Shown one piece after another: positions 1 to 64,000 of a stretch of 64,000 nt of DNA. The translations under genes and the position numbers were made by a program. This stretch comes from Dermatophagoides farinae. Taxonomy: Eukaryota; Arthropoda; Arachnida; Sarcoptiformes; Pyroglyphidae. Positions within the stretch are counted from its first letter, which is position 1. Each line of letters starts with the position of its first letter. The notes under the pieces are model-generated. The model searched no databases. It saw only the letters and a list, made by a program, of their open reading frames with translations, and was not told the DNA's origin. Where the stretch lies: assembly GCF_024713945.1 (NCBI RefSeq), contig NC_134686.1:1388001-1452000 (forward strand), written 5' to 3'.

Positions 1-3000
1 AATAACACTTGTTGCTCGGCAATACAAAAAAAAAACACTGACAATCAGCAAAACACAGAGATGCAAATATGGAGACAACTTTGTTTTGATCGAAACTTGA
101 CGTATGTTTTGTTACTGTTTTGATCGTTTTTTTCCGTTCGTTCGTTTGTTTGTTCGTTTCATAGATACAAAAAATATGATTCGTGAATAGATAAATAACA
201 ATATTCAGAACAATTTTTTTTCTGTTTTTGGTGCAATCAAAAAAAATGGTTATTGGTTGAAATGTATTTCAAAACAACAAGGAATGAAAAAAAATGAAAT
301 TCATTTGTAACCACCAATACAATCAAATGAATAACCCCCCTTCCAAAAAAAACTACCAACAAAAACAACGGGAAAAAAATGACCACCACCACCACCACAC
401 ATATATAACAACTTCAATGATTCAAAAATTGTATAACACAATTGTGCCAAATCATTTCAAAATTGCCATTGAGTATGGCATTTGATGGATGAGGATTTTT
501 ATTATTATTATTATTATTCAGATGAAAAGGAAGTAACATTGAAAGAGAGAAGGGGAGAGAGAGCAATATAGGAAACGTATATATAAAAAAAACTGGCCAA
601 ACAAGTCAATCGGTGGTGGTGGTGGTGGTGGTGGAAACAGACACTGGCTGACACAACAAACAAACAAATAGCAAATAGCAAAAAAGCAACAGTTGAGAGT
701 TCAACATCAGAGGAACAAAAAAAAAAAAAATTTTTTCTGATGAAAAAAAAGAGTCATATAACGGACATATGATGATGATGATGATGATCCCAACAATTGG
801 ATGTCAGTAAACAAGAAAAAAAAATTTATGCCATTTTAGATACAATACACAATGGTGTTCATCTCTCCATATTGTATTGGATTCTGGCCACCCAAAAAAA
901 AAAAAATCTAGTTATAACGGAAACTAAACTATAACTAAACTAAAAACTGAACAGGAAAAAATTGATGGAGCCAGTGTTTAAAAAAAAGGTCAATCATAAT
1001 ATATGGGGTTCATCATCACTCATCATTTCATTCTTTCTCTCGATCTCTTTTTTTTTATTTCTCTTGAAATACAAATATATCTCTCCTAGTAGATCTATCT
1101 ATCTATCTTCATCATCATAAAAATCAACAATCATTAATGTGTCTCTTTCAATAAATATATATATATTTATCGTTGATGAACCAGATTTTTTTTTTGTTTC
1201 TTACTTCCTACCACTATAGAATCACGAAATATAAATAAGCAAAAAAAATTGGTCAATTGACGATCATCAAGTTGATGATTATGATTATGATCTGGATATG
1301 ATCATTTACAATCAAATTGTTTTTTTTTGTAATCAATAAACGACGAACAATAATCCAGATATAATTAAAGTGTCAAGAATGTGTCTGTGTCTGACTCTAT
1401 TTCTTTATTTATTTTTTTTTTTTTTTGTTCTTGTTTGAAATCATCATAATAATCAGAGCATGGCGCCTGAATCCAAATCAAAAAAAAAACACACACACAC
1501 ACGAACACACACGCAAACAAAAATACAATTGATAATGATTAAAGTCGGTCGATCGATTGATGAAAAAAGAAAAAAAAATCATGCAATGATTATATGAACG
1601 AAATGAATGAATTCAAAAGAAAGAAAACAAAGTAATGGAAAAAAAATATGGGCCCGACAATCATCATTTTGGTTTTGTCTTGATTTCTCTCTTCAACAAG
1701 AGATAATTTCAATAATAATAACAATAATGGCAGTGAATTAAAATCTTTTGCAATACAGGAAATTCAGAATATTATAGCCACAAATTAATTTATATCGATG
1801 AAAATCAAGGATAACAGACAAATCAAACAACAAGCAAAATTTATTTTTGAGTAAATAACAAGAAGATAACAAAAATTATATATATACATACCATGTCAAT
1901 GTTTATATATGATTTTTTCGATTCGATTCGATAATGATGAATTTTTTGTTGTTGAATTTTTTTTTTTTTTTTTTTTTTTTGACAGACTGAACAAACTGAA
2001 AAAGTGTTGAGATTATTATTATTTTCTTAAATGAAATTTTTTTTTTTTTTTTTTGAATAATTCACACCTATGATGATGATGACGATGATGATGAGCATGT
2101 AATTGAAAAAAAAATAAAATAAAATGTTGTTTGTACTATTCAAATATTTTGTCTGATGAATGCATCTTATGGATGGATCAATCTTTGAATTGTCTTATTC
2201 ATGACAAGTATCATTCAATTCAATGTTGTTGTTGTTGTTGTTGTTTTAGTTGTTGTTGTTGCTGCTGTTGTTGCTGTGGGCCGTTATCGTCGCCGCTATC
2301 ATGGAAAAGAAATGAAACCAGTTACAATTTTCTTGTGTATTTTTTTTTTTATTGTAACAACTTACATGGGTTATATACGATGATGATGATGATTTGACTT
2401 GAAAAACGACGAAAAAAATCATTCTCAGCGAATGAAATAATTTTGACTATATTCTGATCGGATCACGGAATAATAAAGGTGAAATCAATTCAATGATGAT
2501 TATGATGGCACCATATTAGTGGTTTAATGATGAAATGAAAAAAAAACAAAACAAAAAAAAATCCACCAAAAAAGTTTAATTCAATTCAAGTTTTCCTAAA
2601 CATCATCATTGTGACTACTACTACGACATTAATTTTTTTGTTTCTTCCTGGCAATTTCTAGTCAATCGTTTAACAAAAAAATTATTCAATGTGAAGAAAA
2701 GGATTGCTTCACCATCGTCGTCGTCGTCGTTAATATTTCGGTTACTTCGTTTTAAATGATGATGATTGGTTGATTTGTAGTTGCAATGCCAAAAACCCAC
2801 CGTTTCTCTCTTCTCTCTCTCTTTTCTTTCCACATTCATTTATTTGTATTCGTCATCAACAGGTCTTTTTTTTGGCTGGGTATCATCATCATCGCCATAA
2901 ATACATCGCCATCACATCACATCACATCACATCACACACACATCCACACAGGTATAGAGAAGGAGAGAGAAATTGTTTGCCATATGATGTGTGAATGATT

Positions 3001-4450
3001 CGAAATGGAATCAAACAGAAACAAAAAAAAACAAAATGAAATGATTTGTTTTGTTTTTTTGCATCGATCAAATTTGATGATGATGATGATGATGAAATAA
3101 TCGATAAAATTGTCGATGTCAAAAAAAAAAATGAATCGTCAAATAAACCAAAAACAACAAATACACACACACACACACACAAGCAAACAAGAAAAAGAGA
3201 CTCGAAATTTTCATTTATTACATTGCTTGGACTTTTTGTTTATATTATCATATCGATATATGAATGGTGAATGATAGTGGTGATGGTGGTGGTGGTGGTA
3301 GTATACTATTTGACTGAAAATCACCATGAATGAAATACAAGAGTAAAAGAGAGAAAGAGAGAGAGAGAAATACCTCGACAATGTCGGTTTTTTTCTCTTT
3401 TGCTTGAGAAAAAAATGCATGTGTGTTGTTGTTGTTGTAGTTGCTTGATGAACACATATGCAATGACGATATATGTATAAATTTGCCAAGCCAATGATAA
3501 AAAATCGAATTGGATTCGATAGATTCGATTTTTTTTTTTTTTTTTGAGAAAAAGGTAAAACAACAACATTGTCAAATTGTTGTTGTCATTGTGTTCCATC
3601 ATCATCATTTTGTTGAATATATTCAATTTGTAGTTTTCTTTTAATTGAAAAACAGGAAAGTCAAAAAAAAAAATCTTTGTGCAAATTGGAACCTTGAACT
3701 GGATCACTTTTGTTTGATGATGATGATGATGATGATAATGACAAGTTTTATTGGATTTGAATTTAGTGTTTTGTTTTTTGTTTGTTTGAAATCAAAATAT
3801 ATTCAATTTATTTGACGGCTGATTTGATGGCCATTGATAATGTGGTGGTGGTGGTGGTGGTAATGAAAAGAGATTTTCTGGAAAGTCAAGAAAAAGAAAT
3901 TTTTTTTTTTTTTTTTTTTTTTGGTTCATATTCGAATTATTGTGAAAAGATGATATTTGGATCAAATAATGAACGAACGCCATCCAGTGATGAAAAACAT
4001 AACATTTTTTTTCTATCAAAAGGAAATGATAATGGTATAAATAGACAGAATGATTGTTGGTTAAAATAGCCAAAGACTGAAAATAGCCAAAAAAACAAAA
4101 ACAGCGAAATAAATTGGCGCAAAAAAATGAAAAAGGAAGCTCTGGTACATTTTATGGTCGTTCATAACCAACGTTATTATTCGACACTAACAAACAAAGG
4201 AACACTTTTTTTTCATGAAAAAATTACAGGTACAAAATACAAAATGATGAGTAGATCATTGATCATCATCAAATACACATTCATACACATGTACACAAAA
4301 TGAAAATCACGTGTGTGTGTATGTGTCACGTGTATTAATCACTATAATCAATTCGAAAAAAATTCGAATTCGAACCTGTTCAGAGGTATTCAAAAACCTT
4401 TTCCTGTTGTTCATTATGTTCAGACACACGCACACACAAACATCTGTCCA
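1..4450. other. Repeat-rich non-coding stretch
   Basis: I see no supportable gene here. The sequence is poly-A/T tracts, (GAT)n/(ATC)n runs (for example around 770-790, 2070-2095 and 3718-3735), (GT)n/(CA)n runs and (GGT)n near 612-635. Open frames in it translate to homopolymers (H, C, V, D) and are microsatellite artefacts. It could be intergenic or the intron of a gene extending left of the window. Confidence 0.7.
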
Positions 4451-5400
4451 TCATCATTATTACGAATCCATTAAAGAATGCTTAATAGCAATGGAATGTC
4501 AAGATTATATTGATTATTATAAGATTAAAAAAATGATTTAATCAAATAAAATATTGTCATAAACAGCAATGAAAATTTGATCAAAAATCATCTCTGATCT
4601 ATATATAGATGGAGAGATAAAAAGCAATCAATTGAACAACGCCGTTCGAAAACATATATTGGTGAATGATCATCATCCGAACGAAATTTATCGAAACTTT
4701 CAATATATGATTGATCTTGTATTAATGGCTTCGAGAATAGAAAACCTGGATACAGTTCGGATAGCAATATTGGAAGTTCAACATGTAAGTATCTATTTTA
4801 CTTTATACATATGTGTTCTTTATAGCGATAAAATTAAAATTCTGATTTTTCAGTTATGTTGGAACAAATGATATTCTGAACAACGGCCAAGTCACATTTC
4901 CTAAGTCATTACTTGGATATGTGGCTATATGGCATGGCCAATTGCTCAAATTTTCAGCAGTGCGATTCTCGAAAGGCAGCACGCTTCCTTGAAACAGCAT
5001 TATAAACAAAGCAAGAATTTCAGGAACGTTGCTAAATCTTTGGCTCGTCTGTATCAGGAGTTAATTTATAAATAAAAAAAATCTGGACTTCTGGTATAAG
5101 TGTTTATGAGTGTAATCAAGTTCATTTACTAAAATTTTCATTAGTCCAAGATATACCTTTCGAATCGCCTAATTTGGTCAAAACGTTCCATCCGTTTTAA
5201 TTGGGACATAACATCATCCGAACTGTTTTATAGGAGATGGATGTTCATTCATCAAAGCCACGAGCTAGAAATACTCATCACCAAGGTGCTATCTTTGTTT
5301 CTGGGACAAATTTATGAAATTACATCCCAAACAGATTTATGTGTAATTTTATATCTCAATTTCAATCAATAATTAACCCTAATTTTAAAGTAATAAAAAA
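4450..5400 (+). pseudogene. Possible decayed coding relic, family unknown
   Basis: This stretch is unusually free of microsatellites compared with the DNA to its left. An open frame ends at 4784 (residues ...DTVRIAILEVQH) at a good donor, GTAAGT. A pyrimidine-rich acceptor, TTTTTCAG, ends at 4853, and an open frame then runs 4855-4992 (begins YVGTNDILNNGQ) to TGA. The two frames do not join: the first exon ends in phase 0 while the second frame needs a phase-2 partner. Another frame is open to about 5070 and ends ...SLARLYQELIYK before TAA. No ATG opens the first exon. I do not recognise a family. A broken gene or old transposon remnant is possible, and chance is not excluded. Confidence 0.25.
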
Positions 5401-5493
5401 ACTATATATTATAAAAAAAAAATATAAAAAATTATAAAAATTATAAATTATAATTATAAAAAAAAAATTCTAAAAAGCAATAGTGTTGAAATC

Positions 5494-5499
5494 TTTATT
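5494..5499 (-). terminator. Polyadenylation signal of the 123-aa gene
   Basis: AATAAA on the minus strand (TTTATT on plus), 70 nt past the stop codon at 5569. It supports this open frame being a complete terminal exon. Confidence 0.6.
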
Positions 5500-5568
5500 T
5501 CATTGCTGGCAAAACATTCACAATGAAAGGCAATATTGAAAATCCTGGCATTGTTCCGTTTTCATTAG

Positions 5569-5940
5569 TCATATTGTTACTGTTATCAAATGTTGTTTGC
5601 TAAAGCAATGGAAGAGACTATCCTCCATCAGTGTTTTCACATCAATAATAAAATTCAAAGGTTGACCAAATTGGTCGGTAACAAAATCTTGTAACACGTT
5701 TGTATTTCGGTATTCTTCGATGAATTCGTCGATTTTTTCTTGATCTTCGACTGATGTGCGGTATATATATGGTCGTAGATGAATTGTATTTTGTGTTGTT
5801 GTTTGTTGATGGATGTAGCATTCTTCACTTGTGATTCTATCCACTTTTCCTTTCTTCTTTGCAAAGATGGAATCAAATTCTTTTATAAATTTTTCAATTG
5901 ATTGTGAAAGACAGTAATTTATTTCATCAGTTTGAATCAT
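5569..5940 (-). CDS. Uncharacterised 123-aa protein
   Basis: A single-exon open frame of 123 residues from ATG (5940) to TGA (5569), followed by a poly-A signal 70 nt downstream. It has no signal peptide and no membrane segment. Composition is ordinary, without the homopolymer runs seen in spurious frames here. The N-terminal third is predicted helical (IEKFIKEFDSIFAKKKGK) and an acidic helix follows (EDQEKIDEFIEEYRN). I do not recognise the family. It is divergent from the gene starting at 6353, so the two start codons face away from each other across 412 bp that probably hold a shared promoter. Real gene status is likely from codon pattern and flanking signals; function is unknown. A small subunit of a nuclear or cytoplasmic complex would fit the size, but this is only a guess. 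Confidence 0.6.
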   Translation of the reverse strand: MIQTDEINYCLSQSIEKFIKEFDSIFAKKKGKVDRITSEECYIHQQTTTQNTIHLRPYIYRTSVEDQEKIDEFIEEYRNTNVLQDFVTDQFGQPLNFIIDVKTLMEDSLFHCFSKQHLITVTI

Positions 5941-6352
5941 GTCCGTTTTCGGTTGTGTAATTTATGTTCGTTTTTTTTTTTTTTAGTTTGAATAAATATA
6001 TTCTGATTTAAGGAATTGATCTGGGTTTGAAAACTTTTTTCTTTTTATGATCACATTTGGGGTCCGTCATAGAGGTTGTGACGACTCAGCCACGCCGCAG
6101 TTGACTTTGACTGTTTCCAGTCCATTGGCTTTGTGCGCTCGCTATTTTCCAATTTGACTATTCATATATATCACACAACAACCGACAGAATTTCGAACGA
6201 AACAAAAAAAAAACTTCATCAATAAAATCTACGTTTGTGTGTGTGTGTTGTATGTAATTTGTTAGTAGATTTTCACGTCCTTCATTTGAATATTTTTTTT
6301 TTTTGTTTTGATTATTGAACCATCATTTTGATTTTGATTATTGTGAATCAAG
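5941..6352. promoter_or_regulatory. Probable bidirectional promoter
   Basis: The spacer between two divergent start codons. Its centre (about 6060-6140) is much less AT-rich than the surroundings, with several CpGs and an inverted CCAAT box (CCATTGGC near 6122-6129). No clear TATA box is placed for either direction. The role is inferred from layout and composition. Confidence 0.4.
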
Positions 6353-8038
6353 ATGCCTCGTAAAAAATTTCGTCGATCTAACGGTTCTCGTTCAAATAAT
6401 GATTCAATTCATACATCGAAATCTACGAAAAATAACCAGTCATCATCATCATCATCATCAAACCAAACATCATGTCCAAATACAAATGATCAACAACAAA
6501 TTGATTTGGATAAAATCATCTTTGGTTGTCCGTTTCAATATTTCACTGACAATTTTTTGACAAAAATTTATTCATCGATAAAAAATGAATATGATCAAAC
6601 AATGACCATAATGCCACAAGAATCTTATATAATTGATGAATTCGAATTGAATGCATTCGATAATTTTGATGATTTTAAATCATTCTCAGAATGGCAATCA
6701 TTAAATTATGTTCAAAAAAAACTTAAACAAATGAATATCGGTAAAAAACGTAAAGCAATTAATCATGATGATGAACCAGAATGGTTACGCAATAATTACT
6801 ATCGAAGTAATAATGATACAATAAATCAATTGTCAAGCCAAGAACATCATGAATCGGTATCATTATCATTACAATCAAGTTATTCTCCAAAATCGGAAAT
6901 CGAAAATAAATTATTGGAACCACCTTCTCCTATTAATACGATTACTATTACCGATAGTGATACTGATAGTAATCATATAATCGAATTATCATCATCATCA
7001 TCATCACCATCGCCATCATTACAATCAAGTTATTCTCCGAAATCGGAAATCGAAAATAGATTATTGGAACCACCTTCTCCTATTAATATGATTACTATTA
7101 CCGATAGTGATACTGATAGTAATCATATAATCGAATTATCATCATCATCATCATCACCATCGCCATCATTACAATCAAGTTATTCTCCGAAATCGGAAAT
7201 CGAAAATAGATTATTGGAGCCACCTTCTCCTATTGGTAAGATTACTATTTCCGATACTGATACTGATAGTAATCATATAATCGAATTATCATCATCATCA
7301 TCATCACCATTGCCATCGCAACCGCCGTCACCACCACCATCACCATCAACATCAAAGACGGTAATGGAAAATCAAAATAATAGTGAAAATCAATCAGAAA
7401 AAATTGACCAAAATCTAGATTATAATCAAAAACGAATGCCAAAAAATCTTTGTTCTGCCAAACTATTCAATCGATTTACACCTTTTGGTTGGAAAACATT
7501 TATGATTATCGATAATAATGATACAAAAATTTATGAACTAGAACATGTAAATAATATCGATCATGATCGTAAAGTTTTTGTTGATATACTGAAAACAATA
7601 GATACATCATCATCGCCATGGTCATCATCATCGAATAATAATAATGACAATAAAAAATTATGGCAACAATTTCCAATACATAAAGCATCATTTTTGAATC
7701 ATTCCAAACAAATTGATAATGAATTCAAATTGTATGAAGAATCTGATCCATTATTAATAACAATGGCATTACGTAATAATAATAATAATAATGGTGAATA
7801 TGATTCGGCCAAAAACACACAACAATTCATGGATAGATTTTTGAATATTCTTGAAAGATTTTATCATATAACTTATACAAGAAGAATATTATTGATAGAA
7901 AAACAGAATAAGGAAAAAAAATCATCATTAATACTTAAACATAATATTTATAATGATTTACAAGAACAATATAAAATGGAAAAATATAATCATCATCATC
8001 ATTATGGTTGTAAATTTAATTACCACAAATTGTTGTAA
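6353..8038 (+). CDS. 561-aa low-complexity protein with three 50-residue repeats
   Basis: Uninterrupted single-exon frame. An in-frame TGA sits 9 nt upstream of the ATG, so this start is well fixed. Order: basic Ser/Asn-rich N-terminus (1-45), a moderately complex part (about 50-160) with FDNFDDFKSFSEWQSL and DDEPEWL, three tandem 50-residue repeats (173-322), a Pro/Ser linker, then a second ordered-looking part (about 365-540; begins NLCSAKLFNRFTPFGWKTF) broken by Asn and Ser runs, and an HHHHH-containing tail. There is no signal peptide or membrane segment, so a cytoplasmic or nuclear location is inferred. I do not recognise the family. DDEPEWL loosely recalls the EPEWF motif of eIF4E-transporter/GIGYF-type translational repressors, which is weak evidence. 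The next gene starts only 105 bp downstream. Confidence 0.65.
   Translation: MPRKKFRRSNGSRSNNDSIHTSKSTKNNQSSSSSSSNQTSCPNTNDQQQIDLDKIIFGCPFQYFTDNFLTKIYSSIKNEYDQTMTIMPQESYIIDEFELNAFDNFDDFKSFSEWQSLNYVQKKLKQMNIGKKRKAINHDDEPEWLRNNYYRSNNDTINQLSSQEHHESVSLSLQSSYSPKSEIENKLLEPPSPINTITITDSDTDSNHIIELSSSSSSPSPSLQSSYSPKSEIENRLLEPPSPINMITITDSDTDSNHIIELSSSSSSPSPSLQSSYSPKSEIENRLLEPPSPIGKITISDTDTDSNHIIELSSSSSSPLPSQPPSPPPSPSTSKTVMENQNNSENQSEKIDQNLDYNQKRMPKNLCSAKLFNRFTPFGWKTFMIIDNNDTKIYELEHVNNIDHDRKVFVDILKTIDTSSSPWSSSSNNNNDNKKLWQQFPIHKASFLNHSKQIDNEFKLYEESDPLLITMALRNNNNNNGEYDSAKNTQQFMDRFLNILERFYHITYTRRILLIEKQNKEKKSSLILKHNIYNDLQEQYKMEKYNHHHHYGCKFNYHKLL
6869..7318 (+). repeat. Three in-frame 150-bp tandem repeats inside the 561-aa gene
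   Basis: Copies at 6869-7018, 7019-7168 and 7169-7318 have exactly the same length (50 codons) and differ at only a handful of positions, indicating recent duplication. Each copy encodes two proline-directed Ser sites (YSPKSE and PPSPI), an acidic stretch (DSDTDSN or similar), the hydrophobic core HIIEL and a poly-Ser run. Confidence 0.95.
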
Positions 8039-8142
8039 TCATAAATCAGCTTAAATTGTTTCGTATTTTTATTTTTCACCAATTTCAACGAAATTGTTTT
8101 TTTTTCCATTTGACATACAACAACAACAACAACAACGACGAC

Positions 8143-8775
8143 ATGGAACGACAAATATCGGGATTTATTTGTAAAAAATATACAATCATTGTGATGACAT
8201 TGATTTTTATGTTAATGGCTTTGATATCATTCATCAGTATCTGTTTGGATGTAGATAAATATGCTCAAATAACACATGAAAAAAATCCAGAAATTTCTCC
8301 CAATGAAGCAAAGGTAAAAGCAAAAATTTTTTGAATTTTTTGAATTTTTACTTGTCAATAATTCACTAATAACAATCTTGTTTTGTTTTGTTCATAGACT
8401 GCAACTATGGCCATCGGTGTAGTCATTTTCATCATTTCATTGACATTTTCATCAATCGGTTTATTTGGTGCTATCAAAGAAAATTATTGCCTATCCATTA
8501 CATATTCATTATTATGGCTTATTGAATTGATTAATTCGTTGGTGAAAACAATCGCATCACCAATACATTCATTGGGTCTCATAATCAATCTGATTATTTT
8601 TGCTGTATTGATTCTATTCATAATCGATTTGCGTCAAAAACGTCAAACATCACAATCGCCATCACCATCATTATCACCACCACCACCGTTAACAACAACA
8701 ACAACAGCAACAACAGCCGCTAATAATGATTCTAATACAACTACTACTAATAGTTCAATAATCAAAACTGTTTAG
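8143..8775 (+). CDS. Four-helix membrane protein, paralogue 1
   Basis: Exons 8143-8313 and 8398-8775 (182 aa); intron 8314-8397 is phase 0 with GTAAAAG donor and TTCATAG acceptor. Four hydrophobic segments are visible: about residues 14-36 (before an acidic loop ending NEAK), 60-82 (AIGVVIFIISLTFSSIGLFG), 90-106 and 114-134. A Pro/Ser/Thr-rich tail of about 45 residues follows. The loop between helices 1 and 2 is short and lacks the CCG signature of tetraspanins, so it is not a classical tetraspanin. Signatures shared with the next two loci are GLFGAIKEN after helix 2 and IIDLRQKR after helix 4. The start at 8143 is chosen because the reading frame upstream is poly-Asn microsatellite. Function is unknown; a small plasma-membrane or endomembrane protein is inferred. 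Confidence 0.7.
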
Positions 8776-8906
8776 CTTTAAAGATATATAATTTACTTTA
8801 CACTTTTTTTGATTTTAATTTTCATTTTTGTAATTAAGTTTTCAATATATATATGTATATGATGACTCATTAAAATTGTGTTTGATTTAATTGTAATTTT
8901 TTTTAT

Positions 8907-8912
8907 AATAAA
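8907..8912 (+). terminator. Polyadenylation signal of paralogue 1
   Basis: AATAAA 132 nt past the stop codon at 8775, in otherwise plain AT-rich DNA. Confidence 0.5.
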
Positions 8913-8940
8913 ATTGATGCATACGTCTTTTATGAACGAT

Positions 8941-8954
8941 GGGGGGCGGGGGGT
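8941..8954 (+). other. G-rich block, possible quadruplex
   Basis: Two runs of six G separated by one C, then TG, directly downstream of the poly-A signal of paralogue 1. It stands out in a window with almost no G runs longer than four. Quadruplex formation or a transcription-pausing role is inference only. Confidence 0.4.
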
Positions 8955-9315
8955 GTATTAGTGTGGTGTTTCGAAAATATTTTTCAATTTCATCATCATT
9001 ATCATCGAGATTTTGATGTTTGTTTTACCAAAAAAAAAGAATTCGAAAAATTTTGTTTGTTCAAAAATACACTAAATCATCATCATCATCATCAAACAGC
9101 TGAATTTTTTTTTTTTTTGTTTCCACAATTTGATTGATTGAAGAAATTTTCTCACAAATTCCAATATATGGATCATTTTCAATTTGATCAGTTCTTGTTT
9201 TTTGTTCTCATCATCAACGATCATCAACAATCAACAATCATTTCCATTGTGATCATCGACAAGTTCAACAGTTTGGTGGTTTTTTTTATTTTTTGTTAAC
9301 TCTCAAAATTTCAAA

Positions 9316-9853
9316 ATGGGACGATTTGTATTTAATTGTAAAAAATTTGCCATAATTTATTGGACAACATTGACAATTGTAATGACAATAGGTGTTTTTA
9401 TTTACGTATTAAACGATAAAAAATTGGCTGAAATGATACAAGAAATATTTCCAAACATTTCTTCGGACGAAGTTAATGTAAATATTATTGATTTGAATGT
9501 TTGTTCACACAATAAGTTTACCGTTTGATTTTTTTTCTTACTTTTTCTTATTGTACATATATCTATATATGTAGACTTTAGTGTTGATTACTGCCAATAT
9601 TTTTTTACTTTCCAGTATTTTTGTATCATCATTAGGTTTATTTGGTGCAATGAAAGAAAATTTTTCCCTATCACTTTTATATTTGGTATTGATTATCATG
9701 GATTTTATACCTAAATTTATATTTGCCATTATGGAAAAATTATTCTTGATTCCTATACTTGTTTATCTGTTCATAATCATCATAATGGTTTCATTTGTTA
9801 TTGATTTACGTCGAATGAATAATGGAAATAATTCCATTTCATCATTGGCTTAA
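9316..9853 (+). CDS. Four-helix membrane protein, paralogue 2
   Basis: Exons 9316-9477 and 9575-9853 (146 aa), intron 9478-9574 in phase 0, at the same position relative to the fold as in paralogue 1. Exon 1 gives a short Cys/Lys N-terminus (FNCKKFAIIY), helix 1 and an acidic loop ending SSDEVN. Exon 2 gives helices 2-4 with SLGLFGAMKEN and FVIDLRRMN, matching the signatures of paralogue 1. It lacks the long Ser/Thr tail of paralogue 1 and ends soon after helix 4. Divergence from paralogue 1 is considerable outside the signatures, so the duplication is old. Unknown function. Confidence 0.65.
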
Positions 9854-10164
9854 TTTAATTTATTTTCATCAATCAATCAATCAATCAATCAACCGACTAA
9901 CTAACTGGCAAACTAACCGTTATCAATTTTTTTTCAAATGTATAACAATTGTTCATTGATCATCATGATCATCATTAATAAGAATGTAATGCAACAAAAA
10001 AAAATGCAACGTATTTATTGGAATCAAAATCAAATTTTTTTTTTTTGACGATAAATAATTCTGTTGATAATCTGTTTACTTTATTTCTCCTATATATCAA
10101 GATTCTACATATATCTATGTAATCAATCAACAGAGACGATCATCAATATAACTTTACGACGATA

Positions 10165-10170
10165 AATAAA
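10165..10170 (+). terminator. Candidate polyadenylation signal of paralogue 2
   Basis: AATAAA about 310 nt past the stop at 9853. It is the clearest signal before the next locus, though AT-richness makes chance matches likely. Confidence 0.3.
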
Positions 10171-10366
10171 CATGTTGCTTGTCTCTTATGGTAACGTGAA
10201 AAAAGAAATCACTTGTTGCAATAAAACAGAAAAATAAACGAAGAACCATAAACTTGATTGTGTGTGTGTGTAAATCCTAATCCCATATTCTCATTCGCAA
10301 TTCATTTGGTTTTCTGGTTTTTTTTCTGGCCAACAAATATCAACAAAGTGAACCAAAAAAAAAAAA

Positions 10367-10862
10367 AAGGATCCATCATTAAGTTTTAAATGCAAAAAAT
10401 ATTCCATCATTATTTTGACTTCAATTTCAATTTTATTGACATTAATTGTTTTCATTTTTGTTTTTGTAATCGCTGACAAATTGGCTATAATTGTTCATGA
10501 TAAAGATCCAAATATATCAATCAAAACAGCCAAGGTTTGATCATTGATTTAAAATTTTTTAACATTAATAATAATGTATATAATATATTCTTTAGATTAA
10601 ATTAATGATTGCTAGTACAATATTTTCAATCATTTCGATCGCTTTCGCATTAATTGGTTTATTTGGTGCTATAAATGAAAATTATTGCCTATCCATTACA
10701 TATTCAATATTATGGATCATTGGTTTCATCATCAATTTGGTGAAAGCATTTATTATTGGACAAATTTATTGGATACCTTTTATTATTGAATTGTGTATCA
10801 TTTGTTTAACAATGCTATTTGTATTAGATTTACGTCGGATGCATGTATATGAACAGATATGA
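10367..10862 (+). pseudogene. Four-helix membrane protein, paralogue 3, without a start codon
   Basis: Exon-1 homology runs to 10534 (...DKLAIIVHDKDPNIS...AK, compare DVDKYAQITHEKNPEIS in paralogue 1) and ends at GTTTGA. Intron 10535-10595 ends TTTAG. Exon 2, 10596-10862, is intact and encodes LIGLFGAINENYCLSITYSI and FVLDLRRMH. The intron is phase 0 as in both siblings. No ATG lies in frame in exon 1: the initiator-equivalent position reads AAG (10367-10369) inside a poly-A run, and an in-frame TGA occurs at 10349-10351. It is very similar to paralogue 1 in helices 2-3, so the duplication is younger than that with paralogue 2. Either a pseudogene, or it uses an upstream exon that I cannot identify. 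Confidence 0.55.
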
Positions 10863-11312
10863 TTATTATTAAATAACAAGCACACACACACACACAGCAG
10901 AATGTTAATGATCCAAATGAAAATCATCATTCACATCGATCAATCAATCAAAAAAAAATGTCAGCCATTGGTGATATCGATTCCTTTTTGATTATATTAA
11001 ATCGATTGATTAATTTTCATTTTTCCATATATTGTGGTTATTTTATTCGAACTATGATGAACGAAACTATCGATATGGAAAAAGGGCGGGTACAAGTTTT
11101 TTATATGTTGTTGTTGTTGTTGTCGTTGGTGTCTTTCCTGTGTGTATATATTCCTCTTTATTTCGAATTTCGAATTTCGAATTTCAATTTGTCTCATCTC
11201 ATCACGAAAAAAGGATAAAATCGAAATTTTATCAACGAATTTTCAATCTTATTTTGACAAGAATTGACTCAACTTTATAAACTGAATTTTGATTCAATTC
11301 AATTCAATCAAA

Positions 11313-12481
11313 ATGACTAGCCATCGTGATTATATAGCTGGAGAAATAATCTCTGTTAATCCATCATTTGTACATGTTATCGATGAAGAAAAAAAGGCTA
11401 AATATTGTGATTATTGCTTGGCTCCAACAACGTAAGTGTTGAATTTTATTTGAATTGGATTATTCATTTTCGTTATTTTGTAAACAGCGATGCTACTGCA
11501 TTGGGCAAATGTAGCAACTGTAAACACATGTATTATTGTGGAAAAGATTGTCAACGAAATGATTGGAAACAACATAAATTCGAATGTAAAATTTTCAAGA
11601 AAAATTACGAAATTACAGGCGAATTTGATCGATTTTTATTACGGTTGTATTTGTTCATAAAAAACAACCCTGAATGTGTTAATGAAAAGCGAAAATTTAT
11701 TAACGATGAAAATTCAAACCGATGTTTCAATGATCTCCTTATGACAGATTGGAATCGAATGCAAAATAATTCATTTCGAATCAACGATTTTGAATCTATA
11801 TGTACAAAATTCCAATTTATGAAGATTGGATTCAACCGCACAGTACTATTTAAATTTTATTGTAAAAGTTACACCAAATTCTTTAAGATTAAAAATTATG
11901 AAATGGAAAAAGTAGGCTCAGGCCTTTATATTGCGGAATCACAAATCGGTCATTCATGTACACCGAATAGTGCACTACTGTTCAATGGTAACCAAATTGT
12001 AATGCGTGCTATCAAACCGATTAAATCTGGTACACAAATTACCGTCAACTATGTGAATATGAATGAATCAAGATATGATCGACAAGCAAAACTGGCTAAA
12101 TACTTTGATATTACATGTGAATGTCAACGATGTAAGTCAATCGATCCAGTGAATTATCAATTAATAGATGAATTTAAAATGAAAATGTGTATTTTGTATC
12201 TTATGGACAAGTTCAATGCTTATAAACTTGGCACGGTAATACTATCAATGTTACAATGGATTTATACTGATTATCATCCGACAATAATTATACACATAAT
12301 TCATTTATTACAAATATGTCATGAAATTGCATTGGAAAATGGTGATAATGAACGTATTGATAATGATTATCTGTTGCTGCAATGGCACGAAAGGAACAAA
12401 TTGGACTTCCTGATGCATACAAAGAAATATTTGAAAATATCTATTTTAATCAACCAGAAGATGCAAAAATCACCATTATAA
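11313..12481 (+). CDS. SMYD-family MYND/SET protein, putative lysine methyltransferase
   Basis: Exons 11313-11431 and 11488-12481; a 56-nt intron (GTAAGT...AACAG) splits Thr codon 40. As read, 370 aa. The MYND zinc finger at about 32-71 shows CDYC, CSNC, YYCGKDC and HKFEC. The SET core at about 205-245 contains IGHSCTPNS, FNGNQIVMRAI and a catalytic-type Tyr in ITVNYV. A post-SET CxCxxC (CECQRC) is present. This order is typical of SMYD3-like proteins, which methylate lysines on histone or cytoplasmic substrates using S-adenosylmethionine. The usual NHSC is GHSC here, changing a cofactor-site Asn. The C-terminus seems frame-broken: from about 12367 the codon pattern is better in another frame (MARKEQIGLPDAYKEIF...), which stops at 12502-12504, with TGA just upstream. 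A missing base, or a weak intron 12342-12424, would reconcile them. Confidence 0.8.
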
Positions 12482-12653
12482 AAGCATTGACAAATGTTCA
12501 TTAATCATCACATTCTCTTCTCTTTGCCAATATTTTAATCATCGTAATATTTGGGTGTTAATTAGATGTGTTTGCTTTATATGTTTAATATTGAATCTAT
12601 ATGTTTACTGTATATTCTGTATTTTGAAATAATTTTGAAAAATTTGAAGAAAA

Positions 12654-12659
12654 AATAAA
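12654..12659 (+). terminator. Polyadenylation signal of the SMYD gene
   Basis: AATAAA about 150-170 nt past either candidate stop codon. Confidence 0.5.
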
Positions 12660-12981
12660 TTTCAAATCAAACACAAAATGGCGGCAGTAGCAGCAGCAGA
12701 AGGAATTTTTTTTTTTGATAGCCAATCAAATTTTGCCAAGTCGGTATTTTATTGCTCTCATTGTATTTGATATGGTCACTCACATTTATTCAATCATCAT
12801 CATTTTGGTTAATTTCGAACATTTCGGTTAATTTTTTTTTTCGTTCTTGTGTTTTCCAATACAAAAAAAAACAAAGCTGATGTGTTGTTTTATTACATTT
12901 GACAATTCATCAAAAATCTGGTATAAATATAAATCTAATGACCAATTGAGGAAATAAATTTTTTTTTTTACTTTCTCCCTA

Positions 12982-13008
<27 letters not shown>
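12982..13008 (+). repeat. (TC)n microsatellite
   Basis: About 13 uninterrupted TC units. Confidence 0.9.
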
Positions 13009-13016
<8 letters not shown>

Positions 13017-13488
13017 TTAATGTTTTGCGATTTTTTCTTAGATCTGGCCAATTGTGAAGATTATTCTTGATGATGAATTAAATTTGGATTCCGCTAGCTG
13101 CTATGATGATGATAACCAATAAATTTTGATAAAAAAACAATCAAATTTCCTTCACTAGATGGCAAGATAATCATGAAAAACGAGAAAAGAAAAATAAACC
13201 AAAAAAAAAACATCTTCAATTCGATTCGATGATCAAAATTCATTTGAAGCTGAAAACATTGAGTATAGGAAAAAAAACTGTAAATTTTTAAATTCTTGTT
13301 TTCTGGTTTGTTTGTTATTGTTAATGTTTTTTTTTTTTTTTTTTTTTTTGATATTACATTTTGTAGAATCTAACCAGAATCATTTCCATTTAGCATTTTT
13401 GATTGAGCCAACCATTTTACTACTCGTCGTATATTATTTTATAAACACAGCCAAAAAAAAAATTGAAAAACTGAAACCACGATTTTTT

Positions 13489-13519
<31 letters not shown>

Positions 13520-16196
13520 AATTGAATGAAAATGGAAATTAAACAGAAGAAAATAAAATTCAATTTCTTTACTTTGCTTTCGTTTCGTCTCCATCCATGT
13601 CCAAGATGTGTTTTTTTGTTCGGATATCCATAGCAAAAAAAAAATCTCCATGTCCATTGGGATTAAACTAAATAACACTGGAGACAATTGGTAAATCTTT
13701 CTTGGTAAAAAAAAAACATGAAATCATTTTTTTTCCATTGAAAAATTTTCGACTGATGATTTTCGACTAATGAAGTCCATTCTTTTTTTTCGATTTTTTT
13801 TTTGTTTTTCATTTTTAGAGATAATTAATAAAAAGATAAAGAGAGAGAGAGAGAAAAAAAAAAGAGAATGTGAACGACCTAAACAGAAGAATCTGTAAAT
13901 GTTTTCTGGAACTCTACTTAGAATCGAGCCAATTTGTTGTATTTTTTTCCCATTGTTTGTTTGTTTGTTTGTTTGTTTGATAACAAGCAAAAAAAATTCT
14001 TTTCTTTGTGGATGGTTAAATCTCGTGCATTCAATGCAATCTTTACCATCATCGTAGGAATTTTCCATTTTCATGTCTTTATATAAATGATGATGATGAT
14101 GATGATGATGATGGGAATTGCATTTCATTTCATTTCATTTTTTTCGCACACTGAAAAAACAAAAAAAAATCATTACAAATGCACACACACACAATAAACA
14201 AATATATATGAAAAAAAATTCCAAATTCAAATTCATTCGAATTTCATCAGAATAAAAAAAATTGATTTTTATTTTTGTGGCCTAAATAAATTCATGGCCA
14301 TTCAATTCTGGCGAGAAAAAAAAATTTCCAAAATCATAAAAAGCGTACATGCAAAAAACATAAATAAAAAAAAATTTCGCATCAATGAACACAAACAAAG
14401 ACAGAACGAAAACAAAAAAAAATGAGACAACTAACTAGCTGGGCTAATAATCGTCGTGGATTTTTTTTTTACTCTCGTATTTCATCATCATCATCATCAT
14501 CGCAATCTCATTTTGCTTTATCTCTTTATGATGTCTTCATTTTTTTTGGGGGGGGAAATAAATCAAAAATATCGACATTGTTTCATATATTCATTCATCG
14601 ACCTTTGAAATGGTTGAATTTTTCTCTTTTGGATCCATGGTCACATCATCATCATCATCATTTTCATTGTGTCATCACCATCAATATTTGAGAATGATGA
14701 TGGTAATCATCATCATCATCATGGCTGTGAATAGAATATAGTTCCTGTTTCCAAGTTTGTAGCAGTAGTGGTGGTTTTCATATATGAATATTGTGGTTGC
14801 TGTTGCTATTGTCATTGTCATATGATGATGATCTTGATTCTCGATTTTTTTTTGTTGTGTAAAATGTAAAAAAAAATTCTGTATAGCTTGGTATCCGATC
14901 GAAATCATCATCATCATCATCATCATTGTATTTGGATGATGACCTAAAATATTTGGATCGATTTTTTTTTCACTTTTCGTTTAGCCGAATACAATCCTGA
15001 AATTTTTATGATGCTACCGAAATAATAACATGATGATGTACTAGGCCAACGATGAAAAAAGGATTTGTACTACATTTGAATTAGTGTAAATGAATGAGAT
15101 GAGGCTAGATGTATCTAAATAGTTGTGATTTCTATTTTCATACTCTTAACACTTTTTTTTTTTTTTTGGGTTTAGGAATCATCATCATCATCATCATCAT
15201 GAATGATCATCATTATTATTGCCATTTGGATGTGAAAAACAACAACAACAACAAAAACAACAAAATTGAAAGTGGAAGTGGAAATGAATTAATGAAAAAA
15301 AAAACACAAAAAAAATCGATTCTTACAGTTTCGGCACAAACAAATTTTATTATTAATAATGATGACTATAACGGAAAAGGAAAAAATGCGAATGAATGAG
15401 TGAAAATAGTCGTACTATGAATTTTTGTTTTTTATTCGTTGTTGTTGTTGTTGTTGTTGCTGTTATTATTACTTCCACGCACAAAAAAAAAGAAATGGAG
15501 AGAGAGCGTTTTTTGTTGTTGTTGTTGTTTGATTGAGGTTTCAATTAGTCGATCGAAATACAGACTACCACCATCATCATCATCATCATCATCATTTTCG
15601 TGATTCTTATTATTATTGAATCGACAAATCATCATCATCATCATCATCATCAAAATGTATGTATTTTATATCAGAAAAAAAATGAATGAATGAGTGTGTG
15701 AATTGTTTGTGTGTGTTTGAAAGAATCGACATCAAACAAAAAGAAAAAAAATCAACAACAACAACAAACAAACAACGACAACAAGACTCAAAGAATTCTA
15801 TACAATTCTTTGATGATGATGATGATGATGATTGGTACTATTAATATCTCAACTCACGTTTTTTACTTCATGGTTCTTGTTGTTGTTGTTGTCGTTGTGT
15901 TTGGTTTGGTTTGGTTTGGGTTTTGGTTATCATCATCATCACTGAGTATGGAACATAACCAACTGAAAAGACGAGAAAAAAAAACATTCGAATTCATTCG
16001 GGCGTAATGGTCGAGCAACTGAAATTTTTTTTTTTTTAACCATTGTGGATACTGTTGAAAAGTGAGGAAAAAAAATAGACCATGTGAATCATATCATCAT
16101 CATCATCATCATTATTGTGTTGGTGGTGGTGGTGGTGGTGGTCAAATAAAGAAACAAGGAACCATAGACCAAATTAGCATAATTATTATTCAGTCT

Positions 16197-16228
<32 letters not shown>

Positions 16229-19200
16229 GTGGCCATTATTCAGGCTTGTATCATTTTTTTTTATTCTCGCAGCAAAACTCGAAGAAAAAAAACGCATCAT
16301 CATCCGGTTAGCGATGATGATGATGATGATGATAACGATTTAATAATTAGCTTTTTTTCTTCCTCTTTTTTTTCCTCTGCAGATTCTGAATTCTGGCCAT
16401 TTCAGGAATACAAATGCACTGAATAAAAATGTCATTTTTCAAAAAAATATTTTTTTTTTCGTTTTTTTTCATCATAAATTTTCATCATCATTTATGGCCA
16501 AGAAAAAAAAATTATTCATATCGATCTATTATAATCATCATCATCATCATTATCATTTAACGATGCTTGAACGTTGAAAAAAAAATTTCGTTCACGATTT
16601 GAATATTCGAATATATCTGAATGAAACAGAAAATGAAATGGAAATTTTTTTTTTATTCACTATAACCACCTGTATTCAAATTGCCCGTCATCATCATCAT
16701 CATCATCATCATCATGATGAATGTTCCAATTGGAACTTTTTTTCTATATGAAATTTTTTTTCCACTAATCACAAACCACACAACTGCAATTGATGAATTG
16801 AAAACAATGAATGAATGGATGGACAAAGAAAAAAAAATAGTACCGGAACATACGGATGATATTTGTTTCGATATCCGGTGAATTTGTTCGTTTTCTTTCA
16901 ATCATCATCAATGAAAATGATGATGATGATGATGAAAAAAAATAAAAAAAACAAAAAATCATATCACACACACACAATGATCACGTTTATTTATTTGACA
17001 TCATTTTTTTTTCTCTCAGTTTGCTGTATTGAATCAATGGAGATGGTTGGCCAGCAAGAATAAAAAAAAAAAGAAATGTAAACACACACACACATAGACA
17101 AACAAATACGGAAATAGGAAAAAGAATTCATAACTTGGAACAAAATCAAAACCACCGAATCAATGATAAACAAACAAAGAGGTAAAATACAAGACAAGTT
17201 TTGAATAATAATAATTTCAATGTTGCATTTGTCCAAAAAAAAAAAAAAATGAACGGAACCGGAATTTGTTAGTGAAATAGAAAAAGAAACGTTACGAATA
17301 CGAAATGTAATCAGACGGTTTTTTTTTCGTTATTATTATTATTGGATTGGATTGGATCTCAAATGGCCAGATAAAACTAATATAAATCAATGGAAATCCA
17401 TATTGGTTAGATCAATTCATTATCGAATGATCAAGATGAAAATATTCAAGACATAAAATTTACATAGAGATTTCCTTCTTGATTGAATGGAAAATTGAAT
17501 CAATTCTAGTGTATCTGTGTGTGTGTCTATGTGGATAGATTTTATATAAATTCTGCAATTTATCTTTGCACTTCAAATTGCAAATATAAAAAAAGTAATT
17601 GGATCTAGATTCTGGATTCAGTTACATATGATTTAGTATTGAGATTACAAAAAAAAATTGAAGAGATTTACATCATCGTTGTCATCATCATCATCATCAT
17701 GAGGATTTCAGATTTAATTTTTTTTCTTTCTTTCTTTCCTTCGTTTTCTTGTAAGAATTCGTTAATTTTTTTTTTCTTGCTTGTCTTGGTTTGATTTTTT
17801 TTTCTTCTTGACGACGAAAAAAGACGATGAGTTTATCATCATGATTCAATTTTGAAAAATTTGGTCACGTATTTGAAATGGCAAAGAAAAAAAACTTTGG
17901 TTTTTTTTCTTCTTTACCCCGTTTTATTGGTCATCATCATCATCAACTGATATATATCTCTTGGGATGTTTGTTGTGTTTGTCCAGTTAATTTTTAGGTT
18001 TTTTTTTCAGGAACCAAAGTGAAAAAAAATGTTTGTTATCTGTATTGATTTATTTTCCACGAATCATCTTCAGCATCTTAAAGAAGAAAAAACTTTACTT
18101 GAATTCTTGAATTTTAGTTTTTTTCCATCTGATTTTGATGTTCATTGTGGAACGGAAATTTTTAGAATCACACGTAATTATTGATTCCAGTATAATTATC
18201 TTCGCCATTACCTTGTCTATGTCTATGATTATTTAGTTAATGTTCATTGGGCCAAGAATTGAATCATTATCATGAAACGTGTTCATGATGATGGTGATTC
18301 TAGGAAATCGGGAAAAAAATTTAATAATTATTATGATGATGAAAAAAAAATAAAGAATTCACTAGAATATATTCTTCATTCATAATGGTTTTACCGGACA
18401 AAAAATTCAATATTGTTCAATTTTTTTTTTATTTTCATTGAAAATTCACCATTCGACCATGATCATCATCACGAATTTTATCTTTGAATTTTTTTCATTG
18501 ATGATGATTATTATCATGAAATTCATTCACATTATCATCTTGATATTTTTATCAATTATTCATTTAAATGTTTTTTATTTTATTATTTTTTACTTTCCAT
18601 TCGAATCATATGAAGCTGATGGCTATTTCGACCGTATGTGTGTGTTTTCCCGGCAATATATTATTCAGAATTTGTTTGTTTTTTTTTTACATTTATTTTT
18701 CACATTATTTTTTTTTCTTTTTTATTGACTTCAACAAAAAAAATAAGAATCCTTTGATCACATCAATATGTATATAACATTGATCATCATATACATCTTG
18801 AATCTCCAGAGTCCTGGATATTGGGAATTTCAATGGAGAAGAAGAAGAAGAAGAATAAAAAAAAACACTTGGAATTTCGTTTGCATGCAATTAGTATGTA
18901 TATGTTTTTTTTACTTTTTTCTATATTTATATATTAAAATTTCCAAACTTCTTTATATATTCACAGGCATATACTTGGTTTTGATTATTAGTAAAGAATA
19001 TTCATGTGAATTTGGTCCGGAAAGGAAAAAAAATCAACGACAACGACAACAACAACAACAAAATATTAAAAAATACAAACAAACAAACAAACCCAAAGAG
19101 ACCATGCAAAATTTCTTCTTCTTCTTCTGTTTTTTTTCCCTGTAATCATAATCTTGATTTATACACAAAGTTTTATTCATTGAAAGAATTTGGAGCAATG

Positions 19201-19831
19201 GGAATCGCAAAGATTCATATTATGTATAATTTTGATCTAAAAATCGAATCATATCATTTCATAATTAGAATTAGAATTTGATATATATTGTCATGAATTT
19301 AATGAAGAAACTTCGTTGTTGTTGTTGTTTTTTTCGTTGTTGCTTCATTTAAGATTTGATTTTCTTTTATGGAAATAAATTCCACTATTCTGGCTACAAA
19401 TTGTATCCGTTTATTGGGTTATTTTGTTTTTTTTTTTTTTTGTTTATTCAGTTTCCTTTGATATTATTCTTTGTCGTCGCTTTTATGATATATTTTGTGT
19501 GGTGGTGGGAGAATTGAACAGAATAAAAAAAAAGTTGTTTCTTTTCTTCACACGATTCTTTTTTCCTTTTCTTTTTATTCTTTTTCAAAGAATCATTATA
19601 TTTTCGGCATGTCTATTTTGCTTGTTTGATTCATTCATCTTTCTCTTTTTTTTTCTCTCATCCATCTAGCTATCACTGAATTCGCTGTTGTCGTCGTTTT
19701 TTTTTTCGTCATGATCATCATCATCATCATCGTAGTCGTCGTCGTCGTCGTGATTGAAATTCTTGACGACGACGACGAATATCTTTTTCCTTTTTCTTTT
19801 CCAGACTCGATTGGTTCATTGATTATATTCA

Positions 19832-19882
19832 GTTTGTTTGTTTGTTTGGTTTGTTTGTTTGTTTGGTTTGTTTGTTTGTTTG
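19832..19882 (+). repeat. (GTTT)n tetranucleotide repeat with GTTTG interruptions
   Basis: Runs of GTTT broken twice by GGTTT, followed within 30 bp by a CpG-dense short stretch (CGCGCGCGG) unusual for the window. Confidence 0.85.
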
Positions 19883-21696
19883 TTACGTTCGTTCGTCCAT
19901 AAAAGTCGCGCGCGGTTTTGTTGTTGTTGTTGTTGCTTGTTCTTTATTCTTGTCGCCTATTTTTTATCCTTTTAGGTTTTTGGTTTTTTCTGTCTATTTT
20001 GGTTCATTATAACTACCAAAAAAAAAAAAAAAAAAAAAATACTATTGTGGCTGTCACAATATCAAAATTTCCCTGATGAGAATTCTTTTGTCCACCCCCT
20101 CCCCTACATCGAACAAACAGAATACTGAATGAATGAATGAATAAGAATGTGAAAAAAAAACAAATAAACAAACAAATACAGAATAAAAAATAACAACAAA
20201 AAAAATCAAACCATAAAAGTAATTCTACAACAACAACAACAACAACAACAATAAATCAATTTTCAGCCAATGATTCGATAGATAGATAGATGGTAGTAGT
20301 AGTAGTAGTAGTAGATCATAATCAGATCGTTGTCATTTGTTTTTCATCATCATATAATGAATCAATATGTTTGATATATCGTCGATGTTCCTTTTTGTTC
20401 ATTATAATCACAATAATGATTAGATTGGATAAAAAAATGCTAATGAAATCAATGTTTTTTTTTGTCTTTCTGGTGTGTGTGTGTAATTCGTACATGGCCG
20501 GTGTAAATGTTTTCTATTCTGTTCACTTTTTTTTTCTTTCCCTGAATCCTTACACAACGATTAATGTGGAATTAAATTGATTTTTTTGTTGTTGTTTTTG
20601 TTTAAAAAATTTCATGAGTTAATGATTTTTTTTTCTGAAGTAAATTACGTAAATTTTCATTTTCACTATCAAGATAAATTTCTAGAACGATTACGATGAT
20701 GATGATGATGATGATTGTTGAACATTAATAACACGATGATGGTGGTTTGATGTGTAGAAATAACCAAAAAAAATAAAAAATCGACTGTATTTTACCCATA
20801 GATATTCAATAATCAATAAAATCAAATGTCAAATACATATCAAACATCTAATTCATTATATTGATGATTGACTTTTATGTTGTAAATACACAAATACACA
20901 CACACGCACACACACATTATTTTAACACTATTTAGTAATTGTATTTAGCACGAATGTTTGGAATTTTTTTTTTTTTTTTTTTTTTTTTTGTTTTTTGAAA
21001 TTCATAGTCATGAATTCTCAGTCAATCAGTCAATCTTCATCATCATCATCATCATCATCATAATGAACGGAATGATTGAAGAATATAATCGCTAGAAGCG
21101 TATATTGATGGTATGTTTTTTTTTCTCGTGAAAAAGAAAACAAGCCACGAAAAAGCAAATGAGCTAGAGAGAGAGAAAAAAAAGATTAATCCAACCATGT
21201 GAATGGTGGAAAAAATAAAAATAAGAATTTCGATTCTAAGCTACCATGATGATGATGATGATGATGATGATATGCAATGGATTCTTTGATGATTTTCGTT
21301 CATTCATTCATTCATTTATTGATAGATATGCCTATCGTATTCAGGATTCCATCATCCCATTACCACTAACATCAAGAAAAAAAAACCGATCATCAGGATG
21401 CAATCAAGAGGAATTGGAATGAAAAATTAAATGTATCATATACACACACACACACAACCAGTGGAAAAAAGTGAGAGAGAGAGAGAGAGAAAATAATAAT
21501 TCGACATATCATGACAAGACAAAGAAATTGTAAATGTTTTACACACACACACACACAAAATATTTTGTTACATTGTCAGTTTGTTGTGAGAAAATGTCGA
21601 AACTGATTTTAGCTGCCATTTATTTTATTCCAATGTTTGTCTTCGTCGGTTTTTTTTTCATTCTCATCCATCCATGTGATCCATTCATTCATTCAT

Positions 21697-21724
21697 CATC
21701 CATCCATCCATCCATCCATCCATC
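21697..21724 (+). repeat. (CATC)n tetranucleotide repeat
   Basis: Seven consecutive CATC units next to several ATTC units. Confidence 0.85.
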
Positions 21725-24700
21725 TATTCATCCATGCGAATATTCTGTTGTTGTGATTATTATTATTGCTAGTTTTTTTTTCCTTGGTTATTCTTGTTTG
21801 TTATTTTTGTTATTATTATTGTTGTTATTTTTTTTTTCTTATTTCTTTAAGGTTAAATCTTTCACTGTCATGTGATGAAATATTATATATATTGGAATGA
21901 TGATGATGATGAAAAAAAAATTCTCCCGCATATCTTCAACCCGAAGGAAGTGTTTGAAAGGAGGTGTGAGCAGAGAGAGAGAAAAGGCAATTTGATTTGA
22001 TTTCATTCAATTTACGCATCAATAATCAATGATTTTTTTTTCTCACTGGTAAATCATTGAAAAAAAAACACGAGATGTGTAAGATTGATCGAATATATCG
22101 GATCGAAGATATTCACACACACACACACACACAAGACGTTTTTGGATATTCATCCGAAAAATGTTTAATGTCTGATCATGTGATTGGCATTTTTTTCCAT
22201 TGTGTTGGATTTTTTTTCTGGTTTTTTTTTTTTTTTTTTTGGTTTTCCGGACAACAAACAATTTCCGGAACAATAGGATTATATTGATGGCTGTTGTGAT
22301 GTTTTTTTTTACTTTTGATTTATCTTATTATTCAGTTATCAGTGGTAAAAAAAAATTGTCGTATATGAAGTTACAAATTTAAATTTGATGAAATAAAACT
22401 GTCACATTTAATCAACAAGAATCGAATATGAATAATCATCATCATCATCATCATTAACTGTGAAAAAAAGGCCACCATTATAAGATGCCGGAATGAGCAA
22501 TGATAATAGGACAAGATAAGTATGTGCGTGGGTGTATAGATGGATGTTTGGCCATACAGGATGACTTTCTCTGTCTTGGTTCGATGATGATGATCATGAT
22601 GATGATGGTTATTATTATATGAACCATAGAAATTATCGAAAGAAAAAAAAAATACTGCTACTTGTGTAATATAAAAAGCTGTTGTCTTTTGTTTTCTTTC
22701 TTCATTGTTTGTTGTTGTTGTTATTCTTTTGTTTGGAACAAACCGACGACAAAAGAGAAAAACAAAATTCAGCTACTTTATGCTTTTTTTTTTTGGTTGA
22801 ATTTTTTTTTTGTTTTTCGTTTTTTTTTATTCTTTATTCGTTTCATTTCATTTCATTTCATTTTTTTTGTCGGGTACATGTCGGGTTGTTTGTTTGTTTG
22901 TTTTTTCGGTTGTAAGTGTTTGTTTGGTGTGTGTGTGTGTGTGAAATTTGTAAATCTAACAATGCGTAATAAAAGATCCGATTTTTTTTTGCTGTTGCTG
23001 TTGTCTGATTCTTGATTTTTCATCATGGCATTTTTTTTTTGGTTCTTAATTTGAAATGGACCAAATGAATTTTGTTGAATGTACCAATGAATTGTTGTCC
23101 AAGTTTCAGTTTTTACTTTTTTTTTGCCACTTTTATCATTTCAAATGAAATTTTTTTTTTTTTTGAAATTGAATTTCAAATCATCTGTACATTGTACACA
23201 TTTAAATTTTGAATATTTCATTAAGATAATTTAATCAAATGATGATTCGATTGAATTTCATTCCATTTGTATGTTCGTGTGGGAAATACGATGACAATAT
23301 GTCCAAAATGTCTATCATTCCTGTTTGTTATATCCGGTATTGGCATGATCATGATCATGATATTGACTTTTCATTCTGTTTTGTTTGGAAATTGATACAA
23401 ATTGAATTTATTTCTTCTTCTTCTTCTTCTTCTTTTTGGCCATTTATAAAATTAGAAAAAAAAATAAAACAAAAACTTCACTGTGTTCATTTATATAGAT
23501 TATATTTCAACAATGTTTTTTGGTTTCACTTATCCACTTATTCGATAAGAATATACCGATACAATTTTTTTGCAATCTATTCATTTTCATTGAAATGATG
23601 ACAAGTCAATTGTCTAAATTGGTTAAAACCAAGAAAACCAAATTCCAAATTTTCTCTTGCCTTAATTCACTTAATTTTTTTTCATTTTCATGAAAAAAAA
23701 ATTGGACCTTGACATTCAGGAATATTTTTTACCACCATCACCATCATCATCATCATCATCACCTGTCATATGTAACATTTGATAATGGATTCGATTCTAA
23801 TTGATAGTTGTATATAACAACGATTGCTCCCACCCAATTGTAGATTCTGTAGTTAGTTAATCTGGCCATCACCATCATCATCATCATCAATCTCGGAATA
23901 TTCTAAATTTTGAACAAAAAAAATGTAATTCACATGCAAGATAAAAAAATCCACACACACACACACACACACACACACAATAATTAAATTTTTCATTCAT
24001 TTTTTTCTTTATTCTTTTTTCATGTAATTTTTGTTTCAATTTTTTTCTGTATATTCAAATTCATTCATGTATTCCAAAAATGAAAAAAAAACAGAATCGT
24101 GGACAGAATTTTTTTTTTACTGTATTTTGAAAACAATAATACACTCCATACATATATATATAGACACTGATGATGGATCATTTTAATTATTACATTCTGT
24201 GTATGTGTATGTGTGTGTGTTTAGTGCAGAAAAAAAAAACTACAACCATTCTACTGATTCCAAGCAGCAACAACAACAACAACAGCATGAATGACCAAAC
24301 ATTACAAAACGGAATTGGGAATGAAAAAAGAGAGAGAAAAAAAATTCTTGTGTTCCAGTTTCATTTTTATTCATTCATTCATTCAATTTTCATCATAATT
24401 TCATTTCAATTCCATATAAAAAAAGACAAAAAAAAACCAAATTGTTTGTCTGTCTGTGTGTGTGTGAAAATGTTTTTCGGTAATCTGTCTCTCCTTTTTT
24501 TTTGTTTTTTTTTCACTTTTTTTTTTGGTTTGCTTGAATGGTTGAAATGGTCTCTTTTGCTTTTTCTCTATTTCTCCAATTCTCACTTGGTATGTGTATG
24601 TGTGTGTGTGTGTGTGTGTATATCATGATATGTATCTGTAGGTCGGTTAGTGAATGATTTCAAAAAAAAAAAATCCAAAAAAGAAAAACGCCACCATTTT

Positions 24701-24927
24701 TTCCCCCCATTGAAACGAAAAACATACGATGATGATGATGATCATCATCATAATTTACAATATATAAAACCAAACAACAACAACAAAGAATAAGAAGATG
24801 ATGAAAAAAACGGAATTGTAATTTTCCATCATTCGAGTTCATGGCTGTTTTTGTTGTTGTTTTCTATGTATTTTGTTTTTTCTTTTTTTTTCTTGCTGGT
24901 ATCTCGTCCAGAATATGATACAAATAT

Positions 24928-24948
24928 GATAGATAGATAGATAGATAG
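24928..24948 (+). repeat. (GATA)n tetranucleotide repeat
   Basis: Five GATA units. A simple-sequence tract, nothing else attached to it. Confidence 0.85.
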
Positions 24949-25220
24949 TGTACAAGCAATCCATCCATCTATCCATCGAAAACAGGCAAACCAAAGAAAG
25001 AATAAAGTGTCAAACATTCCATGGATCATCATAATCATATGATGATCTTTTCATTGCTCATCTATCTTTTTTTTCTGGTATTTTTTTTCGGTTCATACAT
25101 GTCATCACATACACACGCACAGACAGAAAGCTCTATTTGGGTTTTTCACACTGGTGCGTGTTTTTGTTTGGTTCAAAGTAGTAAAAAAACCCACACACTC
25201 AGATTATGCAACAATGATGG

Positions 25221-25247
25221 TGATGATGATGATGATGATGATGATGA
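25221..25247 (+). repeat. (TGA)n/(ATC)n microsatellite
   Basis: Nine TGA units. This is one representative of several dozen such runs across the window; the class is by far the commonest trinucleotide repeat here. Confidence 0.9.
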
Positions 25248-28200
25248 AAATTAAGAAAGAAAACAAAAAATTTGTTGATGAAACAATAATCTGGTGTTTT
25301 TTTTCTGGTGCAAAAAAAATCATTTAATATTTCTTTCTGGATAATAGCAAAAAAAAATCGATCAATCACCTTTGATCTATACCTACAAACCCACACACAC
25401 ACACACACACACACTATGATGATGATGATAAATCTGGTTAAAACCTAAAAGGAGAAGAGAAAAAAATTCTGCTGTTAACCGAATTCATCATCAATTGGAT
25501 TTCAAAAGTTCCAAACACAAACACAAACGCACACGGTTTTTTTTTCTATTCACTTCACAATGTGTTTCATACTTTCTTTGTTTTGTGTTTTTTGTCGTCT
25601 GTTTTTTTTTGTTCTGTTCTGTGTTTTTTTCATTATTCAACATCAAATATATAATAGTGGAACAATTTTTTTATTCTGCGCCGAAATAAAAACCATATCA
25701 TCATCATCATCATCATCATCAACATCATGAAATTTTTCATGGTGCATGCCATATTCTCATTCTGTGTGTGTGTGAATGTGTGTGAATATGGAATAAAAGT
25801 CTATAAAAGAATATCATGATGAACATCATCATCATCATTATTCGTGTATAAACAACGATGAAAACATCAACATCAAACATCATTCTCATCAGTGAATTGT
25901 ATCATCATCATCATCATCATCATCGATGATCAAAATGAACAAAAATAGATTGAATCACATCATTTACTTGTCGAATAAATTGGTCATCAAATGATTGTCG
26001 TCTAACCGGATCCAACAACAACAACAACAACAACAACGACGACGACAACAACAACAACAACAAACGTCCATTTTTCATTAAATTAAAACTAGAATTTTTT
26101 TTTCACTGAAAAAATTTATTAAAAACAAAAGCAAAAAACAAATAATTTCTATGACTACATTTGTGTGTGTGTGTGTTTTATTCTACAGAATTACAAGAAT
26201 CAAACAAACGGACCAAAAAAAAAAAAAAAAAAAAAATTTTTTGTCACCAACAACATCATCAACATAATAATAATAGCTACTACTACTACTAATACTACGG
26301 GTAACTACGGGTAAATTGCATACATACACAAAGAAAATTTATGATGTGATCAACAAACAAACAAACAAACAAATAAAAAAAAATGGGTAAAATTTCGTTT
26401 TCGTTTTCGTTTTTTTTCTCTCACTTTCACTGTCACATTTGATTTTTGTTACCGTAACAAAAAACAAAAAAAAAATTATTTCCCACCACCCATTATGAAA
26501 TTTTTCTTTTTCAACTGTTTGTAATTAAATTTGTCATTTTTTTTTTTTTTTTTTTGCTACCACCACCGTCTATAAATCATTCCCGTGTATACATACATTT
26601 ATTGTGTGTGTGTGTATAATTTTGGCTGTGAATGGTTGATTCATTTCGACACTAATAATAATATCGATGTGTGGTGCTCTACATCGACGAACAAATAATT
26701 TTCATTTTACACACTACATTGGGTTTGTTGTTTTTGTCCTTCACAACGATAAAAAAAACAAATGATGATGATGATGATAATTTTCCATAATTCAATTTTT
26801 TTTTGTTGATAATTACACATTTCTTGTAAAAAACAACGACAACAACAACAACAACAATAACAACAACAACAACGGCTAACCCGAATTTTGAAATTTTTTT
26901 TTTTTCATTTGTAAGTATAGGATACGAATCATGTGTTGACCAGTCTGAAATTATTTTTTGAGTTTGAAATTTTTTTTTCAGTTTTGTTCTTGTTGTTGTT
27001 GTTGTTGCTGTTCTCAGAATTTTTTTTTCTGTCTGCTTCTAGAATCGAACGAAAAAAAATAGAGAATTTAGATGAATGAATGAATGGACTAAAAAGAATT
27101 GGGAAAATCACAAGAAAAAAAATTACTTGCCACTTAGAATATTTTTTTTTCTCTTTTTTTTTCGTTCAAAATGAAAAATGTATTTGCAACACCAAACAAT
27201 GATGATGATGACAAAACTACTGAATATTTGTCTGGTTATGTCGGTGTGTGTGTGTGTGTTGTGTTCCAGGAACCATTGAAACTTTATTGAGCCGTGAAAA
27301 GAGAGAGAGAGAAAGATGGAAAAAATATGGAAAAATTATTGGCAATATGTGCAATAAGAAAAAAATTTTTTTTTCAATTCGAAATTTTATAAAATCGATA
27401 TCATCATCATCATCATAATCATGGTGTATGAATAAAAAATGATGATGATGATGATATATTTTGATTTTTTTTTTTTTTTTTTTTTTTGGTCAAGAAGAAT
27501 AAAAAAAACAACCGCAAACAATTTTTTTTGCCATTGAAATTTTTTGCTTTTCCATTTTTCCATCATGATGATGATGATGATGATGATGATGATTCGCTAA
27601 ACAAATTCAATTGCATTCTGTGTGTGTGTGTGTGTGTCTCCCCTTTAAATATTGGCTCAACTCAAGATCAAATGCCATGGAATCATATATGAATGAAAGA
27701 AAAAAAACTTGACGATAACAACGAACGAACAACAACAACAACAACAAAAAAATTCTGTGATACAATGACAAATCGCATGTGTGTGCATTTGATTTTTTTT
27801 TTCTTTATTTCATTGTTGTTGTTGTTGTTGTTATCAAAAAACGATAACATATTTCAACGATAATCATGCCATTTAATATAAATACAAATGTCTAATATAT
27901 TTGCTTTTTGGATTTATTTTATATTGAACATTCATCATCACCATTATCCGTATCGATATATTATGGTGAATGGAGCTGATGTCATCAATTCATGACCAAT
28001 ATGATGATGATGATGATGACAATGAAAAAGATAAATATGAATGAATCAATGAATGAATGAATTCTCCAAACAAAAAAAGATGCGATTCAAAGGAAAAAAA
28101 ATCTCTCAAGTTTGTTTCATTTTGTGTGTGTGTGTGTGTTTTTTATTGTCATCATCATCATCATCATCATCATTGGTAAATGTCATTTCCATTAATATCA

Positions 28201-28323
28201 TCATCATCATCATCAAGATTATATAATCATGAACATTTGATATGATCTTTATGATGATGATGGTGACTATTTATTATGTGTGGATGTGAGCTCTATGATT
28301 AGTGATTCTTTTTTTTGACTTTG

Positions 28324-28380
28324 GTTTGTTGTTGTTGTTGTTGATTTGACTCAACAACAACAACAACAACAACAACAAAC
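28324..28380. repeat. (TTG)n/(CAA)n inverted repeat, long hairpin
   Basis: The arm 28324-28344 (GTTTG then TTG units, ending TTGA) is perfectly complementary to sequence starting at 28351 (TCAACAACAA...) across a 6-nt loop. The right arm has extra CAA units. A stem of about 21 bp can form. Confidence 0.85.
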
Positions 28381-30116
28381 GCTCTCAAATACATTGTAAC
28401 ACAATACAATAATCCTAATGATGATGTCTCTTTCTCGTTGTCGTTGCCGACAATGAAAATCTAAACAAAACAAAACAGCAAAAAAAAAAAAGAAAAGGAA
28501 CGAAATGATGCCTTTTTCAAGTTTTTTTTCTTCATTTTCTTTTCTTTAAAATTCTTTTATTACTGCATCGTTTCCTGTTCCGTTTTAGTGAAGAATTTTT
28601 TTCTTCAAGTATTTTTTTCTGCTGTTTCATTTTGATCATTTCATTTCATTTCGTTTTTTTTTCACCGTTTTGTTTTTGGATGATGATGATGATGATGATA
28701 ATCGACCAGTACTCTGAAACACAACAACAACAACAACAACAACCAGTAAAAAAAAAAGTTTCAACGAATTTGATGAACAAAGAATTCATAACCATAATTG
28801 TAATGATGATGATGATGATGATGATTAGAATGTGCTTGCATTACGAGTGACCGAATATTCTTCTTATTCTTAGAAAAGAAAAACCCCGTTCAACAATCAC
28901 CGTGCTATTTGTTGTTGTTGTTTTTTTTCTGTTGGTTGATTGTGAAAAAAAACGAAGACATTTTTCATCAGCGAGCTAGTGAACAAAAAAAAAAAAAAGG
29001 CTCCGCACGAATGATTTCAATTCATTCATATTCAGGTGATGAAAGATATTGTTGTTGATGTTGTTTACTGGGCTATTTGTTTTGATTTTTCAGTGAAAAT
29101 GAGATTCATGGAAAAAATTTTTTTTCATTTCAATCTTTTTTTTTCATCATCATTCTAACCTTAATTTCAATCTTTAAATGGATGATGATGATGATGATGC
29201 ATATGGTGGTGGTCATCGTGGTGGTCAACAAAAATGAAAATGGTTTGTCCGATGTTCAAGAGAGAGAGAATATATATCATAATATAATGAAATGGCGGAA
29301 TTCTGTACAGAATTTTCATTTTCTTCTCCTCCTGATTTCTGGAATTCATTTTGAGAGAGAGAGAGAGAAAAAAAAACGAAACAAACGATGATGGGTGGGT
29401 ATGGTGATGGTGGTCGCTGTCGTCGTCGTTGATTTTGAAACAAAACGAAAATTTTTTTTTTTCATCATTGGGTGGATGGAAATTCCAATGAAAATCTTTA
29501 CGAAAAAAATTTTTTTTTTTCATTTTCTTCCTATGACTAGATTTCTCATTTCTTTGTTTCCAGGATGTTTTTTTTCCATTTCATTTTCATTTCATCTCTC
29601 ATTTCATAGTTGCCCATGACGATCGTATGATATTCGTATTTTTTCCCCTATCTTTAAATGTCTTGGAATTTTTTTTTTTTTTTTTGGCTATTTCGTAGAA
29701 TCAAAGAAACAAAGAATACAAATCCAATTCTAGAATTTTTTTTTTGCCCCAAATTTGCTTGACATATTTTTGTTTCACTTTGGTTTCTTGGCATTTTTTT
29801 TCATTCTATTTCCCCGTTTCATTTCATTTCAATTCTATCGGTCGCCATAGTTTATTGCGATATTTTTTTCCTCACCAAAAAAAAAAAATCTTATTGGCCA
29901 TCATCATCATAATGATCACATGAATTCGGACAGCCACAAAAAAAACGTTTATATCGGATTATAATCATTCAATGAATGATTGAATCAAGTTATTGCCTGT
30001 GTCCACTATTAAAGTTTCAATTTGTCATATCAAAATCGTTTATGATTTCAATGTTTTGTTTTTCAATCATCATCATCAACATATGATGATGATGATGATT
30101 GATACGAATGATTTGG

Positions 30117-30125
30117 AGATTATTA
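30117..30125 (+). repeat. Target-site duplication, left copy (9 bp)
   Basis: AGATTATTA directly abuts the left end of the element. The identical 9-mer abuts the right end at 32241-32249. Confidence 0.85.
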
Positions 30126-30356
30126 GGTTGTAGGTCAAAATCCCGAAAACAAAAACCCCGAAAACCGAAACACCGAAACCAAATGACCGAAAAAAAATTA
30201 TCCCGAAAACAAAAACCCCGAAAACAAAAACCCCGAAAAAAAATTATCCCGAAAAAAAATTATCCCGAAAACAAAAACCCCGAAAAAAAATTACCCCGAA
30301 AACAAAAACCCCGAAAACAAAAACGTAGAAAATGGCTTGTTCCCTTAAACTTTAAA
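30126..30356 (+). repeat. Left terminal inverted repeat
   Basis: 231 bp. Both outer parts match the right repeat. The centre is an array of two short modules, A (CCCGAAAACAAAAAC, 15 nt) and B (CCCGAAAAAAAATTAT, 16 nt, with small variants), in the order B A A B B A B A A after the motif AAATGAC. The open frame across it (repeats of NPEKK/RKQKPRK type) is a translation artefact. Confidence 0.9.
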
Positions 30357-30379
30357 TGAACGGATTAACACTATTACTG

Positions 30380-31440
30380 TGAGAAATTTCATGTACCGGA
30401 TTCTACGAAAAGAAGTCATTAGATCTAGTTTATTCATCATACAATCACCACAAGTTTTAAATTTTAAATTAATATCTAGATATTCATGATGATATTTTTT
30501 AATTTGTTGTCAATAATCCATAGATTAAATGAAATTTCATTTTTTGTTATTTGGGCCACATTTTCTTCAAAATTTATCTTAAAACCGCCTTCAATCAATT
30601 TTCGAACAGATATCAAATTTGAACTGAAACCACCATAGGCCACATTTTTCAATTTGGTTTTGGTTCAATAACAACATTACCAATTTTTCTTTGATGTAAT
30701 TGTATTACCATTAGCCAATTCAAATTCAATCTGTTTATCTTCTTGATCCATAAGCAAATTTTTATCAATCGTTGTATGAGAAGTACATCCAGAATCAAGT
30801 ATCCAGATATCTGATAATTTTTCAGCACATTTCAACATCAACAATTTTGCAGCTTTCTTCTTATTTTTGTTATTTGATTTTGTGAAAATGATGAGCTAGA
30901 AGAAGATTTATCATTAGATGATGTTGATGGAGAAACTTCTGTTTTATTGGAATCAATTTTTCGTTTCGTCCAACATCCTTCAACTTTATGTCCAATTTTA
31001 TGGCAAAATGGGCATTTTATATTATTTTTAAACTTTTTCTTAAGATTGAGATTTGGCCTTTTCATCATATACAATGAATTCATTCATGATGGTGTTCATT
31101 GTACCATTCTGGTTCATCATAATTCGATCAGCCAATTGTTCTAATTTTGAATTTGATCGTAACATGCTCATAATAATAACGCAACGATGTTTATCAGTGT
31201 ACACGATTCTGATTCAATCGATTCAAATTTGATAATAACTGTTTCTAGCCTTGTTCTCAAAGAACTACTTTCATATGAACATTGGCTCGCTTCAGTAAAA
31301 TCAGCATTTCGAAGTTGTGGTTAATAGATCAATAGATTTCAAACTATGTTGTAAATTTTGAACCGGAATTTTAGTTTGTCTTTGCTCAATATCCATAATC
31401 GATGTGGTTATGATAATGTTCGGTTGCTAGCTTATATTGT
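30380..31440 (-). pseudogene. Decayed Ty1/copia gag-protease-pre-integrase fragment
   Basis: Read right to left, the domains come in copia order. About 31080-31440 is gag-like, with broken frames. At about 30973-31014 lies a CCHC zinc knuckle with C-x2-C-x4-H-x4-C spacing (CPFCHKIGHKVEGCW). At about 30770-30800 is the aspartic-protease core WILDSGCTSH, with DSG at 30788-30796. At 30476-30652 is the pre-integrase block (LKNVAYGGF...NLISVRKLIEGGF) ending in TAG, followed by CGDCMMNK near 30430-30460. Frames are interrupted by stops and shifts, with no reverse transcriptase, RNase H or LTRs, so it cannot be active. It lies wholly within the inverted repeats of the MULE-like element, which suggests capture by that element or nested insertion followed by decay. 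Confidence 0.75.
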
Positions 31441-31490
31441 GGACATTCTTCACAGAAAACTGAATAATTGACATTTAATTCAGAACTAGA

Positions 31491-31757
31491 CTAATTTTTC
31501 CTGTGTTGATTCCACCACAAACAATAAGCACAACTAAATAATTGACTAGATGAAGTGTATGTTCGTGATTCATGATTACCATGGCATTTTGAGCAGACTA
31601 GAGCATTTTTACATTTACAGGGGTTGGTCAGTAATTTTTTAAAAGTTTTGGTCAGTTGAAAATGATCGGTAAATATATCAATTTTGGTCAGTTTTTTATG
31701 TGAATGATCAGTTAATTTGAAAATAAATTGTCCGTTTTCAAACTTGAGGTGAAACAT
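31491..31757 (-). CDS. Cys-rich open frame inside the transposon, origin unknown
   Basis: 88 residues from ATG at 31757. The C-terminal half has clustered Cys/His (CKCKNALVCSKCHGNH and, later, FSCAYC) with zinc-ribbon-like spacing. The N-terminal half is ordinary in composition (FENGQFIFKLTDHSHKKL). It precedes the copia gag fragment in the same orientation. It may be a fragment of a captured host gene or of another element. I do not recognise it, and its transcription is uncertain. Confidence 0.3.
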   Translation of the reverse strand: MFHLKFENGQFIFKLTDHSHKKLTKIDIFTDHFQLTKTFKKLLTNPCKCKNALVCSKCHGNHESRTYTSSSQLFSCAYCLWWNQHRKN

Positions 31758-32009
31758 CCAAAATTACAAATTTCGCTCCAACACGATCTTTTTTGAGAAG
31801 GCAAATTGATGTCAATTTATCGTCAATACGATTCATTGACCGAATCAATTAGGATTCGAATTATATAATTTATATTACATTATATTATTATATTATTCAT
31901 TTATATTATATAATTATCACCATTTGTTCGTTTAAAATTGGAAATTTAAATCCAAATTTCACTTATTTATCCTTGATTCTATTCAGTTTGGTCGAATAAT
32001 TCTTTAAGC

Positions 32010-32240
32010 TTTAAAGTTTAAGGGAACAAGCCATTTTCTACGTTTTTGTTTTCGGGGTTTTTGTTTTCGGGGTAATTTTTTTTCGGGGTTTTTGTTTTCG
32101 GGGTTTTTGTTTTCGGGATAATTTTTTTTCGGGATAATTTTTTTTCGGGATAATTTTTTTTCGGGGTTTTTGTTTTCGGTCATTTGGTTTCGGTGTTTCG
32201 GTTTTCGGGGTTTTTGTTTTCGGGATTTTGACCTACAACC
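32010..32240 (-). repeat. Right terminal inverted repeat
   Basis: 231 bp, the same length as the left repeat. Read outward-in, its modules run A B B B A A B A A against B A A B B A B A A on the left: same module counts (5 A, 4 B), different order. Flanks on either side of the module array match the left copy. Confidence 0.9.
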
Positions 32241-32249
32241 AGATTATTA
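32241..32249 (+). repeat. Target-site duplication, right copy (9 bp)
   Basis: AGATTATTA, identical to 30117-30125. Confidence 0.85.
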
Positions 32250-34561
32250 TCTCCATTTATTGATCCGATTATATATTGATTGGTTGGTTAGGTTGGTTGG
32301 TTTTTTTGTCAATCTTTTGGTTTGCCAGTTATTCGAATACAAACAAAAAAAAACATGATTTATTCCGATTTATTCTGGTTGTCAATGACGATGATGATGA
32401 TGTCTATTATCCATTATTCGGTGCGTGGTATATTCGTTTATTATGGGAATATTCACCATAATGATAATTGAAAATCAAACTTGAAATTTTCTTTTTCTCT
32501 TGGATTTTCTTTTCTTTTTTGTTTATGTTGTTGCACAAATGACATTCAACAACAACAACAAAAAAAAGGTCAATCGATATGTCGGTATATTGTTTATTTT
32601 GATTAACCATCATTATACCATGATGATGATGATAATATCAACATATCGAACTTGGCAATATCCATTTCAATTTTTTTTTTGTTTATATATACATTATTTT
32701 TCATTCATTTCATTCATTCAATTTTGTTCCATCAAATGGTTACCATCAAATGGCCAATATATAATCTTTATTTTATTTCACTTTTATTATTATTATTATT
32801 ATTTACATTGTACGGTTTATTCAACATGAATGAATGAAAAAAAAGTTTTTCTGTTCATTCAAGAGGCCATAAAAATGTGACTATGTTGTACATTGAATTT
32901 GTGTGAAACAGATTGTTATTTAGAATATCGTACAACACACACACTAGTTTTGTTTGGCAATAAAAAAATTTTTTATTGCTACCGAATTCTCTTTTTTTTA
33001 TTCATTTGTCTGCCTGTCTGTGTGTGTGTGTGTGTGTTTGTGACATTTGATTGTATTGTAATTATCCTGTTATAATTGTCAATTAAAAATTACATTTTTT
33101 TTCTGTTCTGTTTTGTTTTTGTTTTTATTTTCGCTGGTTATTATTACCCGTTTTATTTCGGTTTGTTTACATACACACACACACACACACAACACGTGTT
33201 TTTATTTTAAATCAATCACATCCTCATTTTATCATAATGATTCTTGACCATTGAATATTTTGCGTGTTTGTTTGTTTGTTTTATTCATCTCAATGATTTT
33301 GTTTATTTCACCACCATTACAAAACAAATGTAGAGATAGATACACAAGCAACAGGCTTTTTTTTAGGCTTTTATTGTCGTCGTCGTCGTTTTGTTTTGTT
33401 TTTGGATATCGATTTTTTTCCCAAAAAAAAAAAAAAAAAATTCATTCATTTCTCAACCATCCATCTGTATATACATGAGTGGAAAACGAAAAAAATTCTT
33501 TGACCATTCATTCAGTCATTCATAATTCGATTGATTATCATATTGATTGCCATTCTTGTTGTTGTTGTCGTTTGAACAAAAAAAAAAAAATTCTACAAAA
33601 AAGAAAAAGTAACCATATCAACCATGTGTGTGTGTGTGACAAACCACTTATAGAAACAAAAAAAAATGAAGAAGAAAAAACGACAAATTCATATTTAAAT
33701 TATTCAAATGATTACGATGAATAATAATGTTGTTGTTGTCGTTTTGTATTGTTGTTGTTGTTGTCGTTTGTTGTTTTTTTTTCTCTCAATTCTCATTTAC
33801 ATTGAAATGTTATTTTCTATTCTGATGAGCAATCAAACGAACAAGTTGAATAACAGGAAAAAAATGGGAGAGAATTTAAAATTTTAATGAATGAATGAAT
33901 AAAAAAAAATTTGTTTTCCCCATTTCATTTCAATTTTTTTTTTTGGTCCAGAATATTCTTTTTTAAAACACTGACGTAGAATATTCTCTCTGATAATTCT
34001 ACATGGCCATATGTCAGATTATCATCATCATCATCACTAATGATTATTATTATGTCTTGTTCCGCTCTTTTTCTTTTTTTGGTTACATACAATTCCCAAT
34101 TTGAATTGGAAATGATTTACATATTTGAAAACATTTACAATTTGATTTGTTTATGATGTTGTCAAACAGAAACAACAACAACAAAAAAAACTTTAAATTA
34201 AATTTTAATTTTAAAATTTCTTTCCAATTCCCATATAGTGGTGTTTAGAATTTCGTCATCATCATCATCATCATCAATGGTTGTTGTTTATTATTTCGTT
34301 TGATAATCTTCTTGTCATTCTGTGTGTGTGTTTTCTATTCAACAACATCAAAAAAAATTGAATTGAATTGATTTATGGAAAACTTGGTGGCAAGCAAACA
34401 AAAAAACAGAAAAAAACAACAACAGAATATTCTCTACGATAAAATCCGACAATAATTATATATTATATATATGTAAATGAACAAAAAGGCACAAAAAAAA
34501 TGTAACTGGGTTCATTTTGTTTATGCAGTTGTTTTGATATTTTGAAATAATTGATTTTTAG
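32250..34561. other. Repeat-rich stretch upstream of the first DIP exon found
   Basis: Microsatellites and poly-T, no supportable gene. It ends in ATTTTTAG (34554-34561), a plausible splice acceptor, so part of it may be an intron following an undetected 5' DIP exon. Confidence 0.5.
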
Positions 34562-34605
34562 TGTGGCTAAAAAAATATGAATTTTTAAAAACGAATGAAA
34601 AAAAA

Positions 34606-37600
34606 ATGGAAAAAGATTGGGAAACAATGGCTGTCAAAATGAAACAACAACAACAAATGAAACGATATTTGGATCGATTTGGAATTGAAAAATTTTCAAA
34701 TAATCCATTTCTGCCTTCATCATCATCATCATCATCATCATTATTTCATCATCAACATCACCATTATCAACGATTTTATTGTTCATCATCATCATTGTTA
34801 TATGTAATCATTGTATATCTATTTTTGATAAACATGATCGTCATTGTTTCATCATCAACATCATCAAATCATCATCATTATCATCATCATAATAATAATC
34901 CAATAACGCATCCAATGAATCATCAACATCATCATCATGATGATCATGATAATTTAAAAACCATTTTCAATGAAAACAACGACAATGTTGATGATGATTC
35001 ATTTTTGTCAATAACAGGTTTGTAATGTCCATTTTTTTCTCACACACACAGACACAAATGAAAAAGAAAAGTTTTCTCTCCAGTTATATAACCCTTTTTT
35101 TTCGGTAATTCATAAATTTTGGTCATTCATATATTTGTACTGACCACATTTTTTTTTTTGTTTCATCGGGGTCATCTCAATGAAAAACTTTTTTTTTCTG
35201 TTTTTGTTTTTGTTGTTTTTGATTTCCCGATTTTCATCATCATCATTTTAATGTCTAGATTTTCCATGACGATGATGATTATCATCACCAACAACCATCC
35301 TTATTTTATTGAAGAGGAAAAAAAAACTTTTGATGTGTGAGGTCAATATTCTGTACCCATTCTGTCAAACGGTTATTGTTATTGAGAAAAACCCGTTCAT
35401 TCATAGAACTAGAGAAACCGTGAGAGAAAAAGTCCTTTAAATGACATCGGTTTTTGTTTCTCTCTCTCTCTCTCTTGGTAAAAACTTGATAAAGCTGAAA
35501 AATATGACAAATATTCGTGTGTGTGTGAATGACAAAACTTTTGCATTACTTAAGACCGAATTTTCTGCATGGAAATTGTCTTATTTTTCTGTTTGGTTCC
35601 ATTCAATAAAACTTATTCACGGTAATATGTAGTTTGATTGGGTGGAGACAAAGTTAATTGAAACTTGTAATCGATTTGTCTGTGTGTGTGTGTGTGTCTT
35701 GTTTTGATTGTTTTTTTTTGTTCAATTATAATTTTGACAATTTTTGTCTCTCTGTCTCTTCCCCTGTTATGATTCTAATCGAGAAACGAATTCAAAGATT
35801 CACCCTGAAGACAAATTAATTTGAGAACCAAAAAAAAACAACTGAGATTCAGTGATGATGATTGTTGATAATAAACAATTTTGAGCACCCCAAAAACAAA
35901 CAAACAAACAGAAAAAAAATTGATTTCAGCTTTGGTATCTAAACAACTACAGTTACTAATATCGTGACCATTCATTTTCAAACGATTCCATTTTGTATTC
36001 TGGATGAAGAAAAAAAAACGGCAAGAATCGACAAATGAACAAGTTCAATTAGCCTTTTGATGATGGTATTGATATACTCTCTCTCGATATAAGATGGTGT
36101 TTTTTTTCTGAATTGATTTTTTTGTGTGCGTGTGTGTGTGATTGTATCAATTTTTATTCATCTCTGATTCAAGATTACATGATTATTCGAATAAATGTGT
36201 GTGTGTGTGTGTGTATGCGGACACTATTTGAGAATTTAGAAAATAAAAATCGAATAAAAAAATACAGTCCGGTCTGTCTAGCCAATTGGTGGTGGTGGTG
36301 GATAGTCAAAAATCAATTGATCTGCTTGGACAATGTGATGTCTTTTTCCATGTTTTTTTTTGTTTTGTTTCCTACTTGAATTGGCCATATTTCTTCAATA
36401 CAGAAATTCAAGTTTTTTTTCTATTTGAACCAATTAAGCGGATGGATCGATCGATTCTAAGCGATTCTATCTTGTCATTTGTATATGGTGTATGTTTTAT
36501 TTTGTTATTTGGCTAAATCAAACACACACACGAACACAGAATGATTGTCCCCTTTTTTCAAGTTTTTTTTTATTTCATTTTATTGTATTCCAACTCGATT
36601 TCAATCTCAATCGACAGGGAAAAAAAACTAACTAACCAAAAAAAAAGAGAAAGAAAAAAAAGAATCACCATATATATGATTATATTATGTGAATAACAGA
36701 GAAAATCAATCGACCGATTGACAAGCACATGGTGATGGTGATGCTGTGTATCTGTGAATAGCAGAAACAGCAGCAGCAGCGGAATATGCTAGTTCTTCTC
36801 CATTATTATCCAAGAATATTCTACATGATGATAATGGTCATCATCATTATCATTTATGATGATTGAAAACCATCAAAAAAAAAACTTTTTTTTTGATGGT
36901 TGGTTTGTTCAGAATTTTGAATTTTTTGTTTTTTTTTTGTTTTTGTTTAGCGTTTTATTCTCGAGATACAGGAACACTGAAATGATTTAAAAAAAACAAA
37001 TTCAATTGAATTCACAATGATTCCTGATGATGTCAATGTTTGAAATGAGAAAAAAAATCAAACCAAAAAAGAATCAAAATAATTAAACATTTTTTTCTGA
37101 TTCTCATCTTCTAAAAATCGGTTAAAATCTTCAAATGTCAGATTTGTTTGTTGTGTGTGTGTGTGTGTGTGTGTGACTTGGGAATTCTTTCATAACGATT
37201 CTATTTCTCTTAGAAAAAACAAAATCCCAAAGACAAGCTGTCAAATGGCTGACACAAGAACAAACAATTCATTCAATTCAATCGATGTGTGTGTGTGTGT
37301 GTGTGTGTACAATAATCATTGTGATATCCTAAAAAACTGGGTCATCAAATGAAATTCATTTCAAAAAAAAAAAAAAATTCCTAGTTATCCATTACAAATT
37401 TTATTTCAAAATACAAAAAATCTTAGCATAAAATAACGTAGTCAATTGATCAATCAATCAATCAATCAAATCAAATCAATCATTCGATAATGAAATGATT
37501 GATGAAAAAGAAAAACATTGTGTTTATTCAACCATTTATTTATTTTTTTTTCATTTGTAACGATAAAAAAATAAATTGATTATGATCATATTAGATAGAT

Positions 37601-40600
37601 TTATATAGAATGGCTGGTGATTTACAATTTAAATAATTATCACAATTATTCGGTAAGAAAGAAAAAAAAATTCGTTTCATGATAATAATCACTAAATATA
37701 TCAATTATGAAGCCATTATTTTGAATGGTCAACGATGATAATAATGACGATGATGATAATAATGGATCCACAGAATTTCACCACATGGTTTCCACCAAAA
37801 TGGACTAATGTCTTCGAGTGTGTGTGTGTGTCAATTGCAGCATTCTTATAGCCGATTCTTTCTTTTATCATCATTTACGTTAATCCTCTAATTTGAACGG
37901 ATGTTGATGATGATCATTTACGATGAAACAAAACGAAGAGAGAGAGAAAAAAAACGATTAATTTGTTCTCCTCAATGCAATTCGAGCTTTGATAATAACT
38001 TTATTATACGTGAATGAAATGGTCTATATGGTGATGATTAAAAATCTTTAAATCATCAGTGAAGATAAGAAATGAAACAAAATAAATTACGAAACATATC
38101 AATTTGATTTTAAATCCCTGAAAAATTTTTTTTTTTAGAATCATAAGAACACCAGGAAAGATCATGGCCATAAATGATCATCTTGAACATTTGAACAACA
38201 TCAGCTGATACATACACAGAATTCTAGATAATGGCAACCCAGCATAAAAAAAAAAGAATTCAATTTGATGATGATTATGGTTGATTGCTTTATTTTTGTT
38301 TTCTCTTGATTAATTCATTAATTCAACATCAATATTCATCATTAATAAAAATATATCGCATGATTCATCATGGTTCGATAATTTTCGGTTTTGTGATTTC
38401 TGTCTGTGTCTGTGTGTGTGTGTGTGTGTATTGCATACGATTATCATTTTGATTACAATTTTTTTAATCAAAAATTCATCACACTCGTTTTTTTTATTAT
38501 TATTCTCATTCAATCAAAATGAAATTCAATCTTTGATTACAAGAAAAAAAAATAATGATCCACAATCGATCGAATAGAATTAAATATCATGTAATCGACC
38601 AACAGACAAACAGACCAACAACAACCAGAAAGAACCAAATCTATTTGTTGTCCCATATAATAATTAAATACCGAAAAAAAATTAGATTCTGGATTCTTGT
38701 TTGTTGTGTGAGACAGAAACCAGTGTGTGTGTGTGAACCACTTGAAAATTCTGGATTGGCGACCAATTCACAAATACAGTTATTCTTTTTTTTATTTTGT
38801 CGCTCTTTAAATCAATCTTTTTGTTCACTGGAAAAAAAATAAATAAACACTGGACAAGCTATAAAAAAAATCACCATAAGAACCAATTATCATCGTTTTT
38901 TATCTGTATATTTATTCTGTCATCATTTTTGTTCACTTGTGTGTTTGTTGAAGTCATATTATCCATCGAATAAAACACTTGACTCGATTGAGGCCGCAAT
39001 GATTATTAAAGATTCTGGTCGTTGTTGTTGTTGTTGTTTTTTAACACTATTTTCAACAACAACAACAACAACAACCATAACCACTTTGTTAAGATTTGTT
39101 CAAGAGATTTGTAAATTGAAGTATCACAGCCACGGCTTTGACTGTGTGTGTGTGTGTGACTTTGATGATTTGTCAAGTTTAATATTTGTCTACATATATC
39201 TTGATCATTGAAGAAATTTTGTTTTTTCATGTTTGTGGTTTTGGTTTTTTTTTTTTTTTTCTTTTTTTTTCTCTCTCTCTCATGCATTTTGTAATGGTAT
39301 ATTTGTATTTTCTTTATTTAATATAATTATACAGATCAAGAACCATCATACATATGGTCAATTGGATCAAAAAAGCTCAATGTAAAAAAACAACAATTGT
39401 TATCCACAACACCAACAACGATATTGACGCCTTTGTCCAGAATAACAGATGATAATGATGATGATGATGATGATAACGCCCGTTTCCAATCATTATGTGA
39501 ACAAAAAATTAGACATATTGATGATAATGATCATCATGGTCACCACCATCATAACAATCACCATTCATATCATCATCATTCTAATGATGATAAAAATCAT
39601 AATAAAATACGTCGTTATTTGCCATCATCATTATTACATCCACTTGATTCAATGAATATCGATATGAATAAAAAAGAAAAAAGGTCAACATTATCGTCGT
39701 CATTGTCGTCGTCGTCGTCTGGATACGCCTTTTCATCATTCGTATCATCATTACCTAAACAACAACAACAACAACAACGACGACGACGACGAATAAGAAA
39801 ATCACATAAAACAGATGAAATTGTTTCGTATCAAGAACGAATGATCAATGAAAATGAATCGATTAATTCGAATAATAATCACCAAAGTCATCATCATCGA
39901 AATTTTTATTCAGCTCAACAACAACAACAGCAGCAACAGCAACAACAACAATATTCAAAATCAGCTCCTGGATTATATATGTTACCAATTGAAAATGTAA
40001 CAGCCACTGTTGGTCGTACGGCCATACTTAAATGTGTAACGAATCATAATGGTCCTTCAAAAGTAAGTTGCATTATATCATGATATTTGAATTGGATTTC
40101 AAGTGATTAAAAATTCAATTTTTGTTTCATTTTGCATTTTGCATTTTCATTTCCATGATCACCAAAAATAAAAGCCTGCATGGCTCAAAATGGATGACAA
40201 TTCAACACCGACATTATTAACATTAGGTACACATACATTGATGAATGAAGATGAAGGAAAATATCGTGTCACACAGAATGAAAATCATTGGTATTTACAT
40301 ATAAATCGTATACAAGTTATTGATCGTGGTCTTTATATGTGCCAAATAAATGCCAAAACTATGCTGTCACAAATCGGCTATCTTGATGTTTATGGTATGT
40401 GTATGTGTATGGGATTCATTAATTCTTACTGTGAAATGAAAATGTCAAAAAAAAAAATTCAGTTCAGAATATTCTACCATATTTTATTTAGTCATTTTGT
40501 AGAGAAAAAGAGAGAAAGAGAATAAAAAAAAGGATTAAATAACTTTTTTTTCTTGATTCGATTTGATTCTATGATTCTATTTTTCATTATCATTATCATT

Positions 40601-41982
40601 CATTTATTTATAGAGCCACCTGTGATAAATGAAGAGCTTACTAGCTCCGATACAATTGTTGATGAGCTTTCAAAAGTGTCATTAAGATGTGCCACCATTG
40701 GTTATCCAATGCCTTCGGTTACATGGCGTCGTGAGGATGGAAAATCGCTCAATCTTGGCCAATATGGTGGTAAAAAAATTGCCGGTAATCTCTCCATCTT
40801 TTTTTTCTCTCTCTCTCCATCGATATCATCAATAATATTAATGATTTTTTTTTATCACAATCTTATTCTGTTTAGAACCAAAATGGCAAGGAGAATATCT
40901 GAATATAACGCAAATAAAACGCGATGATATGGGTGCCTATCTTTGTATTGCAAATAATGGTGTACAACCAGCGGTTAGTAAACGGATTGTAATACAAGTC
41001 AATTGTAAGTGTATAAAAATATATTCTTTTCATTCATATATCATAATAATGTTTGTGTGTGTGTGTGTGTGTATGTATGTATCTGTGTATGTTTTTAGTT
41101 CCTCCTAAAATTCGTGTCCATAAACAATTGATTGGTAGCTATATTGGTAGTGATGTTGAACTTGGTTGTGATGTAGATGCATCACCAAAACCGGAAACTT
41201 TTTGGTTAAATAGTGATGGTCATCGTTTGGATAAAATAATGAATGGTGGTGATAATAATGGTGATGATGATAATGATGGATCAATATCGTCTGCAGCAGT
41301 AGCAGCATCAGCAACAACGACAATAGAACAATTGTATAATATCCGTTCGAAATTAAATGTACAACAAAATGACCATTATGTTTCTTATTCATCATCATCA
41401 TCATATCGATTAAATGATAATAATAATCGAAATGGTATTAATAGAAAGAAAAAATATCATTTTGAAGAAGAACAAAATGGTTATCGTACAACAATGAAAT
41501 TGATAATACGTAATCTTCAAATGGCCGATTATGGTAGCTATAAATGTAGTGGTCAAAATAGTATCGGTAAAAAAGAAGGAATGATTCGATTGTATGGTAA
41601 GTTTCTAATGACAAAATTTAGCTCCCTGATTCATTTAGTTGACTAATTTGTTTGTTTTGTTTTTTTTTTGTTCAATCAATCCATCAATCAATCAATCAAT
41701 CAATCAACAGAAACACCACCACCAATACCACCTACACCTAAACCAACAACAACTACAACAACAACGACTACAACAACAACTACAACGACAGCGGCAACAA
41801 CAACAACAACAACAAAATGGCCATTTATTAATAATCAACATAAATCACGATCAAATAAAGCAAAATGGACTAATGGTATGAATCGTTTGAATTAGATTTT
41901 TTTCGATTATTTAAATTTTCTTTTCTGAAAAATTTCCCATCAACTTTTTTAGCTAATTCAAGACACACAGTAGCAGTAGTTA

Positions 41983-42020
<38 letters not shown>

Positions 42021-45000
42021 ATCTGAAAAATAGAGATTTACACGAGAATATCACCCGAATGAAAAAAAAGGATTCATAAGGATTTTGAATGGCGAATCAA
42101 AAAAAAAAAAAACAAAATTCTCATTCATTCGGCGTATGATATATTCTTCATTCATTCATTAATCATTTTGAACTTTTTTTTTACTGTCTACTACATTCAC
42201 CACAAACACATCACCATAACTATGATAACAAAACCAGAAAAAAATACCACCACCACCCACCACCACCAGAACAACAACCATCATCATCATCATCATCATC
42301 AAGGAGTAGAGAGAGAGAGGGAGGAAAAAATCGGGAACAAAACCACATCATTTCAATCGTTTCTTGAGATTTTTTTTTTCTATTTTCAAATATCGGTTCT
42401 TCACGATTTTATTTACACACACACACATGTAGAGAGAGATTTTTTCTTTCTTTTTTTGAATTATGAAAAAAAAAGAAAAAAAACTAAGATAATGAACATC
42501 AAGAATAGAAAAAAACGAAGAAGAAAAAGAAGAATATTCTTCACAACAATCGTTTTTCTCACCATCATACATACACTCACAATTATTCAATGTATGTAAA
42601 ATTTTTTTTTTTGGTTATTGTTAATGTGAAAAGCTCGTTATGAATAATTTCATCATCATCATCGATGTTCTCGTTCGAAACATGGCAGCATATCATTGAT
42701 GATGGGTGGTGGTGGTGGTGGTGGTAGTTGTGATTATAGTGGTGTGGTTCACATATATTAATCGATTTATATACATGCCAGCCACCGATATTTTTTATTT
42801 TTTTTATCTTCGTTTTTTTTTCTTGTTTCCCATTTTTTTACCCGTTTTTTTATTTTGTATGCCACCCGGACAAAATATTTTTTGCGGCCACAACGACGAT
42901 TTATGTGTGTGAGTGTGTGTGTGTTCCACGTTGTGTAACGATATCTGTGATTTTTTTTTAAAAAATTTCACGAAATTTTTTTTTCTTTCTTTCTTTTGTT
43001 CACCATTTATTCTTCGGTTCAGTATTAGAACAACGTAGATCAAAGTTTATTCAATTGGAAATTTGTTTTGAACTTTTTTCTTTATATTTGACCCTTTATT
43101 TTTCCTTCTTCTTCCTATCCCATTATGTCAATACTCGGAAAAAAAATTTTCCAGAAAAAAACCCCGATAAAGAAGAAAAAATTGTCCCATATGTATCGTA
43201 TGACGCAAATTTAAAAAAAAAATTCAAATTTACCCAATAAAGTATGCAGTAAATCCTGGACAAATCGATACAATTTTATTTCTCTGTACCATTGGAATAA
43301 TGATGATTGTTCCAAAATCTCATAATCAATTGACCGATTTTTTTTATTGCAAAAACAATGTTGAAAACGATGGAAAAACGATCATCAGGTTTAGGTGTAT
43401 GTTCTTAGGTTTCGATTTTTTTTTCTTTCCTTTTTTCTTTCTTTCGATTGATAATGATAACGACAATCAATATTTTGTGTGTATGGTGTGTGTGTGTGTG
43501 TGTGGTTGATGGTTTTCTCCATCATTACATATTGTTTAACCAATATAAATGTTACATGTATGGTTCCCTGTTCAATACTTTTTTTCCATTCATTCAGTTT
43601 TATTTCAAACATTAAATTCTGGTTCAAAAAAAGTGGAAAAAAATCCATTCCGAATCCAATTCCATTCAATATTCACTATTCAAAGGAAAAAGTTTGGCTA
43701 GTTCCAAAAAAAAATGATGAAAAACAACAGCAACAGCAACAACAATTTCATCAATCGAAAATTATCATCATGAAAAATTGCTCATAAGCACGTAATGCTT
43801 TTTTTTGATTTGTTTCAACGAAAATCAAAAAATAATAAGCGAAGAGGAAAAACATCTCAATTATACGTGATTTCACGTTTTTTTTATTTTATTTTTATTA
43901 CATAACAAAATTATGACCACTCAATGATGATGATGATGGTGATGTTTTATCACATTACCCGGTATACACCTGTGATGATGATGATGATGAATTTACCTAC
44001 TCGTATATATTATCATTCCCAATTTCCCAATAATAAATATTTTCCATTTGGCCGAAATTTTTTTTTATTTTTATTTTCATTTTCATTTCGATTCACAATT
44101 TTTTCATATGATCAATTATCATCATTATTAGATGAGAACTTATTTTACTTTTACCAATGAAAAATGGAATTATTTCTATTATGATGATAATTCTCCAATC
44201 TTCTTCTTTTGTGTCCAAATTGTGTCCAATTTAATGATGATTTTCGCTATATTCAAGAAAAAAAACAACAAGAAGTTTTTTATTCCCCGCTTATTCTTGC
44301 TAATTTTTTCGCCTTCGTTCAATTTCAAGTGCAGTGTAAAATGAATGCGAAGAGAATAGTTTTTTTTCTCTCTCTTGAAATTTAATAATCTTAATTCATA
44401 AATTGATTCTCTACCAATTTGTTTGCATTATATGTTATATAGGTATTAGTATTGTTATTACGTAAGCTGTTTCATATCATGAAATTAGGTATTTTCGTGT
44501 TATTATTGCTGCTTTGTTGTTGTTGTTGTTGTTGCTTTCAATATTTCCATTTTTTTCTTTTTTTTTCTTCTGGATCATAAATGAATCCCACCATCACTAC
44601 CACCACCACCACCACCGCTGCCAATATGCCACTAATAATCATAATAATAAATTAAGGACCAAATGTAAAAAAGAGAAAAAAAAATTGAATAGAATAGAAA
44701 GCCTAAAAACGTGTATGTGTGTGTGTGTGTTCCATACATTTATTGTTGTTCGGTTTTTTTTTTTTTTTTTTTTTTTTTGGTTTTAGATCCAAAAAAAGAG
44801 AGAGAGAGAAAAGAATCGATTTTTAAATAAATTTGATTAACTTAGCCGATTCATTCACCCACCCACACGCACGCATTGAATTTTTTTTTCATTCGCAAAA
44901 AAAAAACAAAATGAAAAACGACAGCGATAGTTTGATGGTTTTTTTCATTCTTATTCGCATAGCCATAAAATTGCTTTGAATTTTTTTGTTTTCTCAATCT

Positions 45001-48000
45001 TTTCGTGTGTAAAAACTAAGTGTAGAGGAAGAGAGAGAGAGAAGTGGTGGAAAGAAAAAAAGAAAGAAAAAAAAACGTCTAATCGTTAAAAATCGAGATG
45101 GAAAATATTAGAAGAAAAAAAATTTTTAATAATGGAAATGTTCCACGATGGATGTTATACACATGTGTTTTGGCCACATCTTATGGGTGAAAAAAAAATT
45201 GGACAACAATATTGACAATGATGAAAATTGGTTACTGTTCTGTTGAATTGAATAATAAACAACAAAAATAGCATGACTTTTGGTTGAAAAAAAAATTTTT
45301 TTTTTTTGTTTTTGTTCAAAACAACAAAAACACTACCAACTTAAATGAATGAATCAATCATTTATGCGATACCGATATATTCAGTGTGGTAGTGGAATTC
45401 CTCTCTCTATATCTATTTTTCAAACGAAGAATAAAGAAAAAAAAACTTTAAAATGATGAATAATCTTTGATGATCAATTTTTTTTCTATTTTGCTGTTTC
45501 AAAAAAATTTTTTTTTTTTTGCTTATCTAAGCTTCATATCTGCTAGATGAATGAATAATTTCACCCACTCTTGTCCATTCACATATTCATTTCAACTTTG
45601 ACGGTTGAAATTTTTTTTTTTTTTTTTGTTTTCCACATTCATTGTGTATCGATCAAATCGATCAAATCGATCGATCGATGATTATTCATAATTCACATAA
45701 TGATTATTATTATTATAATAAATGATGATTATACAGATCCCTGTTTCATACACGCTAATCGATTGAAAAGTTTAATGATGATGATGAAGAGAATTCAAAT
45801 GAAAAAAAAAATCATAATGAAAAAACTTGAAACTGGTAGCCATTTTTTTTTTTTTTTTTTTTTTTTGGTTCTCATATCGTCTACGAAAATAATGATTTTC
45901 GAAGAAGAAAAAAAACATGAATTCTTTGGCCATTTTTTTTTGAATAGAAAGATTAATTTCTGTTTGTTTGTTGGTGTGTTTTCTTGGTGTGTGTGTGTGT
46001 GAATTCAAGCTCAAACCAACCATGATGGTGATGATGATGAAGAATCAGTGTTTTGAGAATCGTGAAGAGAAAAAAAAAAGAAAAATATCAACAAAAACGA
46101 ACCAAGCAAGAATTTTCATTTGAATGATGCACCAACTATCATCAAGATGATGATGATGATGATGACAAATGTGGAATATATTTTTTTTTTTGCATTCGTT
46201 GAAGAAGAACATGAAGAAGATGATGGATCTAATCGACAAACGATTATTCGCAATCGCGGTAAGGATTCTTGTGTGTATGTGTAAAAAAAATCTATGTAGC
46301 CAAAAAAAACATAAGAATTAATGACAATCCACCGACCAGCGAAGTGATCCATAAGAAAGATGAGAGTAACAAAAAAGAAGAAAAAAAAATAGTCAAAAAG
46401 TGAACCATCATCATACGTATTGAGTGAAAATAATAATAAAATGAAAATATTCTCAAAGAGATGAAAAAAAACGACAGAATAAAAAGAAAATGATGAAGAA
46501 TCTTTAGTGTAGATAGAAACAAACAAACAAAAAAAATATCCAAGCAAACATAATGCAAGAGATGAATGAAATTCTTTGGTTGTTTTTTTCAACAACAACA
46601 ACAACAACGAAGAAATGGATGAAAAAAAAATTTCGAAACAATGATGAATAATAGCAACAAAACAAAACACATGATCATGATGATGATGATGATGATGATG
46701 ATGGAAGCTAGAACGTTTGGAACTAAAAAGAAACAAAAATTTGGATCACTGCATCTGCATTTTATGTGTATGTGTGTGTGTGTGTTTGGAATCCATATTG
46801 GCCTACCGGTTGTTCAAAAGTTTCATTCCTTCCAACAACAACAACAACAACGGCAACAAATTCTGGCGCCAATTTATCTAGTCAGTGAAAGAAAAAAAAA
46901 ATGGAGAAATTTTTCATTTTATCCACCATGATATATTTCATTCATTTTCAAATATAAATCACATATATGAATGAAAGCAAAGATGAATTGCTTTTCCTTG
47001 CTTTTTTTCGTTTCTATCATCATCATCATCAAATGGAATGAATCAAAAATTTGTTCATTCCTTTGGTTGTTTGTTTTTTCTCGAGAAGAAGAAAAAACCA
47101 AAAAAATTTTTTTTCAACACTCAAAAGTCAAATCAACAAATTACGACGACGATTATGAATTGGCTCATTTTACAACAACAACAACAACAACAACAACAAA
47201 CAGACAACGACGACAACGCGACAAGATAATTTTTCAATTTTTTTGTTTTTAAAATTGATGATATGAAATCAAAAAAAAAAAAAATTTCAACATAATGTAA
47301 TGGAAACCAGCACAGAGAACAATCACACAGCATCAAATTCATTATCAGATTTGATTTTAGTTTTTTTTTGTTTGTTTTACTTTTCCAAGAGAAGAATATT
47401 TGACGATTGATTGATGGTATAACATCTCAAAAGTGATTCATGTCATCATCAATTTTTTTTTATTTATATTTTGTATTTGTTTGTTTGTTTTTTTATTTGC
47501 AATTGTGGTTGTCGTCGTACACACATAAAACAATAACAACAACAACAACAACAACAGCAACAACAACAACAACAACAACAACGACGACGACAACGACGAC
47601 AACGACAACCTCGCGCCATTATTCAATTTCACGCATATAGAATGAAAATGAAACCACGAAGATGATGAAGACGACGATGATGATGATGATGATGATGAAC
47701 AAGAGATATATCATATCATTTTCTATCCTTTTTTTTTTTTTTTTTTTTGTGGTGAATGTTTCAACATTATCATCGTCATCATCATCATCATTATATTTTG
47801 GTTGTTTTTGAACCCATATATAAATCATCATCATCATCATCATCATATATACTGTTAAAATGCATTGAAAACTTTTGTTTTGTTCCATCATCATCATCAG
47901 CATTATGATGATGATGAGAATAAAAAAAAGTGGTAAAGTAAACTCTTAATGACTATATCATCCAATGATAGCGATGGCGATGATAAGTTTGTGGAATATA

Positions 48001-48750
48001 AAAAAAAAAGAAAAAATTATGTGTCTGAAAACCATAAATTAAGCCAAAAAAAGAAAATGATGTATTTTTTGGGCGATATATATATAGGTGTGACAAACAA
48101 ACAAACAAAAAAACTTTTTTTTTGGACACTTGAACTTTTTTTTTCAATTGTATGTCTCTGAGAATTTTGTTGTTGTTGTTTATTATTGATTTTTTTTTGT
48201 CATGAAAAAAAATATTGAAATTTAAATCCATTTTCAATCATTGATGACAAAATGGTGGTAGTAGTAATGGTGGCAACAATTGATTTGATTTGATCCAATA
48301 TGGTGCAAATGTTAAAAAAAAAATATTTGAATCACAGATACACTACTACTATCATCATTTCTACACATACAATTCGATCATTATTTCAAAATATTTTGTT
48401 GTTGTTGTTGTTGTTGTCATTACCATCGTTGTTATCTTTTTTTTTCTTATTCGTGAATCCAAATGATGATGATGATGATGATGAACATTAAGCCATCAAT
48501 CGATAAATTTTTCTTTTTCTTTTTGCCATTCAAAACGAGGTTAGACATCAACACTTTCATTTTTATTTTCTTATCATAATCATCATCATCATCTTTATAG
48601 AATTGGTTTTCTTCTTACAAATCTTGAGACAAACGAATAAAAAAAAGAAAGAAAAAAGTAACACTCGAATGGATTGTTGTTGTCGAGAATCGACCCAAGA
48701 CAATTTTTTTTTCTCTAATAGGCCATAAGAGAATAATTATGTATTTTATC

Positions 48751-48786
<36 letters not shown>

Positions 48787-49183
48787 ATGGGTAATTTTGT
48801 TTTTTTTTTCAGGCAAAAAAAAAAATTTCGATTTTCATCCATATCATAATCATATTGTTTCATTTCATCTTTTTTTTTATTCAATTTTTCTTTTCACTTA
48901 TTTTTTTTTTTATTCACACACAGATCCAAACAATCAATATGGATTCAATAATAAACATGCCGTATCATTTGACGATATTGATGATGACGACAACGATGAT
49001 ATTGATTACGATGATGACATTGAATTTCCTTTTCCTGGAACAATACGTAAAGATAGATATAAAAAGAATCGTAATCAAAGACGAAATAACAACAGCAGTT
49101 CATCATCAATTTTAACAACATCATGGATAATTTATTATTCACAATTATTATTCACATGTTGTGTATTATTATTATTATTATGA
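34606..49183 (+). CDS. DIP-family (Dpr-interacting protein) three-Ig adhesion molecule
   Basis: Eight exons: 34606-35017 (open from 34562), 39335-40062, 40175-40394, 40614-40784, 40876-41004, 41099-41596, 41711-41875, 48924-49183. They join in frame to 861 codons; most introns are phase 1. Exon 1 has a hydrophobic segment (YVIIVYLFLINMIVIV) that may be a late signal sequence; the ATG is provisional. Exon 2 is His/Gln/Ser-rich, then begins Ig1. Cys pairs: Ig1 LKCVTNH/YMCQIN, Ig2 LRCATIG/YLCIANN, Ig3 LGCDVDA/YKCSGQN. Core Trp occur in PAWLK, VTWRR and TFWLN. DIP-type strings include WRREDG, MGAYLCIANNGV, VSKRIVIQV and MKLIIRNLQ. A Thr-rich stalk and a hydrophobic C-terminus ending CCVLLLLL suggest a GPI anchor. 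Arthropod DIPs bind Dpr proteins in synaptic partner matching. Lachesin is the nearest alternative, but Ig2-Ig3 strings favour DIP. Confidence 0.85.
35018..39334 (+). other. DIP intron 1 (4.3 kb)
   Basis: GTTTGT donor, ATACAG acceptor. Filled with (GT)n, (ATC)n and poly-T runs; no other gene is seen on either strand. Confidence 0.75.
41236..41466 (+). other. Low-complexity insertion in Ig3 of the DIP gene
   Basis: Between the core Trp region (TFWLNSDG) and the E-strand (YRTTMKLII) the protein has about 95 residues, where DIPs normally have roughly 28. The extra part is Asp/Asn/Gly, Ala/Thr and Ser-rich (GDNNGDDDNDG, SSAAVAASATTT, YSSSSSY). It lies inside a single exon with no internal stop. 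Confidence 0.75.
41983..42018 (+). repeat. (AC)n microsatellite
   Basis: Eighteen AC units in DIP intron 7, one of the longest dinucleotide tracts in the window. Confidence 0.9.
47529..47610 (+). repeat. (CAA)n(CGA)n compound microsatellite
   Basis: Long ACAACA array grading into CGA/CAA mixtures, in DIP intron 7. Read as protein it gives artefactual poly-Thr or poly-Leu. Confidence 0.9.
48753..48782 (+). repeat. (CA)n microsatellite
   Basis: Fifteen CA units, 141 bp upstream of the last DIP exon. Confidence 0.9.
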
Positions 49184-49327
49184 TGATAAATATATGAATT
49201 TTTGTGTTTTCATTCCATCAATTTCAAAAAAAAAAAAAAAAAAATTTTATTATGTATTTAATGATGACTTTTGATTGTTTAGCTCCTGTGTATCATCATC
49301 ATCATCATCATTATTTATGATATATCA

Positions 49328-49333
49328 ATAAAA
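49328..49333 (+). terminator. Polyadenylation signal of the DIP gene
   Basis: AATAAA 145 nt after the stop codon at 49183. Confidence 0.6.
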
Positions 49334-49531
49334 GATGTTATTATTTTCCAATGAATTGGACATGAAAAATTGTTTGTTTTTTTTTTGTTGACCATCTGGT
49401 GGTCAATATACAAAAAGATATGGTGACCGAAAATAAAAAAAATTGAATAATAATCATTGATTTATCAGATATTTCATTAGATTAAATTGAAAATTACAAT
49501 AATAAATGTTTATAATATTTGTATTATTATC

Positions 49532-49537
49532 TTTAAT
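49532..49537 (-). terminator. Candidate polyadenylation signal of NUP160
   Basis: ATTAAA variant on the minus strand, 75 nt past the stop at 49612. No perfect AATAAA lies closer. Confidence 0.4.
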
Positions 49538-49611
49538 TGGTGAATGGTGAATTCAATGACAACAGATTTCCAATTCATATATTATATGACCAATGGTTGA
49601 TGATTCATGAT

Positions 49612-52600
49612 TTAGGCATTTGAACATGAAATAATTGTTTGTTCTAGCATTTGTTTAGTTTTGGTCAGATTTCGTAATAACTAAAATGTGGAGAAGAATA
49701 ATAAAATCAATTATTAAAGCAAAAAAAACCCCATAAACTGAAATAAAACTTACAGAATCATAATCAATAATCATCATTTCGGATCGAATTTCATCATCAA
49801 CAGCTTCATTATCATCATAATCACTGCTTCCTATACCTTTATTACTTGTATCCAATTTATTTTGTTCATTTTCTTCTTCCAGAATTTTAGCCAAACAATC
49901 AAACAAATGCATAGGAATACATAGTTGTTTACAATTTGGATACAAATGACTCTAAAACATGACAGAAAAACAATATTAGTTCAATGAATTTTACAATTTG
50001 AATGATGATAATATCGTCCACATACCGTAAGATCGAAATATTCAACACCATGACCCATAAATGCGTTCATATAATCAATAGACAATTGAGTAGCTTCAGG
50101 TAAAAAATTATAAGTCATCAATAATCTAAGCAATTGTGGACAATTAGATTTCTGGAGAGAAAAAAAACAAATGGCACACATTAATATCATTTAAAACCAT
50201 ATTTAAATCATCGAAACCAACCTGATAGATTTTCATCAACGAAACAGGTATCATAACACCGTTGGATAAAAGTTTTTCAGCTACAGTTTTAAAATAATTA
50301 GACGACACACGAGGTTGACGTTCATATCGATACAAATAGTACATTATAAGATGCCACATACGATCACATATTGACAATGATGAATAACAAATAAAATCAC
50401 ATTCAGTATTTGATGCAGTGTTTTCATAGAAAACATCAAGCAATTCTACAGTGAAATTATCTTCATCAATCGGTAATTTTAATTTTGGTTCCACCATATC
50501 GGGATCAATATCTATGCTAGATTGAGCCAATAGCGCTAACATTGTTTCATCATCAATTCTACGACGATTATAAGTACCATGCAAAAGTTGAATATATTTC
50601 GATCCCATACCATTGAATATTGGTTCAAATGGCAGTGAAAATAGTTCAGATATTTTAAATGATTGTTCATAAAACGATGCATTTGTACATAGAATAACTG
50701 TTTCATCTGGACTTAATGGTGATGAAGCAATAGCATATTCTTTTGGATTTTGTTCCAATAATTTCAATCGTGCACCAATCAATACATATTCACGTAATAA
50801 TTCATCAACATCCACGATTTCAATAATGGTTTTATCTTGATTATAATTATCATTTTTATCATTATCATCGGAAAAATATCCACGTTTACGTTTCATTTGT
50901 TGTTTAGTATCATCAGTTTTTTTCAATGAATTTTTCACAATCCATGAATATTTTGTATCATCAAAACATTTAAGACAATTTTGTGCAATCAATAATGCAT
51001 CCAATTGAATTTTCAATATTTGATGATCACCACCACCACCGCTATATTCTTGACTTAATTGACGATAATAATCATACATTGTTTGTGCAGCACGACGATA
51101 ATTGAATGTATTTATAAAATAACTATATAGAACGTGATAATAATTTATTGAAATTGATTCAGATTCAAGTAACGTTGATTTTTGATTCATTTCACCATTC
51201 ACTGGTTTCTTTATCATCATTCCTTTATTATGATTCATTAGACAGGATGATCTTGCTTTTGATTCCAATATGGAAACAAAATTTTCTTCCAAACCAATAT
51301 ATGAATAGCTGACCAATTGTTTTAATTGGCCATTTTCACAAAGATTTACAATGAATTGTCGTAAACAATTTTGTTTCTGATCCGGATCAACATTATCAAT
51401 CATTGATTTATATGCTTGTTCAATGTTTCCCAAACGAAGATGACAAGAAAACAGTATCGAATGTAATACTGAATTATGTTGATCAAATTCTGGATCGGAA
51501 CCATTTTTCAAACATTTTAAGGCACAATCCGCTAATTCGATGACCAGATCAAAAGTTGAATAACGATTATAAAGATGAATTAATTTGTTATAATAACGGA
51601 ATAATGTTCGAGCATTCAGAATTGTTTTGGATTCCTTATATTTTCGCATATGAATCTTGCGTATGGTCGAATCATTTTCAGTCGTTTTATTGCCACCATC
51701 TTTCATTTCTGCATTAGTTAGTTTATCTGATTTTGGTCGTTGTGCAAAAATTTTGAACAAAAATGGCTCTGAATCGATTCCATTGACGGATTGTTTAAAC
51801 TGTGTGATTGCTTTGTCACCATCACCAGTCATAAGGTAGCAGATTCCACGAGCAAAATATCGACTATATGAAAACATTTTACACCATGGATGTAATTTAT
51901 CAACAAATCTTTCAACCAGATGATATTGACCAATACCTAATAGGAATTCTGCCAATTTAAATTGTCCAGATGAAAAAGGCCATACCAATTGACATATTGA
52001 ATTCATATACATGGGCAATAAATTCGACCAAATTCCTTCTCCAACCAATGTCGACTGATCCAATGTTCCTTGATTATATTCCCAAGTCAGTGCATAGCTA
52101 AGCAATCGTTTAGCCAAAATACCACCACTAAATTGACAATAGAAATACAATATATTGGCACGAGGATAAGCATCGTAGAAAATAGATTCATGTGATAAAA
52201 TGCCGACACGATTTAAATCGATAAAATCACGCATTTCCAACACTGATAATAGTTCACTATTTTCAAATGATGAACCACGATTCGAAGCGGTTACCATTGA
52301 AGGTGATGTATTCAAATTGACAATGGATGTAATACCATCGGAAAGTTTGTTATATGAATTTGACCACCAAATATTCGGTGTGATCATCGGTGTTTCCGAA
52401 ATCCAATACAAATGATTCAATGCAAACATCACTTGTGAGGTAGCCGGTATCATAAATGCTTGTACATCTTGAATGATTCTTGTACGATAATCGCTTTTGA
52501 CTTTGGAATGAAAACTTGTCAACATATATTGTAATAAGAATAAATCACGACAAAACTTATAACGCATCTGTATGATTCTTGTAATACTTGTGATGGTAAA

Positions 52601-55403
52601 ATTTAGACCACAACGACTGGACAATAGATTGGCAAACATTGGTTTTATTTCGAATTGTAAAGCTTCATCCATTTTTGATTGTGCATCCTCATTGTTCGAT
52701 GTTAATAGTAATTGCATTTCATTGTTCATTTCCAGATAATCATTCAATTCATTTTTTGTCATAAAATCAAAACTTAATTGTAGAATGAAGAATTTGATTG
52801 CTTCAACAACATAGGGGCATTTATCAAAAAAATCATCAATCAACGGTACGAATGAATGATCGGAAAGTGAAGGCATCTCAGGTAATAATGAATTTTCTGT
52901 AATTTTTTTCGTTATTTCAATCAATGAAAGTTTTGTTTCAGTACTGAAACTCGATACACGTTGCATGAATGCTTCGAAATCCAATAGATCTTCATCTTTC
53001 AATGTAACATTAATGGCTGACATACCATGTAATAAAGCTAAAATACTACTCTTCATATTTTCAATGGTTGAAAACATATCAGAAGTTTGATTCAATTGAT
53101 GAGAATCTTGAATAGGTTTTATCAACGTATTAAGACGATATTCAAAAGCCGATATTGAAAATAGATCCATACTATCGTTTGGATTTGTTGATGATGATCG
53201 ATTGAATGGTGATGATTGTACATCACCATTCTGTTGATGAGCGACTGTATGATTTTGTTTACAATGTAAGAAATAATGATTAATCATATCATCAAATGGT
53301 GACAATGATGGAATGAATTCAACACGTGATTTACGAACAATTCCTTTGATTCCGGTTTTTGGATCAACAAATATCGAAAGTGGTTCATTTTCAGCAACAT
53401 GATAATCCAAACAAAATTGATAAAGTTTATTCCAAGAATCCACTTCATATTGGATATATTCTTCACAATCAATTTCTGATTGATTTTCAGCTTGATTACG
53501 AATTATATTGTCAACAAGTTTAACAGCTTCTTGAATCAATATATCAATTTTTTGTATATTAGTTATGATAGTTTTTTTCATCGCCAATACTACGTTTCAA
53601 AACATTGATTGCTTTGGCTATTGTATTACAGGAAAAATTTCCTTGCCAAAAAATTCCATTCAAATAAAATTCACGTGGATTTACTAATGGAGAACGGAGA
53701 CCAATTTCGGGATGAGCATTCACATCAGCAACAACAGGCATCCATTCAAATGGCTGTTCAGTGTCATAATTTGAATCAATAGAATAGTATTGTAAATTAA
53801 TAATTTCTTCATGCTGCCACATTGCCCATAATTGACTATTATAAACAAAATAATCAATTAATTCATATTGGCTAGGAATAAAACGTTGAAATAGATATCG
53901 TAAATGTGGTTCATGATTCAAAATGGATGATGATGAATTGAATGATGATGAATGGATGGAATGATTTTTCATTGGTGAATGCGATTGATTTGGCAAAATC
54001 ATTTGATAGAAATAGAATTGATTATATTGAGTATCGGTACAATATACAACCAAATTTGGCATATAGGTTTCATTCTCGTACCACCAGAATTTCATTGATA
54101 TTGGTTTTTGTGTACTTAAAATGGCTGCTGTCTTGCCAGATCCATTATCCGATCCATCTCTTGAATTTAAATTCATTGATTGATTGAACACATTATGGAT
54201 AAGTAAAAATGTTTGTTGTTTCAATGATACGACCCTAATACGGCCATCACGGCAAAGGGCGAATATCAAGTCATCGTCTCCAGTATTGTAGGAAAGAAGC
54301 GAAATAGCCGCTTCAATTGCCAACGATCCTAATGATTTACTATATTTCGTAAAGCAAAAAAAAAAAAAACACATTGAAAAAGGTTAAAATAAAACAAAAC
54401 AAAACTTACTTGAGCGAAGGTCGATAACAGGACAATAATTTACCAATCAAATTTGTTTGTTTAAGATCAAATGTTTGAATTTTGATTTCAGACTGTGATT
54501 CATTAGAATTCAAAGCCGATGGCAAACGAATAATTTGCAATGAACCAGTAGTGGTGGATAATATAAAAAATGCATCCAAATCTTGAGTATTGGCCCATGA
54601 ACATGACGACAAATATGGTAACACGGCTGGTGATCCAAGAATTGCATTCTGTGAAAATGAATTCTGTAGCTGTACAAAACTTGTATCCGAATCATCGAAA
54701 CATGTGACATTGGAAAATATTGAATAAAACGAATCATTGGATGATGATAGTGTTGATCCTAGACAAGATAATGATGAACCAATTGATCTAGGATTTGAAT
54801 GCTATAAATAATGGACAGTAGAATATTAATAAACAGTTGTAGTAATTAAAAAAAACACTGATCAATTACCAATTGATGTGGATGGCGAAAAATTAATCGA
54901 TGAGCTGATACAATAGTCGTAACTAATATGATAATCTTATTGGATGATTCTTGAATAGTGACACCATTTTTTAATATCAAACTATTTTTAAATTGAATTC
55001 GAAGCTCATTATAATGTAGATCACGATGTAAACTATGTTCACTTAGTTTCAATATATCATCACATGTTTGCCTTGGAAAAAAAAGTGAATCGAAAATGAA
55101 AAATTAAAATTCGAATATTTTCCGAACATTAACTGATATAAACCATACCATACAATATAACGATTAGATGTGATTGATGTTAAATCATCACTATCATTAT
55201 AGGTGAATACTCCGGAACATTTTGGAATCTTTAAATCTTGCAGGGTACTGTTGCTTGCGCCTAAAAAATCATTATTAGTTTTGTTTTTTTTAATTGAATT
55301 TCATAGAATGTCAATACTTACAATTGATAACAATCAAATTATCATTAAATTTTGAATGATCATCCGAACCATGTTGTTGTTCGAGCAACGATGAAGAATT
55401 CAT
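49612..55403 (-). CDS. NUP160: Nucleoporin NUP160, Y-complex scaffold of the nuclear pore
   Basis: Exons, in transcript order: 55403-55322, 55260-55149, 55071-54870, 54801-54410, 54339-50222, 50151-50026, 49951-49754, 49680-49612. Splice phases agree throughout, giving about 1750-1765 aa, longer than the roughly 1400 of fly or human NUP160. The N-terminal third should be the beta-propeller (NRYIVW, ...CRDGRIRVVSLK). The rest is helical, with family strings such as YYHVLYSYFI, NYRRAAQTMYDYYRQL, ALLIAQNCLKCFDDTKYSW and GHGVEYFDL. NUP160 joins NUP107 and partners in the Y complex that coats the pore membrane and supports mRNA export. Oddity: in exon 5 the frame shifts at a seven-base homopolymer (T7 on plus, 53572-53578). 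One extra base explains it; so would a 61-nt intron at 53530-53590, which restores the frame but lacks a pyrimidine tract. Confidence 0.88.
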
Positions 55404-55520
55404 TATTCACCTGAAATAAAAACAAACAAACAAACATACAAAATGCCGGCAAAACGCGGCAATGACAAACGATGGAGAGGAGAGGAGTGCAACAACAACA
55501 ACAACAAAAATGAACGTATT
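55404..55520 (-). promoter_or_regulatory. Probable NUP160 promoter and 5' UTR
   Basis: Immediately upstream of the NUP160 start codon. A short CpG-containing, less AT-rich stretch (TGCCGGCAAAACGCGGCAAT near 55443-55462) stands out from the flanks. No TATA box is identified. Confidence 0.35.
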
Positions 55521-57503
55521 ATGGTTGTAAAAACAACAATTTATTTTTATAAATTTTTAAAATTAAAAATGATGAAAGAATTTACACAACGAAATTCTTT
55601 CAGATGATTTTTTTTTCACGATTTTCAAGAACGAAAAAAAAATATAGATGAAACTTCGACATGAGAATGAAATGGTGCGGCAATGAATTTTTTTTTTTTT
55701 TTTTTGGTAGTGGCATCCATAAGACATATATATGAATCCATTGGCTATCATCACTCATCCGTACTGCTATTCCGTGTATATATACATGAACGGCATGGTA
55801 TTCAATAATGCCGCCATGCATATATATATATGACATTTTATAACCTAATGAGTGGAAATAGAAATAAGAATTCGAAATGTGAAAATAATAAAAAATATAT
55901 AATTTTGAAACAGCAATTTTGATGGGAATTCTTTGAGTTTTTGGAAAACAATTGATGAATTGATTGATTGATTGATTGAGATTGAGAGCGGAATCAAAAA
56001 AAAATTGACATTTGAATGTATGTCAAATCAAATGATTAAACGTTTCACGATCGGATACTTGATTTAATTTTTTTTTTGGTTTTGTTTTGTTTTTCTTCCA
56101 CTGACATGTGTCTGACTGAATCTAAATCGTCTTTATCGTAAATAATGAAAAAAAATACAATTACCGATATCAAACAACAACAACAAAATGATGAATGAAA
56201 AAAAAAGATTCACAATTCATTCGGATATAATTTATTTATGTCTGATTCTCGGTAATTGTTATTTAACTCCATCATCATCATCATCTACATTTTGGCCATC
56301 ATTGTCGTGCCTAACAATGACAACAAAAAAAAAAAACAAATTCAAGATTTAAGTAGTGCTTACGTGAGAAAAACATGGCTGTCATCATCATCATCATCAA
56401 ATGGTATATATGGTCAGTCAAATGTTTTATATATTCGAAAAGAAATAAAAAAGAAGAAAAAGAAGAATTCAACAAAAGAAAATGGTAAAATGATCATGAT
56501 CATCATGAATGATAAATACATACGAAAAAATAAAAACTCGACTCGATTTATATGATTGTTGAACAAATGATCAACAAACACATAGACAGACACAAAAAAT
56601 GAACAATGGCTGAAAATATGGTATACTTGACAAAATTGTTATCATTTCACATTTCTTCATTCTTCTTTTTTCGTTTTTTTTTTTTTTTTTTTTTTGGTCA
56701 CCATTTTATAGTTGCAAAATAACCAATTGTCCAGCAGACAAATAAACAGAAAATAAAAAAAACTCTGAACATTTAACGACAACAATGGTGACAACAACAA
56801 CAACGACGACAACAACAACAACAACGACAATTTTAAATTGAAAATTGAATTAATTGGTGTCACCATTGTGCGTCTGTGTTTGTTGTCTTTATAGGATATA
56901 AATTCTTGAAAATTTTAACCAGAAACAACAAAAAAAAATGATCACCTGATGGATGGATGAAGATTTTTTTTTTCTTTTTTTTTGGACAATAAATTTGAAT
57001 TGGACAATATATACATGTGATCAGGATAATCTCAGCCATATAGCAGGTGTTTGCCGTGATTTTTTGTATTTTTTTTTTGGTCGAAAAATTTTTTTTTTCC
57101 GATTTCATTAGATTACTACTACTAGTGATTATTATTGTTAACCCGAATAATACCATTCAAGAGGATCAAATAATTTTTTTTTTTCATTTCTTAAAATTTA
57201 TTTATTTCCAATGAAAAACCTTCTTTTTTTTACTTCGATGATGATGATGATGGCTGTACGGAAATTCAACCACAGGAGCTAAATCTTTGTTTTTTCAAAT
57301 TTACAAACGAGAGAAACAAAATACACACACACACGGACATTGAAAACACCTGCCAATATGAATAAATGAACATAAAGGAAAAAAATACAAATTCACTTGT
57401 CATCATCATTTCTTAGACAATCATAATAATAAACAAAATGGAAAATGTGAAGAAAAAAAAATTTCTAAAATTCAAATTGATTATGAATGAATGAACACAA
57501 TCA

Positions 57504-57556
57504 CAGCATCCAGCATCCAGCATCCAGCATCCAGCATCCAGCAGCAGCAGCAGCGG
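57504..57556 (+). repeat. (CAGCATC)5 minisatellite passing into (CAG)n
   Basis: Five perfect heptamers CAGCATC at 57504-57538, then CAG units with CGG interruption. It is the only heptamer array noticed and is more GC-rich than its surroundings. Confidence 0.9.
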
Positions 57557-58111
57557 CAGCCGCAGCAAATTCGATTATGGCATCAGATAATGATGAAGAT
57601 GTTCATTTTCAAGACACTTACACACACACACACACACACATGCACAGAGCATTTGCATAAATGATCATCCCAATAGATATGTTGATGATGAAAATGAATA
57701 TAAATAATAATCATGACATACAAAGAAATGGAATTGATGATCATGATGATGATCATGATGATTGTAACTCAAAACGTATATACCACCACGTACTGAAATA
57801 TGAATATCACCATCATCAACCACCACCACCACCACCACTGTGTGTGTGTGTTTGAATATTGGTGTTGTTGTTGTTGTTGTTTTTTTTCCTGTTTTTCTTC
57901 TATCTTTTCAAATGCAAATAAGTCTCTTGTTTACTTCACAAATACAAAAAAAACAAAAAAAAAATGATGATGATGATCATTATTTATGACATTTGTTCAT
58001 TGGCCAAAAAACTCACACAAAAAAATTTTTTTTTTTTTTTTGAAGAAAAAAGATAAAGATGATGATCATTGTGAATTATTCGTTTGTAAGTTCGTCGTAA
58101 TAAAATATACG

Positions 58112-58140
<29 letters not shown>
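58112..58140 (+). repeat. (AC)n microsatellite
   Basis: Fourteen AC units. Simple tract in the spacer upstream of the type I membrane protein gene. Confidence 0.9.
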
Positions 58141-58142
<2 letters not shown>

Positions 58143-58891
58143 CACAAAAGGCCGAAATGAAAATGGAAATGGAAATTTTTCGCAATTTGCGGCTTAAAAT
58201 ATTGAAATTTATGATTGGTTTTCTCTGTTTTTTTTCTCCGTTTTTTTGTTTATGAATGAAAATTATCGAATAAACAAAACAAAACAAAAAAAAAACCGAC
58301 CAAAATCACATACTGACAACTTGATTGTGGCCTGGCCTGGTGTGTGTGTGTATGTCATCGATATGTGTGTGTATATAAAAAAAAGATCATCATCATTGAC
58401 GATAACAAATTACCAATTTATTCAATTGTGAAATTATTCAATGAAAAAAAATTGTCTTGAATGATAATGATAATGAAGTTTTGTTTTAACAGTTGATGAT
58501 GATCATCATCAACTAAAAATGGGAAAAATCAAATGCCAGTAGCTGATAATGATGATGATGATGATTGCCATCATTATCATCAATGAATCTTGATGCTAAG
58601 AAACACACACAGAAACTGTAAAATTCACAATATCATTGAATTGGGTGGATACTGGCCATGTAAGAATTTTCGAATTTTTTTTTTTTTTTTTTTTTTGTTG
58701 TCAACAACAACAACAACAACAATAGTAGCCACAAATGATCGAATTATAAATTCAATTACGAATGAAATATATAAATTGTCACGATAATTTTATTCAAATG
58801 TAGACGTGTGAATTATTTTTTTTTCTGTTTTGTTTGTTTGTTTGTTTGTTTTTTTGGTTTTGGTTTTTGGTTTTTTGGTTTTTGTAAAACA

Positions 58892-60518
58892 ATGAATATG
58901 TCAATGATAACGATAACAATGGCCATAATGTTATTTTTATTAATACAAATAATTTCATCTACATTTGTACATGGATTTCTTGGACCAACTGTACATGATA
59001 TAATGACCATTGGCCAATTGAAAGATAAATCATTATTAATAATAACTAAAGATAAAACATCATATATTATTGAACGTAATAAAAAAGATGAATGGACAAA
59101 TACATGGCCAGTATCCGAAGGTAATGGTACAAGTATGGAAAAACGTTGGCCATGGATTGATAAATTATCATTATATGAAAAATTCATTGCAAATGACCAT
59201 ATACGTGATTCGGCCGTCGTACAAACTAATGATGGTAATGATGGTATTATGTTATATGGTGAAAAAACAACATTATTATTGAATCTGGACAAACAAAAAG
59301 CATCAATAGTGGATACAACAAAAATAAAAAATTTCAATCTATTATTACCATTATCCATAATGAATCGATCATTATCATTCATGGAAAATGATACAAAATC
59401 ATTGACAATAAGAAGTTATGAATGGAAAAATGATCACCTAGCAAATCATAGTAATATTGATTATTTATATTGTTCAAATGGTTTGGTTACCATTGCTCAT
59501 TGTCCAAAAGGTACAATGGCCATGCCATTTCCAGTGATAAAAAAAGTATTTGCAAATGAAAAAAATGATTTAATATTTTTTGATGATACTGCTAAAATGG
59601 TTTATAAATTTCCATTATTTTCTGGATTAATGTCCAAAACAAAAAAATCATTTTTTCTACACGATGAACCAATGGTCAATAGTCGTTTATGTAAGTATTA
59701 TTATCATGTTTGGATTTGATTTTTGATTGGAATTTTTTTTCCATTAATTGAAAATTTCTTTAAATTACCTTACAGTGTTATTCATAATGATGCTGTTGAT
59801 CATGATTGCTATTGCTGAATTTTTAATAATAATCAAATGTGGCTATGATCATGGCCGAATGATTGGCCATGTACGAAGATTATCAAAATTAAATTCAACA
59901 AAAAATGTTCGTGGTGGTGGTGGTGGTGTTGTTGGTGGTGGTGATCATAGTGGTGTGGTGGTTAAAGGTCCCGTTGTTCTTGATGATGATAGTTCATCAA
60001 TAATTCAAACAAAAGATAAAAGTAAAAAACCAAAAAAAGGTAAACAAACAGTAACAACAAAAGCAACAACAAAAGCGACAACAAAAACAGCAGCAACAGC
60101 AGCAGCCGCAGCAGCAGTATTACCACCACCAGCCGTACAAGCACCAGCTATGGCAGCTGATTCATTTGTAAATAATGATAATAGTTCATCAGCAATGGCA
60201 ACATCATCAACAGGTTCAAAAGCAAAATCTGAGACAAGTAATAATAGTTCAACAACAACAACAACAACAACAACAGCGGAAAAAAGTCAATCAACTAAAG
60301 GATTAAAATCCGATATATCGGATGTAGAACAACAATCAACATTATCGGAAATTTCAACATCAAATAAAAAACGTAAAACAAGTCCACCAAGTGTATCGAA
60401 TAAAAAACCTAAAAGTGCCAGTAAATCAAAGAAAAAAGATGATAATAATTCAACAAAGAAAAAACAAAAACAACAACAACAACGTGAAAGTCCAATGAAA
60501 AAACAACGAAAACGTTGA
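58892..60518 (+). CDS. Unrecognised type I membrane protein with basic low-complexity tail
   Basis: Exons 58892-59690 and 59776-60518, intron of 85 nt (GTAAGT...TTACAG, phase 1), 513 aa. The start is the first ATG in frame; sequence before it is a GTTT repeat. Residues about 5-27 form a signal peptide (AIMLFLLIQIISSTFVHG). An ectodomain of about 240 residues follows, with several N-glycosylation sequons (NGTS, NRSL, NDTK, NHSN) and short beta-like segments, perhaps propeller-like (SLLIITKDKTSYIIERNKK, GIMLYGEKTTLLLNL). A single transmembrane helix (LLFIMMLLIMIAIAEFLIII) starts right after the splice junction. The cytoplasmic tail of about 225 residues has Gly-rich, Ala/Thr and Ser/Thr runs and ends in Lys/Arg clusters (KKRKTS, KKQRKR) resembling nuclear-localisation sequences. 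I do not recognise the family. Confidence 0.7.
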
Positions 60519-60583
60519 TTATATATAATCACATGTGTGTGTGTAGAGAGGAGAAAGAAAGCATCACATTTTAAAATTTTTAA

Positions 60584-60589
60584 AATAAA
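60584..60589 (+). terminator. Polyadenylation signal of the type I membrane protein gene
   Basis: AATAAA 66 nt after the stop codon. A second AATAAA lies at 60701-60706. Confidence 0.5.
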
Positions 60590-62097
60590 AAAAAAAGATC
60601 TAGATCACAATTCTTCATGTCTTTTTATAAAAAAAAAAAAACACAAAAGTAAAACTGTTTTTCTCCCAGTGTGTGTGTGCGTAATTTTTTTTTTCATGTC
60701 AATAAAATCTTGACCATGATAATTGATTCAAAATTATTTGAAATGTGATACTACTAAGACGATGACCATGATGATGAGGATGGCACGTGTGAATTTTTTT
60801 TCTTATTTTGACCAAACAAAATAATTGCATTGTCAAAACACGATAAATGTCAAAGGTCAAGCTTTGATCCATAATTATACATACACACACACACACACAC
60901 ACACATGTCAATTGGGTAGAATTTTTTTTTTGTTTTAAAAATGAATTGAAATATGATTAAAATCTAAATAAAAAAAAAAAATTATGATGATGACAAATTG
61001 GCTACTTTATCTATGATGTTTTTATCATCTAGTTAATTCACTCTAATTTTCTGCTGAATTTTTTTTTCTTGAATCTAAAATGATGATGATGACATTTATG
61101 ACAAATAGCACTGGATTCGATATGAGCAAGTATCATTCTTATTGCTTAGAACGGGGAAGCTCAAATGATGATAAAAATGACCGAACAAAAAAGACAGCTA
61201 TCATCATCCAGTGAGTAGAAAAACAAAAACAATTTTCCAATATCATCTTCTGATTGATGATTGCATTGTTATTTGATTGAATCATTAAATGCAGTCCGGA
61301 ATAATTGAATCAAAAAAAAAAAAAACTTTTTTTCCCCCAGTTCAAATTTTTTTTTGTTGTTTTTTTTTGATTGTTTACGAGTGATTCTCAATTGTCTTTT
61401 TGACCATTTTTTGACAGGGCAATCTTTATCTATCGAAATTTACTGACCATTTTCTTTCTTTTTTTTCTTATCTTACTACTACTACTACTACTACTAGATA
61501 CAATTATTATTGTGCTAGATGGACACAGTTTGTTACACACACACACACAGACAGGTAGACACTTAAAGAAAGACAATGAAATTGTCATCATCATGATACA
61601 ATTATGACCAACGAAGCGAATGAATAAAACATATATATACGATATCATTGATATTTTTTTCTAACGATTTTTTGTTGTTGTTGTTGTTCTAGTTGTTGTT
61701 GTAGTTGTTGTTGTTGTTGTTGTTGTTGTGACAACAACAGTGGACAATAATAATTTTTTTATAAAAGAAATAAAAAAAAAGACAATGTGATTAATGGCAT
61801 TAATAATAGGTCTTCTTTGTCACCTTTTTTTTCTATTTCATTCGTTTGTGTGTGTGTGTGTGTGTGATTGTCTTTAAGATTTTTTTTTCTGTTTTGATCC
61901 AATGATATATCTGGTATATAAGAACAAAAAAAACCAGTCCTATTCTGTTTGACCATGTTGTTTTTGTTGATGATGATCATCATCATCATTGTCATTGGTT
62001 GATGTCTCATCGTCATAGTGTGTATTATGTCATATATATCCTACCTATCCAATGATGATGGAGGTAGCGTGTGAAAGCATTTTTCTCTTGGGAATCT

Positions 62098-62122
62098 TTT
62101 TTTTTTTTTTTTTTTTTTTTTT
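62098..62122 (+). repeat. Poly-T tract
   Basis: About 25 consecutive T, among the longest homopolymers in the window. Confidence 0.9.
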
Positions 62123-63183
62123 GATATAATTTTGAAACCATCTATCTATCTATCTATGTATGTATGTATATATATTATTTAACATCATTTATAGTTTATG
62201 CCACTACTGTTGCTATCCGATAATATCCGATAGATGTGAATTAAAGATTACAATAGACGATTATATACATACACGCAACAATCATGGAAAAAAAAAGATA
62301 GTGGATGATGATGATCAACAGCGATTACATAATGGCCAATGATATTGTGTTGTAGCTGTCGATCATTTTTTTTTTTTTTTTTTTGGTTTTCGTTTTTGTT
62401 TAATTAGCAAATGTCATGTTCATATGTGTGTGTGTGTGTGTGTGTGTGTCTTTTTTTCATGAGGATCGTTGCTCGGAAATCAAAAAATGAAAATTGAATC
62501 AAAAACAAAAAAAAATAATCATCAGTAATCTGTCAGGTTTCTGGAACCAAACTGTTTCTGTTTCTGTCTGTGTGTGTAAATGAATGGTCCTCATTTTTTT
62601 TTTGAATTTTCCATTCCCAGGATGGCCATTGATGCGAAACATATGGTTGATTGGAAAATAAGGTAATTCTTTGATTTTCTAGGCTTTTTTTTTTATTTTG
62701 GCCATCGTAGATCATCAAATTATCACATTATGTATACAAATCGAATAAAAAAAAATTTTATTTTTTTCTGATCAATGATTATCACGCTCATCCACAGAGT
62801 GATCCAATTGGAACTTGCCAGCGTATATATATTCGCTGAAATATTCATGTGAAAATATGCGCGTGTTCATGCATGAATGAATCATGAGTATAATGAAATG
62901 ATGGTCATTTTTATTTTATTTTTTTTCTGAAATGACGATACACACACACTATTCATACAAACAGCGCACGTGATCATTGCACGCATTGATGAATTCATGA
63001 GAGCAAAAAATAAAAAAAAATTTCATAACATTTATAACTGCGAAGAAAAAAAAATCAGATTGGCAGGTCAATTAATTTTTTTTCTTGTTTTTGTTTTTTG
63101 TTGTTTTTCCCCGATTTGATTTGATTTGCCATCAACAGTATATCATTCTATGAAAACAGAAAACGGTAAAATAAAACGGTACT

Positions 63184-63208
63184 AGAGAGAGAGAGAGAGA
63201 GAGAGAGA
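63184..63208 (+). repeat. (AG)n microsatellite
   Basis: About twelve AG units running into poly-A. Confidence 0.9.
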
Positions 63209-64000
63209 AAAAAAAAATGTACAAAAAATTTTGACCACTGTTGATCTTGAAATCAAAAGTGTCAACATCAACATCATGAATTTATTCACATCGGATTCAT
63301 CATTCGCTGTGTGTGTGTGTGTGTGTGTACGGGTGGTCAAGAGAAAATTTCCAACTACTATCATTTTCCTATACGAAAATAGAGTGGTGATGAAAAATTT
63401 TCATTTCAATCACCTGAATCCATTGCATAGACATGAGAATTTGATTCGAAAAAAAAACGTGGAAAAAAATCTTTAAATTGCATATTGAAACAGTGAACGA
63501 ATGGATTATTCTTGAACAAGAATTTTTTTTTTCATCAAATAAATATCAAATTTCCTAGATTTATATAGAGTCAACAGGTTCACTTATTCTGAAGATTTCT
63601 TTTTTTTCTTTTCTTTTCTTTCTTGGATGTTTCTATTTTCATTCATTCAAAACATTCAGTCAGATTCATTCATTCATTCATTCATTCATCCATTCATCCG
63701 TACCATGTAATACAACTTCAAGTGAACAGTCAAGCCACTGTATATTGAAGGCGGCTCTATATTATACCTCGACACACACATACACACACACACACAAAAC
63801 ACGATGATCATCATAAGCCAATAAGGAAAAAGAAGACGAAGATGTTGTTGGAGAAAAAAAAGAGAAGGAGAAAGAGAGAAAGACGTCAATGATGATGATC
63901 ATCGTGATGTGATATGTTATGTAATCATTCAGAAAAAAAGGCGCAACAAACTAAAAATCAAATAGATGGAAAGAGAGAGAAAAAAATAAAGGGGATAATA

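Follow-up and report, generated by a model that had tools for sequence, protein, structure and literature searches.

Structure of the Element

The window, which is the stretch of 64,000 nucleotides of Dermatophagoides farinae DNA analyzed here (C10:1388001-1452000), contains a 2,115-bp DNA transposon (30126-32240) bounded by long terminal inverted repeats (TIRs). A Nup160 nucleoporin gene is located elsewhere in the window on the minus strand (50144-54383), as well as a SET/MYND-domain frame (11411-12481), and scanning the window against Rfam at gathering thresholds gave no match. In the list of features below, element coordinates are window positions minus 30125. The window copy is denoted W, and the L-numbers denote other loci taken from the same genome.

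30117..30125, no strand: left target-site duplication AGATTATTA, exactly matching the right one
30126..30356, plus strand: left TIR (A-end), composed of the tip GGTTGTAGGTCAAAA and 13 CCGAAA-bearing units; element 1-231
30357..30419, no strand: A-side subterminal sequence, the element's own, which also adjoins the TIR in L015 and L018; to element ~294
30420..31299, minus strand: copia fragment (gag zinc knuckle, D-S-G protease and start of the pre-integrase region) carrying no LTR; element 295-1174
31277..31281, no strand: GAACA, the empty site of a later copia LTR, uninterrupted in W and L018
31386..31616, minus strand: LINE-like ORF1 (gag-like) fragment with CCHC knuckles, part 1; element 1261-1491
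31619..31742, no strand: dispersed repeat piece inside the LINE-like fragment; element 1494-1617
31743..31807, minus strand: LINE-like ORF1 fragment, part 2; element 1618-1682
31879..32009, no strand: B-side subterminal sequence, the element's own, kept in L017 (95%) and partly in the relic L020 (75%)
32010..32240, minus strand: right TIR (B-end), built like the A-end, with 13 units; to element 2115
32241..32249, no strand: right target-site duplication AGATTATTA, exactly matching the left one

The preliminary description of this DNA reported perfect termini of 20 bp, equal inverted repeats of 231 bp and a perfect 9-bp duplication. These features were all recovered: the perfect match in fact covers the outermost 68 bp, the two TIRs show 97.8% identity over 231 aligned positions when gaps are disregarded, and the duplication is present at 30117-30125 and 32241-32249. 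When the whole window was searched for perfect inverted 16-mers 0.5-8 kb apart with an exact 9-bp direct repeat outside them, the only pair obtained was that of this element. The units of the A-end are mostly spaced 15-16 bp apart, the distances nearest the tip being 15, 7, 8, and 14 bp.

Distribution of the Family and Architecture of the Ends

The genome searched comprises 62,435,336 bases in 22 contigs, and all the whole-genome counts given here are lower bounds. The left repeat used as a query gave at least 27 matches, including its own locus, and 11 two-ended copies were found at 11 sites on seven contigs. The idea that the repeats might occur nowhere else, which the preliminary description gave as grounds for abandoning its reading, therefore does not hold; what it anticipated instead, namely copies with different duplications and different interiors, was found in the form of a multicopy MULE-like family with differing duplications and partly differing interiors. 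The target duplication is an exact 9-bp repeat in 10 of the 11 two-ended copies and an 8-bp repeat located within an A-run in the remaining one (L010). All 11 duplications differ from each other, and in a control consisting of mismatched flank pairs, none of the 110 pairs matched at nine positions out of nine. Chance or an assembly artefact, which nothing favors beyond the AT-rich, repetitive background, is already refuted by this control and by the presence of 11 copies on seven contigs, each with a duplication of its own.

When the outer 240 bp are aligned, the two TIRs of a copy are 74.8-98.9% identical in the part that aligns. The tip GGTTGTAGGTCAAAA is present at each of the 22 ends, with single changes in a few of them, and within the outer 260 bp each end carries from 2 to 14 CCGAAA units, mostly 15-16 bp apart. 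The ends consequently have the Foldback-type architecture, in which the TIRs are made of short tandem units of variable number. A degenerate pattern describing these ends (up to three mismatches) was found at 53 places in the genome, whereas its reversed control gave 25 matches. The matches with no mismatch or only one, also 25 in number, correspond to the 22 ends of the 11 pairs and to three one-ended relics (L019, L020, and L048), while the 28 matches with two or three mismatches are about as numerous as those of the reversed control. A census of the tip itself gave 33 matches (21 exact and 12 with one mismatch) versus six for the reversed control. Among the 12 one-mismatch matches, three were ends already known, eight lacked end units and were assigned to the background, and one was a diverged relic. 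The latter (L048 562; C8:1759161) is one-ended, has a variant tip and CGCGAAAAC units, and comes perhaps from an older sister family. The count of the family is probably complete as far as this end sequence is concerned, although the genome counts themselves are lower bounds.

Composition of the Cargo in the Window Copy

The preliminary description recognized copia zinc-knuckle and DSG protease motifs on the minus strand, and both motifs were confirmed. The CCHC knuckle is located in the minus-strand frame 30838-31083, in which the only Pfam hit was a sub-threshold one to zf-C2H2_10, and the LDSG protease motif is located in the minus-strand frame 30677-30895, which matches Pol_BBD (E 6e-06) with a score of 26.9 bits, 0.1 under the cut-off of 27. 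The identification of the fragment as copia is confirmed by its match with an LTR copia element on C3 (C3:6852769-6857268), the two 183-bp LTRs of which are identical: the similarity amounts to about 70-80% at the DNA level (~70% over 830 bp) and up to 86% at the protein level. The copia homology may extend weakly past 31299 towards 31385.

The copia fragment is present as had been described, and it is not an intact nested LTR element, but it is not the only cargo. The other pieces consist of a gag-like ORF1 fragment showing 75-89% identity with its relatives at L027 and L028, which we take to be of LINE origin in view of its pattern of CCHC and ORF1 motifs (the 398-aa ORF of L027 gave no Pfam match), and of a dispersed repeat, which is 93% identical to copies at C10:1933721, C4:1054597, and C3:6846288 and less similar to those present elsewhere. 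A 104-bp deletion at the left edge of the dispersed repeat is private to W. All the coding pieces of the cargo have the same orientation, on the minus strand. The copia and LINE-like matches are separated by 86 bp. The LINE-like match begins abruptly at 31386, though L027 and L028 remain alike for ~170 bp further, and no copia LTR is present at this join, which is internal to both partners. The cargo of W is a mosaic in which copia sequence is combined with a LINE-like ORF1 piece and a dispersed repeat.

Foldback ends can mobilize the DNA lying between them, and a pair of neighboring ends might have moved a pre-existing patch of dead transposons wholesale (macrotransposition). Such an origin would fit the fact that, within a single element, the A-end and the B-end are less alike than the corresponding ends of close copies. 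It is nonetheless very unlikely: the genome search, within its limits of sensitivity, detected no copia-LINE patch and no copy of the same join outside the family, and the element's own subterminal sequence has been kept on both sides of the cargo.

Copia reverse transcriptase (RVT_2) was detected in at least 45 stretches of the genome, 40 of which scored over the cut-off, 19 of these 40 being located in open frames of more than 1,200 residues. In the published repeat table of the D. farinae assembly, as given in the part of the source cited, the LTR items number eight and cover 370 bp in all (PMC11074847), which suggests that 19 or more copia elements having long open frames in the genome of this allergen-source mite are absent from the table.

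Order of Events among the Copies

The copia cargo is common to eight copies (W, L009-L014, and L016), and since seven of them also carry the LINE-like piece, which has been lost from L010, the cargo predates their spread. The A-ends of these eight close copies are 99.1-100% identical, gaps aside. The interiors of L009, L011-L014, and L016 show 99.1-99.8% mutual identity, and that of W is 98.1-98.4% identical to them; the lower identity of the L010 interior is due to a replaced stretch. The copia piece is also shared by L018, but there it extends further into the integrase (rve, E 2e-04, under the cut-off), and L018 holds other inserts as well.

A copia LTR is present at the GAACA site in seven of the eight close copies, and GAACA is duplicated on both sides of it in six. 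In these six, the LTR consists of 131-133 bp between the two GAACA sequences, inside the gag fragment. In L010, a 318-bp LTR is followed by an apparent polypurine tract, and the far side has been lost. Since the site is empty in W and L018, the copia cargo is older than the LTR insertion: a different copia was inserted into the copia scrap already aboard, and the simplest reading is that the lineage of the window copy had split off earlier. According to the preliminary description, its reading would fail if relatives showed the copia part as an intact nested LTR element with a 5-bp duplication of its own. No such element was found in them; the LTR with its GAACA duplication is a later, separate event which is absent from the window copy. 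A nested intact copia was also rejected as the source of the copia part of W, which contains no LTR.

The LTR of L010 (1035-1418) is 185 bp longer than that of its relatives, and a 153-bp segment that overlaps this additional sequence shows 99% identity with C4:1242930-1243082. A derivation of the 133-bp form from the 318-bp form by internal deletion was rejected because the short form is contiguous elsewhere in the genome; the extra 185 bp look like an insertion.

Interiors of Other Copies

Copy L009 contains a 708-bp MITE flanked by TTAA (L009 2564-3271), located just inside the A-end; the TTAA duplication was checked in L009 only, and the site is empty in nine other copies. The 213-bp arm of this MITE occurs at 13 places in the genome, L009 included (short matches excluded), and two inverted arms occur at ten. 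Copy L017 carries a frameshifted piggyBac transposase (PF13843, 7.6e-26) which is cut off on the left and the right end of which abuts, at a TTAA, an arm belonging to this MITE family, the arm ending at the same place in the A-end as the L009 MITE, minus its last ~10 bp. Capture was set aside in the case of L017, since the right end of the piggyBac piece meets MITE sequence at TTAA, and this interior is better explained by nested insertion and internal deletion. The foreign DNA of L009, and most likely that of L017, entered by insertion at TTAA.

In L015, positions 792-1799 share 90.4% identity with a stretch of flanking DNA which begins 427 bp past the end of the element and with which they are collinear and in direct orientation. 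The edges of this copy in cis are flush, and a T-run is common to both sequences at the left join. Weak similarity to the flank (75-76% over 78-100 bp) is also seen in two further interior stretches. A comparison with 5.5 kb of the flank gave no TIR match, and for the 1.0-kb stretch as a whole, which is largely DNA without any named element, no further match was found in the genome beyond the element and its flank. Copy L015 may be regarded as the best direct sign of capture, its similarity being compatible with copying either from the flank into the element or in the reverse direction. Since nearby filler is the pattern of the animal Pack-TIRs described in the cited part of PMC8277862, of which 59.8% are intrachromosomal and 56.9% lie within 15 kb of the parental copy, L015 fits the filling of a gap from nearby DNA.

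The copia and LINE-like pieces might, on the other hand, be ordinary nested insertions which subsequently lost their ends by internal deletion, capture being only apparent. Nested insertion with deletion does occur elsewhere in the family, as seen in the L009 MITE with its TTAA, the piggyBac-MITE join of L017, and the partly deleted copia of L010, and this counts against capture. Applied to the cargo of W, this alternative is rather unlikely: the two pieces have neither an LTR nor a LINE 3' end, their join is internal to both, and the cis copy of L015 has flush edges. With no more than 70-89% identity, the copia and LINE relatives found are too diverged for any microhomology to be read at the joins.

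Three pieces of the family's copia cargo were also found within a CAACAA repeat at L039 3807-4000 (C7:1202306-1202499). They total 194 bp and are 100% identical to the cargo and in order, with two gaps, which makes this stretch look like filler DNA copied during break repair.

Search for a Transposase and Superfamily Assignment

The assignment to the Mutator-like elements made in the preliminary description is in keeping with the duplications, which at 9 bp (10 of the 11 copies) and 8 bp (one copy) fall within the 8-11 bp range typical of MULEs, and with the long, repeat-built TIRs (231 bp in W). The autonomous relative it suggested looking for, in which these ends would flank a MULE transposase, was not found, however: neither the tip census, nor the genome search with PF10551, nor that with the FLYWCH-bearing protein, nor the flanks of the single matching gene on C3 placed a transposase between matching ends in any family copy or same-ended relative, and no MULE domain was found within the elements. 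The single PF10551 match in the genome (C3:1397048) scored 26.5 bits, below the cut-off of 27.6. When run singly, this frame, which adjoins a FLYWCH finger, scored 27.8 bits, just above the cut-off, and no family tips were found in the 9.5 kb of sequence around the gene.

At L024 on C3, the FLYWCH and MULE-domain gene (644-1087 and 3893-4728) is partly duplicated 3.4 kb apart; only one further copy of this gene was found, which is partial and located nearby. The reverse-transcriptase frame between the two copies is presumably Pao-like.

As no transposase was found between matching ends, membership of the Mutator superfamily is based on structure. The family looks non-autonomous; either the element must have been mobilized in trans, or the partner it once had has been lost or has diverged. 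We would describe it as MULE-like by structure, possibly with a diverged autonomous partner. As no transposase was linked to its ends, the element might instead be a member of a different superfamily, or of an outgroup of the MULEs having duplications of 8-9 bp, for instance Merlin, P-like elements or Rehavkus. Foldback-type ends have arisen more than once, Galileo having a P transposase (PMC3169594, in the part cited), and the structure alone would also fit Rehavkus, which according to the cited part of PMC6446971 is related to MULEs (duplications of 8-11 bp), has 9-bp duplications and TIRs of 26-400 bp, and occurs in arthropods and annelids. The transposase characteristic of Rehavkus carries a PHD finger. 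We nevertheless consider an assignment of this kind improbable, because the exact 9-bp duplications and repeat-unit ends match those of Muta-type MULEs and the genome holds a FLYWCH and MULE-domain gene. Merlin (IS1016-like) identity was rejected, as its transposase domain PF12762 (DDE_Tnp_IS1595) had no match in the genome.

Comparison with Known Families

The following comparisons are limited to the parts of the papers cited. The Muta families (PMC5225508) resemble the mite family closely, having 8-9-bp duplications, long TIRs in which tandem subterminal units follow a terminal motif, a variable number of units, and heterogeneous interiors in their non-autonomous members. Muta1 of Aedes aegypti has a TIR of 145 bp containing nine 12-bp units with 3-4-bp spacers, which gives a period of 15-16 bp, and is flanked by duplications of 8-9 bp; its derivatives differ in their interiors and in how many units they carry, and the non-autonomous members of Muta include some with host gene fragments. 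The mite family differs in that its TIR is longer (231 bp and 13 units), in that the search revealed no autonomous member, and in that the identifiable part of its cargo consists of transposon pieces. The Tm1 Mutator/Foldback family of root-knot nematodes (PMC3169594) likewise has 9-bp duplications, composite TIRs with ~14-bp units of variable number, and non-autonomous members, but it has asymmetric 7-bp motifs outside the inverted repeat, whereas the tips of the mite family are symmetric, and it includes a member with a Phantom-like transposase, whereas none was found in the mite family.

Like the Foldback element FB4 and its Ssk-FB4 Pack-TIR in Drosophila (PMC8277862), the mite family is a multicopy animal TIR element that carries foreign DNA and has spread by transposition; the Drosophila cargo is a host gene, whereas that of the mite consists of transposon scraps. 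As with plant Pack-MULEs, non-autonomous MULE ends surround foreign fragments; the latter are host gene fragments in plants, whereas in the mite, an animal host in which 11 copies were found, they are mainly retrotransposon fragments. Foreign fragments that are not nested elements, as in Pack-MULEs and Pack-TIRs, are present in W (internal join, no LTR) and in the cis copy of L015, whereas the L017 interior and the L009 MITE look nested. In the part of PMC8277862 cited, Pack-TIRs are defined by non-TE cargo, MULEs are said to be rare in animals and no Pack-MULE is reported in the 100 reference genomes; the named cargo of W is transposon-derived.

The preliminary description held that an element of this kind would be unusual in a mite. 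No paper on a MULE family of Dermatophagoides was found in the open-access PMC literature. Animal MULEs with heterogeneous interiors are known, and those with foreign interiors are not unprecedented, as attested by the Muta derivatives with host gene fragments in the cited part of PMC5225508. The kind of element is therefore already known; the mite family and the readable sequence of its states appear to be new, as far as searches of the open-access literature show.

Proposed Origin of the Interiors

The explanation we favor, to which we give a probability of roughly 65%, is that the family is a non-autonomous Foldback-type MULE the interior of which was refilled by repair and spread to eight places, the copies being remodeled later on. 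A transposase supplied from elsewhere would cut and paste the repeat-built ends, transposition leaving the 9-bp duplications observed. A break inside the element would then lead to the loss of the interior and might be healed by synthesis switching templates onto other DNA. Repair of this kind would leave joined internal pieces such as those seen here, which come from copia, a LINE-like element and, in L015, the neighboring chromosome. The copia-carrying version then came to lie at the eight places where it is found, and single copies were remodeled by the later insertions and internal deletions described above.

It is also conceivable, though we suggest it tentatively and consider it rather doubtful, that the family is an animal counterpart of the Pack-MULEs which captures mostly transposons and nearby DNA by gap repair, the 15-16-bp end units serving as points of breakage and template switching.

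Significance

With this family, a mite joins the animals in which Foldback-type MULE-like families are known, and it provides a clear animal example of a behavior best known from plants. One small, nearly complete genome shows the element in a succession of states, namely prior to the insertion of a copia LTR and following it, interrupted by a nested MITE, carrying the remnant of a piggyBac, and containing cargo that matches DNA 0.4 kb away. Since these states can be followed copy by copy, capture versus nested insertion becomes testable for each copy. If the family does prove to be a counterpart of the Pack-MULEs, the history of its capture events, its spread and the insertions that followed could be read from each copy.
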